A DNA stretch of 64,000 nt from Actinomycetota bacterium (GTDB lineage Bacteria > Actinomycetota > Actinomycetes > Streptosporangiales > Streptosporangiaceae), in the NCBI GenBank assembly GCA_019240215.1, contig JAFAYQ010000027.1, positions 1 to 64,000 on the forward strand, written 5' to 3'. The translations under genes were made by a program, and so were the position numbers. The number at the start of each line of letters is the position of its first letter. Positions within the stretch are counted from its first letter, which is position 1. The notes under the pieces were generated by a model. The model worked only from the letters and a program-made list of their open reading frames with translations. It did no database searches and was not told the origin of the DNA. Positions 1-64,000 of the stretch are shown here, in pieces.

Positions 1-357
1 GTCGACGAACGCGCCGACGTCCGCGACGCGGTCCTTCAGGAGGTAGCCGACTCCGGCGGCGCCCGAGAGCGTAAGCTCGCGCGCATACAGCGGCTCGACG
101 TACTGGCTGAGGACCAGGACGGGCATGCCCGGCCGCCTGGCCCGCGCGCCGATGGCCGCCACCAGGCCCTCGTTGGTGAACGTGGGCGGCATCCGGACGT
201 CCATGATCACGACGTCGACCGGGGCCCGATCGGCCAGCGCCTCGGTCAGCTCGGCCGGGTCGCCGACCTCGGCCACCACGTCGAAGTCGTGCGCCCGCAG
301 CAGCCGGGCCAGCCCGTCCCGCAGCAGCGTCAGGTCTTCGGCGATGACAACTCGCAC
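1..357 (-). CDS. NarL/LuxR-type response regulator, receiver domain (C-terminus beyond window edge)
   Basis: Reading the minus strand from a GTG at 357 gives a CheY-like receiver domain: it opens VRVVIAEDLTLLRDGL, carries the phospho-acceptor segment VIMDVRMPPTFTNEG, and ends LKDRVADVGAFVD at the window edge. The output HTH lies outside the window. GGAGGT sits three bases before the GTG, and the start lies inside the end of the upstream kinase gene (28-bp overlap), so translation is probably coupled. By analogy with the paralogous regulator at 35472-36113, a LuxR-type HTH is expected. The gene is absent from the ORF track because it has no stop in the window. Confidence 0.9.
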   Translation of the reverse strand, partial: MRVVIAEDLTLLRDGLARLLRAHDFDVVAEVGDPAELTEALADRAPVDVVIMDVRMPPTFTNEGLVAAIGARARRPGMPVLVLSQYVEPLYARELTLSGAAGVGYLLKDRVADVGAFVD

Positions 358-1391
358 GGCACCTCCATGGTGACGGTGGTGGGGCCACCGGGCGGGCTGC
401 TGATGGCCAGCGTGCCGTCGAAGGTCTCCAGCCGCCCGGCCACCCCGAGCAGCCCGGTGCCGCCGTCGAGGCGGGCGCCGCCGAGCCCGTTGTCGCCGAC
501 GGTGACCGACAGCAGGCCATGGTCGTGCCGCAGGCCGACCGTGGCGGCCGTCGCCCCGCTGTGCTTGACCACGTTGGCCAGGCACTCGGCGGCGGTGAAG
601 TAGACCGCCGACTCGACCGGCACCGGCGGCCGCCCGGCCAGCGTGCCGCTGACCGTCACCGGCACCGCCACGTCCAGCGCCAGCGCCCGGATCGCGCCTT
701 CCAGCCCGCGGTCGGCCAGCACCGGCGGCTGGATGCCGCGCATCACCGTGCGCAGGTCATCGAGGGCGGCCAGCGTGGTCGAGCGGGCCTCGATCAGCAG
801 CCCCGGCAGCTCGTTGGGCTTGCTGGCCAGCAGCGACTCGGCCAGGCCGAGGCTCATCGCCACCGACACCAGCCGGGCCTGGGCGCCGTCGTGCAGGTCC
901 CGCTCGATCCGCTGCAGCTCGGCCGCCTGGATGTCGAGCGCGCCCCGGCGGGTGCGGGTCAGCACGTCCACCCGGTCGGTCAGCGCCTGCTCGCGCTCGG
1001 CCGACCGGTTCCGCACCATCCAGACGTGCAGCGCCAGCAGCACGCTGAGGCCGAGGATCGGCCACACCGGCCAGAAGTAGTGGAACCCGGCCAGCATCCA
1101 GATGACCAGGAACATCACCGCCAGCGCGAACGACACCGACAGATGCAGGGCCAGGAACCGGCGCCCGCGGGGGACCCGCAGGCCCCACAGCGCGGCCGCT
1201 TGCAGCCAGAGCGGCACCCCCAGCCCGAACCAGACCCAGGCCGGCCAGAAGTGCCCGTGGGCCCCGGTCAGCGCCCACCCCAGCGCGAGGCCGCCGCCGA
1301 TGACCAGGGAGATGAACGCCTCGAGACGCCACAGCGTCCGCCAGACGGCGTACGGCCGCGCGGCGCGGCCAGGCTGGGCGTCGACGCTCAC
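330..1391 (-). CDS. Sensor histidine kinase (HisKA_3 family), TCS-1
   Basis: NarL-type sensor kinase of 353 residues from the chosen start. The N-terminal third is hydrophobic (segments around LEAFISLVIGGGLALGWAL and VSFALAVMFLVIWML) with little extracellular loop, so it probably senses the membrane. A HisKA_3 H-box follows (RIERDLHDGAQARLV), then a HATPase domain with AECLANVVKHS and DNGLGGA. The ORF track starts at a TTG at 1475, but that start overlaps a palindrome. I prefer GTG 1391, which has TATCGT seven nucleotides upstream and no Shine-Dalgarno, as expected for a leaderless actinobacterial mRNA. It overlaps its response regulator. The inducing signal is unknown. Confidence 0.88.
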   Translation of the reverse strand: MSVDAQPGRAARPYAVWRTLWRLEAFISLVIGGGLALGWALTGAHGHFWPAWVWFGLGVPLWLQAAALWGLRVPRGRRFLALHLSVSFALAVMFLVIWMLAGFHYFWPVWPILGLSVLLALHVWMVRNRSAEREQALTDRVDVLTRTRRGALDIQAAELQRIERDLHDGAQARLVSVAMSLGLAESLLASKPNELPGLLIEARSTTLAALDDLRTVMRGIQPPVLADRGLEGAIRALALDVAVPVTVSGTLAGRPPVPVESAVYFTAAECLANVVKHSGATAATVGLRHDHGLLSVTVGDNGLGGARLDGGTGLLGVAGRLETFDGTLAISSPPGGPTTVTMEVPCELSSPKT

Positions 1392-1398
1392 GTAACCG

Positions 1399-1404
1399 AC
1401 GATA
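1399..1404 (-). promoter_or_regulatory. -10 element of TCS-1, leaderless GTG
   Basis: On the minus strand TATCGT fits the actinobacterial TAnnnT -10 element and is followed by exactly seven bases, CGGTTAC, before the GTG start at 1391. The paralogous kinase at 34231 has the same arrangement (TAGCGT, seven bases, GTG). That supports both the start choice and leaderless transcription. No good -35 is visible, which suits an activator-dependent promoter. Confidence 0.6.
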
Positions 1405-1453
1405 AACGACCTCGCGGTGACCGGCGATCTTCCCGGCCGCCAGCGCATCAAAA

Positions 1454-1470
1454 GTGGGGTTAACCCCCAC
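1454..1470 (-). promoter_or_regulatory. Palindromic operator GGGGTTAACCCC upstream of TCS-1
   Basis: The minus strand reads GTGGGGGTTAACCCCAC. Its 12-bp core GGGGTTAACCCC is a perfect palindrome centred about 70 nt upstream of the kinase GTG. The same core, extended to an 18-bp perfect palindrome, lies at 34155-34172, about 68 nt upstream of the kinase GTG of TCS-2. Position and symmetry suit a dimeric NarL/LuxR-type regulator acting as activator. Binding is inferred. Confidence 0.65.
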
Positions 1471-1481
1471 CGCAAGATGGG

Positions 1482-1504
1482 TGACAGTCCCCTGGTGACT
1501 GTCA
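1482..1504. promoter_or_regulatory. Inverted repeat TGACAGTC-N7-GACTGTCA
   Basis: A perfect 8-bp inverted repeat with a 7-bp spacer lies 12 bp beyond the GGGGTTAACCCC palindrome, in the divergent region between the TCS-1 kinase (minus) and the DMT-type transporter (plus). It could be a second operator serving either gene, or a short hairpin. No second copy was noticed near TCS-2, so it is specific to this locus. Confidence 0.45.
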
Positions 1505-1642
1505 GAGGTCGCCCATAGCGTGGCTTATGTGCGTTACGGCCGATGATTTGGGGCCGCGGCGCCGGTCGGACCAGATGTAAATGAGATGCGCGGAATACCG
1601 GCCGCGAGGCACGGTGTTCTCAAGGCTCGAACGGGGGCAAGG

Positions 1643-2779
1643 ATGATCGCGATCGTGTGGGCGCTGAGCGCGGCCGTGCTCTACGGTACGGGCGCCGCGC
1701 TGCAGCAGCATCAGGCGGCCGCCGCGCCGGACCGGGCGGCGGGGCGCCCTGGTCTGCTCCTGCTGCTGATGCGCCGTCCGTGGTGGCTGCTGGGCATCGT
1801 CGCCGAGATCGGCGGCTTCGCGACCCACGCCTTCGCGCTGAAGTCGGGGCCGCTGACCGTGGTGCAGCTGCTGCTGGCCTCCTCGCTGGTGTTCAGCGTC
1901 GGTACCGTGCACCTGCGGTCCGGGCGCTGGCCGAGCCGGGCCACCTGGGCCGCGGTCGCCGCCGTGGTCGCCGGTCTCGGCTCGTTCGTCGCGCTGACCG
2001 CGCCGGCCCTGGCTCACGCCCACGACGGTTCGTCGCGGTCCGGGCTGGCCGCGCTCGGCCTGGCCGCCGCCGCGCTGCCGTTCGCGGCGATCGGGCTGTT
2101 CAGCCGGGACCGCCGCCGGGCGGTGCTGCTGGCCATCGGCGCCGGCCTGGCCGACACCGGCGTCGCCGTGGTCACCATGGCCTTCACCCACTCGCTGGGC
2201 CACGGCCTGGGCGGCATGCTGACCTCGTGGCCGGCCTACGCGCTGGCCATCGGCGGCCCTTGCTCGCTGCTGCTGACCCAGACCGCCTACCAGGCCGGCC
2301 GCCCGATGATCTCGCTGCCCGTCATCACCGTGGTCAGCCCGCTGGCCAGCCTGGCCGTCGGGATCGGCCTGCTCGGTGAGACCACCAAGCTGACCGTGCT
2401 CAGCGCGACCGGGGCCGGCCTGGCCGTCCTGGTCGCCGGAGCGGGCCTGCTCAGCCTGGCCCGCACCGCCTCGATCCCGGCCGCGGCCGTCCAGCCCGCT
2501 ACCGCGCCCGCTACCCCGCCCGCTCCCGGCCTGGTGCCCGACCCGGAGCCGGCCCCCCGGTGGCGGCCGGCCATCCTGGGCGTCATGCGTCCCCTCGCCG
2601 TCCACTCCGCCCACGCGGCCCGGCTGGCCTTCGGCAGCCTGGCGTTCTGGGCCTACCCGGCCTGGGGCACCAGCCCCTACTGGGAGTCGATCCCGCCGGC
2701 CGGCCCGGCTGAGGCCCGGCCCGTCGCCTCGCCCTACCCGCACCGGCCACCGGCCCACACCGGGCCCCTGGCCCACTGA
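1643..2779 (+). CDS. DMT-superfamily multi-helix membrane transporter
   Basis: 378-residue integral membrane protein with about nine hydrophobic segments, ordered like drug/metabolite transporters and NIPA-like magnesium permeases: an N-terminal IAIVWALSAAVLYGTGAALQQ, then WWLLGIVAEIGGFATHAFAL and PLTVVQLLLASSLVFSVG. The last ~110 residues are a Pro/Ala-rich tail (PATAPATPPAPG) that is probably cytoplasmic. ATG 1643 is chosen over the ORF-track start at 1586 because it begins directly at the first membrane helix and follows a GGGGGCAAGG purine stretch. The substrate cannot be read from sequence. It is transcribed away from TCS-1 across about 250 bp containing two palindromes, so regulation by TCS-1 is possible. 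Confidence 0.75.
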   Translation: MIAIVWALSAAVLYGTGAALQQHQAAAAPDRAAGRPGLLLLLMRRPWWLLGIVAEIGGFATHAFALKSGPLTVVQLLLASSLVFSVGTVHLRSGRWPSRATWAAVAAVVAGLGSFVALTAPALAHAHDGSSRSGLAALGLAAAALPFAAIGLFSRDRRRAVLLAIGAGLADTGVAVVTMAFTHSLGHGLGGMLTSWPAYALAIGGPCSLLLTQTAYQAGRPMISLPVITVVSPLASLAVGIGLLGETTKLTVLSATGAGLAVLVAGAGLLSLARTASIPAAAVQPATAPATPPAPGLVPDPEPAPRWRPAILGVMRPLAVHSAHAARLAFGSLAFWAYPAWGTSPYWESIPPAGPAEARPVASPYPHRPPAHTGPLAH

Positions 2780-2791
2780 GCGCGCCTGTCC

Positions 2792-2833
2792 AGCCACGCC
2801 CGGCCCGGTCATCGCACCAGGCCGGGCGTGGCT
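2792..2833 (+). terminator. 13-bp perfect stem-loop between DMT and MFS genes
   Basis: AGCCACGCCCGGC (2792-2804) and GCCGGGCGTGGCT (2821-2833) are perfect reverse complements separated by 16 bases. The predicted hairpin is very stable and lies 12 bp after the transporter stop, as expected of an intrinsic terminator. There is no U-tract, as is common in actinobacteria. Its right arm lies directly against the first codons of the MFS gene, so it may also mask that gene's initiation region. Confidence 0.6.
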
Positions 2834-2859
2834 TCGATCTGCTCGCCCTGGGCAGCTTC

Positions 2860-4011
2860 GTGGTGCTGGGGCTGCCGGACGGCATGCTCGGGCCGGCCTG
2901 GCCCGCGATCCGGCAGACGTTCGGCGCCCCGATCGCCGACCTCGGGCTGATCCTGCTGGTCACCACCGTCGGCTCGATCACGGTGACGGTGTTCGTGGGC
3001 TCGCTGATCCGCCGCCTGGGGGTACCCGCGCTGCTGGCCACGTCCGGGCTCAGCGCCGCCCTCGGCGCGATCGGCTACACGCTGGCGCCCGGGCTGTGGC
3101 TCGTGCTGTCGGTCGCGGTCCTGGTCGGAGTGGCGGCCGGCCTGATGGACGGTGGCCTGAACACCGCGATCGGCCTGGCCGGGCGGCCCCGGCTGCTGAA
3201 CCTGCTGCACGCCGCCTACGGGATCGGCACCACGATCGGCCCGCTGGTGATCACCGCCGCCATCGTCACCGGCTCCTGGCGGCCCGCCTACGCCGCCCTG
3301 GCCGCCTGCAACCTGGTCATCGCCGGACTCTGGCTCCGCCAGCGCCGGGCCGGCCTGCGCGCCACCGCCGCCCCCGACGCCGGCGCCCCGCCTGAGACGG
3401 AGCTGGATCCGAGTACCGGCTGGTCCCGGCGCCGGTCCTCGGCCGCGGTGATCACCGGCATCCTGATCTTCTTCGCCTACACCGGCGTCGAGGTCGCGGC
3501 CGGTCAGTGGGAGGCCAGCTACTGCCGCTACCACCTGGGCATGTCGGCCTCGGCGGCCGGGATCGCGGTGTTCGGCTACTGGGCCGCGCTGACCGGCGCC
3601 CGCATCCTGCTGGCGCTGCTGCCCCGCCCGATTCCGCTGGTCCAGATCGTCCGCTGGGGGAGCGTGCTGGGGGCGGTCGGGGCCGCCGCGATCTGGTGGC
3701 AGCCGGACCGGGCCGTCACCCTGGCCGGCTTCACCATCATCGGCGCCGGCCTGGCGGGCGTGTTCCCGGCCCTGATCGGCCTCACCCCCGTCCGCATCGG
3801 CCACCGCCGCGCCCAGCACGCCATCGCCTGGCAGGTCGGCGCGGCCGCCGCCGGCGGCTCAGGCCTGTCGGCCCTGCTCGGCCTCCTCATCGGCCTGTCC
3901 GGCCTTCAGATCCTCGGCCCCGCCCTCACCCTGCTGGCCCTCCTCCTCATCGCCCTCAACCTGGTGCTGGCCCGCATCGCCCCCGTCCCGCTCACCCCGC
4001 ACCGCCCCTGA
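2860..4011 (+). CDS. Major facilitator superfamily permease
   Basis: About 383 residues with roughly twelve hydrophobic segments: TM1 VVLGLPDGMLGPAWPAI, TM2 GLILLVTTVGSITVTVF with the loop IRRLG, and TM5 HAAYGIGTTIGPLVIT. This pattern matches the Fuc/sugar-type and YfkF-like MFS permeases. Substrate unknown. The start is uncertain: GTG 2860 is the first standard start codon, but the frame stays open upstream (FDLLALGSF) with only CTG codons available, and a 13-bp hairpin occupies the normal leader position. The N-terminus may therefore be slightly longer, initiated at CTG, or altered. It converges with and overlaps the ankyrin pseudogene by 20 bp. Confidence 0.8.
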   Translation: MVLGLPDGMLGPAWPAIRQTFGAPIADLGLILLVTTVGSITVTVFVGSLIRRLGVPALLATSGLSAALGAIGYTLAPGLWLVLSVAVLVGVAAGLMDGGLNTAIGLAGRPRLLNLLHAAYGIGTTIGPLVITAAIVTGSWRPAYAALAACNLVIAGLWLRQRRAGLRATAAPDAGAPPETELDPSTGWSRRRSSAAVITGILIFFAYTGVEVAAGQWEASYCRYHLGMSASAAGIAVFGYWAALTGARILLALLPRPIPLVQIVRWGSVLGAVGAAAIWWQPDRAVTLAGFTIIGAGLAGVFPALIGLTPVRIGHRRAQHAIAWQVGAAAAGGSGLSALLGLLIGLSGLQILGPALTLLALLLIALNLVLARIAPVPLTPHRP

Positions 4012-5169
4012 GCAGCTCGTCGAGTTGCCGGACCACCGGGTTGTGCTGGTCGGTGGCGAGCAGCAGGGCCACGTAACCCCGGGCGTCGAAGGGAATCATC
4101 TCGTCGCGGCGGGCCGGATCGGCCCCCCGTTCGATCAGCAAGCCGACCACCTCCGGTTGCGGGTACATGACCGCCCAGACCAGGCCGGTTCGCCCGAAGT
4201 AGGGCGCGACGTCGGGGTTCAGGCCGCGGTCGAGGAACCAGCGCACGACCTCGGTCCGGCCGTGCTGGCAGGCGTGGACGAACGCCTCGGCCATGATCTG
4301 CTCCGGATCGGATGTCGCCGGGTTCCGGGCTGGGAGGGGGAAGAAGTCGGCCGGGTTGGGGCGCGGCCGCGCGGCGGCGGGCCGCAGCCTGCCGTCCGCC
4401 TCGAAGCAGGCCCGGACCAGCTCCAGCCGGCCGCGGGTAGCAAGAGGTCCAGGCGGGTGGCCTTGCCGATCAGCACCTCGGCGGCGGTGCGCGGCACCCC
4501 GAGTCCCGGGCCGAGTTTGGTTCCCAGCAGTTCCCGCACGGTGAGCATCTGCAGCAGGGTGTCGGCCTGCCCGGCGCTCAGCTGGGCCAGCCGGCTGGTG
4601 TCGCCCGCCAGCATGGCTTCGGCCTCTGGACGCAGGCGCCGCCATCTCTCCTGCCGTTCGGCCGCCTCGCGCTGGGATTTCTCGGCGCCCTCCACCAGCT
4701 CCCGCCAGGTCGGGAAGCCGAACTCGCGGGCGATGATCAGCCGCGCGTCGCGCAGCTCGGCGGTGGATGCGTCGGTGGCCGCAGCGTATCTGGGCACTTG
4801 CGCCCGCAGCCGGCCGAGCGCGCCCGGGTCGCCGCGGCGCAGCTCGGTGAGCAGGGCGTCGGCCCATGAGGCGTAGTCGCCTGCCCCTTGTCCCCACAGC
4901 CGGGAGACCGGCCGGTCCTCGGTGGCGCGCTGATTCTGGATGTACGCCCGGAACTCGGCCCAGTTCCGGAATCCGTGTTCCTGGGCCACCACGTACTGGG
5001 CGTCGCTGAGCAGGAACCGCTCGGCCCGGTCGCCCAGCACCTCGGCCGCCCGGTCCCGGGCGGCGGCATCTCCCGCCTCGTAGCCGCGCAGCAGGTGCTT
5101 GGCCTGAGGCTACTGCTCAAGGTGGGAAAATCCCTGCCCGCGGACTGGCAGCGCCCTTGCACGCTCCAT
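3992..5169 (-). pseudogene. Ankyrin-repeat protein, broken by an in-frame TAG and a frameshift
   Basis: From ATG 5169 the frame reads MERARALPVRG...SHLEQ and hits TAG at 5110-5112. It then continues in the same frame with PQAKHLLRGYEAGDAAARDRAAEVL and LSDAQYVVAQEHGFRNWAEF, which are typical N-terminal repeats of actinobacterial ankyrin proteins. Near 4440 the sensible frame (GKATRLDLL) jumps to another frame (ATRGRLELVRACFEADG), which carries ankyrin repeats such as RTEVVRWFLDRGLNPDVAPYFGRT and PEVVGLLIERGADP to the stop at 3992. Adding one G (TTGGCT for TTGCT) would restore the frame. The ORF-track entries 4219-5040 and 3992-4897 are halves of this one broken gene. A single sequencing error could explain one lesion but not both. 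Confidence 0.78.
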
Positions 5170-5318
5170 TCACATTAACGATCGGCTCTGGGCCCAGCAA
5201 CCGCCACTTGTGGACGATCATCTCCCGTGACCGGACAGCACCCCGCCGTACTCCGGTGGCCCGCTCCGGTACCGGTCCCGCTCATCCCATCCCGGTCCAT
5301 TGGGTAGAGGAACCGGCG

Positions 5319-5924
5319 ATGGAGGACTTCTTCGCGACGCTGACGTCCTGGTGGCCGCCGGGCCGCCCCGACCTGCACTGGCACCTGCTGCCCGCTCCCG
5401 CCCCGGTGGCGGCCGGGCTCACCGCCCACTACCGCGAGCTCACCCACCGGCCCGGCCTGGCCCCGGTCGACCCGCGCTGGTGTCATGTCACCGTCCAGGA
5501 CATCGCCCCGGCCGACGAGGTCAGCCCGGACGAGGTGGACCGCATCGTGGCCCAGGTCCGCCGGGCCGTGGCCGGGCTGGCGGCACCCGAGCTGACCCTG
5601 GGCCCACCGGAGATCGGCCGCCTCGGCCTCGGCTGCCCGGTGAGCCCGGCCGGACCCGCCCGGCGGCTGTGGGAGATCACCGTGGCCGCCTCTCAGCAGG
5701 TCACCGGCGAACGGTTCCCGGTCCGCCCGGCCGCCTACCGCCCGCACCTGTCGCTGGCCTACGGCGTCGCCCGCACCAGCGATGAGCCGCTGCGCGACTG
5801 GCTGGCCACCCACCCCGCCCGGACCGCGGCGTTTACCGCCGGGAAGCTGTCGCTGGTGGCTCAGTCCCACGACGCGTCCGGCGCCATCACCTGGCGCCCG
5901 GTCGCCGACGTTACGCTGCTCTAG
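5319..5924 (+). CDS. 2'-5' RNA ligase-like 2H phosphoesterase
   Basis: 201 residues. The two HxT/S motifs that define the 2H fold are both visible: CHVTVQDI in the first half and PHLSLAYGV in the second. The family opens or ligates cyclic or 2',5' phosphodiesters of RNA or nucleotides; the physiological substrate here is unknown. ATG 5319 (MEDFFATLTSWW) is chosen because it follows an AGAGGA purine box, whereas the ORF-track start at 5157 adds a low-complexity segment overlapping the pseudogene promoter. It precedes a small membrane-protein gene by 27 bp in the same direction. Confidence 0.8.
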   Translation: MEDFFATLTSWWPPGRPDLHWHLLPAPAPVAAGLTAHYRELTHRPGLAPVDPRWCHVTVQDIAPADEVSPDEVDRIVAQVRRAVAGLAAPELTLGPPEIGRLGLGCPVSPAGPARRLWEITVAASQQVTGERFPVRPAAYRPHLSLAYGVARTSDEPLRDWLATHPARTAAFTAGKLSLVAQSHDASGAITWRPVADVTLL

Positions 5925-5951
5925 TAGGGCCAGACTCAACGGGGAGCAGCC

Positions 5952-6454
5952 ATGTACGAGCCTTATCCGGGTACCGGCGCCGAGCCGCAGCCGACGGCCG
6001 ACGCCACGCTGACGCCCACGCCGCCGCCGTCGATCCAGACCGCGGTCCGGCTCATGTACGCCGGCGCCGCCGTCGAAGTCGTCGCGTTCATCGTCACGCT
6101 GGTGGCCAGCGGCAGCCGCCGGGCCGCCATCGTCAAGGCCCACCCGGGCTACACGGCGGCCGAGGTGCACCGGTCCGAGCTCGCCCTGACCATCCCGCTG
6201 GCGATCGGCGCGCTGATCGCGATCGCGCTGTGGGTCTGGATGGCGCGGGCGAACGGGCGCGGACGGAGCTGGGCCCGGGTCCTGGCCGCGGTGCTGTTCG
6301 GCATCAACACGATCGACACGCTCGGTTCGCTGGCCCTGGTCCGCCACGGGACCACGCTCTCGGCCGGGGTGCCGACGCTGATCGTCGCCGTGGTCATCTG
6401 GCTGATCGGGCTGGCCGCCATCGTGCTGCTGTTCCGCAAGGACAGCACCTCCTA

Positions 6455-6476
<22 letters not shown>
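5952..6476 (+). CDS. Four-helix membrane protein of unknown function
   Basis: 174 residues with a Pro/Thr-rich cytoplasmic N-terminus ([21 protein letters not shown]) and about four hydrophobic segments: [59 protein letters not shown] and [20 protein letters not shown]. Such Pro-rich plus four-helix proteins are frequent in actinomycetes without an assigned role. GGGGAGC precedes the ATG. It probably shares a transcript with the 2H phosphoesterase and overlaps the end of convergent uvrA by 22 bp. Confidence 0.75.
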
Positions 6477-9349
<2,873 letters not shown>

Positions 9350-9463
9350 CAGCAGCTTTCCGTTGTACGAGTTACGTGCCAAATTGGCTCTCGTATAACA
9401 CCGCGGATGCCCTATTCGTTCCCGGTCCCGACGCTCCCGGAACCCCTCTTGAGGAGGCGTTGG

Positions 9464-10177
9464 CTAGGCGTGACGGGAGGTCACCAGGGTGGCGAACACC
9501 ACCGTGCTGCTGAGGTAATGACCGGTCGAGAAGTCGAACGCCCCGCCGCAGGTAATAAGGTGCAGGGCCGCGTAGTCAGAAGCGCCGTAAATGATTTTGG
9601 TCGGGAAATTGTCTTTCGGGTACTCGCGCACTCCGGTGACCCGGAAAACCGCGGTCACCCCGTCCGCCAGCGTTACGTCAATGGTGTTCCCGGGCCGCAG
9701 CGCGCCCAGCCGGTAGAAGACGGCCGGCCCGTTGAGCGTGTCCACGTGACCCTCGATCACCGACGAGCCGATCTCGCCCGGGGTGACCGAGTACTTGTAC
9801 CAGGCCGCTTCCATCGGCCGGTTGTAGACCGACGGGACCTGAATGGTGCCGTCCGCGTTGAGGCCCAGACGCAGCAGGCTGGACCGCACCCCGATGGCGG
9901 GGATGCTGACCGTGGTCGGCTCCGAATGGGGCAGTCGCGGGCCCCGGCCGCTGGCCGCGGTCACGCCGGCCGCGTCCTGGCCCGGCTGGGGCGCGTGGTG
10001 CTGGGTCAGCGCGGCCACCCCCATCGCGGCCGCCCCGCCGATGATGAGCAGCACGGCCGCGAATCCGGCCAGCCGGGCCCGCCAGTTGACCGGCGGCCGC
10101 GGCGGCAGGTTCATGCCGGTGCCGCTGGTAAAGACGACGCGGAACCCGGCAATCCGTCGCCACTCGGGGTCCGCCAA
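9464..10177 (-). CDS. Class F-like sortase
   Basis: 237-residue membrane-anchored transpeptidase with one N-terminal helix (LAGFAAVLLIIGGAAAMGVAAL) and a sortase beta-barrel. The catalytic His lies in IEGHVDTLNG and the Cys in LHLITCGGAF. Many class F sortases have an Arg shortly after this Cys (FDRxTGHY-like); here the segment reads FDFSTGHY, so the usual Arg is not obvious. TTG 10177 is preferred because AAGGAGG precedes it closely. It is divergently transcribed from a gene for a protein with a wall-anchor-like C-terminus (10416-10844), a likely dedicated substrate. Confidence 0.83.
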   Translation of the reverse strand: MADPEWRRIAGFRVVFTSGTGMNLPPRPPVNWRARLAGFAAVLLIIGGAAAMGVAALTQHHAPQPGQDAAGVTAASGRGPRLPHSEPTTVSIPAIGVRSSLLRLGLNADGTIQVPSVYNRPMEAAWYKYSVTPGEIGSSVIEGHVDTLNGPAVFYRLGALRPGNTIDVTLADGVTAVFRVTGVREYPKDNFPTKIIYGASDYAALHLITCGGAFDFSTGHYLSSTVVFATLVTSRHA

Positions 10178-10415
10178 TGCCCCTCCTTCCACAATGGGTG
10201 TTACTCGCGTAGCCTAATATTCCAGTGAAAAATAGGCCATTGCGTGCCAGGGTCGCCCGTCCGGCTTCCTATTTTGCCGGGGGCGCTTTTGCCGTGCCGC
10301 GCGCGGCCCGCCCGGGGCGCCGTTACGCTGGCCCAGCCGATTCTTGCTCAAATGCCGGTTTGCATTCCCCGGATCTGGGGGACAGCCGTTCTGCGACTGG
10401 GACATAGGAGGGTTC
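10178..10415. promoter_or_regulatory. Divergent promoter region between sortase and anchored protein
   Basis: 238 bp between divergent starts. The sortase side contains an AT-rich stretch (AGCCTAATATTCCAGTGAAAAATAG) holding TAATAT-like -10 sequences, and the plus-strand gene is preceded by AGGAGGG. No convincing operator was recognised. Co-regulation of the pair by shared promoter DNA is inferred. Confidence 0.4.
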
Positions 10416-10844
10416 ATGCGGGTGCGCTGGATGGCCGGGCAGGCCAGAGTACGCAGGCGGATGGCAGCCGTCCTCTGCAGCTCGGTGGCCATGTTCGCGG
10501 CGCTGTCCGTCTCCGCCTGCACCGGGGGCTCGACTCCGGGCGCGGGCGCCTCCGCGTCGTCCAGCTTCTTCACCGCCAAGGCCCCGTCCGGTACCGCCAC
10601 CGTCATCACGCCCAGCCCGTCGCCGTCCCCGTCGCTGACCCCGTCCCCGTCCCCGTCTCCGTCGCTGACCGAGGCCACCCTGCCGGTGCCCGCCACCACC
10701 TCGGCCGCCCCCATCGGCGCTCCCTCCACGGGCGGCGGCGGCACCGCCGGCCTGCAGCACCTGACCCTGTTCGGCCTCGGCGGCCTGGCCATCCTGGCCG
10801 GCCTGGCCAGCTTGATCTACCGCCGCCGGCTGCGCGACCGCTGA
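10416..10844 (+). CDS. Secreted Ser/Pro-rich protein with sortase-type C-terminal anchor
   Basis: 142 residues in three parts. The N-terminus has an Arg-rich n-region, a hydrophobic segment and a lipobox-like LSVSACTGG. The middle is a Ser/Pro/Thr stretch (PSPSPSPSLTPSPSPSPSL). The C-terminus reads GAPSTGGGGTAGLQHLTLFGLGGLAILAGL...YRRRLRDR. A short motif, a helix and a basic tail are the layout of a sortase substrate; PSTGGGG would be the recognition region. The start at ATG 10416 is fixed by AGGAGGG five bases upstream. It is divergent from the sortase gene. Whether it is a lipoprotein, wall-anchored, or both in sequence is unresolved. Confidence 0.78.
   Translation: MRVRWMAGQARVRRRMAAVLCSSVAMFAALSVSACTGGSTPGAGASASSSFFTAKAPSGTATVITPSPSPSPSLTPSPSPSPSLTEATLPVPATTSAAPIGAPSTGGGGTAGLQHLTLFGLGGLAILAGLASLIYRRRLRDR
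10611..10672 (+). repeat. Ser-Pro codon tandem repeat
   Basis: Within the anchored-protein gene, CCGTCCCCGTCGCTGACC-type units recur and encode a repeated PSPSPSLT pattern. It forms a spacer or stalk between the N-terminal membrane part and the C-terminal anchor. Repeats like this can expand and contract by slippage. Confidence 0.6.
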
Positions 10845-10866
10845 GCGCCCGCACCTGACCCCGCGG

Positions 10867-11469
10867 CTACCCGTCCTGCACGCTCAGCTGGAGGGCGGTG
10901 ATGCCGCCCGCGCTGATCGGCCTGATGTCCATCGGGCAGCTCGACAGCACCACCAGGCAGTCCAGCTCGGCCCGGAACGCGATGAAGTCACCGGGCCCGC
11001 TCGACGCCGGGTGCGAGGCCAGGGTCCCGTCCGGCTCCGGGCGCACGTCCATGAACACGTTCAGCGGCTGCGGCACCGTCCCGGCGGTGACGCCGTGGCC
11101 GGTCAGCGCCTCGGCCAGGTTGGCCGCGCACGAGCGGTGCCCGGGGGCCGCCCCCAGCGACGCGTAGCGGGCCGGGTCGCAGGCCGCGTACAGCATGTCG
11201 TGCCGCCCGGGCGAGGTGTCCTCGGTCACGGCCAGGATCGGCCGCCGCCGGTTGGTCAGCACCGGGTCGCCCGGCCGCGGGAACAGCTTGGCGATGGCCG
11301 GCCGGGTGTGCTGGGCGCTGGCGTACTCGCCCGGGTCGGCCCGGCTGAACGCGAACAGGTCGCCCACCTGCCCGCCGGCCAGGTCCGTGACCCGCACGAC
11401 CTGCCCGGCCGCGACCAGCACGGCGCGGCCCTCGCCGCCCGGCACCTGCACCCGCGCCCGTTCGGCCAT
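10867..11469 (-). CDS. DUF1989 / urea carboxylase-associated family protein
   Basis: 200 residues matching the family first described next to urea carboxylase (urea amidolyase-associated proteins): GQVVRVTDLAGGQVGDLFAF near the N-terminus, a central SPGRHDMLYAACD, and PLNVFMDVRPEPDG followed by GPGDFIAFRAELDCLVVLSSCP. The Cys/His/Asp pattern suggests a metal or small-molecule site, but the reaction is not established. No urea carboxylase lies in the window. It is divergent from the P1 peptidase, with only 17 bp between the two ATGs. Confidence 0.85.
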   Translation of the reverse strand: MAERARVQVPGGEGRAVLVAAGQVVRVTDLAGGQVGDLFAFSRADPGEYASAQHTRPAIAKLFPRPGDPVLTNRRRPILAVTEDTSPGRHDMLYAACDPARYASLGAAPGHRSCAANLAEALTGHGVTAGTVPQPLNVFMDVRPEPDGTLASHPASSGPGDFIAFRAELDCLVVLSSCPMDIRPISAGGITALQLSVQDG

Positions 11470-11486
11470 TTCTCTACTATCGCAGC
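11470..11486. promoter_or_regulatory. 17-bp bidirectional promoter core
   Basis: The whole space between the two divergent ATGs is 17 bp. On the plus strand TACTAT (11475-11480) is a perfect TAnnnT element six bases before ATG 11487, so the peptidase mRNA should be leaderless. On the minus strand the overlapping GATAGT lies six bases before ATG 11469. Two -10 elements sharing bases would compete for polymerase. Confidence 0.5.
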
Positions 11487-12620
11487 ATGAACGCCCACCA
11501 GACCACGCCCACGGGGCTGCCCCGGGCCCGCTCGATCGGGATCCCGTTCGGCGGCGACCCCGGCCCCAGCAACGCGATCACCGACGTTTCCGGCGTGCAG
11601 GTCGGCTACGTCACCCTGATCGAGGGCGACGGCCCCCTGCGGGCCGGCCAGGGCCCGGTCCGGACCGGGGTCACCGCGATCCTGGCTCGCGGCCGCGACG
11701 GCTGGGGGACCGGCTGCGCGGCCGGGTTCCACTCGTTCAACGGCAACGGCGAGCTGACCGCCTCGCACTGGCTGGCCGAGACCGGCATCTTGTCCTCGGC
11801 CGTGCTGCTGACCAACACCTACGCGGTCGGTACCGTGCACCGCGGCGTGGTCGACTGGATCAACCAGAACCGGCCCGGCCAGCTGCCCTGGGAGTTCCCG
11901 GTCGTCGGCGAGACCTACGACGGCTACCTCAACGACGTCAGCGGCGCCCACGTCCGCACCGGCGACGCGGTGACCGCGATCGATCAGGCCCACGGCGGCC
12001 CGATCGAGGAGGGCTCGGTCGGCGGCGGCACCGGCATGTGCGGCTACGGCTACAAGGGCGGCAGCGGCACCGCCTCCCGGCTGGTCGCGCTGGGCACCCA
12101 GACGTGCACGGTCGGCGTGTTCGTGCAGGCCAACTTCGGCCGCCGGCGGCACCTGACGATCGCCGGGCGCCCGGTCGGCCAGCACCTGCTGGACGACAAC
12201 CCGCTGGAGGAGACCAACTGGTTCCTGCCCGCCGGGGCCGGCTCGATCATCGCCGTGGTCGCCACCGACGCGCCGCTGCTGCCCGGCCAGGCCAGCGCGC
12301 TGGCCCGCCGGGCCACCCTCGGCATCGGCCGGACCGGAACCACTGGCTCGCACAGCTCCGGCGACATCTTCCTGGCCTTCTCGACCGCCAATCCCGGCCA
12401 GCTCGGCAGCGAGGAGGGCCCCGACTCACCCCAGCCGGGCCAGCTCCGGCGGCTGGAGTTCCTGGGCTGGGACGACATCGACGGCCTGTTCGAGGCGACC
12501 GTCCAGGCGGTCGAGGAAGCGGTCCTCAACGCGCTGGTGGCCAACTCCGAGATGACCGGCCGCGACGGCCACCGGATGCCCGCCCTGCCCCGCGACCGCG
12601 TCACCGCCCTGCTCGGCTGA
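11487..12620 (+). CDS. P1 family peptidase (DmpA/BapA-like, S58)
   Basis: 377 residues, the normal length of this N-terminal nucleophile-type aminopeptidase family. It opens with GIPFGGDPGPSNAITDVSGVQVGY. The precursor is expected to self-cleave before the Ser in GSVGGGTGMCGYGYKGG, which is clearly present and leaves a mature N-terminal Ser nucleophile. LAFSTANPGQL and the DGLFEATVQAVEEAVLNAL helix follow. Related enzymes release N-terminal D- or beta-amino acids. The start lacks a Shine-Dalgarno but has TACTAT six bases upstream, so it is probably leaderless. It is divergent from DUF1989. Confidence 0.88.
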   Translation: MNAHQTTPTGLPRARSIGIPFGGDPGPSNAITDVSGVQVGYVTLIEGDGPLRAGQGPVRTGVTAILARGRDGWGTGCAAGFHSFNGNGELTASHWLAETGILSSAVLLTNTYAVGTVHRGVVDWINQNRPGQLPWEFPVVGETYDGYLNDVSGAHVRTGDAVTAIDQAHGGPIEEGSVGGGTGMCGYGYKGGSGTASRLVALGTQTCTVGVFVQANFGRRRHLTIAGRPVGQHLLDDNPLEETNWFLPAGAGSIIAVVATDAPLLPGQASALARRATLGIGRTGTTGSHSSGDIFLAFSTANPGQLGSEEGPDSPQPGQLRRLEFLGWDDIDGLFEATVQAVEEAVLNALVANSEMTGRDGHRMPALPRDRVTALLG

Positions 12621-12720
12621 CCCCCAAACCGAAATATATTTTTAAAATGTTCCAACGGGATCACCGCAATCGATCCAGCATGCGGAAAAACCAGATCCTC
12701 AGTTACTGAGGAGGTGAATT

Positions 12721-12852
12721 ATGAGCCAGCCGGTAAGCCGCATACTGACCGTTGATACGCCCACGCCTTCTCTCGCCTCGTCAGGGCCCCGAGGCGGGGA
12801 CCTGCAGACCCCTGGTGCCGCCCGGATCCTGGTTTTCTGGCTGCTCGCATAG
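12721..12852 (+). CDS. Small 43-residue ORF with an exceptionally strong ribosome-binding site
   Basis: Too short for the ORF track. AGGAGGTGA, a nine-base match to the anti-Shine-Dalgarno, ends optimally before ATG 12721. Translation begins MSQPVSRILTVDTPTPSLA and ends ARILVFWLLA before TAG. An AT-rich block (12633-12650, ATATATTTTTAAAATG) upstream could hold a promoter. A nine-codon ORF (MRKNQILSY, ATG 12680) ends inside the Shine-Dalgarno, suggesting translational coupling. No same-strand gene follows, so it is not an obvious attenuator leader. A peptide with a hydrophobic C-terminus is plausible: a secreted or modified peptide, a toxin, or a small regulatory protein. Function unknown. Confidence 0.5.
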   Translation: MSQPVSRILTVDTPTPSLASSGPRGGDLQTPGAARILVFWLLA

Positions 12853-12900
12853 CGCTGGTGCGGCCTGGAGCTGGCCTGAGGTTGGCCGGGGCGGGGACCG

Positions 12901-13824
12901 TCAGGCGGCCGTGGCGCTCAGGCTGACCCCGGTCAGCCGTTCCGCCTCGGCCCACAGCCGGGCGGCGGTGGCCGCATCGCGGGCCCGGCGGGGCGGCCGG
13001 GTGAGGACGGTCGGCCCGACCAGCCCGAACCGCTGGCTCGGCCCGTAGTAGCCCCCGTTACCGGCGTCCGGGCTGGTCGCCGCGTACAGCAGCGGCTCGC
13101 AGCCGGTCCCGACCTCCTGCGACAGCAGCCGGGTGCCGAGCTGCAGCGGCGACCAGCGGGCCTCCGCCCGGCCCAGGTTGGGGCCGCTGGTCTGCAGGTT
13201 GGTGCGGGTGAAGCCGGGGTGGGCGGCGGTGCTGAGCAGGTCCCAGCCCCGCTCGGCCGCCAGCGCCGCCAGGTGCTCGGTCAGCATCAGGTCGGCCAGC
13301 TTGGACTGGCAGTAGGCGGGCCAGGCCCGGTACCGGCGGCTGTACTGCAGGTCGCCGAAGTGGATCCGGCCCACGTTGGCCATGCCGCTGCTCATCGTGA
13401 CCACCCGGGGCGCGGGTGCTTTCAGCAGCAGCGGCAGCAGCCGCACGGTGAGCGCGAACGGCCCGAGGAAGTTGCTGCCGAACTGCAGCTCGAACCCGTC
13501 GGCGGTCGTCATCCGGGTCGGCACCGCCATCACCCCGGCGTTGTTGAGCAGCAGGTCCAGTGGGGTGCCGTCGGCGATCAGCCCGTCCGCGAACTCGGTC
13601 ACCGAGGCCAGGTCGGCCAGGTCGCACCGGCGCACCTCCACCTCGGCATCAGGCTGCTGGGCGAGGATGCCGTCCCGGGCCTGCTCGCCCTTGGCCGGCG
13701 TGCGGACCGCCATGATCACCTGGGCCCCGGCCGCGGCCAGCCGCCGGGCCGCCTCCTGGCCGGTGCCGCTGTTCGCCCCGGTGATGACCACCCGGCGGCC
13801 GGACTGATCGGGAACCGTGTACAT
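12901..13824 (-). CDS. Short-chain dehydrogenase/reductase (retinol dehydrogenase-like)
   Basis: 307 residues. An NAD(P)-binding Rossmann fold is shown by [18 protein letters not shown], with basic residues after beta-2 ([13 protein letters not shown]) favouring NADP. NNAGVM and the catalytic Ser plus the YxxxK motif (YCQSK) follow. The length and the [13 protein letters not shown] segment resemble the WWOX/retinol-dehydrogenase-like SDR branch. The substrate is unknown. GGAGA precedes ATG 13824. It is divergent from a TetR regulator, with three copies of a 13-bp palindrome in between, so TetR very probably controls it in response to a ligand that the enzyme may process. Confidence 0.88.
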
Positions 13825-13837
13825 GGCGTCTCCTATA

Positions 13838-13905
13838 AGACCGTCGGTCTGTTACGATTCCGAAATTAGCAGACCGCCGGTCTCTATACAAGGGACCGGC
13901 GGTCT
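13838..13905. promoter_or_regulatory. Three TetR-type operators AGACCGnCGGTCT
   Basis: AGACCGTCGGTCT (13838-13850), AGACCGCCGGTCT (13871-13883) and GGACCGGCGGTCT (13893-13905) are 13-bp palindromes around one central base, the last with one mismatch. Centres are 33 and 22 bp apart, about three and two helical turns, so dimers would sit on the same face. The third copy ends one base before the TAATAT -10 of the TetR gene, suiting autorepression; the first lies close to the SDR start. Confidence 0.8.
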
Positions 13906-13906
13906 G

Positions 13907-13912
13907 TAATAT
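13907..13912 (+). promoter_or_regulatory. -10 element of the TetR gene
   Basis: TAATAT fits TAnnnT and lies eight bases before ATG 13921, with no Shine-Dalgarno, so the transcript is probably leaderless. It directly follows the third operator, so a bound repressor would block polymerase. Confidence 0.5.
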
Positions 13913-13920
13913 TGCTGAGC

Positions 13921-14607
13921 ATGACGGTGTTCCAGCGGGCCCGCAGCGCCGAGCAGCGTGAGGTGCGGCGCCACGCCATCCTCGACACGGCCGCCGCGAT
14001 GCTGTCGGAGATGCCGGCCGCCGACATCACCCTGAACGAGCTGAGCCGCCGGGTCGGCCTGGCCAAGTCCAACGTGCTCCGGTACTTCGAGTCGCGCGAG
14101 GCGGTGCTGCTGGAACTGCTGGCCGCCCAGTGGCAGGAGTGGCTGACCGCGCTGGCCGCCGACCTCGGCGAAGGAGTGACGGCCGGGGCCCCGGTCGCCA
14201 ACCGCGGCGACGCAGTGGCGGCGGTGCTGGCCATCTCGCTGGCCGCCCGCCCGGTCCTCTGCGACCTGATCAGCGCCCAGGCCGCCGTGCTCGAGCGCAA
14301 CGTCTCGCCGCAGATCGCCGCCACCTACAAGCGGTCCACCCTGGCCGGCTTCGGCGACCTCGGGACCCTGCTCGGCCGCCACCTGCCCGAGCTCGGCGAC
14401 CAGGACACCTGGCGGCTGGCCGGCGCCACCGTCATCACCGCCGGCGCCCTGTGGCAGCAGTGCCAGCCGTCGGCCGCGATGCTGGCCGCCTACGAGGCCG
14501 ACCCCGACCTGGCCGCCCTCCGGCTGGACTTCACTCCCACCCTCCGCGAGTTCACCGAAGTCCTGATCTCCGGCCTCCTCGCCCGCGCCGGAATCCCCTC
14601 GCGCTGA
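13921..14607 (+). CDS. TetR family transcriptional regulator
   Basis: 228 residues. The N-terminal HTH is canonical: RRHAILDTAAAMLSEMP, then ITLNELSRRVGLAKSNVLRYFESREAVLLELL. The helical C-terminal ligand-binding domain resembles the TetR groups found next to SDR or oxidoreductase genes. ATG 13921 is chosen over the ORF-track TTG at 13912, because that TTG overlaps the -10 element. It likely represses both itself and the divergent SDR through the AGACCGnCGGTCT sites. The ligand is unknown. Confidence 0.9.
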   Translation: MTVFQRARSAEQREVRRHAILDTAAAMLSEMPAADITLNELSRRVGLAKSNVLRYFESREAVLLELLAAQWQEWLTALAADLGEGVTAGAPVANRGDAVAAVLAISLAARPVLCDLISAQAAVLERNVSPQIAATYKRSTLAGFGDLGTLLGRHLPELGDQDTWRLAGATVITAGALWQQCQPSAAMLAAYEADPDLAALRLDFTPTLREFTEVLISGLLARAGIPSR

Positions 14608-14611
14608 GACC

Positions 14612-14791
14612 TCAGGGACTGCCGCCCATCCGCTCCATCAGCGAACCGCGGCTCAGCCCGAACTGGGCGCAGAACCGGTCCAGGTCCTGGACGGTGACCG
14701 GATCGTGGAGGGTCCGGGCGGCGGCCTCGGCCGCCTCCGGCATGCCCGCCCGGCGCAAGCTCTTGACGAATTGCTGCTTCGAAAGGTCCAT
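14612..14791 (-). CDS. Small conserved-looking protein of 59 residues
   Basis: Reads MDLSKQQFVKSLRRAGMPEAAEAAARTLHD and ends SRGSLMERMGGSP. It is only the tail of the longer ORF-track entry 14612-15109. GGAGG followed by TCCCG directly before ATG 14791 marks the true start. It is helical and soluble, with no recognisable domain. The segment DPVTVQDLDRFCAQFGLSRGSL could form a short helix-turn-helix-like pair, but I cannot assign a function. It follows the LLM/SRPBCC genes on the same strand, after 86 bp. Confidence 0.65.
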   Translation of the reverse strand: MDLSKQQFVKSLRRAGMPEAAEAAARTLHDPVTVQDLDRFCAQFGLSRGSLMERMGGSP

Positions 14792-14877
14792 CGGGACCTC
14801 CTCGCTACGGAAGGTGGCCCCGGACGCCCATTGGCCAGGGCCCGCCGCTACCGGTGACAACCAGGGTCCGGACCCCT

Positions 14878-15942
14878 TTAGTTCCGATTCTGATCGTTGA
14901 ATTCGGCGACCAGCTCGAGGAACCGGCCGAGCGTGGCCAGCCGCTCGGGCAGCTCGCCGCGCAGCTTGACCGACAGGGTTTTCACGCCGGCCTCGCGGTA
15001 CCAGCGCAGCCGGTCGCGGATCATCGCCGGCGGGCCGAGCAGGTTGGTCCTGGCCCCCAGCGCCCGCGGCACCCGGCGGGCGGCCTCGTCCCGGCGGCCT
15101 TCCCGCCACAGCTGCTGCACGGCCGCCACCTCCTCGCCGAACCCCTGGCGGGCGAACGCCTGGTTGTAGAAGTTGGTTGTCGCCGAGCCCATCGCGCCGA
15201 TCGTGAACGCGTAACCGGCCGCGTGCCGGGCCTCGGCCTCGGCCACGTCGTCGGTGAACTCCACCGCCACCGGCACCTGCAGGTCCAGGTCGGCCAGGGT
15301 GCGGCCGGCCGCGGCGGCGCCGGCCCGCAGCGGGTCCAGGAACACCTCGGCCGATTCGGGGATGAAGGCGTTGCCGAGCCAGCCGTCGGCCAGCTCACCG
15401 CACAGCCGCAGGTTGGCCGGGCCGATGGCGGCCACGTAGATCGGCACCGGGGCCGGGGGAGCGGCCGCCCGCAGCGCCCGGCCGTCGCCGCCGGGCAGCG
15501 GCAGCTGATACACCTCGCCTTGGTAGTCGAGCCGGTCGCCGCGGCTGATGATCCGGATGATCTCGATCGTCTCGCGGGTGGTCTGGATCGGCCGCCGGAA
15601 CCGGACGCCGTGCCAGCCCTCCATCACCTGCGGGCCGCTGACGCCGATCCCGAGCCGGAACCGGCCGTCCGACAGCTGCTGCAGCGACAGCGCCGACATC
15701 GCCAGCAGCGCGGGGGAGCGGGAACCGACCTGCACGATCGAGGTACCGAGCGCGATCCGCTCGGTGCGGGCGGCCAGGTAACCGACCTGGGTCAGCGCGT
15801 CGTGGCCCCAGAACTCCGGCACCCAGGCCGCGTCCGCTCCCAGCCGTTCGGCCTCCCGCACGAACTCGGCCGCGTCGGCCGACCCCGCCCCGCCCTCGAC
15901 CGCGACCCGCAGCCGGGCTGCTTCCCCGGGCTGCTCAGGCAC
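14878..15942 (-). CDS. LLM class F420-dependent oxidoreductase
   Basis: 354 residues with the luciferase-like TIM-barrel pattern: RLRVAVEGGAGSADAAEFVREAERLGADAAWVPE, ALGTSIVQVGSRSPALLAMSA, LSDGRFRLGIGVSGPQVMEGWHG, and a late TNFYNQAFARQGFGEEV segment typical of mycobacterial and streptomycete F420 enzymes. The substrate is unknown. The GTG start at 15942 overlaps the SRPBCC stop (GGTGCCTGA), indicating an operon with coupled translation. Confidence 0.87.
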   Translation of the reverse strand: MPEQPGEAARLRVAVEGGAGSADAAEFVREAERLGADAAWVPEFWGHDALTQVGYLAARTERIALGTSIVQVGSRSPALLAMSALSLQQLSDGRFRLGIGVSGPQVMEGWHGVRFRRPIQTTRETIEIIRIISRGDRLDYQGEVYQLPLPGGDGRALRAAAPPAPVPIYVAAIGPANLRLCGELADGWLGNAFIPESAEVFLDPLRAGAAAAGRTLADLDLQVPVAVEFTDDVAEAEARHAAGYAFTIGAMGSATTNFYNQAFARQGFGEEVAAVQQLWREGRRDEAARRVPRALGARTNLLGPPAMIRDRLRWYREAGVKTLSVKLRGELPERLATLGRFLELVAEFNDQNRN

Positions 15943-16444
15943 CGGCCGGGGCCCGCTCGGCCAGCTCCTTGATCCCGGCCAGGCACCGGTTCATGTTGGC
16001 CTCGTGCTCGGCCAGCCGCCGGGCCACGATCCGTTCCTCCTTGTCCGGCCTCGCCTCGATGGCGGGGGTCAGGCCGGACCGGCCGGGCCCGAGCACCGCC
16101 CACTGCCGCAGCAATGTCCCGGCCCCGTCCGGTTCCAGCTCGAACCCCCAGCGGGCGGCCGGGTCGTCGGGGTCCTCCACCACCCAGCTGAACGCCCGTG
16201 GCTCCTCGCAGACGACGACCGTGCAGGTGGTCTGCCAGGTGCCGGCCGCCGGGTGCTGGCTGTGCCCGGTGAACCGGGCCCCGGCGCACGGCCCGGTCGT
16301 CCCCTCGGCCCACTCCGCCATGGTCAGCTCGGTGGAGAACCGCGACGGCACGGTGATGTCGCAGACCAGCGGCCACACCGTGCTGGGCGGAGCCGCGACG
16401 TGGATCTCCGCCCGCGCGGTCGGGTTGTCGGCGTACTTGACCAT
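15935..16444 (-). CDS. SRPBCC family protein (START/polyketide-cyclase-like)
   Basis: 169 residues beginning MVKYADNPTARAEIHVAAPPSTVWPLVCDI, the beta-strand and helix entrance of the SRPBCC hydrophobic-cavity fold. FSTELTMAEW and GARFTGHSQHPAAG follow, with SWVVEDPDDPAARWGFELEPDGAGTLLRQW near the middle. Such proteins bind or cyclise hydrophobic ligands. Co-translation with the following LLM oxidoreductase suggests both act on one hydrophobic substrate. Confidence 0.83.
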   Translation of the reverse strand: MVKYADNPTARAEIHVAAPPSTVWPLVCDITVPSRFSTELTMAEWAEGTTGPCAGARFTGHSQHPAAGTWQTTCTVVVCEEPRAFSWVVEDPDDPAARWGFELEPDGAGTLLRQWAVLGPGRSGLTPAIEARPDKEERIVARRLAEHEANMNRCLAGIKELAERAPAGA

Positions 16445-16477
16445 GCTCCCGATTGTGGCCCGCCCAGCCCCCAGCGG

Positions 16478-18319
16478 CTACTTCGACGGGTGGACCACCA
16501 GCGCGCTGCCGCCGCCCAGCCGGACCGGCTCGGCGATCGGCTCGACCTTGCCGCCGCCCAGCACCTGCAGCGCCGTCGCGTCACCCGGGTAGTAGTCCAG
16601 CGGCAGGATCGAGCCGCCCGTCTCGGTGAACTTCTCGCCGTACTGGCTGGTCAGCTGCTTGGCCACCGCACTGTTGTAGAAAAGGGGCTCAGCACTGGAG
16701 GTCGCCGAGTTGGTGTTGCTGACCCGCGGCGCGGCCAGCGCGTCCGGCAGCGACATACCGAAGTCGACGTGGTTGATCAGCGTCTGCAGGATCGTGGTGA
16801 TGATCGTCGAACCGCCCGCCGCGCCGATGCTGAACACCGGCCGGCCGTGCTGCAGCGCGATGACCGGGCCCATGCTCGAGCGCGGCTGCTTGCCGCTGGC
16901 GGGCAGGTTCGGGTCGGTGGCCCCGGTCGCCGGCGGCGCGAAGTCGAAGTCGGTCATCTCGTCGTTGAGCAGGAAGCCGTAACCGGGCACGGTCTGGCCG
17001 CTGCCGCCGAAGAAGTTGATCGTGTTGGTGTAGGCGACGATGTCGCCCCACTTGTCGGCGGTCACGATGTTGTTGGTGTGCAGGCCCTCGTTGGTGGTCT
17101 GGGCCGCCGCCGACGAGCTCGGGCAGGACTTGTACGGTCCGTACGGGTTACCCGCGGCCACCGGCGCGGTCGCCGCGGTGCTGCCGATCAGGCACTGGCG
17201 GGTCGCCGCGTACTTCGGGTTCAGCAGTTCCTGGGTGGGCACGCTGACCTGCCGGGGATCGCCGACGTAGGCGTTGCGGTCGGCGTAGGACAGCTTGGAC
17301 GCCTCGATGTAGTGGAACAGCGCCTCGGCCCGCGACTCGGTCGACAGGTTGTAGTGGGACAGGATGTTCAGCGCCTCGCCGACGGTGGTGCCGCTGCTGG
17401 ACGGCGGCGCCATGCTGTAGATGTCCAGGCCGCGGTAGTTCACGTGGGTCGGCGCCTGGATGTGGGCCCGGTAGTTGCGCAGGTCACTGGTGGTCATGAT
17501 GCCCGGCAGCTGGACCACGGTCTGGCCGGGGGTGGTGACCGGATGGTCGTCGGCCTGCACGATGGCCTGCCCGAGCGGCCCGTCGTACAGGTAGGACGGG
17601 CCGTACCTGGCCAGCAGACCGTAGGTCCGGGCCAGGTCCGGGTTCTTGAGCAGGGTGCCGACCGGCAGCGGCTGGCCCGCGCTGGTCAGCAGCCAGTGGC
17701 TGGCCGGGTAGGCCTGCAGCTCGGGCAGCTCGGACTGGGTGAGCTGCTGGAAGTCGGCGTCGGTGCGGAACCCGTTCCTGGCCAGGCTGATCGCGGGCTG
17801 CAGGTCGTCGGCCAGGCCCAGCCGGCCGTACTTCTGCAGCGCGGTGGCCCAGGTCGCCACCATCGACGGCACCCCGGTCGACAGCGGCTGGTCCGAGGCG
17901 TAGTCGTAGTTGTAGGGCTGGCCAGTCTTCGGGTCGATGAACATCGTCTTGGTGCAGGCGGCCGGGCAGTTCTCGCGCCCGTCGATCGTGACCACCTCGT
18001 GCTGCCGGGCCAGGTAGATGACCATGAACCCGCCGCCGCCGGGCCCGGCCACGAACGGGATCGTCACCCCCAGCGCGCTGGCGGTCGCGACCGCCGCGTC
18101 GACCGCGTTGCCGCCGCGCTTGAGCACGTCGATCCCGGCCTGGCTGGCGCCGAGGTCCATCGACGCCACCCCGCCGCCGGTCCCGACCGCCACCGGCTGC
18201 TTGGTGGGGGCCGACGCCCCTTCCCCGGCCGCGCTCAACTGCGCGGGCACGGCTACCAGCAGAGCAGCCAGAGCGGACAACGACGTGGTGACAGCCCAGC
18301 GGCGACGGCGCAGACGCAT
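16478..18319 (-). CDS. Gamma-glutamyltransferase family protein
   Basis: About 613 residues, exported (RLRRRRWAVTTSLSALAALLVAVPAQLSAAGEGA). GGT landmarks: QAGIDVLKRGGNAVDAAVA, GPGGGGFMVIY, IDGRENCP, and IGAAGGSTIITTILQTLIN...DFGMSLPDALAAPR at the C-terminal oxyanion region. The autoproteolytic Thr should lie in EGLHTNNIVTADKWGDIVAYTNTIN; where most GGTs read TTHxS, this one reads TNNIV, so the nucleophile is retained but its neighbours differ. ATG 18319 is chosen with AAAGG upstream; the ORF track uses GTG 18325. It would cleave glutathione or gamma-glutamyl peptides outside the cell. It lies 70 bp downstream of the neighbouring LLM gene. Confidence 0.86.
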   Translation of the reverse strand: MRLRRRRWAVTTSLSALAALLVAVPAQLSAAGEGASAPTKQPVAVGTGGGVASMDLGASQAGIDVLKRGGNAVDAAVATASALGVTIPFVAGPGGGGFMVIYLARQHEVVTIDGRENCPAACTKTMFIDPKTGQPYNYDYASDQPLSTGVPSMVATWATALQKYGRLGLADDLQPAISLARNGFRTDADFQQLTQSELPELQAYPASHWLLTSAGQPLPVGTLLKNPDLARTYGLLARYGPSYLYDGPLGQAIVQADDHPVTTPGQTVVQLPGIMTTSDLRNYRAHIQAPTHVNYRGLDIYSMAPPSSSGTTVGEALNILSHYNLSTESRAEALFHYIEASKLSYADRNAYVGDPRQVSVPTQELLNPKYAATRQCLIGSTAATAPVAAGNPYGPYKSCPSSSAAAQTTNEGLHTNNIVTADKWGDIVAYTNTINFFGGSGQTVPGYGFLLNDEMTDFDFAPPATGATDPNLPASGKQPRSSMGPVIALQHGRPVFSIGAAGGSTIITTILQTLINHVDFGMSLPDALAAPRVSNTNSATSSAEPLFYNSAVAKQLTSQYGEKFTETGGSILPLDYYPGDATALQVLGGGKVEPIAEPVRLGGGSALVVHPSK

Positions 18320-18392
18320 GTACACAACCTTTTATGTGCGAATATGTCGCGTCCATACTGGCCGTCGCCGACCGCGTTATCAAGAGCGAAGA

Positions 18393-19370
18393 TCAGCCCG
18401 CAGATTCTTGCAGGGCCGCGATCAGTTCCGGCGCCGCCTGGAAGAACCGGTCCTGCTCGGGCTCGGTGCCGCCGATCTGGACCAGGGCCAGGTCGGTGAA
18501 GCCCGCCTGCCAGAACGCCGACGCCGCCTCGGTCACCGCCTCGACCGATTGGCCGCACGGGATCGACTGGGCCACGTCCTCGGGCCGCACGAACTGGCTG
18601 GCGGCGTCGAACCCGGTCGTGCCCGGCAGTTCGGCGTTGACCTTCCAGCCGCCGCCGAACCAGCGGAACAGCTCGTGCGCCCGCTTGACGCACTCGTCTT
18701 TGTCCGGGCCCCAGCAGATCGGCAGCTGCCCGACCTTGCGGCCGGGCGCCTTACCGGACGCCCCGTCCCACCACCGCCCGAGCGAGGCTTCCGGCTCGAC
18801 CGCGATCATCACGTCGGCCAGCGGCGCGAACAGCTCGCAGGACTGCCGCCCGGACACCGCCACCCCGATCGGGACCGGCTGGGCGGGCAGGTCCCAGAGC
18901 TTGGCCGAGTCGACCGTGAAGTAGTCGCCCTCGATGCTGACGTAGCCGCCGCCGAACAGCTCGCGGATGATCGTCACCGCCTCGGCCAGCATCTCCTGCC
19001 GCTGGTTGGCAGGCGGCCAGCCAGCTCCGACGACGTGCTCGTTGAGCGACTCTCCGGCGCCCAGGCCGAGGGTGAAGCGGCCGCCGCTCAGCAGCCCCAG
19101 GGTCGCGGCCTGCTGAGCTACCACGGTTGGGTGGTACCGCATGGTCGGGCAGGTCACGTAGGTCATCAACTCGGCCCGCTCGGTCGCCTGGGCGACCGCG
19201 CCCAGGGTGACCCAGGCGTTCGGGGCGTGGCCCATCTCGTCCAGCCAGGGGAAGTAGTGGTCGCTGGAGACCAGCAGCTCGAAGCCGCTCTGCTCCGCCC
19301 GCTTCGCCCACCGCACCAGGTCGGCCGGTCCCGCCTGTTCGGTCATCAGTGTGTAGCCCACGGTGGCCAT
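18393..19370 (-). CDS. F420-dependent LLM oxidoreductase (glucose-6-phosphate-dehydrogenase-like branch)
   Basis: 325 residues beginning MATVGYTLMTEQAGPADLVRWAKRAEQSGFE, then LLVSSDHYFPWLDEMGHAPNAWVTLGAVAQAT and TYVTCPTMRYHPTVVAQQAATL, with GRFTLGLGAGESLNEHVVG. This is the Fgd-like subfamily of F420 enzymes, in which many members are not glucose-6-phosphate dehydrogenases. The sugar-phosphate-binding residues cannot be judged here. It precedes the GGT gene on the same strand and is separated from csbD by a strong palindromic terminator. Confidence 0.85.
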   Translation of the reverse strand: MATVGYTLMTEQAGPADLVRWAKRAEQSGFELLVSSDHYFPWLDEMGHAPNAWVTLGAVAQATERAELMTYVTCPTMRYHPTVVAQQAATLGLLSGGRFTLGLGAGESLNEHVVGAGWPPANQRQEMLAEAVTIIRELFGGGYVSIEGDYFTVDSAKLWDLPAQPVPIGVAVSGRQSCELFAPLADVMIAVEPEASLGRWWDGASGKAPGRKVGQLPICWGPDKDECVKRAHELFRWFGGGWKVNAELPGTTGFDAASQFVRPEDVAQSIPCGQSVEAVTEAASAFWQAGFTDLALVQIGGTEPEQDRFFQAAPELIAALQESAG

Positions 19371-19452
19371 GACGTCCGTCCCCTCGTTGCGAGTCGTGTG
19401 GCCCCGTCTAACTGACCAGCCACCCGCCCGCTAAACAACCCGGGCAGCACAA

Positions 19453-19478
19453 CGCCCGCCCCTGATCAGGGGCGGGCG
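19453..19478. terminator. 26-bp perfect palindrome, bidirectional terminator
   Basis: CGCCCGCCCCTGA followed by TCAGGGGCGGGCG is perfectly self-complementary over 26 bp, with essentially no loop until the strands are distorted. It lies 12 bp after the CsbD stop (minus strand) and is followed on that strand by TTGTGC. It probably ends the csbD transcript before the LLM gene. Confidence 0.7.
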
Positions 19479-19490
19479 CTTAGCTCGGTC

Positions 19491-19664
19491 TTACTTCTTG
19501 AAGGCGTCCTTGACCTTGTCGCCGGCCTGCTTGAGATTCCCCTTGGCCTGGTCGGTTTCGCCTTCGGCCTTCAGCTGGTCGTCGTCGGTGGCGTCGCCCA
19601 CGCCTTCCTTTACCTTGCCCTTGAGCTCGGTGGCCTTGTGAGCTGCCTTGTCCTCGGTTGCCAT
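19491..19664 (-). CDS. CsbD family stress protein
   Basis: 57-residue, Lys/Asp/Glu/Gln-rich, intrinsically hydrophilic protein with the CsbD pattern KATELKGKVKEGVGDATDDD...KAEGETDQAKGNLKQAGDKVKD. CsbD is induced by general stress in many bacteria; its mechanism is unknown. ATG 19664 (MATEDKAAHK) is preferred to the upstream GTG because GGAAGGAG lies at a workable distance. It is monocistronic and ended by the 26-bp palindrome. Confidence 0.9.
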   Translation of the reverse strand: MATEDKAAHKATELKGKVKEGVGDATDDDQLKAEGETDQAKGNLKQAGDKVKDAFKK

Positions 19665-19733
19665 CGTCAGCACGCTCCTTCCCGTTTCACTATGGACCCT
19701 TCCCCCTGAGCGGCCCTCAAACGGTGAACCGGG

Positions 19734-21032
19734 TCACGCCGGCCGCAAAAATGCTTTCATGGCCGCGATCATCATGGAAATGTCGGCGGTGCCGGACAGT
19801 TCGCGGGCCGAGTGCATGCCCAGCGAGGCGTTGCCGACGTCCACCGTCGGCACCGCCAGCCCGGCCGCCACGATCGGGCCGATGGTGGAACCGCTGCGCA
19901 CGCCGCTGCGGTTGACGAAGTACTGCACCGGCACCCCGGCCTGCTCGGTGGCGGCCAGGAAGGCGGCCTGGGTCATCGCGTTGGTGCCGTAGTTGACGTT
20001 CGCGCTCACCTTGATCACCGGCCCGCCGCCGAGCTCGATCCAGTGCCCGGGCTCGTGCCGGTCGGAATAGTTCGGGTGGGTCGCGTGGGTCATGTCGGCC
20101 GACACGTGCAGCGAGTTCGCCACCGCCCGCAGGAAGTCGTCCCGGGTGCCGCCGCGGGCCAGCACCGACCGTTCCAGCTGGCGGCCCAGCCAGGCCCCGT
20201 CTGCCCCGGTCGGGGACCGGCTGCCGATCTCCTCGTGGTCGAACAGCACGATCGCGCTCACGTGCCCGGCGTCCGGGGCCGCGGCCACCTCGGCCAGCGC
20301 CGAGACGCTGGCGAACGAGCAGTTCAGGTTGTCCTGGCGGCCCGAGCTGACGAACTCCTCGTCCACCCCCGCCAGGTTGGCGCCGGCCACGTCGTAGACC
20401 ACGACCTCCCAGCTCAGCACGGCCGCTGGGTCGACCTCGAGCTCGCCCGCGAGGAACCGCGCGAACCCGCCCGGGTCGGGTGCCCCCAGCGACCAGATCG
20501 GCACCAGGTGGCGCTGGGCGTCCAGCTTGAGCCCCTCGCGCACGGTCGGGTCCAGGTGGATGGCGAGCTGGGGGACCCGCAGGATCGGGCGGTCGACCCG
20601 CACCAGCCGGACCTGCGGCCCGTCGGCGGTGGCGACCACCACCCGGCCCGCCAGCCCCAGGTCCCGGTCCAGCCATGAGTTCAGCAGCGGCCCGCCGTAG
20701 ACCTCGACCCCCAGCTGCCGGAAGCCCGCGCTGCCGGTGTCCGGCTGCGGCTTGACCTTGAGCGTGGGGCTGTCGGTGTGCGCGCCCAGCAGCCGGAAGC
20801 TGGCGTCGGGGGCGGCTCCGTCCGGCACCACCCAGGCGAACAGCGACCCGCCGTCGGTCAGCACGTAGCGGCCGGGCCCGGACGGCCAGGCCTCGGCCGG
20901 GCCGACCTCGGTGAAGCCGGCCGCGGTCAGCCGCTCGCGGGCCTGGGCGGCCGCGTGGTACGGCGACGGCGCGGAGTTGAGGAACTCGATCAGGTCAAGG
21001 GCGGTGTCGCGGGCGCTGTTCACCCGCTCCAT
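19734..21032 (-). CDS. apeB: M18 family aminopeptidase
   Basis: 432-residue zinc aminopeptidase. Metal and catalytic segments are intact: LLGAHTDSPTLKVKP, SSGRQDNLNCSFASVSAL, LFDHEEIGSRSPTGADG, and the late SADMTHATHPNYSDRHEP. SGVRSGSTIGPIVAAGL and the C-terminal ASLGMHSARELSG also match M18. It removes N-terminal acidic or neutral residues as part of cytosolic peptide turnover. ATG 21032 (MERVNSARDTALDLI) is chosen over the ORF-track start at 21125, which would run through the divergent gene. Only 22 bp separate it from that gene. Confidence 0.9.
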   Translation of the reverse strand: MERVNSARDTALDLIEFLNSAPSPYHAAAQARERLTAAGFTEVGPAEAWPSGPGRYVLTDGGSLFAWVVPDGAAPDASFRLLGAHTDSPTLKVKPQPDTGSAGFRQLGVEVYGGPLLNSWLDRDLGLAGRVVVATADGPQVRLVRVDRPILRVPQLAIHLDPTVREGLKLDAQRHLVPIWSLGAPDPGGFARFLAGELEVDPAAVLSWEVVVYDVAGANLAGVDEEFVSSGRQDNLNCSFASVSALAEVAAAPDAGHVSAIVLFDHEEIGSRSPTGADGAWLGRQLERSVLARGGTRDDFLRAVANSLHVSADMTHATHPNYSDRHEPGHWIELGGGPVIKVSANVNYGTNAMTQAAFLAATEQAGVPVQYFVNRSGVRSGSTIGPIVAAGLAVPTVDVGNASLGMHSARELSGTADISMMIAAMKAFLRPA

Positions 21033-21054
21033 CCTGCCCGATAACCTGCTGCGC
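21033..21054. promoter_or_regulatory. 22-bp bidirectional promoter core
   Basis: Between the two divergent ATGs, plus-strand TAACCT (21042-21047) lies seven bases before ATG 21055, as in leaderless promoters. The same bases on the minus strand read GGTTATCG, which could serve as an overlapping -10 for the aminopeptidase gene. Neither side has room for a 5' UTR with a Shine-Dalgarno. Confidence 0.45.
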
Positions 21055-21576
21055 ATGGCAAAGAAGCGCGCGCTCACCCCGCTCGGGGCCGTCATCGGAG
21101 GCTTCCTGGCCGGGGCCGCGGGCACCGTGGCCCTGGACGTCTACGGCTACCTGAAGTACAAGCGCGGCGGGGGCACCGAGGCCCCCCTGGCCTGGGAGTT
21201 CCCCAAGGTCGAGACCTGGGACCAGGCGCCCGCGCCCGGCCAGGTGGCCAAGCGGGTGGTCGAGGGCTTCACCCAGCACGAGCTGCCCGACCGCTACGCC
21301 AACTTGTTCAGCAACGTCATGCACTGGGGCTACGGCTCGGTCAACGGCGCCGCCTACGGCATCGTGGCCGGCTCGCTGCGGCGGCCGACCCCGGAGACCG
21401 GGCTGCCGTTCGGGGTCGTGGTCTGGCTGACCGGCTACGTCGTCCTCCCGCTGGGCGGCCTGTACCAGCCGATCTGGAAGTACGACATCAAGACGCTGGC
21501 CGAGGACCTCGGCGGCCACCTGTGCTTCGGCCTCACCACCGGCACGGTGTTCTGGCTCTACACCAAGCTGGCCTGA
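21055..21576 (+). CDS. Conserved membrane protein (DUF1440-like), unknown function
   Basis: 173 residues starting MAKKRALTPLGAVIGGFLAGAAGTVALDVY, a first helix of the DUF1440/YagU type. The hydrophilic middle (KVETWDQAPAPGQVAKRVVEGFTQHELP) is followed by membrane segments around VMHWGYGSVNGAAYGIVAGS, GVVVWLTGYVVLPLGGLYQP and HLCFGLTTGTVFWLY. ATG 21055 is chosen because of TAACCT seven bases upstream; the ORF-track start at 20911 lies inside the opposing gene. Function unknown. Confidence 0.72.
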   Translation: MAKKRALTPLGAVIGGFLAGAAGTVALDVYGYLKYKRGGGTEAPLAWEFPKVETWDQAPAPGQVAKRVVEGFTQHELPDRYANLFSNVMHWGYGSVNGAAYGIVAGSLRRPTPETGLPFGVVVWLTGYVVLPLGGLYQPIWKYDIKTLAEDLGGHLCFGLTTGTVFWLYTKLA

Positions 21577-21621
21577 CCGCAGGACCGGGCCTCGTGCGGC
21601 CTCGTTCTGCACCTGGTTGCC

Positions 21622-22173
21622 TCAGCCGCCCGAGGTGTGGTTACCCCAGCGCACGAAGATGGTCAGCGCGATGATCACCGCGGTGATGCCGCCGCCGAAT
21701 TCCAGCAGGTGCAGCGCGTCCGGCTCGGCCACCGCTTCCTCGGCGAAGGTGACCGCGAGCACCAGCACGATCATCGAGATGACCCGGCTCTTGAGGTCGT
21801 TAAGGTCGCGCATGGCCAGCCAGCCGGGCAGCACGTCCCGGCCGCCGACCCGGATGTTCCCGATGAACAGCTCGTAGAAGCCGATCGCCGAGATCAGCGC
21901 GGTCGCGCCGATCAGGAACAGGTCGAACTCCAGCAGGACCGAGCCGATGTGGTGCCCGACCGGGAAGGGGTGCCCGCTGACCTCCCGCACCGTGTCGAAC
22001 AGGACCGCCACCGCGTAGACGAACGAGCCCAGCGCTGAGACCAGCAGGAACGCTACCGGCAGGATCGCCAGCCACAGCGATACAGCCAGCGTCCGCTCCA
22101 CCCCCTCGGTCAGCCGCCGGCGCGGCCGCCGGCTGGTCCGCTCCGCGGCTTCCGTTTTCTCCTCATCGGGCAC
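21622..22173 (-). CDS. YqhA family (UPF0114) membrane protein
   Basis: 183 residues: a charged N-terminus (DEEKTEAAERTSRRPRRRL), then about four helices including LAVSLWLAILPVAFLLVSALGSF, SVLLEFDLFLIGATALISAIGFYELFI, VISMIVLVLAVTFAEEAV and GGGITAVIIALTIFVRW. GFYELFIG and the DLNDLKSRVISMI segment are typical of UPF0114. Role unknown. It lies 13 bp after the M20 gene and is probably co-transcribed. Confidence 0.85.
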   Translation of the reverse strand: MPDEEKTEAAERTSRRPRRRLTEGVERTLAVSLWLAILPVAFLLVSALGSFVYAVAVLFDTVREVSGHPFPVGHHIGSVLLEFDLFLIGATALISAIGFYELFIGNIRVGGRDVLPGWLAMRDLNDLKSRVISMIVLVLAVTFAEEAVAEPDALHLLEFGGGITAVIIALTIFVRWGNHTSGG

Positions 22174-22186
22174 GGCGTCAATGATT

Positions 22187-23452
22187 TCACGACGTCGCCG
22201 GCGGTCTCCCCAGCCAGGTCAGCGCGGCGACCGTCAGCGCCTCGATGCCGGTGCTCAAGGTGGGCTCGATGACCGGCGCGAAGTGCGGCGAATGGTTGCC
22301 CGGCAGCGAGTCGATGCGCCCGTCGCGCACGGCAGCCAGGGCTGTCTCGTACTCCAGGCCTCCCCAGAACCAGAAAACCGTGGGCACGCCGGCGGCCTCG
22401 CCGAACACACCGACGTCCTCGCTGGCGTTGACCACCGGCATCGGCAGCAGGCGGTCCGCACCGAAATACCCGGTGAAGGCGGCGACCGTGGCCTGGGTCG
22501 CGGACGGATCGCTGACCAGCAGGGGCGCGCTGAGGGTCCAGGTCAGCTCGGGCGGCCGCGGTGCGCCACTGCTGGCGGCCTCACTGCTGACGATGCGCTC
22601 GATCGCGGCGCGGACCAGCTCACGGGTCTGCGGGGAGTAGGTCCGGATGTTGATCCCCAGCTCGGCGGCGCTGGGGATGATGTTGTCCTTGGTCCCGGCC
22701 TGCACCCGCCCGACCGTGACCACGGCGGCCTCGGCGGGCGGCACCTCCCGGGCGACGATGCCCTGCAGCCGGGTGATCACGTGCGCGGCCATCAGGACCG
22801 GGTCCACGGTGGCCTCGGGGCGTGACCCGTGCCCACCCCGGCCGTGCAGGACGATCTCGGCCGAGTCGGCCGCGGCCATCACCGGCCCGCTGGCGTGCCC
22901 GATCAGGCCGGCCGGGAGCGGGCCCACGTGCTGGCCCAGCACGATGCCCGGTTTGGGAAAGCGCTGGAGCAACCCGTCGGCGACCATGTCCCGGGCCCCC
23001 CGGGCCAGTTCCTCGGCGGGCTGGAAAACGACGAGCACGGTGCCGGACCAGGCGCCGTCCGCGCGGGCGAGCAGGGTCGCGGCGCCCACCAGGCAGGCGG
23101 CGTGCATGTCGTGCCCGCAGGCGTGCATGACCGGGACCTCAACCCCATCCTCGCCCGCGGCCCGAACCGTGCTCGCGTAGGACAGGCCGGTCTGCTCCTG
23201 GACGGGCAACGCGTCGAAGTCGGCCCGCAGCATCACCACCGGGCCGGCTCCGCGGGTGAGGACGCCGACCACCCCGGTGCCGCCGACCTTCTCGGTAACG
23301 TCGAAGCCGAGCGGCCGCAACGCCTGCGCCACCCGCTGCCCGGTGCGGTGCTCGTGCAGCGAAAGCTCGGGATGGCGGTGCAGGTCCTGGTAGAAGTCCG
23401 CCAGCTGGGCGCTCACCTCGGCTGCGCCTGCGAGTACGGTGGCGTCGGCCAT
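22187..23452 (-). CDS. M20 family amidohydrolase (hippurate hydrolase/AbgB type)
   Basis: 421-residue dinuclear-metal amidohydrolase. Motifs: YQDLHRHPELSLHEHRTGQ, LRADFDALPVQEQTGLSYAS, MHACGHDMHAACLVGAATLL, FQPAEELARGARDMV, and a late NASEDVGVFGEAAGVPTVFWFWGG. Such enzymes cleave N-acyl amino acids, aminobenzoyl-glutamate or related amides; the exact amide is not predictable. It heads a two-gene unit with the YqhA gene, 18 bp after the lipoprotein gene on the same strand. Confidence 0.89.
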   Translation of the reverse strand: MADATVLAGAAEVSAQLADFYQDLHRHPELSLHEHRTGQRVAQALRPLGFDVTEKVGGTGVVGVLTRGAGPVVMLRADFDALPVQEQTGLSYASTVRAAGEDGVEVPVMHACGHDMHAACLVGAATLLARADGAWSGTVLVVFQPAEELARGARDMVADGLLQRFPKPGIVLGQHVGPLPAGLIGHASGPVMAAADSAEIVLHGRGGHGSRPEATVDPVLMAAHVITRLQGIVAREVPPAEAAVVTVGRVQAGTKDNIIPSAAELGINIRTYSPQTRELVRAAIERIVSSEAASSGAPRPPELTWTLSAPLLVSDPSATQATVAAFTGYFGADRLLPMPVVNASEDVGVFGEAAGVPTVFWFWGGLEYETALAAVRDGRIDSLPGNHSPHFAPVIEPTLSTGIEALTVAALTWLGRPPATS

Positions 23453-23470
23453 GGCGTCAGGTCCTTCCGG

Positions 23471-23992
23471 TCAGGAACTGGGAACGGTGGCCGGTGACGG
23501 GGCGGGGCAGCGGTTCCCGACCGCGGCCAGCAGCCGCTGGGCCGCCGCCGCCACGCTGGCCTTGGCGCTGCTGACGCCCGCCTCCCGGCTGGGCGCGGCG
23601 GCGTAGCTGCTCGCGGCCGATTGCAACCGCGTCAGCTGCGATTTCAGCGCGTCGATCTGGCTCTGCCATTCATGCTGGCCGGAGACGGTGCGGGCGAGGT
23701 CGTCCACACTCGCCTGCATCCCTCGCGTCACCGCCTGGATTTCGCTGACGTTGGCCTGGGTGATGCTGACCGAGATCAGGCTGCGCAGGGCGGCCCGCAC
23801 CGAGTTCACCTCCTGGCAGACGGTCAGGACGGGCGTGGGCGCGGCTGAGGGTGCGGCGGTCGCGCTGGCGGAGACGCTGCCGGACCCGCCAGCGGGCGAA
23901 CTGCCACCAGAACCGCAGGCGGCGGCCAGCACCGTCACCGCAGACAGCATCGCCGCGGCGACGGCCAGCCGGCCGGAGGTAACTCGCGTCAT
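23471..23992 (-). CDS. Predicted lipoprotein of unknown function
   Basis: 173 residues. An export signal with lipobox VLAAAC (Cys near residue 26) is followed by a Ser/Gly/Ala/Pro linker and a helical domain: VCQEVNSVRAALRSLISVSITQ, then MQASVDDLARTVSGQHEWQSQIDALKSQLTRLQSA, which should form a coiled coil, and SSAKASVAAAAQRLLAAV. The two other Cys (VCQ, NRC) could form a disulfide. It sits just upstream of the M20 and YqhA genes. Function unknown. Confidence 0.78.
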   Translation of the reverse strand: MTRVTSGRLAVAAAMLSAVTVLAAACGSGGSSPAGGSGSVSASATAAPSAAPTPVLTVCQEVNSVRAALRSLISVSITQANVSEIQAVTRGMQASVDDLARTVSGQHEWQSQIDALKSQLTRLQSAASSYAAAPSREAGVSSAKASVAAAAQRLLAAVGNRCPAPSPATVPSS

Positions 23993-24158
23993 ATCAGCCC
24001 ACGATCGGGCCCCCGCCGCCCGCTGCGCCTCACCCGTCGCGGGCGAACCGCGAAAAACCTGGCCGCGATCACCTGGAAAGGATGATGACCCCGCGCCCGC
24101 CAGCGGTCACCATGAAGGGGTCAACGTCCGCGGATTCCGGCTGTCCGGCTGGTGACTG

Positions 24159-26651
24159 GTGCACAGTGGCTCACAGGCGCACGACCTGATCGAGAAGGCG
24201 GACCCCGTGGCCGGGACGGGTTTCTGGCGGACCTGGCGATCGATCGCGTTCGCCCCGGCCGGTGACGGGCAGCGCCGGCGGCGCGGGAGCGACGGGGTAC
24301 GCCTGGCCGCCGCGGTGCTCGTACTCGTCGTCTGCGTGCTGATCATCCGCTACGACTCCCGCATCGACCGGGCCATCGTCCAGGTCCTGCACCCGCCGCC
24401 CCGGAGCATCACCTGGCTGGTGACGGTGGTCTACCAGGCCGGGTCGGCTGGTGTCGTGGTCGTCCTGATCGGGCTGGTCCTGCTGGCTCGCCGCTGGGTG
24501 GCGGCCCGCGACCTCGCGCTGAGCGCGGTCGGCGCCGCCGTGGTCAGCGTGATTCTGGTCGTCCTGCTCGGCGGCCACGGCGGCCGCCCGGCCGGCGTCG
24601 CGATCGGCGGTTACCAGCTGAGTTTCCCGGTGCTGCGCATAGCGCTGTTCGCGGCGGTCGCGGTGGTGGCGCTGCCTTACCTGGCCCGCAGTGCCCAGCG
24701 GCTGATCGAGATTTTCATCGCCCTGGTCGCGCTGGCCACCGCGGTCGGCGGGCACGGGCTGCCGCTCAACGTCGCCGGCAGCCTGGCCATCGGCTGGGGG
24801 GTGGCGGCGGCCGTCCGGCTCGGGTTCGGCTCGCCGCTGGGCCTGCCCTCGGCCGATGACGTCCGGCTGCTGCTGGCGGAGCTCGGAATCCGGGCCGGCC
24901 ACCTGACTCCGGCCCCGCGGCAGGTCTGGGGGGTGGCCAAGTTCCAGGCCGAGGAGCTCCACCCGCCGGGGGTGGCCGGGGCCAACGGCGGGGCCGCGGC
25001 CGGCCGTCTCGACATCGCGGTCTACGGGCGGGACGCGGCCGACGCCCGGCTGCTGACCAAGCTGGGCCGGTTCGTGTTCTACCGGGCCTCCGGGCCGAGC
25101 CTCACCATCACCCGGCTGCAGCAGGTCGAGCACGAGGCCTACCTCACGCTGCGGGCGGCCCGGGCCGGTGTCGCGGTCCCCGAGGTCGCCGAGGCCGGGA
25201 AGGCCGGCCCGTCCGGCGACGCGCTTCTGGTCGGCCGGAGGCCGGCCGGGCGGGCGGTCCTGGCGCTGCCGGACGCCGATGCCGCCGAGATCAGTGACGC
25301 GTGGCTCGATGACCTGTACCGGCAGCTGCTGGCCCTGCGGTCGGCGCGCATCGCCCACGGCGGGATCAGCGGCGACGCGCTGCTCGCCGACCTGGTGACG
25401 CAGACCGCCGTGCTCACGGACTTCCGTAACGCCGCGGTGACCGCCTCGCCCGGTCAGCTCGACCGGGACCTGGCCGGAGCCATCGCCGCGACGGCGGTGG
25501 CCGTCGGCCCGGACCGGGCGGCTGGCGCCGCCGCCCGCTGCCTGCCGCCGGACGTGCTGCGGGACGCCCTCCAGCATCTTCAGCGGGCCGCCCTCGACCC
25601 GGCGCTGAGGGGGAGCCTGCGTGGCCACCGCGGGCTGCTGGAGGACGTCCGTCAGCGCGCCGCCGAGGCGGCCTCAATCGAGGTGCCGGCGCTGATCGAG
25701 CCACGCCGCGTGAGCTGGCCGACGCTGATCATGGTCATCGGCACGCTCGTCGGCGGCTGGGCGCTGGTCGGGGTGCTGATCGACGTCTCCCAGTCCTTCG
25801 ACACCGTGATCGGGGCCAACTGGCTCTGGGTCGCGCTGGCGTTCATCCTCGCCCAGCTCGCTTACGTCGCGTCCGCCGTGGAGGCGGTCGGCAGCGTGGC
25901 CGGGCCGCTGCCGCTCGGGCGGACAGTAGCCGTCGAGGTCGCCAACTCGTTCAGCGCGCTGGCCGGCGGCCAGCCGGCGGTCTTCGCCACCCGGGTGCGC
26001 TTCTTCCAGACCCAGGGGTATGACGCCTCGGTCGCGCTGAGCTCGGGCGCCATCATGACCATTTCCAGCTGGATGGCCACCGCCGTCCTGGTCGTGTGCT
26101 CGCTGCCGTTTGCCTGGGGCTCCCTTGACGTGAAGGTGACGCCCCAGTCCGGCGGCGACTCCAAGCTGGTGTGGATCATTCTGGCCGTCGTCGTGCTGGT
26201 GGCCGTGCTGGCCGGCCTGGTGCTGGCGGTGCCCCGGCTGCGCCGCCTGGCGGCTGCGAAGATCGTGCCCAAGGCGCGGGACGTCTGGTCCAATCTGACC
26301 CTGGTCGCCCGTTCTCCGCGCAAGCTGGTCATGCTGCTGGGAGGCTCGTTCGCGGCCGAGCTGCTGGTGGCGATGGCCCTGTCGGTCTCACTGCGGGCCT
26401 TTGATGATCATCTGCGGCTGCCCGTCCTGATCGTGGTCATCATGCTGGCGGCGGTCATCGGCGGTGTAGCGCCGTCGCCGGGCGGGATGGGCGTCGTGGA
26501 AGCGGGCATGATTCTGGGTCTTACGGCGGCCGGGGTGGGGGAGGCGGACGCCACCGCGGCCGTGTTCATCCAGCGGCTTTTCACGTCCTACCTGCCGCCG
26601 ATCTGGGGCTGGCTCACCCTGGTCTGGATGCGCAGGCGGGAATACCTGTAG
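24159..26651 (+). CDS. Large membrane protein: N-terminal helices, degenerate kinase-like domain, C-terminal LPG-synthase-type membrane domain
   Basis: 830 residues in three parts. About seven N-terminal helices (to ~residue 220) include LAAAVLVLVVCVLIIRYDS and PVLRIALFAAVAVVALPYL. A soluble middle (~residues 225-515) has a protein-kinase/APH-like layout: FYRASGPSLTITRLQQVEHEAYLTLRAARAGVAVPEV, then a catalytic-loop position reading HGGISGDALL and LTDFRNAAV instead of HxD...N and DFG, so it is probably inactive. The C-terminal seven helices (from ~520) match the UPF0104/lysylphosphatidylglycerol-synthase transmembrane domain (PSPGGMGVVEAGMILGLTAAGV). No aminoacyltransferase domain is present. 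GTG 24159 has no strong Shine-Dalgarno. Confidence 0.8.
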   Translation: MHSGSQAHDLIEKADPVAGTGFWRTWRSIAFAPAGDGQRRRRGSDGVRLAAAVLVLVVCVLIIRYDSRIDRAIVQVLHPPPRSITWLVTVVYQAGSAGVVVVLIGLVLLARRWVAARDLALSAVGAAVVSVILVVLLGGHGGRPAGVAIGGYQLSFPVLRIALFAAVAVVALPYLARSAQRLIEIFIALVALATAVGGHGLPLNVAGSLAIGWGVAAAVRLGFGSPLGLPSADDVRLLLAELGIRAGHLTPAPRQVWGVAKFQAEELHPPGVAGANGGAAAGRLDIAVYGRDAADARLLTKLGRFVFYRASGPSLTITRLQQVEHEAYLTLRAARAGVAVPEVAEAGKAGPSGDALLVGRRPAGRAVLALPDADAAEISDAWLDDLYRQLLALRSARIAHGGISGDALLADLVTQTAVLTDFRNAAVTASPGQLDRDLAGAIAATAVAVGPDRAAGAAARCLPPDVLRDALQHLQRAALDPALRGSLRGHRGLLEDVRQRAAEAASIEVPALIEPRRVSWPTLIMVIGTLVGGWALVGVLIDVSQSFDTVIGANWLWVALAFILAQLAYVASAVEAVGSVAGPLPLGRTVAVEVANSFSALAGGQPAVFATRVRFFQTQGYDASVALSSGAIMTISSWMATAVLVVCSLPFAWGSLDVKVTPQSGGDSKLVWIILAVVVLVAVLAGLVLAVPRLRRLAAAKIVPKARDVWSNLTLVARSPRKLVMLLGGSFAAELLVAMALSVSLRAFDDHLRLPVLIVVIMLAAVIGGVAPSPGGMGVVEAGMILGLTAAGVGEADATAAVFIQRLFTSYLPPIWGWLTLVWMRRREYL

Positions 26652-26730
26652 CTGCCGCGCCTGGTAGGCCAGCATGGCCAGCCGGGGCCACCAGGGGCCA
26701 GGTCACCTTTCCCGGGTGATGTGGTGGAGC

Positions 26731-28104
26731 TCAGCCCGCGAAACCCGGCGGTGCGTCGACGGTCTCGGCCGCCATGCCGCGGGCGAGCTGAGCATGGTCG
26801 CGCTCGTTCTGGTCCGCGTACCGCTGGGCGAACCGGGTCATCGCGTTGGTGAAGGCGGGGCCCTTACCGAGGTAGCCGCCGATGGCGACGGGGTCGCCGG
26901 TCCGGGCGTGGGCCCGCGCGAGTGCCTCGCCGCAGGCCGTGGCGAACGCGGCCAGCCGGGGAGCGATCAGCTCGGTGGTTGGGATGATCTTCATGTCGCG
27001 GAACTGGCGCACGTAGTAGTCCCGGCCGTGCAGCGAGCCCCAGCCGACGAAGATGTCGGTGGCGCTCTGGATCAGCCGCTTGCCGTTGATCACCCGCGCA
27101 CCGTGATTCTCGTGCCGGCTGGGCCGCGTGTACGCCTCGTAGACCGACGGCCCCGCCTGTTTGAGCTGAAGGAACAGCGGGTCGGCCCCGCTGCGGCCCT
27201 CCAGCAGCACCAGGTAGACCTGCATGCCCACGCTGCCGACCCCGACGACCTGCCGCACCATGTCGCTGACGGTGAAGCGGTCGAACAGGGCCCGGCGGTC
27301 CTCCTGGAGGGTCAGCCGGTATTCGGCCAGCAGGTGGCCAGCCACGTCAGCCTGCTCGTCGTCGCTGATCGTGACCCGGATCGGCGGCTCGGTGGTGATC
27401 CGGGGGCGTCCGTGGGCCATCGTGGTCAGCTTGGCGAAGGCCCCGCGGCTGGTGCGGCGCTTTCGTTTTTCCTCGATATGGACGGAGACCCGGCCACGGT
27501 CGGCGGGCTCGAAGTAGCCGACCAGGCTGTCGGCGTGGATGCCGTCGTACCAGACGTCGAGTTCCGGCCAGCTCGCGTACTGGCGGATCCGGCCGCGGTA
27601 GGCCTCGGCGCAGGCCCGGACCGCGGCGTCGGCGGCGGGCCGGTCGAGCTGATTTTCCCGGGCCGCGACGACCAGGCTGGCGGCCAGCCGCTTCACGTCC
27701 CACTCGAACGGCCCCGGCAGGGTCTCGTCGAAGTCGCGCAGGTCGAACGACAGGTTGCGCTCCGGGGTGGCCCACAGGCCGAAGTTCAGCACGTGGGCGT
27801 CCCCGCACAGCTGCACGATCAGCCCGGAGTCGGGCTCCGCGGCCAGGTCGGCGGCCATGACCGCGGCCGCACCCCGGTAATAGGTCCACGGTGAGGCGGC
27901 CATCCGCTGATGCCGCAGGGGTACCAGCTCCGGCACCCGCAACTGGTTCTGCGCCAGAACCGTCGCCAGCGCGTCGTGGGTTCGCTCCTGGTCACCCCAG
28001 CGGCCCAGCGCGCTCCGCGGGACACGTTTGCGCGCGGCCCGGCCGGACGCCCGCCGTTCGTCAGTGGTGGCGGGCAGGTCGGGCAGGCCGGCCGGCCCGG
28101 TCAT
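26731..28104 (-). CDS. DUF2252 domain protein
   Basis: 457 residues with the DUF2252 signature: QRMAASPWTYYRGAAAVMAADLA, QLCGDAHVLNFGLWATPERNLSFDLRDFDETLPGPFEWDVKRLAASL. The HxxNFG...FDLxDFDE pattern resembles a kinase/phosphotransferase catalytic core (GDAH..N and DFDE). The substrate is unknown in this family. ATG 28104 overlaps the stop of the DUF1269 gene by four bases (ATGA), so they are translationally coupled. Confidence 0.88.
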   Translation of the reverse strand: MTGPAGLPDLPATTDERRASGRAARKRVPRSALGRWGDQERTHDALATVLAQNQLRVPELVPLRHQRMAASPWTYYRGAAAVMAADLAAEPDSGLIVQLCGDAHVLNFGLWATPERNLSFDLRDFDETLPGPFEWDVKRLAASLVVAARENQLDRPAADAAVRACAEAYRGRIRQYASWPELDVWYDGIHADSLVGYFEPADRGRVSVHIEEKRKRRTSRGAFAKLTTMAHGRPRITTEPPIRVTISDDEQADVAGHLLAEYRLTLQEDRRALFDRFTVSDMVRQVVGVGSVGMQVYLVLLEGRSGADPLFLQLKQAGPSVYEAYTRPSRHENHGARVINGKRLIQSATDIFVGWGSLHGRDYYVRQFRDMKIIPTTELIAPRLAAFATACGEALARAHARTGDPVAIGGYLGKGPAFTNAMTRFAQRYADQNERDHAQLARGMAAETVDAPPGFAG

Positions 28105-28592
28105 GCCTCCATACCGAAGGCCTCCCGGAGCTTGGCTTCCTGCTCATCGGACAGGTTTGTGCTGATCAGCTCGGCGTCGGTGTCGGCGAACTCGGCCGCC
28201 ACCTTGTCGTAGACGGCCCCGGTGGTCAGCGCGAACAGGGCCGAGGTGCCGGGTGTGATCTTTTCCCGCACTTCGTTGATGAACTTGTCGCTGATGCCGA
28301 CGTCGCGCATGGAACCGAACAGGGCGCCGCTGGCCGCGCCGATCGCCAGGCCGAGCAGCGGGACGAAGAAGATCAGGCCGAACAGCAGTCCCCAGAAGCC
28401 GCCACTCAGCACGCCCGACTTGGTCGTGTCGTGCAGTTCGTGGGTCCGCGGTTTTTTGTGTCCCGGCTCCCAGCTCACCACCGCCGCGTCGTGCAGGTTG
28501 ATGAGCATCTGCTCGTTCAGTCGTTCCAGCTTGATCAGGGCGTTTTCGGCGCCGTAGGGCGTGCGGAACTTCCAGGCGGTCAGCGTGGCCAT
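28101..28592 (-). CDS. DUF1269 membrane protein
   Basis: 163 residues. A soluble N-terminus (MATLTAWKFRTPYGAENALIKLERLNEQ...HDAAVVSWEPGHKKPRTHEL) leads to one glycine-rich hydrophobic hairpin (GGFWGLLFGLIFFVPLLGLAIGAASGALFGSM), then a soluble C-terminus ending SDEQEAKLREAFGMEA. This is the DUF1269 layout seen in many actinobacterial stress or envelope proteins. ATG 28592 is fixed by GAGGAGAGG upstream; the ORF track extends it to 28685. It is followed directly by DUF2252. Function unknown. Confidence 0.87.
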   Translation of the reverse strand: MATLTAWKFRTPYGAENALIKLERLNEQMLINLHDAAVVSWEPGHKKPRTHELHDTTKSGVLSGGFWGLLFGLIFFVPLLGLAIGAASGALFGSMRDVGISDKFINEVREKITPGTSALFALTTGAVYDKVAAEFADTDAELISTNLSDEQEAKLREAFGMEA

Positions 28593-28692
28593 GAACCTCT
28601 CCTCAAGTCGGGACGATCGGCAACCCCGACCTTGATCGGCATGCGGGTCCCCGGCATCACCCTTTGCAGGTGAAGGCGCCCCCACCGGCCGG

Positions 28693-31311
28693 TCACAGCA
28701 GCTCGAGCTCCCGCGCGCGCAGGACGGCGTCCTTGCGCCTGCTGACCGCGAGCTTGCGGTAGATGGCGGCCAGGTGCGACTTGACCGTGTTGGCCGACAG
28801 GCACATCTCGTCCGCGATCTCCGTGTTCGACAAGCTGGTGGACAGGAACCGCAGGACCGACTGCTCCCGCTCGGTGAGCGGATCGGCCAGGTCGATCATC
28901 GGTAGCCGCTCGCTGCCGCTGATCGTGGTCCGCGGCCCGGCCGCGATCAGCCCCGGCCAGCCGGCCGCGACGGCGGGGTGACGGGCCAGCAGCGGAGCGA
29001 AGAACTGCTGCGCCGCCCAGAACGGCAGCACGATGTCGTCCTGGGCGAGTTCGGCGGCCCCCATGATCGTTCCCAGCGCGCTCCCCGGGTCGCCGTTCAG
29101 CAGCGCGATCCGGGCGTCGCACAGCATCGCCTCCACTAGCAGGTACCGGCTGGCCAGGGGACTGGTCGTGGTGAGGGCGACTCGTACGCAGTCCTCCGCC
29201 CGACGCCGGTCGTCCAAGGCCAGATACGCCCGCGCGCGGGGCAGCGCGGTGAGGATCGCGAGGTCGCCGCCGGCCTGACCCGCCAGCAGTTCCAGCGCGG
29301 TGTTCGGCCTCCCGAGCATGGTCTCGGCGTCGGCCAGCAGCGTCTCCCGCAGCGCTCGGGGCAACGGCAGGTCGGCGGGTTGGGGCCGGGCGAGCGCGAC
29401 GGCCCGCGCCTCGTTCACGTTCCCGCCTGCCAGCAGCAGCGTGGCCTGCCCGACGTCTCGCGCCGCGGCCAGGCCGGGATCGCTGTCGACCGCGTCGGAC
29501 AGCTGCGTCCGCTGCAGCGCCCGGGCCGCGCCGGCCAGATCGGCGGCCGCCATCAGGCGGGTCGCGGCCGCCAGTTCCAGCGCCGGGTGCAGGCTCAGGT
29601 CGCTGTGCTTGTGCAGCAGCGCGTGGGCGCGGCGGCCGGCGTCGAGGGCGTGCCGCGGCCGCGACTGCAGGCTGTCGATCAGCGCGGTCATCGCGGTGGC
29701 CTTCAGCTCCACCACGGGCGGCGCGTGCTCCCGGGCCTCGGCCGACGCCACCGCCAGCAGCGTCCTGGCCGCGTCGATCCGCCCGTGCCAGAACAGGCTG
29801 CCTGCCTGCACCAGCAGCACCGCGGCGGGCAGGCCCGGCGCGAGGCTTTCGGGGACAGTGGTCTTCTGCGCGAGCAGGCGCTCGGCGGCGGCGGCGACCG
29901 CGGTCTCGTCGCCCCGCTTCAGGCCGAGGATGAGCCGGGCCAGCGCGGCGGTGACGACGAGGTGCGGGCTGACCGGTTGGGCTGGCGTCCGTCCGTCCGC
30001 CGGCTGGCATTCCGGCCCTGACGCTTCGGCGCCTTCGGTGACCGCGCCGATCGCCAGGCTGGCGACGGCCACGGCGCAGGTCTGCTCGGAGTCGCCGTCG
30101 GCCGGGGCTGGTGGCCGCCACCGGTTCAGGCCCAGGCCGGAGAGGTCTTCGCCGTGCACGAACGCGTGCGCCAGACCACCCTGGACCAGCAGCGAGGCCG
30201 CGTAGGGCCGGTCACCGGCCTGGGCGGCCCAGCTCAGCGCCTTGCCGGGGTCGCCGCTGCGCTGGAAGTAGGCCGCCGCCCGGCGCATCAGCTCCGCCAC
30301 CTGCTGCGCCGGGTAACGGTGCAGGTCGTGGCGCAAGATCTCGCGCAGCAGCTGATGGTAGCGGAAGCGGGTCCGGGTGGCGTCGACCGGGATGACGAAC
30401 GAGTTGCTCGCGGCCAGCCCGGACAGCATGTCAGCGCACCCCGGGATCCCGGTCACCGCGCTGGACAGCGGGCCGGTCACCTCGTCGAACAAGCTGGTCT
30501 CGGTCAGCACCCGCCGGACCGGCTCGGGCTGGTGGTCGAGCACTTCGGCCATCAGGTATTCGCCGATGCTGCCCTGGCCGAGCGCCAGCTCGGACACGAA
30601 CAGCGCCGGGTACTCGGTGTTTTCCATCCGCATGGCCGACAGCCGGGCACCCGCCGCCCACCCCTCGGTCCGGGCCATGAGCAGGTTCAGATCGTCATCG
30701 GTGAGCGTGACCCGGTGGGCCGTGAGCAGCTGCTGGGTCTCGCCGCGGGTCATGGCCAGCTGCCGGGCCCGCAACTCACCCATCTGCCCGGCCAGCCGGT
30801 ACCGGTGCAGGGGGAGCAGCGGGTCGCTGCGGGCGGCCAGGATCAGGCGCAGGCGCGGCGGCAGGCCGCTGCGGACCAGCGTGTCGAGGTCGGCCAGCAC
30901 GTCCGGGTGGGTGAGCAGGTGCGCGTCATCGATGATCAGGACAGGTGGCTCCGGCGCCGCGGGCAGGCGGCCGAGCAGCGCCTGCATCCGTTCGACGGTG
31001 TCTCCGTGCGGCGCCACCGGCGGCAGCGTCCGGGCCAGCGGCCCCCAGGCCTGCAGGGCTTCCCGCAGCAGCCGCCAGAACCGGAACGGCTCGTTGTCCG
31101 CGGCGGTGACGGTGATCCAGGCCACGGAGGTCTTCGTGCGTAGCACCCAGTCCGACAGCAGGACCGTCTTGCCCGCGCCCGGTCCCGCCGCGATCAGGAT
31201 CAGCGGCCGGTCCGCGGCCCGGTCGAGGTCGGCCAGCAGCCGGGCCCGCGAGATGTGCCGCGGCGGCAGGGCAGGCACGACAAAGCGCGCGTCCAAACGC
31301 CGACCCGACAT
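28693..31311 (-). CDS. Large ATP-binding LuxR-family regulator (MalT/LAL type)
   Basis: 872 residues. An N-terminal STAND ATPase has Walker A AAGPGAGKTVLLSDW and Walker B VLIIDDAHLL. It is followed by the winged-helix and helical sensor region (FRYHQLLREILRHDLHRY, AYFQRSGDPGKALSWAAQAGD), TPR-like repeats, and a C-terminal LuxR HTH (LTEREQSVLRFLSTSLSNTEIADEMCLS, ANTVKSHLAAIYRKL). It probably oligomerises and activates transcription upon ATP and ligand binding. ATG 31311 is chosen because GGGGAGGGG precedes it; the ORF-track start at 31620 runs through the opposing small genes. Likely targets are the divergent tandem genes at 31447, an inference from position. Confidence 0.89.
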   Translation of the reverse strand: MSGRRLDARFVVPALPPRHISRARLLADLDRAADRPLILIAAGPGAGKTVLLSDWVLRTKTSVAWITVTAADNEPFRFWRLLREALQAWGPLARTLPPVAPHGDTVERMQALLGRLPAAPEPPVLIIDDAHLLTHPDVLADLDTLVRSGLPPRLRLILAARSDPLLPLHRYRLAGQMGELRARQLAMTRGETQQLLTAHRVTLTDDDLNLLMARTEGWAAGARLSAMRMENTEYPALFVSELALGQGSIGEYLMAEVLDHQPEPVRRVLTETSLFDEVTGPLSSAVTGIPGCADMLSGLAASNSFVIPVDATRTRFRYHQLLREILRHDLHRYPAQQVAELMRRAAAYFQRSGDPGKALSWAAQAGDRPYAASLLVQGGLAHAFVHGEDLSGLGLNRWRPPAPADGDSEQTCAVAVASLAIGAVTEGAEASGPECQPADGRTPAQPVSPHLVVTAALARLILGLKRGDETAVAAAAERLLAQKTTVPESLAPGLPAAVLLVQAGSLFWHGRIDAARTLLAVASAEAREHAPPVVELKATAMTALIDSLQSRPRHALDAGRRAHALLHKHSDLSLHPALELAAATRLMAAADLAGAARALQRTQLSDAVDSDPGLAAARDVGQATLLLAGGNVNEARAVALARPQPADLPLPRALRETLLADAETMLGRPNTALELLAGQAGGDLAILTALPRARAYLALDDRRRAEDCVRVALTTTSPLASRYLLVEAMLCDARIALLNGDPGSALGTIMGAAELAQDDIVLPFWAAQQFFAPLLARHPAVAAGWPGLIAAGPRTTISGSERLPMIDLADPLTEREQSVLRFLSTSLSNTEIADEMCLSANTVKSHLAAIYRKLAVSRRKDAVLRARELELL

Positions 31312-31446
31312 CGAGGCCCCTCCCCGGCTGAGGCACCATGATCTCGCTTTTCGGACTTTAACATTTCGGCAAGCCACCCGAAAGGAAGGAGGCGGGCCGT
31401 GCTCACGCGGTAAAGCCTGAATAGAGGGCACCGGGGATTGGGAGCC

Positions 31447-31770
31447 ATGGCTTTGGACCTGTGCTATGAGATCCGCGTAGCGGGCCGGCTCGATGAGGCG
31501 CTGGCCGCGGCGGCGTTCGGCGGCCTGACCGTCAAGGTCCGCGGCGGCGTCACCATTCTGCGGGGCAACCTGGACCAGGCGGCCCTGCACGGCGTCCTCG
31601 AGCGCATCCGATCGCTGCACCTCGAACTGCTCGACGCCCGCCGCACCCGCCGCTTTCCCAGTCCCGATCCAGCCCGGTGGGGTGACCGCCCCGATCCCGG
31701 AGGAGGCCCCGATGGCAGCTCACGCCTACGAGATCAGGGTGGTCGGATCGCTGGGGCCCGCGGCTCGTGA
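31447..31770 (+). CDS. Small conserved protein, paralogue A of a tandem pair
   Basis: 107 residues. The first ~70 align with the next gene: YEIRVAGRLDEALAAAAFGGLTVKV and TILRGNLDQAALHGVLERIRSLHLELLDARR. The paralogue ends soon after this block, whereas this one continues for ~35 low-complexity residues out of frame with the start of paralogue B, overlapping it by 59 bp. The extra tail may be real or may reflect loss of an earlier stop. A small alpha/beta fold with an LDQAALHxxLxxIRxLxLEL helix is expected; the pattern is vaguely STAS-like but no function can be assigned. It is divergent from the LuxR-type ATPase. Confidence 0.6.
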   Translation: MALDLCYEIRVAGRLDEALAAAAFGGLTVKVRGGVTILRGNLDQAALHGVLERIRSLHLELLDARRTRRFPSPDPARWGDRPDPGGGPDGSSRLRDQGGRIAGARGS

Positions 31771-31924
31771 CGCCTTCGGCGGCGCCGAGGTCGAAGTTGA
31801 GCCCACCGCCACCGTCATCTCCGCCCGGCTCGACCAGGCGGCCCTTCATGCCCTGCTGGATCAGGTACGCGCCCTGGGCCTGGAATTGATCGATATCAAA
31901 CAGTTCCCCGATATGCCTGGCTAG
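31712..31924 (+). CDS. Small conserved protein, paralogue B of a tandem pair
   Basis: 70 residues: MAAHAYEIRVVGSLGPAARD, AFGGAEVEVEPTATVISARL and DQAALHALLDQVRALGLELIDIKQFPDMPG. GGAGGAGG five bases before ATG 31712 marks the start, within the frame-shifted end of paralogue A. Both proteins share EIRVxGxL, an acidic turn, and LDQAALHxLLxxxRxLxLEL. Two tandem, diverged copies suggest a hetero-pair or recent duplication. Function unknown. Confidence 0.7.
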   Translation: MAAHAYEIRVVGSLGPAARDAFGGAEVEVEPTATVISARLDQAALHALLDQVRALGLELIDIKQFPDMPG

Positions 31925-31978
31925 TTTCCGCCTCAGGAACAAACTCAATCAACAATTTGGGCGAAAGCCGGTAGGCCT

Positions 31979-32089
31979 GTGAACGCGTCTCTGCTGGCCA
32001 TTCTCAACGACCACGAGCGGTTGCTGGTGGCCGAGACCGAGCGGGCGGCGCTCGCCTCCCTCGGCGAGGACGCCGCGGTCAGTCGATGA
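31979..32089 (+). pseudogene. Truncated 5' fragment of a hypothetical gene
   Basis: From GTG 31979 the frame reads VNASLLAILNDHERLLVAETERAALASLGEDAAV, which looks like the N-terminal helix pair of a longer protein, then stops after SR exactly where the 3' end of the opposing MEDS/STAS gene begins (stop at 32079). The coherent coding pattern and the abrupt end suggest a remnant cut by a deletion or rearrangement at about 32080. A genuine 36-residue peptide is possible but less likely. Confidence 0.45.
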
Positions 32090-32960
32090 TCACCTGCGGA
32101 TGATCAAATCCGGCCAGGTCGATGACCCGGCGCAGCTGGTAGGGGGCGCCGGTGACCACGATGCCGCCGTCGGCCGGCAGCCCGGCCGCGGCCTGGTAGA
32201 CGACGCCGAGGGCGGCCGCCTCCGCGTAGATCAGGCCCGACACGTCGAGGTGGAGCGAGGGCTGGGCGGCCAGCCGGGCTCCCAGCACCCGCAGGAAGAC
32301 CGGGCGGCTGGCCAGGTCCAGCTCGCCGCTGATGGCCAGCCCCCAGGGGTCGGTGGTCGCGGTGAACTGCACCGGCGGGGTCAGCACGTGGTCCGGCGCG
32401 ATCCCGGCGTGCTCGGCCGCGATCTGGGCGGCGGCGTCGCCGAAGCGGCTCTGATCGTACTGGCAGACCGAGGTGATGCCCTCCTCGTGCTGCATCGGGG
32501 TGCACAGCCGTTCCCAGTCCAGCAGCCGGTCGACCGACCCGACGGCGGCGGCGAAGTCGCCCATCTCGGCCGCCACCCGCAGCGCCCCGAACCCGTCCGC
32601 CCGGGCCTGCCGGGCCGCAGTCCGGAAGTCGGCCGCCATCTGGTCCAGGTCGAGCTGGCCGGGCTCGCCGTAGGCGGTGGCGAAGTCGCGGATCACCAGC
32701 TGGCCCCGGTCGGCGGCCGGCCCGGCCGGTACCTGGTGCGCCTCCAGCGCGGTGTGCACCTGCGCCTCGAGCCGGTCGCTGGCCACGTACAGGACCCGGT
32801 CACCGGCCGCCAGGCCGCTGCCGACGAACGCGGCCGCGGTCTGGTCCAGCTCGGCCGGCCCGGAGTACAGCGCGCACAGGTGGGTGCCGGGCTCGGCGTC
32901 CCACAAGCTGAGCGGCGCGTGCCTGCCATCGAGAGTGGCCGTCTGGCCACGGTTGCTCAC
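32079..32960 (-). CDS. MEDS (DcmR-like sensor) plus STAS domain protein
   Basis: 293 residues. The N-terminal ~180 form a MEDS-type sensor: APLSLWDAEPGTHLCALYSGPAELDQTAAAFVGSGLAAGDRVLYVAS and ALRVAAEMGDFAAAV...WERLCTPMQHEEGITSVCQYDQSRF. The C-terminal ~100 form a STAS/anti-sigma-antagonist-like domain: PWGLAISGELDLASRPVFLRVL, SLHLDVSGLIYAEAAALGVVYQAA. This suggests a sensor feeding a partner-switch circuit. The STAS phosphosite is not a clear Ser (FxDSSG reads VSGLIYAEA). GTG 32960 is a moderate choice; the ORF track starts at 33008. Confidence 0.8.
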   Translation of the reverse strand: MSNRGQTATLDGRHAPLSLWDAEPGTHLCALYSGPAELDQTAAAFVGSGLAAGDRVLYVASDRLEAQVHTALEAHQVPAGPAADRGQLVIRDFATAYGEPGQLDLDQMAADFRTAARQARADGFGALRVAAEMGDFAAAVGSVDRLLDWERLCTPMQHEEGITSVCQYDQSRFGDAAAQIAAEHAGIAPDHVLTPPVQFTATTDPWGLAISGELDLASRPVFLRVLGARLAAQPSLHLDVSGLIYAEAAALGVVYQAAAGLPADGGIVVTGAPYQLRRVIDLAGFDHPQVIID

Positions 32961-33084
32961 AGCATCATTTTCACCCAGGCGAGGCGGCCGGCCAAGCATT
33001 ACCGCCAACCTGCTTTAACGATCACGCAGCTTTTTCCGGATGCCAGGATGGACGCGACCACGAATGGGGCGAAAGGGGAACGCG

Positions 33085-34146
33085 ATGGCACGCCGGGTGG
33101 ACGCCGAACTGCTGCTGGTGGGGAGCCTGCCCGCCGACTCGACCGAGGCGGCGCTGCGCTCGGCGGCCGGGTTCTTCGGCGACCTGGTGTTCGCGCTGCC
33201 GGACGGGGAGACCGGTCCCCGGGCGGGCTGGGTCAGCTACGAGCGCGAGCGCCTGGCCCGCCCGAACCCGGACGTGGTGGTGGTCCAGGAGACCGAGTCG
33301 CCGACCGGGCTGCCCCGGCACGCCTACGAGACCCCGGTGTTCGGCATCCGCCCCGGCGTCAGCGCGCTGCACTGGGACCGCTGGCCCCGCATCGACGACG
33401 CGATCGCCGGCTACCAGGTGTTCTCGGCGCTGCGGGCCGACGGCGTGATCCCCGCCCACGTCCGGTTCCAGGTCGGGCTGCCGTTCCCGGCCAGCGCGCT
33501 GAACGCGTTCAAGGCCGACTTCGCGGCCGACTACCCGGTCGCCGCCCGCGGGTTCGAGGACCTGGTCGGCCGCGAGCTGACCCGGCTGACGGCCGCGATC
33601 CCGCCCGCCGACCTGGCCATCCAGTGGGACATGGCCTACGAGACCCAGGACCTGGAGGGCGTGCTCGCCTGGACCTCGGAGGGAGCCTGGGAGCGGTTCG
33701 CGGGGCCGGTCACCCGGCTGACCCGGCAGATCCCGGCCGAGACCCTGGTCGGCTACCACCTCTGCTACGGCACGTTCCCCGAGTGGCCCATGTACGAGGC
33801 CCGCGACCTCGGCCTGCTGGTCCGGATGGCCAACTTCGCGGTGGCCAGCTCGGGCCGCCCGGTCGACTGGCTGCACCTGGCCGGTCCCCGCTACCTGCGC
33901 AGCGAGGACCGGTCGTTCTTCCGCCCGCTGGTCGACCTGGAGCCGGGCGACGCCCGGGTCTTCCTCGGCATCGTGCTGCCGATCGACGGGGTGGCCGGGC
34001 TGCGCCGGCGGCACGACACCGCCGCTCGCTACCTCGACGACTTCGGGGTCGCCATGTACTGCGGGTTCGGCCGCCAGCCGGGGGCCGACGGCACCGAGAC
34101 CATGCGCGACCACGCCGCCGTGGTCCGCACCGTGCACGGAGCCTGA
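33085..34146 (+). CDS. MetE C-terminal-like (UROD/MetE fold) protein
   Basis: 353 residues: VDAELLLVGSLPADSTEAALRSAAGFFGDLVFALPDGETGPRAGWVSYER, IRPGVSALHWDRWPRIDDA, and YHLCYGTFPEWPMYEARDLGLL...VDWLHLAGPRYL. The HxCYG and late glycine-rich GFGRQPGADGT segments recall cobalamin-independent methionine synthase and uroporphyrinogen decarboxylase folds, with a possible zinc ligand Cys in LCYG. It is shorter than MetE and its reaction is unknown. ATG 33085 follows GAAAGGGGAA. It precedes TCS-2 by 84 bp. Confidence 0.7.
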   Translation: MARRVDAELLLVGSLPADSTEAALRSAAGFFGDLVFALPDGETGPRAGWVSYERERLARPNPDVVVVQETESPTGLPRHAYETPVFGIRPGVSALHWDRWPRIDDAIAGYQVFSALRADGVIPAHVRFQVGLPFPASALNAFKADFAADYPVAARGFEDLVGRELTRLTAAIPPADLAIQWDMAYETQDLEGVLAWTSEGAWERFAGPVTRLTRQIPAETLVGYHLCYGTFPEWPMYEARDLGLLVRMANFAVASSGRPVDWLHLAGPRYLRSEDRSFFRPLVDLEPGDARVFLGIVLPIDGVAGLRRRHDTAARYLDDFGVAMYCGFGRQPGADGTETMRDHAAVVRTVHGA

Positions 34147-34154
34147 CCGCCGTG

Positions 34155-34172
34155 GGTGGGGTTAACCCCACC
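34155..34172 (+). promoter_or_regulatory. 18-bp perfect palindromic operator upstream of TCS-2
   Basis: GGTGGGGTTAACCCCACC is perfectly self-complementary and is centred about 68 nt before GTG 34231. Its core is identical to the palindrome upstream of the TCS-1 kinase (1454-1470), with nearly identical spacing. It probably binds the response regulator of one or both systems. Confidence 0.7.
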
Positions 34173-34217
34173 CCGGTTACGGGGGTACGGGCGATGGCCG
34201 GCCGCGTCCGCGCTGAC

Positions 34218-34223
34218 TAGCGT
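34218..34223 (+). promoter_or_regulatory. -10 element of TCS-2, leaderless GTG
   Basis: TAGCGT, a TAnnnT match, is followed by CGCTGTT and the GTG start at 34231. It has the same seven-base spacing as TCS-1 and no Shine-Dalgarno. Confidence 0.6.
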
Positions 34224-34230
34224 CGCTGTT

Positions 34231-35481
34231 GTGTTCCTGCTCCCCGGCCTGGTCGCGCCCCGCACCTGGCTTGCGTTCGTCCACCACCTGGCGGGCCTGC
34301 TCGTCGGGGTGGTGGCGTTCCTGGTCCTCGGCTACGGCCTGACGTTGGGTGCTGCCTTTTTGCCGGTGGCGCTGGCCGGGCTGGTCCTGTTCGGCTTGAC
34401 GCTCCGGTTCGCCGACCAGCTGGCGGCGGCCGAGCGGGCCCGGTTCGCGGTACTGCTGGGTGAGCGGATCCCGGCCTGGCCGGCCACCGTCGGCGGCCGG
34501 TTCCGCTGGCTGTTCGTACCCCGCCGGGCCACCCTGACCGGCCGCCGGACCTGGGCGGGAGTCGGCTACGGGCTGCTCCGGCTGCCGGTCAGCGGCGTGT
34601 TCGCGGTCGCGGTGATCGGCCTCTGGGCGTCCGGCCTGGTCCTGCTGACGCTGCCGCTGTACGGCCGGCTGCTGCCAGGCGGCGGGCCCACCATCGCCGG
34701 CACCGTGCTGGCCGGTCCGTTCCCGACCGCGGGACTGGCCGTGGCCGGCCTGTTCCTGCTGATGGCGGCGCCGCCGGTCACCCGCGGGCTGGCGGTCGCC
34801 GACGTGGCCCTGGCCCGGCGGCTGCTGGGCCCGCCCGACGACCTGGCCGCCCGGGTCACCCAGCTCGAGGTCAGCCGCGAACGGGTGATGGACGCGGCCG
34901 AGACCGAGCGCCGCCGCATCGAGCGCGACCTGCACGACGGCGCCCAGCAGCGGCTGGTCGCGCTGACGATGGAGCTGGGCCGGGCCCGGGCCAAGTTCGT
35001 CGACGACGTCGACGCCGCCCGCGACCTCGTCGACCAGGCCCACGCCGAGGCCAAGGCCGCCCTCACCGAGCTGCGCAACCTGGTCCGGGGGATGCACCCG
35101 CCGGTGCTGACCGACCGCGGCCTCGACGCGGCCCTGTCGGGGCTGGCGGCGCTGTGCCCGGTGCCGGTCGAGGTGCAGGTCGACGTGCCGGTCCGGCCGC
35201 GGGCGGCGGTCGAGGCGGTCGCCTACTTCACCATCGCCGAGGCGCTCACCAACGTGGCCAAGCACTCGCGGGCCACCCACGCGCGGGTGGTGGTCGAGCA
35301 GCACGGCTATCCGGGCACGCTCACGGTGGTGGTCAGCGACGATGGGATCGGCGGGGCCGACCCGGCCGGGGCCGGGCTGTCCGGCCTGGCCGACCGGGTA
35401 GCCGGGGTGGACGGGACGCTGGCGGTCGAGTCGCCGGCCGGCGGCCCGACGATGATCTCGGCGGTGCTCCCGTGCGGCTAG
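34231..35481 (+). CDS. Sensor histidine kinase with multi-helix sensor domain, TCS-2
   Basis: 416 residues. The N-terminal sensor resembles the Pfam Sensor domain of actinobacterial kinases: HHLAGLLVGVVAFLVLGYGLTLGAAFLPVALAGLVLFGLTLRFADQLAAAERARF, then FRWLFVPRRATLTGRRTWAGVGYGLLRLPVSGVFAVAV. HisKA_3 follows (RRIERDLHDGAQQRLVAL) and then HATPase (AEALTNVAKHS, VSDDGIGGADP). The ORF-track start at 34156 lies in the palindrome; GTG 34231 is chosen with TAGCGT seven bases upstream. The stop overlaps the response-regulator start by 10 bp. Confidence 0.9.
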   Translation: MFLLPGLVAPRTWLAFVHHLAGLLVGVVAFLVLGYGLTLGAAFLPVALAGLVLFGLTLRFADQLAAAERARFAVLLGERIPAWPATVGGRFRWLFVPRRATLTGRRTWAGVGYGLLRLPVSGVFAVAVIGLWASGLVLLTLPLYGRLLPGGGPTIAGTVLAGPFPTAGLAVAGLFLLMAAPPVTRGLAVADVALARRLLGPPDDLAARVTQLEVSRERVMDAAETERRRIERDLHDGAQQRLVALTMELGRARAKFVDDVDAARDLVDQAHAEAKAALTELRNLVRGMHPPVLTDRGLDAALSGLAALCPVPVEVQVDVPVRPRAAVEAVAYFTIAEALTNVAKHSRATHARVVVEQHGYPGTLTVVVSDDGIGGADPAGAGLSGLADRVAGVDGTLAVESPAGGPTMISAVLPCG

Positions 35482-36113
35482 TTATCGCCGAGGACTCGGT
35501 GCTGCTCCGCGAGGGGCTGACCCGGCTGCTGGCCGAGGCCGGCCACGAGGTCGTCGCGGCCGAGGGCGACGCCGAGAAGTTTCTGCGGGCGGTGGCGGCC
35601 ACTGTCCCCGACGCCTGCGTGGTCGACGTCCGGATGCCGCCCACGTTCACCGACGAGGGGCTGCGGGCGGCGCTGCTGGTCCGCGACCGCTGGCCCGGGG
35701 TCGGCGTGCTGGTGCTGTCGCAATGGGTGGAGGAACGCTACGCCACCGAGCTCATCGCCGACCGCCCGCACGGGGTCGGTTACCTGCTCAAGGACCGGGT
35801 GTCGGATGTCGAGGAGTTCCTCGACGCGCTCGGCCGGGTGGCCGCGGGTGGCAGCGTGCTCGACCCCGAGGTCGTCGGCCAGCTGCTGGCCCGCAGCCGG
35901 AGCCCGCTGGGGACGCTGACCCCCCGCGAGCGCCAGGTGCTGGCGCTGATGGCCGAGGGCCTGGCCAACGCCGCCATCGCCAACACTCTGGTGGTCGGCG
36001 GCGGCGCGGTCGAAAAGCACATCAACAGCATCTTCACCAAGCTCGGCCTGGAGCCGGGCGAGCGGGACCACCGGCGGGTGCTGGCGGTCCTGCGCTACCT
36101 GGGGACGGGGTGA
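35472..36113 (+). CDS. NarL/LuxR family response regulator, TCS-2
   Basis: 213 residues. The receiver begins VRLVIAEDSVLLREGLTRLL with phospho-acceptor CVVDVRMPPTFTDEGL and signalling Thr/Ser-Lys region VLVLSQW...YLLKDRV. The C-terminal HTH is LTPRERQVLALMAEGLANAAIANTLVVGGGAVEKHINSIF. GTG 35472 overlaps the end of the kinase gene, just as in TCS-1, where GTGCGAGTTGTCATCGCC is the equivalent start. It would bind the GGGGTTAACCCC palindrome or a related site, by inference. Confidence 0.93.
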   Translation: MRLVIAEDSVLLREGLTRLLAEAGHEVVAAEGDAEKFLRAVAATVPDACVVDVRMPPTFTDEGLRAALLVRDRWPGVGVLVLSQWVEERYATELIADRPHGVGYLLKDRVSDVEEFLDALGRVAAGGSVLDPEVVGQLLARSRSPLGTLTPRERQVLALMAEGLANAAIANTLVVGGGAVEKHINSIFTKLGLEPGERDHRRVLAVLRYLGTG

Positions 36114-36889
36114 CCGCCGTGCTGCCGATGACCCCGGCCCGCCGGGTCTGGCTGGCGTTCGGGGTGCCGGTCTGCCTGGTCGTGGTCGGCTGGATCGGCC
36201 TCAACCTGGTCGCGCTGACCGGCCAGGGCTCGTTCGGCGTCAGCCACCCCATCCCGGCCCGCACCGGGCGGGTGAGCGTGACCTTCAGCTCCGGGGACGT
36301 CCACTTGCGACCGGCGGCCGGGGAAACGGCCGGGCTGACCGGCACCGCCCACTACAGCCTGGTCCGGCCCCGGTTCACCACCCGGGCGACCGCGGCCGGC
36401 ACCGACTTCGGCTACCACTGCGATCTCCCGTTCGGCGACTGCGACCTGGACGCGACCGTCAGTGTCCCGCCGGGGACGGCCGCCGCGGTCCGCACCGGGG
36501 GCGGCGACGCCTCCGTCACCGGCACCACCGGAGACGTCAGCCTGAGCACCGACGGCGGGACGGTGTCGGCCGACGAGGTGTCCGGTGACCTCACCCTGGC
36601 CACCGACGGCGGTGACGTCACCGCCAGCGCGGTCACCGCCGGCCGGGTCTCGGCCAGCACCAGAGGCGGCCGGGTCACGCTGCGGTTCACCCGGGTGCCG
36701 GCCGACGTCAGCGTCAGCACCGGCGGTGGCGACATCACGATCGTGCTCCCGCCCGGCGATACCCACTACCGGCTGACCGAGCACTCCAACGGCGGCACGG
36801 CCTCCGCAGGGGTCCCGACCGACTCGTCCTCCCCGAACGTGATCACCGCCCTCAGCGACGGCGGCGACATCAGCGTCAGCCAGTCGTGA
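36110..36889 (+). CDS. DUF4097 family membrane-anchored beta-repeat protein
   Basis: 259 residues. One N-terminal helix (VWLAFGVPVCLVVVGWIGLNLVAL) is followed by a right-handed beta-helix-like domain of repeated SxxGxVxxxxVxGDxxxxTDGG units: GDASVTGTTGDVSLSTDGGTVSADEVSGDLTLATDGGDVTAS. This is the DUF4097 adhesin-like fold, probably displayed outside the membrane. GTG 36110 overlaps the regulator stop (GTGA), so kinase, regulator and DUF4097 form one transcriptional unit. It may be a target or an accessory sensor of TCS-2. It overlaps the convergent MarR gene by 14 bp. Confidence 0.86.
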   Translation: MTAVLPMTPARRVWLAFGVPVCLVVVGWIGLNLVALTGQGSFGVSHPIPARTGRVSVTFSSGDVHLRPAAGETAGLTGTAHYSLVRPRFTTRATAAGTDFGYHCDLPFGDCDLDATVSVPPGTAAAVRTGGGDASVTGTTGDVSLSTDGGTVSADEVSGDLTLATDGGDVTASAVTAGRVSASTRGGRVTLRFTRVPADVSVSTGGGDITIVLPPGDTHYRLTEHSNGGTASAGVPTDSSSPNVITALSDGGDISVSQS

Positions 36890-37409
36890 CCCGGGGCGGC
36901 GCCTCGTCGGCCTTGACCCGGCGGGCGGCCTCGCACATGTCGGCCAGCGGGTCGAGGGTCTGCGCCCGGCAGGCCAGCCGGCTCAGCAGCGCCTGGAAGG
37001 TGGCGGCGTCGGCGGCCGGCAGCGGGCTGAGCACGTGCGCCTCGACCCGGCGCAGCTGATCCCGCAGCTGGCGCCAGAGATCCCGGCCGCGGTCGGTGGC
37101 CACCACCAGCCGGCTGCGGCGGTCGGCCGGGTCGGGGTGCCGGGCCACCAGGTCCAGCCGCTCCAGGTCGTCGATCAGGTAGGTCAGCACGGTGCGGTCG
37201 ATGCCGAGGTCCTCGGCGATCGCGCCCTGGTTGCGCGGCGGCGTACCGGCGGCCGCGGTCAGGACCTGATAGCCGCGCGGGCCGCCGGGCAGGTCGCGCA
37301 GCGCGTGGTCGGCCGCCTTCACGTACGCGCGGAAGACCACCCCGAGCATCCAGCCCAGGTCGCCCTCCAGGTCGGCGGGCCGCCCCCGGTCCCGCTGCGG
37401 TTCAGCCAT
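36876..37409 (-). CDS. MarR family transcriptional regulator
   Basis: 177 residues: GWMLGVVFRAYVKAADHALRDLPGGPRGYQVLTAAAGTPPRNQGAIAEDLGIDRTVLTYLIDDLERLDLVARHPDPADRRSRLVVATDRGRDL is the full winged-helix of MarR, with the DxRxxx wing. The ORF track fuses it to a 337-residue upstream shadow. ATG 37409 is chosen because TATCCT lies six bases upstream, so the transcript is probably leaderless. It is divergent from the LLM-hemerythrin gene across 126 bp and probably controls it. Confidence 0.9.
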   Translation of the reverse strand: MAEPQRDRGRPADLEGDLGWMLGVVFRAYVKAADHALRDLPGGPRGYQVLTAAAGTPPRNQGAIAEDLGIDRTVLTYLIDDLERLDLVARHPDPADRRSRLVVATDRGRDLWRQLRDQLRRVEAHVLSPLPAADAATFQALLSRLACRAQTLDPLADMCEAARRVKADEAPPRVTTG

Positions 37410-37415
37410 GCCGTT

Positions 37416-37421
37416 AGGATA
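37416..37421 (-). promoter_or_regulatory. -10 element of the MarR gene
   Basis: On the minus strand TATCCT (a TAnnnT match) lies six bases (AACGGC) before ATG 37409. No Shine-Dalgarno is present, so the transcript is probably leaderless. Confidence 0.5.
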
Positions 37422-37427
37422 ACGCAA

Positions 37428-37480
37428 CATCACAGACATTCTGCTTTTTAAATAATCTGCTTGGCATAATATCTGTGGTG
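37428..37480. promoter_or_regulatory. Candidate MarR operator region
   Basis: CATCACAGA (37428-37436) and TCTGTGGTG (37472-37480) are inverted with one mismatch, flanking an AT-rich segment (TTTTTAAATAATCTGCTTGGCATAAT) that could carry the -10 of the rightward LLM-hemerythrin gene (CATAAT). The position between the divergent genes suits autoregulation. The arms are far apart for a single dimer, so looping or two half-sites would be needed. Confidence 0.35.
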
Positions 37481-37535
37481 CAGCAGTTGAGGCGGAAGTG
37501 ACGATGATCGCGCGCACCACGAAAGGGGGCCGGCC

Positions 37536-39116
37536 ATGACCGGCTACGGCCACCCCCTGCTGTTCGGGTCGTTCATCACCCCGGCGGCCGGCGATCCGGA
37601 GCGGACGGTCGAGCTGGCCGTGCTGTCCGAGCAGGCCGGCCTGGACCTGGTGACGTTCCAGGACCACCCGTACCAGCCGGCCTTCCTCGACACCTGGACC
37701 CTGCTCAGCTACGTGGCCGCCCGGACCAGCCGGGTGCGGCTGGCGGCCAACGTGACCAACCTGCCGTTGCGTCCGCCCGCGGTGCTGGCCCGCTCGGTCG
37801 CCAGCCTCGACCTGCTGTCGGGCGGCCGGATCGAGCTCGGCCTCGGCGCGGGCGCGTTCTGGGACGCGATCGAGGCGATGGGCGGCCGCCGGCTCGGTCC
37901 CGGCCAGGCCCGTCAGGCCCTGGCCGAAGCCATCGAGGTCATCCGCCAGACCTGGGCCGCGGACCAGCGTGGGGGAGTCCGCGCGGACGGCGAGTTCTAC
38001 CCGGTGCACGGGGCCAAGCGCGGTCCCGCCCCCGCCCATCCGGTCGGCATCTGGCTGGGCGCCTACAAGCCGGGCATGCTCGCCCTGACCGGCCGGGCGG
38101 CCGACGGCTGGCTGCCGTCCCTGAGCTACCTGCAGCCGGGCGAACTGGCGGCCGGCAACAAGATCATCGACGAAGCGGCCGAGCGGGGCGGGCGCTCCCC
38201 GGACCAGATCCGCCGCCTGCTCAACGTCTCCGGCCAGTTCGGCCCGGTCAGCCGGGGCCCGCTCGACGGCCCGGCCGGCCAGTGGGCCGAGGAGCTGGCC
38301 GGCCTGGCCCTGTCCGACGGCATCAGCGCGTTCATCTTCGCGGGCGACGACCCCGACGACCTGCGCCGGTTCGCCGCCGAGGTCGCCCCCGCCGTCCGCG
38401 AACTGGTCGCCGCCGAGCAAGCCGCCGACCGCGCCGGCACCCCCACCAAAGCCGTCCCCACCAAAGCCGTCTCCACCAAAGTCGGCCCCACCTCAGGCGC
38501 CTTCGCCGTCGTCCCCACCCCCGACGACGGCACCCGCCGCAGCGCCACCCGGCTCTGGGACGAGGCCGACCGGCCGGCCGGCCCGGCCCGCGATCCGGGC
38601 CGCACCTACACCCGGCGCCAGCAGGCCGAGGGCCGTCACCTGATCGAGGTGCACGACGCCCTGCGCGGCGAGCTGGACCAGATCCATGAACTGATCGAGC
38701 AGGTCGCGGCCGGTACGATGAACGCCGCGACGGCGCGGTCGCACATCAACGAGATGACCGTGCGGCAGAACAACTGGACGCTGGGTACCTACTGCGAGTC
38801 CTACTGCCGGGTGGTCACCGTGCACCACACGATCGAGGACCAATCGCTGTTCCCGTACCTGCGCGACCACGACCCCCGGCTGGGCCCGGTCATCGACCGG
38901 CTGCAGGCCGAGCACCGGGTCATCCACGATGTCCTCGACGGCGTCGACCGCGCGCTGGTGGCCTTCATCAGTGCTCCCGATCGGGCCACCGACCGGGCGG
39001 CGGCCCTGGATAACCTGCGCGCGGCCGCCGACCTGCTCAGCGACACGCTGCGCTCACACCTGTCCTACGAGGAGCGTGAGCTGGTCGAGCCGATCGCCCG
39101 CCTGGGGTTCGGCTGA
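37536..39116 (+). CDS. LLM flavin/F420 oxidoreductase fused to a hemerythrin domain
   Basis: 526 residues in two domains. Residues ~1-295 are luciferase-like: TVELAVLSEQAGLDLVTFQDHPYQPAFLDTWTLLSYVAARTSRVRLAANVTNLPLRPPAVLARS, LSGGRIELGLGAGAFWDAIEAMGG, IWLGAYKPGMLALTGRAADGW. After a linker with PTKAV repeats, residues ~365-525 are a hemerythrin HHE domain: EVHDALRGELDQIHELIEQV, TVHHTIEDQSLFPYLRDHD, LQAEHRVIHDVL and HLSYEERELVEP supply His and Glu ligands for a di-iron site. An oxygen- or NO-responsive oxidoreductase is inferred. AAAGGGGG precedes the ATG. Confidence 0.87.
   Translation: MTGYGHPLLFGSFITPAAGDPERTVELAVLSEQAGLDLVTFQDHPYQPAFLDTWTLLSYVAARTSRVRLAANVTNLPLRPPAVLARSVASLDLLSGGRIELGLGAGAFWDAIEAMGGRRLGPGQARQALAEAIEVIRQTWAADQRGGVRADGEFYPVHGAKRGPAPAHPVGIWLGAYKPGMLALTGRAADGWLPSLSYLQPGELAAGNKIIDEAAERGGRSPDQIRRLLNVSGQFGPVSRGPLDGPAGQWAEELAGLALSDGISAFIFAGDDPDDLRRFAAEVAPAVRELVAAEQAADRAGTPTKAVPTKAVSTKVGPTSGAFAVVPTPDDGTRRSATRLWDEADRPAGPARDPGRTYTRRQQAEGRHLIEVHDALRGELDQIHELIEQVAAGTMNAATARSHINEMTVRQNNWTLGTYCESYCRVVTVHHTIEDQSLFPYLRDHDPRLGPVIDRLQAEHRVIHDVLDGVDRALVAFISAPDRATDRAAALDNLRAAADLLSDTLRSHLSYEERELVEPIARLGFG
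38442..38486 (+). repeat. Three 15-bp tandem repeats in the LLM-hemerythrin linker
   Basis: CCCACCAAAGCCGTC recurs at 38442, 38457 and, diverged, at 38472, encoding PTKAV-PTKAV-STKVG. The units keep the reading frame, lengthening the flexible linker between the two catalytic domains. This is a sign of slippage tolerated in a disordered region. Confidence 0.75.
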
Positions 39117-39166
39117 CCGCCCGCTGCCCACCCACCGATCACTGACACAGCAAGGAGCCCCCTGTC

Positions 39167-39751
39167 ATGCCCACGCTCACCATCATCGTCGGCTCGACCC
39201 GTCCCGGCCGGGCCGGCCAGCCGATCGCGAACTGGTTCGCCGAGCGCGCCCGTGCCCACGGCGGGTTCGACGTCGAGATCGCCGACCTCGCCGAGATCGG
39301 GCTGCCGCTGCTCGACGAGCCCAACCACCCGCGGCTCGGCCAGTACACCAAGCAGCACACCAAGGACTGGAGTGCCACCATCGACCGGGCCGACGCGATC
39401 GTGTTCGTGACCCCCGAGTACAACTACGGGTACCCGGCCACGATCAAGAACGCGATCGACTTCCTGCACCGCGAGTGGCGGGACAAGCCGGTCGGCTTCG
39501 TCTCCTACGGCGGCGTGGCGGCCGGCACCCGCGCCATCCAGCAGCTCAAGCAGGTCGTCACCACGCTGCGGATGGTCCCGGTGTTCGAGAGCGTCAACAT
39601 CCCCTGGCACGCTCAGCTCATCAAGGACGGCAAGTTCGAGGGCAACGAGGGCCTCGACCAGGCGGCCGACACCATGCTCGATGAGCTGCTGCGGGTGGAG
39701 CCGGCCCTGCACCAGCTGCGCGCCCCGGCCTCGGCCACCCAGCCGGCCTGA
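39167..39751 (+). CDS. NADPH-dependent FMN reductase
   Basis: 194-residue flavodoxin-like reductase. TIIVGSTRPGRAGQPIANWF binds the FMN phosphate, and FVTPEYNYGYPATIKNAIDFL and GFVSYGGVAAGTRAIQQLK are standard family motifs. It reduces FMN with NAD(P)H and could supply reduced flavin to the upstream LLM domain if that enzyme uses FMN rather than F420. AAGGAG precedes the ATG. It is separated by 50 bp from the LLM-hemerythrin gene and 9 bp from the following SDR, in the same direction. Confidence 0.9.
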   Translation: MPTLTIIVGSTRPGRAGQPIANWFAERARAHGGFDVEIADLAEIGLPLLDEPNHPRLGQYTKQHTKDWSATIDRADAIVFVTPEYNYGYPATIKNAIDFLHREWRDKPVGFVSYGGVAAGTRAIQQLKQVVTTLRMVPVFESVNIPWHAQLIKDGKFEGNEGLDQAADTMLDELLRVEPALHQLRAPASATQPA

Positions 39752-39760
39752 TCCGGTCCC

Positions 39761-40531
39761 GTGCCGGCTTCGCCGTTCGTCCTGACCGGGCGCACCGCGC
39801 TGCTCACCGGGTCGGCCCGCGGCCTCGGGCTGGAGATGGCCCGCGGGCTGGCCACGGCGGGCGCCCGGGTCATCCTCAACGGCCGTGACCCGGGCCGTCT
39901 GGATCAGGCCGCCCAGCGGCTGCGGGACGAGGGCCTGGCCGTCGGCACCTGCCCCTTCGACGTCACCGAGGCCGGCGCCGCCACCGCCGCCGTCGAGGCC
40001 CTGCTGGCCGACGCGGGCCCGGTCGACATCCTCGTCAACAACGTCGGCCACCGGGACCGGCGCGGCCTGGACGAGCTGACCGCCGACGACCTGGCGCGGA
40101 TGCTCGACACCCACGTGATTTGCGCCTACCGGATCAGCCGGCTGGTGTCGGCCGACCTGATCGGCCGCGGCCGGCCCGGCCGGATCATCAACGTGTCGTC
40201 GGTGCTGGCCCAGCTCGGCCGGCTCGGGGACGTCGCCTACCCGGTCGCCAAGGCCGGGCTGGACGGCCTCACCCGGGCGCTGGCGGCCGAGCTCGGCCCG
40301 CACGGCATCACCGTCAACGCGATCGCGCCGGGCAGCTTCGCGACCGAGACCAATGCCTACCTGGCGGCCGACCCGGTCTGGCAGGACCGGCTGCGGATGC
40401 GCACCCTGCTCGGCCGCTGGGGCCGCCCCGAGGAGATCGCCGGCGCCGCCGTGTTCCTGGCCAGCGACTCCGCCTCCTACGTGACCGGCCAGGTCATCGC
40501 CGTCGACGGCGGCATGACCGCCACGTTCTGA
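39761..40531 (+). CDS. Short-chain dehydrogenase/reductase
   Basis: 256-residue classical SDR: FVLTGRTALLTGSARGLGLEMARGLATAGARVILNGRD, NNVGHRD, NVSSVLAQLGRLGDVAYPVAKAGLDGLTRALAAEL with the Ser-Tyr-x-x-x-Lys triad, and SYVTGQVIAVDGGMTA near the end. It resembles gluconate 5-dehydrogenase/3-oxoacyl reductase-like enzymes. The GTG start at 39761 lies 9 bp after the FMN-reductase stop. It likely completes a three-gene redox operon (LLM-hemerythrin, FMN reductase, SDR). Confidence 0.89.
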   Translation: MPASPFVLTGRTALLTGSARGLGLEMARGLATAGARVILNGRDPGRLDQAAQRLRDEGLAVGTCPFDVTEAGAATAAVEALLADAGPVDILVNNVGHRDRRGLDELTADDLARMLDTHVICAYRISRLVSADLIGRGRPGRIINVSSVLAQLGRLGDVAYPVAKAGLDGLTRALAAELGPHGITVNAIAPGSFATETNAYLAADPVWQDRLRMRTLLGRWGRPEEIAGAAVFLASDSASYVTGQVIAVDGGMTATF

Positions 40532-40559
40532 CCGGCGCTGGCCGACCAGCCCGCCGCCG

Positions 40560-42194
40560 CTACTTGGCGGGTACCACCTCGACGGTGTCGCCGACCGGGC
40601 GGAGCGGGCTGCTGGACGGGTCGTCCAGCACCTGGCCGAACGAGGCGAACTGGGTGGAGCCGCCGCCGTCCAGGTTCATCGCGTCGACCGCCCCGAGCGA
40701 GCGCATGAACGCGGCCTCCTCGGTCAGCGTCATGCCCTCGCTCACCCCGGGGATCCCGTCCACGGTGGCCAGCAGGATCCGGCCCTGGCGGCCCACCCCG
40801 ATCATGGTCCGCGCGTGCTTGTCGGCGCTGAACGTGTAGTCGTTCAGGTCGCGCGGGTCGAACACGCCCTCGGCGGCCGCGTCGATGGCGGTCCGGCCGC
40901 CCGCCAGCAGGATCGGGCCGGCGCTGGTCACAGTGGTGGCCGCGCTCAGCCGGAGCGGCTGGCCGCTCGGGGTCCGGAGCCGCTCGCTGACCGACAGGCG
41001 GGTACCGGTCTTGGCGTGGGCGGCCAGCCAGGCCTCGTCGGTACCGATCGCCTGCACCGCCCAGTCCCCGGCGGACAGGCTGCCGCCCGGGGCGCCGGCC
41101 GACACCACCCGGCCGCCGGCGTCGACGATCACCTGGAGGGCGGGCTCGGAGGCCGGCGCCGGTGGCAGCGGCGCCCCGAACTGCGGGGTGAACACGACGA
41201 GGTCGTCCGGCCCGGTGCAGACCGTGTTCTGCCGGGGCTCGGCGGTGGGTGTGAACCCGGCCACCCCGCAGTCCTCGGACACGCCGGGCAGCCGGTTGAC
41301 GCCCAGTACCCGGGCCGTCGCCCCGCCCGCGGCTTGCAGCCGGGCCGACGAGGTCACGTTCTCGATGCTGACCCGGTTCTGGCTCCCGAAGACGACCGCG
41401 GCCCGGTCCCCGTTGGCCAGCGATTCGACCACGCCGTTCTGGACCGACAGCCCGGTGTCGACCCCGCCGACGTAGGTGGCCTCGGGGGCGTCGATGGTGA
41501 AGTAGCCGCCGTTGGTGGCGACGGCCGAGCCGAGCGCGGCCGATTCGGCCGGGGCGGTCGTCCGGCTGGCGATCGCCGTCCCGTGCGAGGCGAACACCCG
41601 GCCGCTGAATTGCCGGGGGTCGATGACGGCGACGTGCACGAGCTCGGCGTCGGGGGCCGGGGTCGGGTCGAAGCCGGTCCACTCGACCTCGGGGGCGAAT
41701 CCGTCGGCGGTCAGCTCGGACGCGACCGGCGTCGCCGCCGCCTGGGTGGCGAACTGCCCGACCCGGACCCGCACCCCCATCACCCCGTGCGGGTCGCCGG
41801 CGTAGGCGGGCCAGGGCAGGTCGGCCGCGGACGGGGTGAACCCGTCGGCGGTCAGCGCCGCCTCGGTGCTCTGAGCCCAGGCCGGGGTGCCCGCCTCGGC
41901 CTCCTCGCTGGACCCGTCGAACGGGCTCCTGGCCGGGGCCTGGATCGTGATCGTCCAGTAGGGGTGGGCCGCCGCGTCGGTGTACTTGCCGCTGAGCAGG
42001 GTCACCCCCCGCACCGGCGCGGACGATGTCCAGGCGATGTGGGAGATGAACGCGGTCGAGTCCGCCGACGGCGGCGCGGGCGTAGCCGCCAAAGCCGGAC
42101 CCTGGGCCCGGGCCTGGGCCGCCGCCCCGGTCCCGGCCGCCACGGCCACCGCCGCGGCCGTCACCACCCCGGCCCGGTACAACCTCGCACGCAT
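40560..42194 (-). CDS. Secreted phosphodiester glycosidase (NAGPA) family protein
   Basis: 544 residues. A signal peptide (MRARLYRAGVVTAAAVAVAAGTGAAAQARAQG) is followed by an SPOR-like region (FATQAAATPVASELTADGFAPEVEW) and a C-terminal NAGPA-type domain: ALGSAVATNGGYFTID, ILLATVDGIPGVSEGMTLTEEAAFMRSLGAVDAMNLDGGGSTQF. The family includes GlcNAc-1-phosphodiester alpha-GlcNAcases and related exopolysaccharide enzymes, so a cell-envelope or extracellular phosphodiester is the likely substrate. AGGAGG precedes ATG 42194. It is divergent from a small hypothetical gene 33 bp away. Confidence 0.86.
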   Translation of the reverse strand: MRARLYRAGVVTAAAVAVAAGTGAAAQARAQGPALAATPAPPSADSTAFISHIAWTSSAPVRGVTLLSGKYTDAAAHPYWTITIQAPARSPFDGSSEEAEAGTPAWAQSTEAALTADGFTPSAADLPWPAYAGDPHGVMGVRVRVGQFATQAAATPVASELTADGFAPEVEWTGFDPTPAPDAELVHVAVIDPRQFSGRVFASHGTAIASRTTAPAESAALGSAVATNGGYFTIDAPEATYVGGVDTGLSVQNGVVESLANGDRAAVVFGSQNRVSIENVTSSARLQAAGGATARVLGVNRLPGVSEDCGVAGFTPTAEPRQNTVCTGPDDLVVFTPQFGAPLPPAPASEPALQVIVDAGGRVVSAGAPGGSLSAGDWAVQAIGTDEAWLAAHAKTGTRLSVSERLRTPSGQPLRLSAATTVTSAGPILLAGGRTAIDAAAEGVFDPRDLNDYTFSADKHARTMIGVGRQGRILLATVDGIPGVSEGMTLTEEAAFMRSLGAVDAMNLDGGGSTQFASFGQVLDDPSSSPLRPVGDTVEVVPAK

Positions 42195-42227
42195 CACTGG
42201 CCTCCTGGCTTAACCCGAGTTCGCACA

Positions 42228-42671
42228 ATGGCGCGCACGAAGCTACGGATACCGCAAGGCGGCCGCGCGAACCGTTCCTGGCCTGCCCGTGACCAGTCGG
42301 GGAACACCTGGCCGCCGCGCTTTGACGACGCCCCCGGCCGGCGGGTCCGCTACCGCGGTCTGCTGCGGTCCCACCAGGCCACCGGCTGGGGCGGTCTGTG
42401 GCTGCGGGTGGACGGGGCCAGCGGACCACTGCTGCTGGACAACATGGAGGACCGGCCGGTCCGCCACACCACCGGCTGGACCGAGGCGAGCATCGTCCTC
42501 GACGTGCCCGAAGAGGCCGAATCGCTGCACTTCGGCATGCTGCTGAGCGGGGACGGGGCCCTGGACCTGGCCCGGCCGGAGTTCGAGGAGGCCGCCGCCA
42601 CCGTTCCGGTCACGGTGACGGCGCGGGCGCGCACCGCTCTCCCGGACGAGCCCCAGGCGCTCGACTTCTAG
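42228..42671 (+). CDS. Small beta-rich hypothetical protein
   Basis: 147 residues: GRRVRYRGLLRSHQATGWGGLWLRVDGASGPLLLDNMEDRPVRHTTGWTEASIVLDVPEEAESLHFGMLLSGDGALDLARPEFEE. This resembles a carbohydrate-binding-like beta-sandwich found as a stand-alone or in regulator and hydrolase proteins, with no established ligand. Only the last part of ORF-track entry 40815-42671 is real; ATG 42228 is the plausible start. It has no Shine-Dalgarno. Function unknown; the divergence from a secreted glycosidase is suggestive only. Confidence 0.7.
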   Translation: MARTKLRIPQGGRANRSWPARDQSGNTWPPRFDDAPGRRVRYRGLLRSHQATGWGGLWLRVDGASGPLLLDNMEDRPVRHTTGWTEASIVLDVPEEAESLHFGMLLSGDGALDLARPEFEEAAATVPVTVTARARTALPDEPQALDF

Positions 42672-42688
42672 CCGGCCACCCGATCCAG

Positions 42689-43537
42689 TCAGCTGACCAG
42701 CGCGCCGATGACCTCGTCGCGGTTGGTCTCGTTGAGGATCTCGTGCCGGGCGCCCGGGTAGGTGACGGTGGTGACATCGGTCAGCCCGGCGTCCTTGAGC
42801 CGGTCCACCAGCGGGGTCAGCAGCGTGAGGCCGCCGTTGACCGGGTCCTGCTCGCCCACGGCGATGTAAAGGGGCAGGTCGGGCCGGATGTTGGCCAGCT
42901 CGGCGGGGTCGGCCAGCGCCCGCGCGCCCGCGAACATCTGCCGGGTCGCCTCGGCGTCGAGGCCGAACCCGCACCGCGGGTCGGCCACGTAAGCGTCCAC
43001 GATCGCCTCGTCCCGGGTCAGCCAGTCGTAGTCGGTCCGGGCCGGGGCGAACGGGGCGTTGAATACCGAGAGGTCCATCGGCTGGCTCAGGTCGAGCGCG
43101 GGCTCCAGCAGGTCGATGACGGCGGTGCCGGTCAGCACCGCCCCGTCCACCTCCCAGCTGTGCCGCAGCAGGTACTGCTGTACCGCGAACGACCCCATGC
43201 TGTGCCCCAGCAGCACCAGCGGCAGCCCCGGCTGCTCGTCCCGGATCGGCGCGCTCAGCCCCCCGATGTCGTCCACCAGCGCCGGCCAACCGCCCTCACC
43301 GAGCTGCCCGGGCTCGCCGGCCATGCTGGCCCCGTGCCCCCGGTGATCCTGCCCGTACACCACGTAGCCGGCCTCGTTCAGCGCCTGCGCCACGTGCTCG
43401 TAACGCCGAGCGTGCTCGCCCATCCCGTGCGTCAATTGAACGACCGCCCGCGCCTGCCCGGCCGGGTCCCACCGGTACGCGGTGATCTGCGCCCCGTCGC
43501 TGTCCGACGGGTACCTGAAGCTGCTACTGGGCGCCAT
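42689..43537 (-). CDS. Alpha/beta hydrolase (monoacylglycerol lipase-like)
   Basis: 282 residues: AVVQLTHGMGEHARRYEHVAQALNEAGYVVYGQDHRGHGAS, nucleophile elbow VLLGHSMGSFAVQ (GHSMG), Asp in IAVGEQDPVNGG and His in GARHEIL complete the Ser-Asp-His triad. The HGMGEH oxyanion loop and GHGxS motif are typical of bacterial monoglyceride lipases and lysophospholipases. ATG 43537 is chosen; the ORF track extends to 43693 through low-complexity sequence. It is convergent with the small beta-rich gene. Confidence 0.88.
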   Translation of the reverse strand: MAPSSSFRYPSDSDGAQITAYRWDPAGQARAVVQLTHGMGEHARRYEHVAQALNEAGYVVYGQDHRGHGASMAGEPGQLGEGGWPALVDDIGGLSAPIRDEQPGLPLVLLGHSMGSFAVQQYLLRHSWEVDGAVLTGTAVIDLLEPALDLSQPMDLSVFNAPFAPARTDYDWLTRDEAIVDAYVADPRCGFGLDAEATRQMFAGARALADPAELANIRPDLPLYIAVGEQDPVNGGLTLLTPLVDRLKDAGLTDVTTVTYPGARHEILNETNRDEVIGALVS

Positions 43538-43695
43538 CGGGCGACAGTACCACCGGGCTGAACACCCGCCCGGAGCGGGCAACGCCGCCGCCCAGGCCTG
43601 TTTGGCCGCCGCGGCGGCCAGCAGGCGCGTGCTGGAGCAGGTCGAAGTCCGCGTCCGGCCGACCCGCCCGCAACCCCGCGATCGGGTCGGCAACC

Positions 43696-43926
43696 CTACG
43701 CGTCGTCCTCATCGCCGCGCCGCCGGGTGAGCTTGATGCGGCGCCGCCGTTCGGTCCGCGGCTCGGCCAGGGCCACCGCCCCGGCCGGGAGCGTGGGCCG
43801 CGGGCGCCGGGGCTCGCGGACTCCCGCCAGCGGCGGGCGGCGGCCGCGGCGGGTCAGTCGGCTGAGTAGCCGCTGGAGCACCGAGGTCACCCGGTGCCAC
43901 GCGGGGCTCAAGGGTACTGATGCCAT
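43696..43926 (-). CDS. Small Arg-rich hypothetical protein
   Basis: 76 residues: MASVPLSPAWHRVTSVLQRLL followed by an Arg/Pro-rich stretch and the acidic end RRGDEDDA. Highly basic and low in complexity. Codon use is compatible with a gene, and the ATG opens in a less GC-rich region (GTTCTCATTATGCGCC upstream), but the composition could equally be random GC sequence. Function unknown; DNA or RNA binding is possible. Confidence 0.4.
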   Translation of the reverse strand: MASVPLSPAWHRVTSVLQRLLSRLTRRGRRPPLAGVREPRRPRPTLPAGAVALAEPRTERRRRIKLTRRRGDEDDA

Positions 43927-44036
43927 GTTCTCATTATGCGCCGGCCCGCAAAATACTTTGCCGTGTCCTTCAGCGTCGTCATACCGGCCTCAGATGATTG
44001 CCCAATAACGTCGTTCCTGTCGAACAGAAAGGGACA

Positions 44037-44462
44037 ATGCTGATGATTAAAAAGCTGGGCGGTGCGCTCTTGGCCTTCGGTGCGCCAATGCTCGCGGCCG
44101 GACTGCTCACCGCGCCCTCGGCGTCGGCTGCGACGACCACCGCGAGCACCGCGACCGCCGCCACCACCGGTTCGGGGACCACGCCGTTGCGGGTGCAGGC
44201 CCGGGTCAGCAACAGCCGGCCGCGGGACCGCAGCACCGAATACATCGAGGTCACCACGGCCAAGGGCGCCAAGGTGACGGCGGTCGCGCACTTCCGGACC
44301 GGCCCCCAGACCCGCACCGCCACCGCCAACTCGCGAGGCGACGCCACCCTCGCCTACGCGGTCGGCCACGCCACCCCCGGCGACCGGGTGGTCGTCACCG
44401 TGACCGCCACCTCCGGCCAGGATCACGCCGTCACCCTCACCTATTTCACCCCACAGCGATAA
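44037..44462 (+). CDS. Small secreted protein
   Basis: 141 residues. A signal peptide (MLMIKKLGGALLAFGAPMLAAGLLTAPSASA, cleavage after ASA) is followed by a Thr/Ala linker and one beta-rich domain: PLRVQARVSNSRPRDRSTEYIEVTTAKGAKVTAVAHFRTGPQTRTATANSRGDATLAYAVGHATPGDRVVVTVTATSGQDHAVTLTYF, an immunoglobulin-like sandwich. There is no catalytic motif, so a wall-associated or binding role is possible. AAAGGGAC precedes ATG 44037. A strong hairpin follows the stop. Confidence 0.8.
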   Translation: MLMIKKLGGALLAFGAPMLAAGLLTAPSASAATTTASTATAATTGSGTTPLRVQARVSNSRPRDRSTEYIEVTTAKGAKVTAVAHFRTGPQTRTATANSRGDATLAYAVGHATPGDRVVVTVTATSGQDHAVTLTYFTPQR

Positions 44463-44473
44463 TAAGAGCGGCC

Positions 44474-44506
44474 TTCGGCACATTTTCATAATTAAAATGT
44501 GCCGAA
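44474..44506. terminator. 13-bp stem-loop after the secreted-protein gene
   Basis: TTCGGCACATTTT (44474-44486) and AAAATGTGCCGAA (44494-44506) pair perfectly with a 7-base loop CATAATT. It lies 12 bp after the stop. Because the inner stem is A/T, it reads on both strands as a stem ending with a T- or A-run, as in bidirectional terminators. Confidence 0.7.
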
Positions 44507-44593
44507 TTCCTGGTGCCGGTAATTCAGTAGCGGTCACGCCGGGCGTGAGCAGTAGCATGACCCGGATCTGCCGTTACGCCGGGAGGAAACATC

Positions 44594-45115
44594 GTGGCCG
44601 TTACCAGGCTGCTGTCGGTTGACGACGCCGAGGAGCTGGCGTCGCTGGTGTGCGAGAACCGCGACTTCCTCGCCCCCTGGCAGCCGTTGCACAGCGAGGC
44701 CTACTTCACTGCCGACGGGCAACGCGCGAGCCTGCAGCAGGCACTCGACGCCTACCGGCGGGAAGCGATGGTGCCGCTCGGCATCGTGGCCGAGGACGGG
44801 CGGCTGGCCGGCCGGATCAGCCTCAACAGCATCATCCGCGGCGCCGCCCAGTCGGCCGCTGTTGGTTACTGGGTGAGCCAGGCCGACAACGGCCGCGGCC
44901 TGGCCAGTGCGGCCGTCGCCGACGCCGTCGACATCGCGTTCGGCCAGCTTGGCCTGCACCGCCTGCAGGCCGAGACGGTGCTGCTCAACACCCCCTCGCA
45001 GCGCGTGCTGATCCGCAACCGGTTCCAGCCGTTCGCGATCGCCCCCTGCTACCTCAAGATCGCCGGCCGGTGGCAGGACCAGATCTTGTTCCAGCGGCTC
45101 AACCCGTCGGAATAG
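44594..45115 (+). CDS. GNAT acetyltransferase (RimJ/RimL type)
   Basis: 173 residues: LLSVDDAEELASLVCENRDFLAPWQPLHSEAYFT, IVAEDGRLAGRISLNSIIRGAAQSAAVGYWVSQADNGRGLASAAVADAVDIAFGQLGLHRLQAETVLLNTPSQRVLIRNRF. The QxNGRGxA acetyl-CoA loop and HRLQAET segment are the RimJ/RimL pattern, which acetylates ribosomal N-termini or small amines. GGGAGGAAA precedes the GTG. Four bases separate it from the following nucleotidyltransferase, so the two are co-expressed. Confidence 0.9.
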   Translation: MAVTRLLSVDDAEELASLVCENRDFLAPWQPLHSEAYFTADGQRASLQQALDAYRREAMVPLGIVAEDGRLAGRISLNSIIRGAAQSAAVGYWVSQADNGRGLASAAVADAVDIAFGQLGLHRLQAETVLLNTPSQRVLIRNRFQPFAIAPCYLKIAGRWQDQILFQRLNPSE

Positions 45116-45119
45116 CGCC

Positions 45120-45884
45120 GTGGAGGACGAGGCCTTCCTGGCCTACGTCGCCGCCCGGCTGGGTGGCCTGCCGGCGGTGCAGGCGGTCACGCTCGGCGGT
45201 TCGCGGGCCGCCGGCACCCACCGGCCCGGCAGCGACTGGGACTTCAGCGTCTACTACCGCGGCCCGTTCGACCCGCAGGCGCTGCGCGATCTCGGCTGGC
45301 CCGGCCAGGTGTCGGAGCTCGGCGGCTGGGGCGGCGTCTTCAACGGCGGGGCCTGGCTGCAGATCGACCGCCGCCGCTGCGACGTCCACTACCGCGACCT
45401 GGACACCGTCGACCGCGAGCTGGCGGCGGCCGCGGCGGGCCGGTTTCGCATCGAGCCGCTGATGTTCCACCTGGCGGGCATCCCGTCCTACCTGGTGCTG
45501 GCTGAGCTGGCGGTCAAACGGGTGCTGCGCGGCCAGCTGCCCACCCCCGGCTACCCGGCCGCGCTGCGGGCCAGCGCCCCGGCCGTGTGGTGGGACCGCG
45601 CCGACCGGACCTTCGCCTACGCCCATGACAATTACGCCCCGTACGGCCGCCTGGCCCAGTGCACGGGCCTGGTCGCCCAGGCCGCCTCCCAGTCCGCCCA
45701 CGCGGTCCTGGCCGCCCGCGGCCAATGGACCACCAACGAGAAAACCCTGCTCACCAAAGCCGGCCTCCGCCAAGTCGACGACTTCGTGGCTGCCGCCACC
45801 CCCGACCCCGACGGCCTGCGCGCCCTGGTCAACCGCTCCCGCGCCCTCTGCCGCGCCACCCTCGAAGCCGCCGCGCCCTCCTGA
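45120..45884 (+). CDS. Nucleotidyltransferase-fold protein
   Basis: 254 residues. The polymerase-beta-like core is explicit: AVTLGGSRAAGTHRPGSDWDFSVYYRG supplies GS and DxD (SDWDFSVY), and RCDVHYRDLDTVDREL adds the third acidic position. The C-terminus is helical. It might be an aminoglycoside- or tRNA-type nucleotidyltransferase or an antitoxin-like enzyme; the target is unknown. It begins 4 bp after the GNAT gene. Pairing with an acetyltransferase is reminiscent of small modification cassettes, but that is inference. Confidence 0.83.
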   Translation: MEDEAFLAYVAARLGGLPAVQAVTLGGSRAAGTHRPGSDWDFSVYYRGPFDPQALRDLGWPGQVSELGGWGGVFNGGAWLQIDRRRCDVHYRDLDTVDRELAAAAAGRFRIEPLMFHLAGIPSYLVLAELAVKRVLRGQLPTPGYPAALRASAPAVWWDRADRTFAYAHDNYAPYGRLAQCTGLVAQAASQSAHAVLAARGQWTTNEKTLLTKAGLRQVDDFVAAATPDPDGLRALVNRSRALCRATLEAAAPS

Positions 45885-45973
45885 TAACAGCAAGAAACTC
45901 GCGGGCCACTCGGCCGCCCGCCCGGCCGCTTCTATCCGGACGCCACCGCCCCGCTCCGTGATAACAGCAAGAA
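45882..45973 (+). repeat. 15-bp direct repeat TGATAACAGCAAGAA, two copies
   Basis: TGATAACAGCAAGAA occurs at 45882-45896, spanning the stop codon of the nucleotidyltransferase gene, and again at 45959-45973, 77 bp apart. The surrounding sequence differs apart from G/C-rich similarity. It may mark a short duplication or a former insertion target; no transposase is near. Confidence 0.5.
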
Positions 45974-46030
45974 GCGGGCTCGCCAACCCGCGCGCCTCCG
46001 CCTCACCGCACACTGATTCGCACACAGTTG

Positions 46031-46070
46031 TTGACATAGAACAAGCTTGATGTGAAAGTGAACGTCAATG
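46031..46070 (+). promoter_or_regulatory. Likely promoter/operator of the APC-DeoR-GMC-SIS-ROK operon
   Basis: TTGACA (46031-46036) lies in a locally AT-rich stretch that also contains the palindrome CAAGCTTG and GTGAAAGTGAAC, which resembles the purine-rich half-sites of DeoR-type operators. The true -10 is not obvious. The position, about 90 bp before the permease start and upstream of an operon with its own DeoR gene, suits feedback repression. Confidence 0.4.
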
Positions 46071-46122
46071 TTGTTCGGGATGAGCTGACAGCAGGGTCCC
46101 CCGACCTCGTGTGGAGGCTGTT

Positions 46123-47592
46123 GTGGCTATTGAGGATTCCGCCCCTCGCCCGCCCGGCGTGCTGACTGATCCCGCCGACCCCGTCCACCTCGTGCACACT
46201 GACCTGCGCAAGGGGTCGGTGGGGCTGGCCGGCGTGCTCATGCAGTCGGTGGCCCAGATCTCGCCGACGCTGGGCATCTTCTACACGATCGCGTTCAACA
46301 CCGGGCAGGCCGGGAAGGTGGCGCCGCTGACCTACCTGGCCGCGTTCATCGTCTGCCTGATCATCGCGGTCCCGATGACCCGGCTGGCCCGCCACCTGCC
46401 GTCGGCCGGTGGTTTCTACACCTACGTGGCCCAGGGCATCGGCCCGCGCTGGGGCTTCATCACCGGCTGGCTGTACGCGATCATGGTGACGATCGTCCCG
46501 GCCGCGCTGGCCGCGTTCACCGGCGCGGTGCTGCACGACGAGCTGTCGGCCAAGTACGGCTTCGGCGCCCCCTGGTGGGCCTACGCGCTGGTCATCCTGG
46601 CCATCTGCCTGGCCTGCGCCTACCGGGGCATCGTGATCTCGGTCCGCTTCCTGGTCACGATGTCGCTGTTCGAGATCTGCGTCGGGCTGGGCCTGGCGCT
46701 CACCGGCGTGTTCAACCCGGGCGCGGGCGGCGTCAACGCCGACGGCTTCAACCCGGCTCACATCGGCAACTCCTCCGGCTTCTTCCTGGCCATCGTGCTG
46801 TCGATCTTCGCCTTCACCGGCTTCGAGTCGGCCGCGGCGGTGGGGGAGGAGTCCCGTAACCCCAAGCGGCTGGTGCCGATGGCGATCGCCGGCTCGCTCA
46901 TCCTCATCGGCGCGTTCTACGTGTTCTGCGCCTGGGGACTGCAGATCGGCTGGGGCACCGACCACCTCAAGGCGCTGGCCGACTCGCCCACCGCCCCCGC
47001 CTTCGTGCTGGCCGACCGGCTGTGGAGCGGCGGCTCCATCATCGTGCTGATCGCCCTGGTCAACTCCGGCCTCGGCGTCTGCATCGCCTGCACCACCAGC
47101 TCCACCCGGACGATCTTCGGGATGGCCCGTACCGGGGCGCTGCCGGCCCCGCTGGCCCGGGTCAGCAAGCGTTACCGGACCCCGGTCACCGCGGTGCTGC
47201 TGCAGACGGCGGTGGCGGTGACGATCGCGCTGGCGGCCGGCCTGCCGCTCGGTCCCTACAACCTGTTCAACCTGCTCGGCACCACCGGCACGTTCGTCTA
47301 CATCCCGATCTTCATCTTGATGAACGTGGCCGCGTTCAAGTACTTCCGCGACCAGCACCGCGACGAGTTCCGCATCCTGCCGCTGGTGGTGGCGCCGATC
47401 ATCTCCACCGCGGCGCTGATCACGATCGGTTACAAGAGCATCGTGCCGCTGCCCGCCGCCCCGGTTGCGTTCGCGCCCGCGATCGCGGCCGGCTACCTGC
47501 TGCTGGGCGTGATCGTCCTGTTCGGGCGTAATCTGCGCCCGGGCCACCGCGCCTGGATGGCCCAGGCCGGCGAGCTCCCCGACGTCGACTGA
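46123..47592 (+). CDS. APC family amino-acid/amine permease
   Basis: 489 residues with twelve hydrophobic segments: GLAGVLMQSVAQISPTLGIFYTIAF (the APC-type helix-1 break), FIVCLIIAVPMTRLARHLPSAGGFYTYVAQGIGPRWGFITGW, LSIFAFTGFESAAAVGEESRNPKRLVPMAIAGSL and TTSSTRTIFGMARTGALPAPLARVSKRYRTPVTAVL. The APC motif FTGFESAAAVGEESRNP is clear. Members import amino acids, amines or N-glycosyl amino acids. GGAGG five bases before GTG 46123 decides the start over the ORF-track GTG 46111. It is the first gene of a sugar-type operon. Confidence 0.9.
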   Translation: MAIEDSAPRPPGVLTDPADPVHLVHTDLRKGSVGLAGVLMQSVAQISPTLGIFYTIAFNTGQAGKVAPLTYLAAFIVCLIIAVPMTRLARHLPSAGGFYTYVAQGIGPRWGFITGWLYAIMVTIVPAALAAFTGAVLHDELSAKYGFGAPWWAYALVILAICLACAYRGIVISVRFLVTMSLFEICVGLGLALTGVFNPGAGGVNADGFNPAHIGNSSGFFLAIVLSIFAFTGFESAAAVGEESRNPKRLVPMAIAGSLILIGAFYVFCAWGLQIGWGTDHLKALADSPTAPAFVLADRLWSGGSIIVLIALVNSGLGVCIACTTSSTRTIFGMARTGALPAPLARVSKRYRTPVTAVLLQTAVAVTIALAAGLPLGPYNLFNLLGTTGTFVYIPIFILMNVAAFKYFRDQHRDEFRILPLVVAPIISTAALITIGYKSIVPLPAAPVAFAPAIAAGYLLLGVIVLFGRNLRPGHRAWMAQAGELPDVD

Positions 47593-47642
47593 CCGCCCGC
47601 CCGAGAGCGCCGAACCCAAGACCGAACCCCAGGAGGCACGTC

Positions 47643-48398
47643 GTGCAAGCCGAGGAACGGCAGCAGACGATTCTGCAGCTGCTGGACGCCCGTGGCCAGG
47701 TGACGATCGCCGACCTCAGCGGCCGGTTCGCGGTCTCCGAGATGACGATCCGCCGGGACCTGGCGCAGCTGGAAGCCGAGGGCCTGCTGCGCCGGACCCA
47801 CGGCGGCGCCACCCGCACCGCCAGCGGCAGCTTCGAGCCGCCGTTCGCGCTGCGGGCCCGGCTGCACCTGGACGCCAAGCGCGCGATCGCCGCCGACATC
47901 GCCGGCCGCCTGGTCGACGGGCAGACCGTGGTGCTCGACGGCGGCAGCACCGGGGCGGTGATCGCCGAGGCGATCGCCGGCCGCAACCTGACCGTCTGCG
48001 CGCTCAACATGCGGGTGGCCGAGATCCTGTCGTCCTCGCCCAGCACCCGGGTCATGGTTCCCGGTGGCCTGATCCGGCCGGGCGAGCTGTCGCTGATCGG
48101 CCCGGCCGCTGAGCGCACGCTGGCCGACCACCGCTTCGACACCTACGTGATGACGGTCTCGGCGGTCGACGCCTCGGCCGGGCTGACCGAGTGGAACGTC
48201 GAGGACGCGGCGGTCAAGCGGGCCGCGCTGGCCTCCTCCAGCCGCTGCGTCGTGGCCTGCGACTCCTCCAAGTTCGGGCAGACCGCGTTTGCCCGCATCG
48301 CCGGCCTCGACGCCGCCGACCTCATCGTCACCGACCCCGGCCTCGACGCCGAGCACCGCAACGTCGTCGCGGCCGGGGCCGTTCTGCACATCGCCTGA
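47643..48398 (+). CDS. DeoR family transcriptional regulator
   Basis: 251 residues: RQQTILQLLDARGQVTIADLSGRFAVSEMTIRRDLAQLEAEGLLRRTHGGATR is the canonical DeoR HTH, and TVVLDGGSTGAVIAEAIAGRNLTVCALN, MTVSAVDASAGLTEWNVEDAAVKRAALASSSRCVVACDSSKFGQTAFARIA form the sugar-phosphate isomerase-like effector domain. It should sense a phosphorylated sugar intermediate made by the ROK kinase or SIS enzyme and derepress the operon. AGGAGG lies before the GTG. Confidence 0.92.
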   Translation: MQAEERQQTILQLLDARGQVTIADLSGRFAVSEMTIRRDLAQLEAEGLLRRTHGGATRTASGSFEPPFALRARLHLDAKRAIAADIAGRLVDGQTVVLDGGSTGAVIAEAIAGRNLTVCALNMRVAEILSSSPSTRVMVPGGLIRPGELSLIGPAAERTLADHRFDTYVMTVSAVDASAGLTEWNVEDAAVKRAALASSSRCVVACDSSKFGQTAFARIAGLDAADLIVTDPGLDAEHRNVVAAGAVLHIA

Positions 48399-48409
48399 AG
48401 GAACCCGCC

Positions 48410-49930
48410 ATGACCCAAGCACCGCTATCCGACGAGACTGGCACCGTTGTCATCGGCGCCGGTACCGGCGGCGCCGCCTTCGCCGGCCTGCTGGCCCGTC
48501 ACAGCGACGAGCCGATCCTGCTGCTCGACGCCGGCCCCGACTACGGGCCGTTCGACCCGGCCCGCTGGCCGGGCGACATGCTCGACGCCAAGTCGATCCC
48601 GCTGTCGCACGACTGGGGCCTGGTCTCGGCCCCGCCGCAGCGGCTGGACCTGCCCCGCGCCCGCATCGTCGGCGGCTGCTCGGCCCACAACGGCTGCACG
48701 ATCTCCCGCAGCGCCCGGGCCGACTACGACGGCTGGGCGGCGGCCGGCAACCCCGGCTGGGACGCGGCCACGGTCGAGCCGCTGCTGGACTGGGCGCACG
48801 AGCGCTTCCGGGTCCGCCGGTACCGGATGGACGAGCTGACCGTGGCCCAGGCCGCGTTCGTCAATGCGGGCGTCCGCACCGGCCTGCCGTTCGCCGACGA
48901 CCTCGACGACCTGGCGGCCGGCCCCGGTATCGGGCCGATGCCGGTCAACATCGTCGACGGCGTCCGCTGGAACGCCGCCTTCGCGTTCCTCGACCCGGTC
49001 CGCGACCGGCCCGGCCTGCGGATCGCCGCGCGTACCCACGTCCGCCGGATCCTGATCGGTAACGGCGCCGCCACCGGCGTCGAGGTGACCGGGCCGGACG
49101 GCCGGGCCGCCACCATCCGCGCCCGCCGGGTCGTGGTCGCGGCCGGCGCCTACCACTCACCGGCGCTGCTGCAGCGCTCCGGGATCGGGGCGGCCGACCG
49201 GCTGCGCGGCCTCGGTCTCGACGTGGCCGCCGACCTGCCCGGCGTCGGCGCCCACCTGCTCGACCACGCCTGCGTCGAGCTCGACTTCAACGGCCGCCCC
49301 GGCCTCGCCGATGAGCTGGCTGCCCAGGCCTGGAACCCGGACGAGCAGACCGTGGGCCGGGCCCGGTCGGCCCGCTGCGACGACGGGCCCTACGACATCC
49401 ACGTGTTCATGGTGGCCGGCGCCAACAGCGGTCACCCCGGGCTGCCGCCGATCAGCCTGTACGGCGGGGCGATGCGCGCGATCTCCGAAGGCCAGGTCAC
49501 GATCGGCCGCGCCGACCCGGACGCCAACCCCACGGTCGACCATCGCTACGGCACCGACCCCGGCGGCCACGACCGGGCGGTGCTGGCCGAGGCGCTGGCG
49601 CTGCTGCGCGACCTGACCCGCGATCCCGGCCTGCGCGACCTGCTCGGTACCGAGCACCGTCCCGAGCGTGACCCGCTGGCCGGCATCGTGAGCTACTGCC
49701 ACCCGGCCGGCACCTGCAAGATGGGACCGGCCAGCGACCCGGGCGCGGTGGTCGGCCCGACCGGGGCGGTGCACGGCCTGGACGGGCTCTACGTCTGCGA
49801 CGCTTCGATCATGCCCGCCATCACCCGCGGCAACATCAACCTGCCGACCGCCATGATCGGCGCCCGCGTCGCGGCCGGCCTGCTCGGGCTCGACCCGGCC
49901 CGCGCAGCCGGTCTCATCCACCAGAACTGA
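48410..49930 (+). CDS. GMC family FAD oxidoreductase
   Basis: 506 residues. FAD binding is shown by GTVVIGAGTGGAAFAGLLARHSDEPILLLDAGPDYG, with GGCSAHNGCTISRSARADYDGWAAAGNPGW matching GMC signature 1 and VVVAAGAYHSPALLQRSGIG signature 2. The C-terminal SYCHPAGTCKMG and ASIMPAITRGNINLPTAMIG carry the catalytic His and Asn. GMC enzymes oxidise primary alcohols of choline, polyols or sugars. Only the C-terminal three quarters of ORF-track entry 48191-49930 is real; ATG 48410 follows GAAGGAACCC. Within this operon it may oxidise a sugar or sugar-alcohol substrate before phosphorylation. Confidence 0.9.
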   Translation: MTQAPLSDETGTVVIGAGTGGAAFAGLLARHSDEPILLLDAGPDYGPFDPARWPGDMLDAKSIPLSHDWGLVSAPPQRLDLPRARIVGGCSAHNGCTISRSARADYDGWAAAGNPGWDAATVEPLLDWAHERFRVRRYRMDELTVAQAAFVNAGVRTGLPFADDLDDLAAGPGIGPMPVNIVDGVRWNAAFAFLDPVRDRPGLRIAARTHVRRILIGNGAATGVEVTGPDGRAATIRARRVVVAAGAYHSPALLQRSGIGAADRLRGLGLDVAADLPGVGAHLLDHACVELDFNGRPGLADELAAQAWNPDEQTVGRARSARCDDGPYDIHVFMVAGANSGHPGLPPISLYGGAMRAISEGQVTIGRADPDANPTVDHRYGTDPGGHDRAVLAEALALLRDLTRDPGLRDLLGTEHRPERDPLAGIVSYCHPAGTCKMGPASDPGAVVGPTGAVHGLDGLYVCDASIMPAITRGNINLPTAMIGARVAAGLLGLDPARAAGLIHQN

Positions 49931-49951
49931 CCCACGGGAGCGCAACCGACG

Positions 49952-50962
49952 ATGAGCCTGACCCCGTTCGAACGTGACATCGCGGCCCAGCCCGAGGCGC
50001 TGCGCGCCTTCGCCCACACCGACGGCCTCCCGGGCCTGACCGCGCTGGACCCTGGCCGCTACGACCGGATCGTGCTCACCGGCATGGGCTCCTCGCACGA
50101 CGCCGCCCTGCCGACCTGGCGGCGGCTGGCGGGCGCCGGCCGGGCGGCCTGGTGGGTCGACACCGGCCAGCTGCTGGACACCCCCGAGCTGGTCACCGAC
50201 CGCACCTTGCTGATCGTCACCTCCCAGTCGGGGGCCAGCGGTGAGGTCGTGTCGCTGCTGGCCGCCCAGCCCCGGCCCGCCACCCTGGTCGCGGTCACCA
50301 ACGACCCCGCCAGCCCCCTGGCCACCGCCGCCGACCTGGTCATCGCGCTGCACAGCGGCGACGAGGCCACCGTCAGCACCAAGAGCTACCTGAACAGCCT
50401 GGCCGCCCACGACCTGCTGGCCGCCACCTTGACCAGGACCGCGCCCGCCGACGTGCTGGCGGTGGCCAAGGTCGTCGAGGAGTCCGGCGCCGACGCCGGG
50501 CTCGCCCCGCTGGCCCGCCAGCTGGTCGCGGCCGGCCACCCGCGGCTGGCCTACGTCGGGTTCGGCGACTACGCGGCCACCGCCCGCTACGCCGGGCTGA
50601 TCACCAAAGAAGGCGCCAAGATGGCGGCCGAGGGCTTCATCGGCGGCCAGTTCCGGCACGGCCCGCTCGAGCTGGCCGGCCCGGGCCTGCTGGCGGTGCT
50701 GTTCGGGGCCGATGACCCGGCCGCCAACGCCTCGCTGCAGCGGCTGGCGGCCGACCTGACCGGGGCCGGCTCGGCCGTGGTGGCGGTCGCCGCCTTGGAC
50801 GTCCCCGGGGCGGCCCTCCAGCTCCGGCCGCCCGCCGGGGTGCTGGCTCAGCTCGCCCACGGGGCGGTGGCGGCCCAGCACCTGACGGTGGCGCTGGCCC
50901 GGGCCCGCGGGATCACCCCGGGCGCGTTCGCCTACGGCAGCAAGATCACCACCGCCCTGTGA
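49952..50962 (+). CDS. Two-SIS-domain sugar-phosphate isomerase/deglycase (GlmS-isomerase/FrlB-like)
   Basis: 336 residues with two SIS folds: RIVLTGMGSSHDAALPTW, LLIVTSQSGASGEVVSLL and LVAVTNDPASPLATAADLVI, then AYVGFGDYAATARYAGLITKEGAKMAAEGFIGGQFRHGPLEL. Aligning to E. coli GlmS, the Glu of TKEGAK matches Glu488, His of FRHGP matches His504, and Lys of the C-terminal SKITTAL matches Lys603; the position of Lys485 is Ile. No glutaminase domain is present. The operon makes it a candidate deglycase/deaminase of a phosphorylated amino-sugar conjugate. AG-rich sequence precedes ATG 49952. Confidence 0.86.
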   Translation: MSLTPFERDIAAQPEALRAFAHTDGLPGLTALDPGRYDRIVLTGMGSSHDAALPTWRRLAGAGRAAWWVDTGQLLDTPELVTDRTLLIVTSQSGASGEVVSLLAAQPRPATLVAVTNDPASPLATAADLVIALHSGDEATVSTKSYLNSLAAHDLLAATLTRTAPADVLAVAKVVEESGADAGLAPLARQLVAAGHPRLAYVGFGDYAATARYAGLITKEGAKMAAEGFIGGQFRHGPLELAGPGLLAVLFGADDPAANASLQRLAADLTGAGSAVVAVAALDVPGAALQLRPPAGVLAQLAHGAVAAQHLTVALARARGITPGAFAYGSKITTAL

Positions 50963-51825
50963 CCGGGACCTTCACGCTGGGCGTGGACCTGGGCGGCACC
51001 GGCACCCGGGTCGTCGCCCTCGATGCCGGCGGCGCGGTGATCCGCCAGGCCAGCTTCCGCACCGCCACCGGTGCCCCCGACGCCGCCGTCCCGGGCCTGC
51101 TGGCCGAGCTGGATGCCCTGGCCGACGGGCTCGAAGTGACGGCGGCCGGGATCGGCGCCAGCGGGCCGGTCACCGCCGAGGGCATCATCGACAACCCGGC
51201 CACGCTGCCCGCCTATACGGGCGTCGATATCTGCGCTTTTACAGAAAAAGTGACCGGCTGGCGTTGCGTCATCGACAACGACGCGGCCGCCGCCGCCATC
51301 GGCGAATACGCCTACGGAGCCGGGCGCGGCAGCCGCACCTGCGTCACCGTTACCCTCGGCACCGGCATCGGGGTGGCGGTGGTGACCGGCGGGCAGCTGT
51401 TCCGGGCCGGCGACGGCACCCACCCCGAGGCCGGCCACCTGGCCGTCCCCGACGCGCCGGTGCCCTGCTACTGCGGCCTGGCCCGGTGCTGGGAGCAGGC
51501 CGCCTCGCGGGCCGCCCTGGAGGGGCTGACCAGCGGCGACCCCGCGACTGCGGCCGCCGCCGCCCGCCGCGGCGAGCCCGGCCCGGTGGCCGCCTTCGCG
51601 CTCTACGGCCAGCGGCTGGCGGCCGGGCTCGGCACCCTGCTGACCGTGTTCCGGCCCGACCGGGTGGTGCTCGGCGGCTCGGCCGCCCGCTACCTCGACC
51701 TGTTCGCCCCGGCCCTGGCCGCGGGCCTGGACCACGACGCCCCCTACCAGTGGACCCCGCCCGTGGTCCCCGCCGAGCTGGGTGACCTGGCCGGCGCGGT
51801 CGGGGCGGCGGTGCTGGCCCGGTGA
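50959..51825 (+). CDS. ROK family sugar kinase
   Basis: 288 residues: FTLGVDLGGTGTRVVALD (phosphate-1 motif), GIGASGPVTAEGIIDNPATL, CVIDNDAAAAAIGEYAYGAG, VTLGTGIGVAVVTGGQLF, and the ROK zinc signature GHLAVPDAPVPCYCGLARCWEQAASRAAL. ROK enzymes phosphorylate glucose, N-acetylmannosamine, allose or fructose. The GTG start overlaps the SIS stop by four bases (GTGA), so the two are made in equal amounts. The kinase probably phosphorylates the imported or oxidised sugar before the SIS step. Confidence 0.91.
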   Translation: MTGTFTLGVDLGGTGTRVVALDAGGAVIRQASFRTATGAPDAAVPGLLAELDALADGLEVTAAGIGASGPVTAEGIIDNPATLPAYTGVDICAFTEKVTGWRCVIDNDAAAAAIGEYAYGAGRGSRTCVTVTLGTGIGVAVVTGGQLFRAGDGTHPEAGHLAVPDAPVPCYCGLARCWEQAASRAALEGLTSGDPATAAAAARRGEPGPVAAFALYGQRLAAGLGTLLTVFRPDRVVLGGSAARYLDLFAPALAAGLDHDAPYQWTPPVVPAELGDLAGAVGAAVLAR

Positions 51826-51882
51826 TCCAGTGGCCCGGTTATCCAGTTGGCCGGCGGGCCGGCCGGGTGCTGGAATGTCGCG

Positions 51883-52656
51883 GTGGACCGTAACGCTGTG
51901 CTGGCCCAGTTCAACGACCAGCTGCGCCGGGAGCCGGCCGCCGAGCCCGGGTCGCGGATCGAGCGCGACGACCACGTCACCCGGATCGTCGCCGCCGACG
52001 GTGACTGGAACGGCGTGCTGTGGTCCGACCTCAGCGCGGCCGACGCCGACGCGGTGATCGCGGCCCAGGTCGCCCGGTTCGCCGACGTCGGCGAGTGGGA
52101 GTGGAAGCACTACTCTTACGACCAGCCCGCTGACCTGCCCGAACGGCTGACCGCGGCCGGCTTCGCAGCCGAGCAGCCCGAGACCCTGCTGGTGGCCGAG
52201 ATCGCCGCCTTGGACCTGGACCCCCGCCCGCCCGCCGGCGTCCGGCTGGTCCCGGTCGACGACGCCGCCGGCGCGACCGCGGTGGTCCGGGTGCACAACG
52301 AGGTCTTCGGCGGCGACCACCAGGCGACCGGGGCCGCCATCACCGCCGCCCTCGGCCGGCACCCCCGCCCGGTCCAGGCCGTGGTGGCCATGGCGGGCGA
52401 CACCCCGGTCTCGGCCGCCCGGATCGAGTTCCCGGGCGGCAGCGACTTCGCCAGCCTCTGGGGTGGCGGGACGTTGCCGTCCTGGCGCGGCCGGGGCGTG
52501 TTCCGGGCGCTGGTCGCCCACCGGGCCGTCCTCGCCCGCGACCGCGGCTACCGCTACCTCCAGGTCGACGCCTCGCCCGACAGCCGGCCGATCCTGGGCC
52601 GGCTCGGCTTCACCGAGCTGGCCACCACCACGCCATTCATCTACTCTTCGCGCTAG
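51883..52656 (+). CDS. GNAT family acetyltransferase
   Basis: 257 residues. The N-terminal half has RNAVLAQFNDQLRREPAAEPGSRIERDDHVTRIVAADGDWNGVLWSDL, and the C-terminal half is a GNAT core: PVSAARIEFPGGSDFASLWGGGTLPSWRGRGVFRALVAHRAVLARDRGYRYLQVDASPDSRPILGRLGF, with the acetyl-CoA motif SWRGRGVFRAL. GTG 51883 is a reasonable start; the ORF track begins at 51847 in frame. It lies 57 bp after the ROK gene on the same strand and may be part of the operon or independent. The substrate is unknown. Confidence 0.82.
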   Translation: MDRNAVLAQFNDQLRREPAAEPGSRIERDDHVTRIVAADGDWNGVLWSDLSAADADAVIAAQVARFADVGEWEWKHYSYDQPADLPERLTAAGFAAEQPETLLVAEIAALDLDPRPPAGVRLVPVDDAAGATAVVRVHNEVFGGDHQATGAAITAALGRHPRPVQAVVAMAGDTPVSAARIEFPGGSDFASLWGGGTLPSWRGRGVFRALVAHRAVLARDRGYRYLQVDASPDSRPILGRLGFTELATTTPFIYSSR

Positions 52657-52741
52657 CCAGGCGCTATTTCCCGGAATCAATTGATTGCGGTGCTCTAGCC
52701 TGCTGCCATACCTCACAATATGGATCAGAAGGAATTGCGCC

Positions 52742-53347
52742 ATGAGCATCGCCACGATGGTGGACACCCGGATCGCCCGGCAGCAGGCCGAGAATATAAA
52801 CAGTCCCAGCCCGGACAAGCCGGTCGGCGCCCCGACCGATCTGGTCAACCAGATCACGCGCTGGATACCGACCGAGACGATAACGATTTACGTCGCCCTT
52901 CTCGCTTTGCTGGCCCCGGTCGCCAGACACGCGCCCACGTATCAGAGCCGCTGGGTGCTGCTGGGCATTGTCGCCGCGTCCAACCCGGTGGTGGTTTATC
53001 TGCTCACCAAAGCCAAGACCCAGACAAAGAAAATTCAAATGCCCTGGTTCGAGATGATGGTCGCGCCGGTGGCGTTCGCGGCCTGGGCCTTCGCGCTGCC
53101 GGACACGCCGCTCAGCTCGATCCCCGGCTACCAGCTCAAGTGGAACGCGGCCATCGTCACCGTCACCACCACCGCGATCGTGCTGATCGCCAACGCCCTG
53201 CACAACTCACCCGACTACGACCAGGTGGTGACGATCCAGCAGGGCGCCCAGTCCGAGCACCCGATCGACATGAGCGTGCCCGCCGTCGCGCCCCGGACCG
53301 CGCCCAGCACCAGCCCCAAGACGCCGGCCGCGGTCACCGGCTCGTAG
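52742..53347 (+). CDS. Small membrane protein of unknown function
   Basis: 201 residues. The cytoplasmic N-terminus (SIATMVDTRIARQQAENINSPSPDKPVGAPTD) is followed by VNQITRWIPTETITIYVALLALL, RWVLLGIVAASNPVVVYLLTK, WFEMMVAPVAFAAWAFAL and AAIVTVTTTAIVLIANAL, giving about four helices, and a Pro/Thr-rich tail. The PTDLVNQITRWIPTET motif is distinctive, but I do not recognise its family. AAGGA precedes ATG 52742. The 5' region is less GC-rich than neighbours. It overlaps the convergent amidohydrolase by 14 bp. Confidence 0.78.
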   Translation: MSIATMVDTRIARQQAENINSPSPDKPVGAPTDLVNQITRWIPTETITIYVALLALLAPVARHAPTYQSRWVLLGIVAASNPVVVYLLTKAKTQTKKIQMPWFEMMVAPVAFAAWAFALPDTPLSSIPGYQLKWNAAIVTVTTTAIVLIANALHNSPDYDQVVTIQQGAQSEHPIDMSVPAVAPRTAPSTSPKTPAAVTGS

Positions 53348-55007
53348 GCAGCCCCCGGCCGCTGACGTCGAACCGGCTCACCCCGTCGACCAGCGTGGCC
53401 AGCACGTCGAGGCCGGCGATCCGGTGCGGGCTGACCGCGGTCGGATCCTCGGCCAGCACGGTCAGGTCGGCCAGGTAGCCAGCGGCGATCGTGCCCTTGA
53501 TCTGCTCGGCGTGGCTGGCGTAGGCCGACCCGCTGGTGTAGGCGCGCAACGCCTCCTCGGCGGTGATCGCCTCGACCGGGTTGTAGGGAGCCCCGGAGCC
53601 GGTCCGCCGGTTGACCATGTCGTGCACACCCAGCAGCGGCGCCCCGGTCACCACCGGCCGGTCCGAGCTGCCGGTCAACGTCAGCCCGGCCTCCAGCAGC
53701 GACCGCTGCCGGTACAGCCAGCCGTGCCGGTCCGGCCCGATCGCGGCCAGGAAGCCGTCTCCCAGCTCGGTCGCGAAGTGACCCTGCGGCACCGGGACCA
53801 CGCCCAGCTCGGCGGCCCGGGCCACCTGGTCGGGGCGGACGATGGCGAAGTGCTCGATCCGGTGCCGGGTGTCCGCCCGCGGGTAGCGGCGCTGGGCCTC
53901 GGCGTAGGCGTCCAGGGCCAGGTCGATGGCCAGGTCCCCGATCGCGTGGGCGGCCACCTGCCAGCCCGACCGGTGGGCGGCGATGATCGTCGCGGCCAGC
54001 TGGCCGGCGTCGGCCTGCAGGTAGCCGCGGTCACCGGGGGTCCCGGCGAAGTCTTCGGTCATGGCCGCGGTCCGGCCGATCAGCGACCCGTCGGTGAAGA
54101 TCTTCATCGCCCCGATCCGCAGCCAGTCGTCGCCGAAGCCGGTGCGGATGCCGAGGTCGAGCCCGAGTTCGAGACCGTCGCCGGGGTCGGCCGCCAGCGG
54201 GTGGAGCACGTCGCTGACCACCATCAGCTCGACCCGGACGGGCAGCCGGCCGTCGTCGCGGGCGGCCTGGTAGGCGGCCAGCTCGACCGGCGTGTGCCCG
54301 ATCCAGCCGCCGCCGATGCCCGCCTCGGTGACGCTGGTGATGCCCTCGCGCAGGTACTGCTGGCCGGCCCGGTCGATCGCGTCGGCCAGCGTCGCCACCG
54401 GGTAGGGCCGCACCAGGTCGGCCACCAGCTCCTGGGCGGTCTCCTGCAGCAGCCCGGTCGGGCGGCCGGCCGCGTCGGTCACCACCTTGCCGCCGGGCAC
54501 GTCAGCGGCCCGCTCGGCCAGGCCGAGGTCGGCCAGCACGGCGCTGCTGACCACGCACATGTGGCCCGAGGTGTGCCGCAGCCAGACCCGGCGGCCGGGC
54601 GCGGCCCGGTCCAGGCCGTCCCGGTTGGGGTGGCCGCCGAGCTTGTTCTGGTCGTAGCCGGCCCCGACCACCCAGTCTTCCGGGGCCACCGCCGAGGCCT
54701 GCCGGGTGACCGCCGCGTACAGGTCGTCCAGCGTCGGTGTGGCCTCCGGGCGCAGGTCGGCTTCGGTCAGCGTCAGCCCGAACCAGGCCATGTGGTTGTG
54801 GGCGTCGTGGAAGCCCGGCAGCACGGTGGCGCCGCCCAGGTCCACCACCTCGCGCGCCCGCAGGCCACCCGGCCCGGCGTCGGGGTCGAGTGCCAGCACC
54901 CGGCCGCCCCCGATCGCGACCGACCCGGCCCGCGGCCGGGCCCGGTCCATCGTCAGCACGTTGGCGTTGACCAGCAGCAGGTCAGCCGGAACGGATGGGC
55001 TAGACAT
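53334..55007 (-). CDS. Amidohydrolase family protein (YtcJ-like)
   Basis: 557-residue amidohydrolase-3: VNANVLTMDRARPRAGSVAIGGGRVLALD at the N-terminal beta-sandwich, VLPGFHDAHNHMAWFGL (HxH metal ligands), IGAMKIFTDGSLIGRTAAM, GWQVAAHAIGDLAIDLALDAY and RHRIEHFAIVRPDQVARAAELGV, with GSSDRPVVTGAPLLGV supplying the Asp. It hydrolyses an amide or cyclic imide of unknown identity. ATG 55007 overlaps the thioesterase stop by eight bases. It is the last gene of the overlapping acyl-CoA operon. Confidence 0.9.
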   Translation of the reverse strand: MSSPSVPADLLLVNANVLTMDRARPRAGSVAIGGGRVLALDPDAGPGGLRAREVVDLGGATVLPGFHDAHNHMAWFGLTLTEADLRPEATPTLDDLYAAVTRQASAVAPEDWVVGAGYDQNKLGGHPNRDGLDRAAPGRRVWLRHTSGHMCVVSSAVLADLGLAERAADVPGGKVVTDAAGRPTGLLQETAQELVADLVRPYPVATLADAIDRAGQQYLREGITSVTEAGIGGGWIGHTPVELAAYQAARDDGRLPVRVELMVVSDVLHPLAADPGDGLELGLDLGIRTGFGDDWLRIGAMKIFTDGSLIGRTAAMTEDFAGTPGDRGYLQADAGQLAATIIAAHRSGWQVAAHAIGDLAIDLALDAYAEAQRRYPRADTRHRIEHFAIVRPDQVARAAELGVVPVPQGHFATELGDGFLAAIGPDRHGWLYRQRSLLEAGLTLTGSSDRPVVTGAPLLGVHDMVNRRTGSGAPYNPVEAITAEEALRAYTSGSAYASHAEQIKGTIAAGYLADLTVLAEDPTAVSPHRIAGLDVLATLVDGVSRFDVSGRGLPTSR

Positions 55008-55425
55008 CGGCCGCCCCCAGCGCTTCGAACGTTTCCCGGTACCAGGGGCTCCACGGCGCGGGCCGCCCGGCCTGGTCGATCTTGACGATCACCCGGTGCC
55101 CGCGGGCCAGGGTGTGGCCGTCGGCCGGATCGGCGCACCGGAACAGGTAGGTGGCGCTGGTCCGCCCGAGCTTCCCGGCCGACAGCTCGACCAGCAGCGA
55201 CCCGGGCGCTTCGAGCGGCGCGTCGAACTCCACATGCAGCTCCCGGACCACGTAGCGCAGGTCCGGGTCGCGCTCGGCGTAGCTGGTCCAGCCCTTGCCG
55301 AGCTGCTCGAACAGGGCCGACTGGGCCCGCTCCACGTGCACCGCGAACCTTGTGTTGTGCAGCGCCCCGTTGAGGTCGAGCTCGTCGAAGAACACCGGGC
55401 TGAGCCAGCTGAACGGCCCGCTCAT
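55000..55425 (-). CDS. Hotdog-fold acyl-CoA thioesterase
   Basis: 141 residues: FSWLSPVFFDELDLNGALHNTRFAVHVERAQSALFEQLGKGW, RYVVRELHVEFDAPLEAPGSLLVELSAGKLGRTSATYLFRCADPADGHTLARGHRVIVKIDQAGRPAPW. It matches 4HBT/YbgC-type thioesterases, with the Asp/Glu and His of DELDLNGALHN at the usual catalytic position. It probably releases the free acid from the CoA ester made in this operon. ATG 55425 overlaps the ligase stop by four bases (ATGA). Only the last part of ORF-track entry 55000-55578 is real. Confidence 0.87.
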   Translation of the reverse strand: MSGPFSWLSPVFFDELDLNGALHNTRFAVHVERAQSALFEQLGKGWTSYAERDPDLRYVVRELHVEFDAPLEAPGSLLVELSAGKLGRTSATYLFRCADPADGHTLARGHRVIVKIDQAGRPAPWSPWYRETFEALGAADV

Positions 55426-56990
55426 ACGCCGGCCCAGGTACCGTCGGCGGCGTCGAACACCGGCCCGTGCAGGTCGCCGAGCTGCTTCTTGATCACCCGC
55501 TCGGAGTCGGTGCGCGGCAGGTCGGGGGCGGCCTGCCAGAACCGGGGCACCTTGAACCGGGCCAGCCGCTCGCGGCACCAGGCGGCCAGCTCGGCCGCCT
55601 CGACCGCGGCCCCGTCGCTGGTGACGTAGTAGGCCTTGACCTCTTCGCCGCGGATCTCGTCGGGCACCGCCACCACCGCCACCAGCCGGATCTGCGGGTG
55701 GGTGAGCAGCACCTCTTCGACCTCGCGGGCGGCGACGTTCTCGCCGCCGCGCCGGATCATGTCCTTGAGCCGGCCCGCGTGGTAGACCCGGCCCTGGCTG
55801 TCCATCCAGCCCAGGTCGCCGGTGTGGAACCAGCCGTCACGGAACACCTGGGCGGTCGCCTCCGGGTCGCCGTCGTAGCCGTCCATCATGCCCGGGCCGG
55901 CCAGCGTGATCTCGCCGGTCTGGCCGGCCGCCAGCGGCTGGCCGTCGCCGGAGCTGATCCGCACCTGGCGGTGCCGGGCCGGGCCGCCCAGGCAGCCGCT
56001 GCCGACCAGCTCGTCGTGGTCGGCGTCGGTCACCCGCAGGTCGCCCCCGGTCTCGGTCATCCCGAACGCCTCGTACCAGGGCACCCCCCAGCGTTCCTCC
56101 AGGGTGGCGTGCAGCGCGGGCGGGATCGCCGAGCACTGCACGGCCCGGACCCGGTGCTGGCGGTCGGCCGGGTCGGGCGGCATCCGCAGCAGCAGTCCCG
56201 GCATCGCGCCCAGGCAGTAGAAGTAGGTCACCTGGTGCTCGCGGACCTTGGCCCAGAACGACGACGGGTGGAAGCCGTCCAGGATCACCAGCTCGGCGCC
56301 GGCCAGCAGCCCGGCCGCGACGTTCCACTGCGGGTCGATGTAGTGGAACGGCTGCGCGGTCAGCATCACGTCGGTCTCGCTGAGGTACGGGAACTCGCTG
56401 ACCAGGCTGGCCGCCAGCAGCGCCCAGTACCGGTTGGACAGCAGGCAGCCCTTGGGGCGGCCGGTGGTGCCCGAGGTGAACTGGACGTTGGCGGTCGCCG
56501 CCGGGTCCGGGGGAGTGAACCCGGCCGGAACGGCGGCCCGGGCGGCCGCGGTGGCCAGCTCGGCGGCCGGGATCACCCGGCCGAGCGCGGGCAGGCCGGC
56601 CGGCAGCCGCTCCAGCAGCGGCCCGAACTGGGCCCCGGTCACGATGGCGGACGCCCGGCCGGCGGTGAGCACGTGGGTGGCGTCGGCGGTCTGGTACCGG
56701 GTGTTGACCGGGACCGCCGCCGCCCCCAGCCGCGACAGCGCGATCCAGGTCAGCGGGAAGGCCGCCTCGTTGGCCAGCAGCACCGCCACCCGGTCGCCGG
56801 CCCGCACCCCGCGGTCGCTCAGCTCCTGCGCGTAGCCCGCCGTCAGCCGGCTGACGTCGGCGAACGTCAGCTGGTCGCCGGGGTCGAACCGCCAGGCGAT
56901 CCGGTCCGGCCAGCGCTGCCCGGCCGCGTGCACGGCCGCCGCCAGCGTGGCCGCCAGGGCCGGCTCGGCCGCGCCCACGTCAGTGCTCAT
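55422..56990 (-). CDS. AMP-dependent acyl-CoA synthetase/ligase
   Basis: 522-residue ANL enzyme: NVQFTSGTTGRPKGCLLSNRYW (P-loop A3), YEAFGMTETGGDLRV, GWFHTGDLGWMDSQGRVYHAGRLKDMIRRGGENVAAREVEEVLLTHPQIRLVAVVAVPDEIRGEEVKAYYV, and the terminal catalytic Lys (ERVIKKQLGDL). It activates a carboxylic acid with ATP and CoA. The substrate pocket cannot be read reliably, so an aromatic or short/medium-chain acid are both possible. ATG 56990 overlaps the GNAT-crotonase stop by four bases. Confidence 0.92.
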   Translation of the reverse strand: MSTDVGAAEPALAATLAAAVHAAGQRWPDRIAWRFDPGDQLTFADVSRLTAGYAQELSDRGVRAGDRVAVLLANEAAFPLTWIALSRLGAAAVPVNTRYQTADATHVLTAGRASAIVTGAQFGPLLERLPAGLPALGRVIPAAELATAAARAAVPAGFTPPDPAATANVQFTSGTTGRPKGCLLSNRYWALLAASLVSEFPYLSETDVMLTAQPFHYIDPQWNVAAGLLAGAELVILDGFHPSSFWAKVREHQVTYFYCLGAMPGLLLRMPPDPADRQHRVRAVQCSAIPPALHATLEERWGVPWYEAFGMTETGGDLRVTDADHDELVGSGCLGGPARHRQVRISSGDGQPLAAGQTGEITLAGPGMMDGYDGDPEATAQVFRDGWFHTGDLGWMDSQGRVYHAGRLKDMIRRGGENVAAREVEEVLLTHPQIRLVAVVAVPDEIRGEEVKAYYVTSDGAAVEAAELAAWCRERLARFKVPRFWQAAPDLPRTDSERVIKKQLGDLHGPVFDAADGTWAGV

Positions 56991-58348
56991 TGCGCGGGCT
57001 CATTCCCGGGGTCCTTCCCGGTCTCCGGGGCGACGGTCAGCGCGGCGAAGTCGGTCTCGGTCGCCATCGCCTCCTCCAGCGCGCTCTCGGCCCCCCGGTC
57101 CAGCGCCTGCTTGGCCAGCGCCAGCGCCAGGGCCGGGCGGTCTCGCAGCCGGGCCGCGATCCCGGCCGCCACCTGCTCGTGCTCACCGGCCGGGGCGACC
57201 TGGTTGACCAGCCCCCACTCCTGGGCGCGGACGGCGCCGAACCGCTCGCCCAGCAGCAGCAGTTCCTTGGCCCGGACCGGGCCGACCAGCAGCGGCAGCA
57301 GCCGCGAGATCCCGCCGGTGACGCTCAGCCCGACCGACACCTCGGGGAACCCGAACTGGGCGTCCTCGGCCGCCACGACCAGGTCACAGCCGAGCGCGAA
57401 CTCGCAGCCGGCCCCCAGCGCGTACCCGTGCACGGCCGCGATGACCGGGCCCGGGAACCGCCGGATGGCCCGGGTCACCTCCTGGATCTGGTCCACCCGC
57501 CGCCGGGTGGCCAGCACCGTTTCCGGCGGCAGCGGCTCCTTCAGGTCGTGTCCGGAACAGAACGCCCGGCCCCGCCCGGCCAGCACCACCGCCCGCGCCC
57601 CGTCCTGTTCGGCTCGCGCGAACGCGCCGATCAGCCCGGCCACCAGCTCGGGCACGACCGCGTTGAGGCGCTGCGGCCGGTTCAGCCGGATCCACGCCAC
57701 CGAATCGGCCAGCTCGTACTCGACGGCCATCGTGACCTCGGTCGCGCTGACTCGCGGATCGCTCTGGTCCAGCCGGTAGCGGTACTGGTAGACCGCCGCC
57801 AGGATGGCCGGGGTCTGGGATGGCCCGGGCGCGGGGGCGGCGCCGACCCGGGCCGCCATCAGCCGCATCGGCGTCCACTCGTCCCCGTGCGGGTTGCCGT
57901 AGCCCTTGACCGGCAGCAGCCGCCCCCCGTGGCGCTGGTAGAACGCGACCCGGCGTTGCCGGGTGTGTACCTCACCGGGGTCGGTGCCGGGCTCGTCGGC
58001 GTCTTCCACGTCCCACACCAGCAGCCGGTAGCCGCCGGCCTGCAGCCAGGCCATGAGCTGATCCCACATGATCCCGCCGAGCCCCTGCCCGCGCCGCTGC
58101 TGGCTGACGACGAAGTAACGCAGGAAAATCCAGCCGGTGTGACCGAGCGGCCGGAGCATGGCGAACCCGCACGGCTGCCCGTCCTGCAGCAGCGCCAGCG
58201 CGATCTCGCCTTCCTCCCGTTCGGTGGTCAAGGTGGCGAACCCGGACCGCAGGTGGGGCGCGAACCCGTCCTCGTAGATCCGGCGCACTTCACCGGTGCG
58301 GGCCGGGTCGAGCGCCTCGACCGGTTCGAGCGCGTAGTCCGCAGTCAT
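56987..58348 (-). CDS. GNAT acetyltransferase fused to an enoyl-CoA hydratase/isomerase
   Basis: 453 residues in one frame. Residues ~1-200: FAPHLRSGFATLTTEREEGEIALALLQDGQPCGFAMLRPLGHTGWIFLRYFVVSQQRRGQGLGGIMWDQLMAWL, a GNAT with RRGQGLGG acetyl-CoA loop. From ~residue 206: VEYELADSVAWIRLNRPQRLNAVVPEL, GRGRAFCSGHDLKE, PGPVIAAVHGYALGAGCEFALGCDLVVAAEDAQFGFPEVSVGLSVTGGISRL, a crotonase with both catalytic Glu. The internal Met at the junction follows GAGGT, so separate translation of the crotonase is also possible. It follows CobK by 7 bp. Confidence 0.82.
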   Translation of the reverse strand: MTADYALEPVEALDPARTGEVRRIYEDGFAPHLRSGFATLTTEREEGEIALALLQDGQPCGFAMLRPLGHTGWIFLRYFVVSQQRRGQGLGGIMWDQLMAWLQAGGYRLLVWDVEDADEPGTDPGEVHTRQRRVAFYQRHGGRLLPVKGYGNPHGDEWTPMRLMAARVGAAPAPGPSQTPAILAAVYQYRYRLDQSDPRVSATEVTMAVEYELADSVAWIRLNRPQRLNAVVPELVAGLIGAFARAEQDGARAVVLAGRGRAFCSGHDLKEPLPPETVLATRRRVDQIQEVTRAIRRFPGPVIAAVHGYALGAGCEFALGCDLVVAAEDAQFGFPEVSVGLSVTGGISRLLPLLVGPVRAKELLLLGERFGAVRAQEWGLVNQVAPAGEHEQVAAGIAARLRDRPALALALAKQALDRGAESALEEAMATETDFAALTVAPETGKDPGNEPAQ

Positions 58349-58355
58349 CAGCTGT

Positions 58356-59117
58356 TCAATCCCTCCCTCGCGCGGCCGGGGCCGGGCATCCATGGCTCAG
58401 CCAGGCTAGGGCCTCGGCCACGGTGGCCACGGCCGGGGCGGCCGGAACCGGGGGCCGGTCCACCATCACCACCGGCACCCCCAGCTGCCGGGCCGCGGTC
58501 AGCTTGGCCGCCGTCAGCTCCCCGCCGCTGTCCTTGGTGACCAGCACGTCGATCTCGTGCTCGTGCAGCAGCGCCAGCTCCCCGGGCACCGTGAACGGCC
58601 CGCGGGCGGTCAGCAGCCGCGCCCGCGCTGGCAGCGGCCCGTCCGGCGCCTGCACCGACCGGATCAGGAACCAGCGGCGCTGATCGGCCGCGAACACCTC
58701 CAGCCCGGTCCGGCCGACGGTGAGCAGCACCCGCTCGCCCGGCAGGCCGGTGGCCGCGGCCGCCAGCGTGGGGATCCGCCGCCAGTCGTCCCCCGGCCCG
58801 GCCGTCCAGCCCGGCCGCCGCAGCTGCAGCAGCGGGACGCCGGCCTGGCCGCTGGCGGTCACCGCGGCGGCGCTGATCGCGGCCGCGAACGGGTGGGTGG
58901 CGTCGATGACCGCATCGATACGCTCGGCCGTCAGCCAGGCGGCCAGCTGGCCGCGGCCGCCGAACCCGCCGGTCCGGGTCGCCCCCTCCAGCCGGGCCGG
59001 GTCGCGGGTCCGCCCGGCCAGCGAGGTGATCACCTCGACCCCGGGGGTGGCCGCCAGCCGGGCCGCCAGCTGCCGCGCCTCACCGGTGCCTCCCAGCAAA
59101 AGCACACGGTTACTCAT
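58356..59117 (-). CDS. cobK: Precorrin-6A reductase
   Basis: 253 residues: RVLLLGGTGEARQLAARLAA (dinucleotide-binding turn), GGFGGRGQLAAWLTAERIDAVIDATHPFAAAISAAA, LLTVGRTGLEVFAADQRRWFLIRSV and LVTKDSGGELTAAKLTAARQLGVPVVMVDRPP. These are the CobK/CbiJ motifs; the enzyme reduces precorrin-6A with NADPH in corrin ring synthesis. ATG 59117 follows GAGGG. It is divergent from CobF, a gene for an earlier step, but heads a run of acyl-CoA genes, with the GNAT-crotonase starting 7 bp downstream. Confidence 0.92.
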   Translation of the reverse strand: MSNRVLLLGGTGEARQLAARLAATPGVEVITSLAGRTRDPARLEGATRTGGFGGRGQLAAWLTAERIDAVIDATHPFAAAISAAAVTASGQAGVPLLQLRRPGWTAGPGDDWRRIPTLAAAATGLPGERVLLTVGRTGLEVFAADQRRWFLIRSVQAPDGPLPARARLLTARGPFTVPGELALLHEHEIDVLVTKDSGGELTAAKLTAARQLGVPVVMVDRPPVPAAPAVATVAEALAWLSHGCPAPAARGRD

Positions 59118-59160
59118 GTGGCCCTCATCTGGCACTCATCCAAGCATCGTAGGGTGCAGC
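59118..59160. promoter_or_regulatory. Bidirectional promoter between cobK and cobF
   Basis: The 43-bp divergent gap contains ATCGTAGGGT: minus-strand TACGAT (59147-59152) and plus-strand TAGGGT (59150-59155) are both TAnnnT -10 matches and share three bases. No cobalamin riboswitch signature was seen on either side. Confidence 0.45.
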
Positions 59161-59919
59161 ATGCGCAAGATCGTGGTCATCGGTATCGGGGCGGGCGACC
59201 CTCGCCAGGTGACGATGGAGGCGGTCGAGGCGCTCAACCGGTGTGACGTTTTCTTCATTCTGGACAAAGGGCCGGACAAGCGGCAGCTGGCGCAGGTGCG
59301 CCAGGAGATCCTCGACCGCTACGTGCCCGGGGGTTCCTACCGCCTGGTGCACGCCCCCGACCCGGAGCGCGACCGGACCGCGGGCCGGTACGCCGAGGCG
59401 GTGGCCGACTGGCGCCGCCGCCGGGCGGCCGCCTACCAGGACATGGTCACCCGTGAGCTGGCCGACGGCCAGACCGGGGCGTTCCTGGTCTGGGGCGACC
59501 CCGCCCTGTTCGACAGCACGCTGCCGATCCTGGCCGGCCTGGCCGAGGGCGGCCTGTCGTTCGAGCTGGACGTCATCCCCGGCATCAGCAGCGTCTCGGC
59601 GCTGGCCGCCCGGCACCAGATCACCCTCAACCGGATCGGCTCGCCGGTCCAGATCACCACCGGCCGCCGCCTGGACGACGGCTGGCCCCCGGCCACCGAC
59701 GACGTGGTCGTGATGCTGGACTCCCGCACCGCCTTCGAGCAGTTCACCGAGGACGACGTCGACATCTACTGGGGCGCCTACCTCGGCACCCCCGACGAGG
59801 TCCTCATTTCCGGCCCGTTGTCGCAGGTCGCCCCCAGGATCGCCGCCGAACGGGCGGAGCAGCGCGAGCGCAAGGGCTGGGTGATGGACACCTACCTGCT
59901 GCGCCGAAACCGCCGCTGA
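59161..59919 (+). CDS. cobF: Precorrin-6A synthase (deacetylating)
   Basis: 252 residues of the tetrapyrrole methylase fold: RKIVVIGIGAGDPRQVTMEAVEALNRCDVFFILDKGPDKRQLAQVRQEILDRY, FLVWGDPALFDSTLPIL, DVIPGISSVSALAARHQITLNRIGSPVQITTGRRL. The CobF-type enzyme adds the C-1 methyl with loss of acetate in aerobic cobalamin synthesis. Only the C-terminal two thirds of ORF-track entry 58720-59919 is real; ATG 59161 is the start. It is divergent from cobK, which acts on the product. Confidence 0.93.
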   Translation: MRKIVVIGIGAGDPRQVTMEAVEALNRCDVFFILDKGPDKRQLAQVRQEILDRYVPGGSYRLVHAPDPERDRTAGRYAEAVADWRRRRAAAYQDMVTRELADGQTGAFLVWGDPALFDSTLPILAGLAEGGLSFELDVIPGISSVSALAARHQITLNRIGSPVQITTGRRLDDGWPPATDDVVVMLDSRTAFEQFTEDDVDIYWGAYLGTPDEVLISGPLSQVAPRIAAERAEQRERKGWVMDTYLLRRNRR

Positions 59920-60190
59920 TCGAGAAATTTCCGGATAAGAGCAACCCGGCCGGCCCTCGGCTCCGAATAAACCCTGAGGCCTGAGTTGCGGCGCCCTCGG
60001 CGCGATGCTGTTGGTGACCGAAAGGGGGCAGTCGATTACGGAATGTTGATTAAAAAGCGTGACGCGGGCAACGTCGGCTGGTAGCTGAGCGTCACACATA
60101 AAACGCTGATAAAGGGCAAGAAGGGCGGTCGGCCGTTCGGTTAGGGGCGGTGACCTGCGACAACTCCTGGGGGGGAGAGCAATAGAAATT
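59920..60190 (+). other. Noncoding region upstream of the NRPS gene
   Basis: 271 bp without a supported gene. It is less GC-rich (GAATGTTGATTAAAAAGCG, CATAAAACGCTGATAAAG) and contains a weak inverted repeat, GTGACGC (60060-60066) with GCGTCAC (60089-60095). A purine stretch (GGGGGGGAGAGC) lies 10-20 bases before the NRPS ATG. No iron-box, riboswitch or regulator gene was recognised. It likely includes the cobF terminator and the NRPS promoter. Confidence 0.4.
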
Positions 60191-63100
60191 ATGCCAACGA
60201 CTGACAAAACCGACCGGCACGAGGTGCCGCTGTCCTACGAGCAGGAGCAGCTGTGGTTTTCCCACCGGCTGCAGCCGGACGCTCCGCTGGACCACGAGTG
60301 CGTGGTGGTGACGTTCCCGGCCGGGGAGATCGACACCGGGGCGCTCCGCCAGAGCCTGGATGCGTTCACCGCCCGGCACGAGCTGTGGCGGACCGTTTTC
60401 CCCCGGGCCGATGACGGGACCGGCGGTCCCGTGCAGGTGGTGCGGCCGTCCGGCCAGTTCACCTGGTCGGAGCTGGACCTGAGCGACCGGTCCAGTCCCG
60501 ACGCCGACGCCGAGGCCCGGCGGCGGGTCGAGGAGGAGGCCCAGCAGCCTTTCGACCTGGTCGCCGGGCCGCTGGTGCGGGCCCTGCTGGTGCGCTTCCG
60601 CGCCGACCGGTACCGGCTGTACCTGACCTTGCACCGCATCGTCTCCGACTGGGGCTCGCTGACCGGGATCTTCCTGCCCGAACTGCAGGCTCTCTACGAC
60701 GCCACCCGCGAGCGGTACCCGGCTGACCTGCCCAAGCTGGAACGGCAGTACGCGGACTACGCCCAGTGGCAGCGGAGCCGCCCCGGGGCCGAACGGGCCG
60801 AGCAGCTGCAGTTCTGGAAGCACTACCTGGCGGGCGCGCCCGCCGCGCTGGAGCTGCCGTCTGACCACCGGCGGCCGGAGCGGCCCGAGCAGCGGGCCGG
60901 GGTCGAGACGTTCACGCTGGACGCCAAGCTGGCGGCCGGGCTGCGTGAGCTGAGCGAGCGCGAGCAGGTGACGCTGACGGCGACCCTGACGGCGGCGCTG
61001 GCCACATTGCTGCACCGCTACACCGGGCAGGAGGACCTGCTCATCGGGACGTTCCCGGAGCGCGGGCCCGGCCCGCTGGCCCGGCCGATGGTGGGCTGCC
61101 ATCCCAACACCGTGGTGCACCGGTCGGACCTGGCCGGGCAGCCGTCCACCAGCGAGCTGCTGCGCCGGACCGAGGCCGTCCGCCAGGCCATCGCCGCGTA
61201 TCAGACGGTGCCGTTCGACGCGGTGGTCAAGGAGCTGCGGCCCGAGCACAGCCCCGGCCGCCCGCCGCTGGTCCAGGTGGCGCTGTCGGTCGTGCCGGCC
61301 ACCGCCGCCGCCGGCACGTCGCTGGCCTCGCGGGCCGCCTGGGCGCTGGCGCGGGTGGGGCAGGACGCCCCCGCGCCCAAGTTCGACCTGCTGGTGGAGG
61401 TGGAGGAGCGGCCGGGGGGCCTGGCTGGCCGGTTCGTCTACCATCGCGGGCTGTTCGCGCCGGAGACGATCCGGCGGATGGCCGGGCACTGGCGGATGGT
61501 GCTCGAGGGCATGGTGGCACGGCCGCAGCAGCCGGTCACCGAGCTGGAGCTGCTCACCGGCCCCGAGCGCACCCAGCTGCTGGAGCAGTGGAGCGCCGGC
61601 GGCCCGGCCCCGGCCGGCCCGGACGTGGCCGAGCTGATCGAAGCGCAAGCCCAGCGCAATCCCGGCGCGGTCGCCGTCGTCTGCGACGACGTGCAGCTGA
61701 GCTACCAGGAACTGCGGCAGCGGGCCCGCCAGCTCGCCCGCTACCTGCGCGCGAACGGCGTCGGGGCCGGGGTGACGGTGGGGGTGTGCCTGGAGCGGTC
61801 GGTCGAGCAGGTGGTCGCGCTGCTGGCCATCTTCCTGGCCGGCGGCGCCTACGTGCCCGTCGACCCGGCCGCCCCGGCCGAGCGGATCCGGTTCGTCACC
61901 GGCGACGCCGACCTGGCGCTGATGCTGACCCAGGCCCGGCTGCGGGAACGGGTGGAAGGGACCGGGGCCAAGGTCGTGGTCCTGGCCGACGCCGAGGTGG
62001 CGGCGACCGCCGGGCCCGGCCAGGACGACCCCGGCCAGGAAGAGCCGGCCGCCAGCCAGGCCGCCTACGTCATCTACACCTCCGGCTCGACCGGGCGGCC
62101 CAAGGGGGTGGTGGTCGAGCGCGGGGCGCTGTCGGCCCACTGCCGCACGATCATCGCCGAATGGGGCCTGACCCCGCCCGACCGGGTCACCAACTTCAGC
62201 CAGTACAGCTTCGACGCCTCGCTCGAGCAGATCCTGCCGCCGCTGGCGGCCGGGGCCCGGCTGGTCATGCGGGGCGAGGAGATCTGGTCGCCCCGGCAGC
62301 TGCTCCACCAGCTGCGCAGCCAGCAGGTGACGGTGCTGATCCTGCCCGCCGCCTACTGGCAGCAGGCGGTCCGTGAATGGGCCCAGACGCCGGGCGGGCT
62401 GGCCGGCACCCGGCTGCGGCTGGTGGTCTCGGGCGGTGAGCAGCTGAGCCGCCAGGTGCTGCAGCAGTGGCCGGGGCTCGGCCGGCCGGAGACCCGGCTG
62501 CTGAACGTCTACGGGCCGACCGAGACCACGATCACCGCGACCATGGCCGACATCAGCCCGGACGACGAGTGGATCACGATCGGGCGGCCGCTGCCCGGCC
62601 GGACCGCCTACATCCTCGACCATCGGCGCCGGCCGGTCCCGGCCGGCGTGGTCGGCGAGCTCTACATCGGCGGGGGGCTGCTGGCCCGCGAGTACCTGAA
62701 CCGGCCCGAGCTGACCAGCGAGCGCTTCGTACCGGATTCGGTCACCGGGCAGCCGGGCGCCCGGCTGTACCGGACCGGCGACCGGGCCCGGCACCTGTCC
62801 GACGGGCGCATCGAGTACGCCGGCCGGGCCGACCAGCAGGTCAAGATCCGCGGTTACCGGATCGAGCTCGGCGAGGTCGAAGCGGTGCTGGCCCAGCACC
62901 CCGGGGTCGCCCAGGCGGTGGTGGTGGCCCGGCCGGACCGCCGCGGCCCCGAGCTGGCCGCGTTCGTGGTCGCCCGCCCCGGAGCCGAGCTCGACCAGGA
63001 GGCGGCCCGCCGGTTCCTGCGCGACCGGCTGCCGGCCTACATGGTGCCGCCGGTGATCGAGCCGCTGGCCGAGATGCCGTTCCTGGCCTCGGGCAAGCCC

Positions 63101-64000
63101 GACCGGCGGCGCCTGCTGGAGATGCCGCTCCAGCACGCCCGGTCGGGCGAGCGCCACGTCCCGCCCCAGCGGCCGCTGCACCGGGAGCTGGCCGCCATCT
63201 GGGAGGAGCTGCTCGACACCCGGCCGATCGGGATCACCGACAACTTCTTCGACCTCGGCGGTCACTCGCTGCTGGCGGCCCAGCTGATCGACCGGATCGA
63301 CCAGCGCTACGGGAAGAAGGTGGCGCTGTCGGAGCTGTTCGGCAAGCCGACGATCGAGCAGCTGGCCGACGAGCTCGAGGACCGGACCGAGCGGGCGGAG
63401 GAGCAGGTGCCGCCGGTGAAGCTGCGGCCGGTTCAGGAGTCCGGCACCCGGACGCCGTTCTTCTTCCTGCACGGAGACTGGACCGGGGGTGCCTTCTACT
63501 GTTACGCGCTGGCCCGCGCCTGCGGCCCCGACCAGCCGTTCTACGTGCTCGAGCCGTACGTGTTCGGCGATCGGGACGAGGTCCGCGACCTGGAAGCGGT
63601 GGCCGCCGCCCACCTGGACGCGATCCGGGCGGTCCAGCCGCACGGCCCTTACCGGCTGGGTGGCTTCTGCAACGGCGGGCTGCTGGCCTATGAGATGGCG
63701 CGCCAGTTCGCGGCCGACGGCGAGCAGGTGGAGTTCCTGGGGCTGGTCAACCCGTCGCCGCCGTTCCAGCAGGACCGGGTCCAGGCCGTGACCGACCGGC
63801 TGAGCGAGCTGTTGCGGATCCCGGCGGCCGCCCAGGTGACCGGGTACCTGCGCACCCGGCAGGCCCTCCGGCACGTCTACCGGCGGTTGCGGCCGGGCGG
63901 CTCCCGGGTCGAAGATTTCGAGAAGCTGCTGGTGGTCGAGCCCCGGCTGGCGGCGATGGTCCCACCCCGGCCGGCTCTGTACCGGGACTACGTCGGGGTG
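60191..64000 (+). CDS. Monomodular NRPS: C(degenerate)-A-T-TE, 3' end beyond the window
   Basis: Open for at least 1270 residues. C domain ~1-440: SYEQEQLWFSHRL opens it, but the HHxxxDG motif reads HRIVSDW (His148, Arg149), so the catalytic second His is lost. A domain ~480-975: VIYTSGSTGRPKGVVVE, FSQYSFDASLEQ, LLNVYGPTETTITAT, LYRTGDRAR and SGKPDRRRLL. T domain: DNFFDLGGHSLLAAQL near residue 1016. TE domain from ~1088: FFFLHGDWTGGAFYC with nucleophile elbow GGFCNGGLLA, where Cys replaces the usual Ser. By the usual code positions the A-pocket reads roughly D-A-E-I-V-S-V-I-T; I cannot assign the amino acid. Missing from the ORF track for lack of a stop. Confidence 0.93.
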   Translation, partial: MPTTDKTDRHEVPLSYEQEQLWFSHRLQPDAPLDHECVVVTFPAGEIDTGALRQSLDAFTARHELWRTVFPRADDGTGGPVQVVRPSGQFTWSELDLSDRSSPDADAEARRRVEEEAQQPFDLVAGPLVRALLVRFRADRYRLYLTLHRIVSDWGSLTGIFLPELQALYDATRERYPADLPKLERQYADYAQWQRSRPGAERAEQLQFWKHYLAGAPAALELPSDHRRPERPEQRAGVETFTLDAKLAAGLRELSEREQVTLTATLTAALATLLHRYTGQEDLLIGTFPERGPGPLARPMVGCHPNTVVHRSDLAGQPSTSELLRRTEAVRQAIAAYQTVPFDAVVKELRPEHSPGRPPLVQVALSVVPATAAAGTSLASRAAWALARVGQDAPAPKFDLLVEVEERPGGLAGRFVYHRGLFAPETIRRMAGHWRMVLEGMVARPQQPVTELELLTGPERTQLLEQWSAGGPAPAGPDVAELIEAQAQRNPGAVAVVCDDVQLSYQELRQRARQLARYLRANGVGAGVTVGVCLERSVEQVVALLAIFLAGGAYVPVDPAAPAERIRFVTGDADLALMLTQARLRERVEGTGAKVVVLADAEVAATAGPGQDDPGQEEPAASQAAYVIYTSGSTGRPKGVVVERGALSAHCRTIIAEWGLTPPDRVTNFSQYSFDASLEQILPPLAAGARLVMRGEEIWSPRQLLHQLRSQQVTVLILPAAYWQQAVREWAQTPGGLAGTRLRLVVSGGEQLSRQVLQQWPGLGRPETRLLNVYGPTETTITATMADISPDDEWITIGRPLPGRTAYILDHRRRPVPAGVVGELYIGGGLLAREYLNRPELTSERFVPDSVTGQPGARLYRTGDRARHLSDGRIEYAGRADQQVKIRGYRIELGEVEAVLAQHPGVAQAVVVARPDRRGPELAAFVVARPGAELDQEAARRFLRDRLPAYMVPPVIEPLAEMPFLASGKPDRRRLLEMPLQHARSGERHVPPQRPLHRELAAIWEELLDTRPIGITDNFFDLGGHSLLAAQLIDRIDQRYGKKVALSELFGKPTIEQLADELEDRTERAEEQVPPVKLRPVQESGTRTPFFFLHGDWTGGAFYCYALARACGPDQPFYVLEPYVFGDRDEVRDLEAVAAAHLDAIRAVQPHGPYRLGGFCNGGLLAYEMARQFAADGEQVEFLGLVNPSPPFQQDRVQAVTDRLSELLRIPAAAQVTGYLRTRQALRHVYRRLRPGGSRVEDFEKLLVVEPRLAAMVPPRPALYRDYVGV

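Follow-up and report, generated by a model that had tools for sequence, protein, structure and literature searches.

A conserved actinobacterial operon combining a GMC flavoprotein, a SIS enzyme and a ROK kinase, with a possible role in the catabolism of an amine-bearing sugar

The window analyzed here is a stretch of 64,000 nucleotides from an Actinomycetota bacterium of the family Streptosporangiaceae (contig JAFAYQ010000027.1). At 46123-51825, its + strand carries five intact genes, in the order APC permease, DeoR regulator, GMC flavoprotein, SIS enzyme and ROK kinase, with candidate regulatory elements upstream:

46031..46036, + strand: possible -35 box TTGACA (putative, from sequence inspection)
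46059..46077, + strand: candidate DeoR operator, inverted repeat TGAACGTCAATGTTGTTCG, 46 bp upstream of the APC start
46123..47592, + strand: APC-superfamily permease, 489 aa (Pfam AA_permease, 3e-41; orthologues in other loci)
47643..48398, + strand: DeoR/GlpR-family regulator, 251 aa (Pfam DeoRC, 1e-39, and HTH_DeoR)
48410..49930, + strand: GMC flavoprotein, choline-oxidase-like, 506 aa (Pfam GMC_oxred_N, 1e-33; GMC_oxred_C, 1e-26)
49952..50962, + strand: GlmS/NagB-II-like SIS enzyme, 336 aa (Pfam SIS, 6e-17; tree, profile and fold searches)
50959..51825, + strand: ROK-family sugar kinase, 288 aa (Pfam ROK, 2e-45)

The SIS and ROK genes overlap by GTGA (50959-50962), and the gaps between the remaining genes measure 50, 11 and 21 bp (APC-DeoR, DeoR-GMC and GMC-SIS, respectively). 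GGAGG lies directly 5' of the GTG start of the permease, and a weak -10 sequence, GAAAGT, lies 17 bp downstream of the putative -35 box. Coordinates and Pfam families agree with the original prediction of five same-strand genes with an internal DeoR gene and a GTGA overlap. None of the five proteins scores above the cut-off of a characterised family in NCBIfam, and for the permease no equivalog match was reached.

Six further actinobacterial loci carry the five genes in this very order, and another four carry them in a different arrangement. This synteny supports the earlier reading of the five genes as one unit and shows that the unit is real and conserved, not a chance neighbourhood. Comparison of the flanking ORFs across loci returned no further conserved partner gene, which places the downstream GNAT and hypothetical genes outside the unit; both had been considered as operon members and were dropped because they are not conserved across loci.

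The constant core of the unit is composed of DeoR, SIS and ROK, while the transporter varies by locus and can be an APC permease, an ABC system or an MFS sugar porter. Orthologues of the APC permease, 66-76% identical, are found in 11 other loci, and an APC carrier is present in thirteen loci, including the window and one locus in Paraburkholderia. The GMC is an optional part of the module. It is absent from a complete genome of the same family, which retains APC-DeoR-SIS-ROK, and from enterobacterial versions, among them about 100 Klebsiella plasmids. Overall, the unchanged form of the operon is found in soil bacteria and altered forms lie on plasmids in other phyla. The existence of natural GMC-plus and GMC-minus versions makes the role of the GMC open to direct comparison.

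The GMC flavoprotein exceeds the gathering scores of both PF00732 (117 bits) and PF05199 (94 bits), and carries the motifs GGCSAHN at His93, HPAG at His431 and GNIN. Its scores against the choline dehydrogenase models fall far below the cut-offs (243.6 against 605 bits for PRK02106, 220.2 against 732 for betA). The same holds for the MftG model TIGR03970 (234.6 bits, cut-off 387), and MftG/mycofactocin was dropped as a candidate electron acceptor on this ground. The structure prediction of the GMC, derived from four sequences, has a pLDDT of 35. Choline oxidase is known to oxidise an alcohol adjoining a nitrogen-bearing carbon.

A related SIS+ROK core occurs in Paraburkholderia, Aminobacter, Shinella and Ensifer, accompanied there by a different and distant GMC subfamily. 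This second association supports the original proposal that the GMC is tied to SIS and ROK. Because the two subfamilies differ, two separate recruitments of the oxidation step are probable, and this step very likely belongs to the pathway. Operons without GMC fit with oxidation being the entry step, dispensable if the oxidised compound is imported directly. Being optional and choline-oxidase-like, the GMC could also act downstream, with SIS and ROK splitting a conjugate of a sugar and an amino alcohol and the GMC oxidising the freed ethanolamine- or choline-like product, while GMC-less hosts could excrete the amine or use it otherwise. We consider this order of events very improbable, as no conserved partner of the unit encodes a downstream aldehyde dehydrogenase or a protein for amine handling, and the GMC is well under the choline dehydrogenase cut-offs.

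The SIS protein had been labelled a deglycase, a label that we do not retain. Tree, profile and structure comparisons place it on the GlmS/NagB-II side, apart from FrlB, MocD and Mas2'. Profile searches returned E-values of 7.5e-27 to the GlmS type and 1.5e-6 to 3eua, and structure comparison gave Z-scores of 33-35 to GlmS and 25.7 to FrlB (8glr). In the tree, whose long branches call for caution, a 100/99 branch separates the SIS protein from FrlB/MocD/Mas2'; AgaS is very long-branched and its placement is not trusted. The comparison with NagB-II drew on PDB alignments and fold Z-scores instead of the tree, and the genome search for NagB-II reference sequences returned only GlmS-sized, sub-cut-off proteins. 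Among standalone enzymes of solved structure, GlcN6P deaminases come closest, and the score against the NagB-II model NF046059 is 59.5 bits (cut-off 430). The SIS subfamily, which is also present in plant-associated Erwinia, carries only generic annotation.

The catalytic Glu220 and His236 and the lid Lys331, equivalent to Glu488, His504 and Lys603 of GlmS, are kept in all 22 orthologues. Two other positions are altered in every member of the family: Lys485 of GlmS corresponds to Ile217 in the window protein and Glu481 to Tyr213, whereas both residues are kept in 3fj1, 7kqa and 8eol. This family-wide loss makes standard GlcN6P deamination by the SIS protein doubtful.

The altered active site bears on two alternative readings. 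The first, a sharper form of the original one, is an Amadori or mannopine-type route. The compound taken up would be an N-(1-deoxyalditol)-amine, for example a mannityl opine or an N-alkylglucamine; the GMC would oxidise it at C2 to a fructosamine, the ROK kinase would phosphorylate the fructosamine, and the SIS protein would deglycate the product to glucose 6-phosphate and free amine. FrlB and MocD also have a residue other than Lys at the Lys485 position, and the lid Lys may be retained in MocD. The mannopine pathway runs on the same logic: the formation of deoxyfructosyl glutamine from mannopine requires mocC, and its breakdown requires mocD (PMC6341043). On the Ti plasmid, an SDR occurs together with a fructoselysine-6-kinase-like protein and a SIS protein. 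Fructosamine systems use APC (FrlA) or ABC carriers (PMC12632257). However, the 100/99 branch, to be read with caution in view of the long branches in the tree, divides the SIS protein from FrlB/MocD/Mas2', and its match to FrlB-type structures is far weaker than that to GlmS. The kinase, in agreement with the original prediction, belongs to ROK rather than PfkB (PF00480, 156 bits, 2e-45): it has the catalytic Asp and the CxCG...CxE motif, and HPEAGH and CYCG...CWE are conserved across 20 orthologues. We therefore regard this route as unlikely.

The second reading involves no release of an amine. GlmS isomerises a sugar phosphate, and the SIS protein could similarly be an aldose-ketose phosphate isomerase, acting on an unusual sugar that the GMC makes by oxidising a polyol or glycoside and that ROK phosphorylates. 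The loss at the Lys485 position may alter the chemistry, and sugar ABC and MFS sugar porters are among the transporter replacements. Considering that APC carriers recur in thirteen loci, the window and Paraburkholderia included, and that GlcN6P deaminases are the closest solved standalone enzymes, this possibility appears distinctly improbable. The APC superfamily typically carries amino acids and amines, and the APC carrier is the sole direct pointer to an amine.

The nearest curated models to the DeoR regulator are GlpR and AgaR, both below cut-off. Pairs of TGAACA-N6/7-TGTTCA occur upstream of 9 of the 11 actinobacterial versions (12 observed, 0.84 in mononucleotide shuffles), an excess that is indicative, since the motif was picked after inspection. 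With looser matching over the whole window, 8 matches were found and 4.85 expected, with no significant enrichment. It is suggestive only that this motif may be the DeoR operator.

An amine-bearing sugar would be the most economical substrate, as originally proposed. We give roughly even odds to the five genes being an inducible, self-contained operon for the catabolism of an amine-bearing sugar or an aminated sugar alcohol. The APC permease would bring in the compound, and the GMC would oxidise one alcohol, probably near the nitrogen-bearing carbon, to the carbonyl (sugar) form, which the ROK kinase would phosphorylate, probably at O6. Proton transfer between C1 and C2 would rely on Glu220 and His236 of the SIS protein, with the lid Lys331, and amine or ammonia would be released to yield a hexose 6-phosphate. 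DeoR would keep the operon repressed until a phosphorylated intermediate is present. What we observe directly is which families the genes belong to, how the operon is organised and conserved, that the GMC is optional and the transporters interchangeable, and that the catalytic residues are retained; from this we infer which reactions take place and in what order, on which substrate, and which effector acts on DeoR. Because the SIS protein groups with GlmS/NagB-II, we lean towards C2-amine chemistry, on an aminosugar or 2-amino-alditol and with fructose 6-phosphate as the product.

More tentatively, GMC, ROK and SIS, with interchangeable transporters, may form an undescribed module. Through the action of a flavin oxidase, aminated sugar alcohols would become accessible to a SIS subfamily whose active site is altered and which carries out a deamination or deglycation not done by characterised SIS enzymes. 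Actinobacteria and proteobacteria would each have put the module together on their own, and it would spread by plasmids. In the open-licence literature searched, no paper combined a GMC oxidoreductase with a SIS domain and the ROK family, and nothing relevant was returned for meglumine, kanosamine or aminopolyol catabolism; both absences are weak. If the catabolic route proposed for the operon is correct, the kinase-plus-SIS scheme of Amadori and aminosugar catabolism gains an entry step by oxidation. The route would also offer a testable function for a SIS subfamily that has its active site rewired and is found in soil actinobacteria, Erwinia and Klebsiella plasmids. The identity of the substrate would help explain why conjugative Klebsiella plasmids retain the cassette.

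Several known systems share parts of this arrangement. The frl operons of E. coli and B. subtilis and the fra operon of Salmonella also join an importer or permease, a sugar kinase and a SIS protein, and in E. coli frl the permease is again of the APC type; fructosamine systems with ABC carriers are also described (PMC12632257). Their kinase is PfkB, whereas here it is ROK, the DeoR regulator and the extra GMC are features of the present operon, and its SIS protein lies on the GlmS/NagB-II side and not with FrlB. Mannopine catabolism on Ti plasmids (MocC, MocE, MocD) resembles the proposed route in that alcohol oxidation precedes a kinase and a SIS enzyme and is dispensable once the oxidised compound is supplied. 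However, its oxidoreductase is an SDR, its kinase is PfkB-type and its SIS protein is only distantly related to the present one. NagB-II with a ROK aminosugar kinase likewise combines a GlmS-type SIS lacking the glutaminase domain with catalytic Glu/His and lid Lys, but the present family is changed at the Lys485 and Glu481 positions in every member and its operon adds a GMC. Finally, choline oxidase and choline dehydrogenase share with the GMC the fold family, GGCS-x-HN at the FAD-linking His of choline oxidase, HP-x-GT and GN-x-N, whereas the genomic context here is a sugar kinase and a SIS enzyme rather than betaine synthesis.

The five genes of the operon lie on the same strand, and GTGA is common to the end of the SIS gene and the start of the ROK gene, at coordinates that match the original prediction. 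Its domain reading was also correct, with each of the five families above the Pfam gathering score:

46123-47592, + strand, APC permease
47643-48398, + strand, DeoR regulator
48410-49930, + strand, GMC flavoprotein
49952-50962, + strand, SIS enzyme
50959-51825, + strand, ROK kinase

All five proteins score below the curated cut-offs of characterised NCBIfam families. An all-against-all comparison of the flanking ORFs found no further conserved partner, and we therefore consider that the unit ends at ROK. On the downstream side of the GNAT gene that follows, positions 52685-53347 encode a predicted protein of 220 residues with hydrophobic stretches and no match in Pfam or NCBIfam.

Close SIS homologues are sparse. 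Matches number 4 among the 394 genomes of the class, 8 among 299 in the family of genome G324, 4 among 198 in the Erwinia genome's family and 2 among 60 near relatives, and these counts include the window's own genome or the centre genome; a 96% complete genome of the same genus (G001) has none. Wherever a SIS homologue is present, its neighbours recur, as emerged from the synteny comparison that the original prediction had proposed. The order APC-DeoR-GMC-SIS-ROK is identical in six loci (L007 from Specibacter, L015, L034, L035, L036 and L038). Two others read DeoR-APC-GMC-SIS-ROK (L037 and L039), and Pseudarthrobacter (L003) and Arthrobacter (L005) have SIS-ROK-APC-GMC with DeoR divergent from them. 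Identity of the actinobacterial versions to the window is 66-76% for the permease, 62-70% for GMC, about 48-54% for SIS and about 35-50% for ROK. Patchy distribution, carriage on plasmids and rearrangement point to horizontal transfer.

In 9 out of 11 actinobacterial versions, an inverted repeat precedes the approximate start by roughly 40-105 bp. We counted 12 pairs against 0.84 expected, figures that are only indicative because the motif was first spotted by eye. Enterobacterial versions have GCACGA...TCGTGC repeats instead. The window contains:

46031-46036, candidate -35 box TTGACA
46059-46077, inverted repeat TGAACA-N6/7-TGTTCA

If TTGACA is the -35 box, the repeat would overlap the transcription start. 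A second element, TGATAACAGCAAGAA, often with GC directly after it, has two copies a short way ahead of the operon (45882-45896 and 45959-45973; 0.01 expected in the window). It is a dispersed, genus-specific intergenic repeat, with 39 copies in the window's genome (0 for the reversed control), often in tandem 46-110 bp apart, 9 copies in G001 and none in eight other genomes of the family.

DeoR, SIS and ROK are the constant part of the unit, and the transporter is exchangeable. An ABC importer is the carrier, with GMC retained, in Phytoactinopolyspora (L004) and L017. GMC is missing from loci with a binding-protein-dependent sugar-type ABC importer (L008 and L009 from Erwinia, and L045) and from those with an MFS sugar porter (L043, L044 and the following Klebsiella locus):

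8012-12336 of L033, plasmid pKP02022, core without GMC: DeoR, SIS, ROK, MFS sugar porter

This last arrangement is present on about 100 Klebsiella plasmid records, and 96 out of 108 SIS-bearing plasmids are predicted to be conjugative. A Deinococcus plasmid (L032) carries DeoR-GMC-SIS with no ROK alongside. Within the window's own family, a complete genome has APC-DeoR-SIS-ROK without GMC (L014), and its best GMC anywhere is only about 40% identical. Since L014 and the Erwinia and Klebsiella-type loci lack GMC, the pathway can exist without it, and GMC is an optional module.

Proteobacteria have a second GMC subfamily. On a Paraburkholderia plasmid (L052), ROK-SIS diverge from DeoR, followed by an APC permease 47% identical to that of the window and a GMC annotated as choline dehydrogenase. 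In Shinella (L054) and Ensifer (L055), GMC-GntR-ROK-SIS is accompanied by an ABC importer, and Aminobacter sp. MSH1 has a related arrangement:

749-10590 of L053, plasmid pUSP2, sugar ABC importer and GntR-ROK-SIS-GMC

These GMCs are 59-90% identical among themselves and only 28-31% to that of the window. The SIS proteins of the proteobacterial loci with SIS, ROK and GMC are 34-42% identical to the window SIS. The ROK kinases of the Rhizobiales counterpart (Aminobacter, Shinella, Ensifer) show only 26-30% identity. When the Aminobacter GMC was searched against 72,556 plasmid records, the best five other matches were exactly those with the SIS/ROK core. That two distant GMC subfamilies are joined to a single SIS/ROK core is the best argument for oxidation as a pathway step, for which a flavin oxidase was apparently recruited twice.

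The original prediction had also called the SIS enzyme a deglycase, which goes beyond the domain reading, as profile, fold and tree place it nearer to GlmS than to FrlB. Among solved structures, the strongest profile match is to proteins of the GlmS type (E 7.5e-27), followed by GlcN6P deaminases (7kqa, 2.3e-20; 8eol, 4.8e-17), with deglycases far weaker (3eua, 1.5e-6). In structural alignment, the AF2 model (mean pLDDT 83.8), whose neighbours were also ranked with Foldseek, scored Z 33-35 for GlmS, 26-29 for NagB-II and 25.7 for FrlB (8glr); we claim no active-site geometry because residues 231-239 and 327-336 have low confidence. In a maximum-likelihood tree, 22 SIS orthologues form one branch (100/97), adjoined by the Rhizobiales type (joint branch 100/98), and a 100/99 branch separates them from FrlB, MocD and Mas2', with a long-branch warning. 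Two SIS proteins of the octopine Ti plasmid (L049 18142-19224 and L050 18914-19936) are taken here to be Mas2', which serves opine synthesis on the T-DNA side, and MocD, which serves opine breakdown; in the tree both fall with FrlB, on long branches. All members retain the equivalents of GlmS Glu488, His504 and Lys603 (window Glu220, His236 and Lys331) and have lost those of Lys485 (window Ile217) and Glu481. Judged from these residues, the active site matches the standard form of neither a deaminase nor a deglycase.

The window GMC aligns with choline oxidase over most of its length, including the GGCS-x-HN, HPAG and GN-x-N motifs, which 13 GMC orthologues retain; the first holds the His to which FAD is linked in choline oxidase. 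That enzyme oxidises an alcohol adjoining a nitrogen-bearing carbon, and by analogy an aminated polyol would fit as GMC substrate, although this is not proof. APC carriers transport amines, and ABC and MFS carriers sugars. The transporter set, the kinase and the GlmS/NagB-like enzyme argue for an amine-bearing sugar. In the best-supported order, an aminated polyol would be imported, oxidised by GMC to the sugar form, phosphorylated by ROK and finally isomerised by SIS with loss of the amine. The SIS phylogeny favours an amine on C2, as in an aminosugar, which would yield fructose 6-phosphate. An Amadori-type amine on C1, with glucose 6-phosphate as product, is favoured by the analogy with the mannopine pathway and by the loss of Lys485, a residue retained in 3fj1, 7kqa and 8eol and absent from FrlB and MocD.

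The mannopine pathway has the same entry-step logic as we propose for GMC: a mocC mutant makes no deoxyfructosyl glutamine, yet responds when it is supplied, and mocD is required for its degradation (PMC6341043). The Ti genes, which the present analysis assigns to mocC/D/E, differ in encoding an SDR, a kinase of the PfkB type and a distantly related SIS protein. The soc genes of tobacco-root Arthrobacter, which serve santhopine (PMC8262997), are also a different system. Among the open-licence papers searched, we found none combining a GMC oxidoreductase, a SIS domain and the ROK family. Kinase-plus-SIS catabolic operons were known already; what appears to be new is the flavin oxidase added to them, together with a SIS subfamily whose active site has changed.
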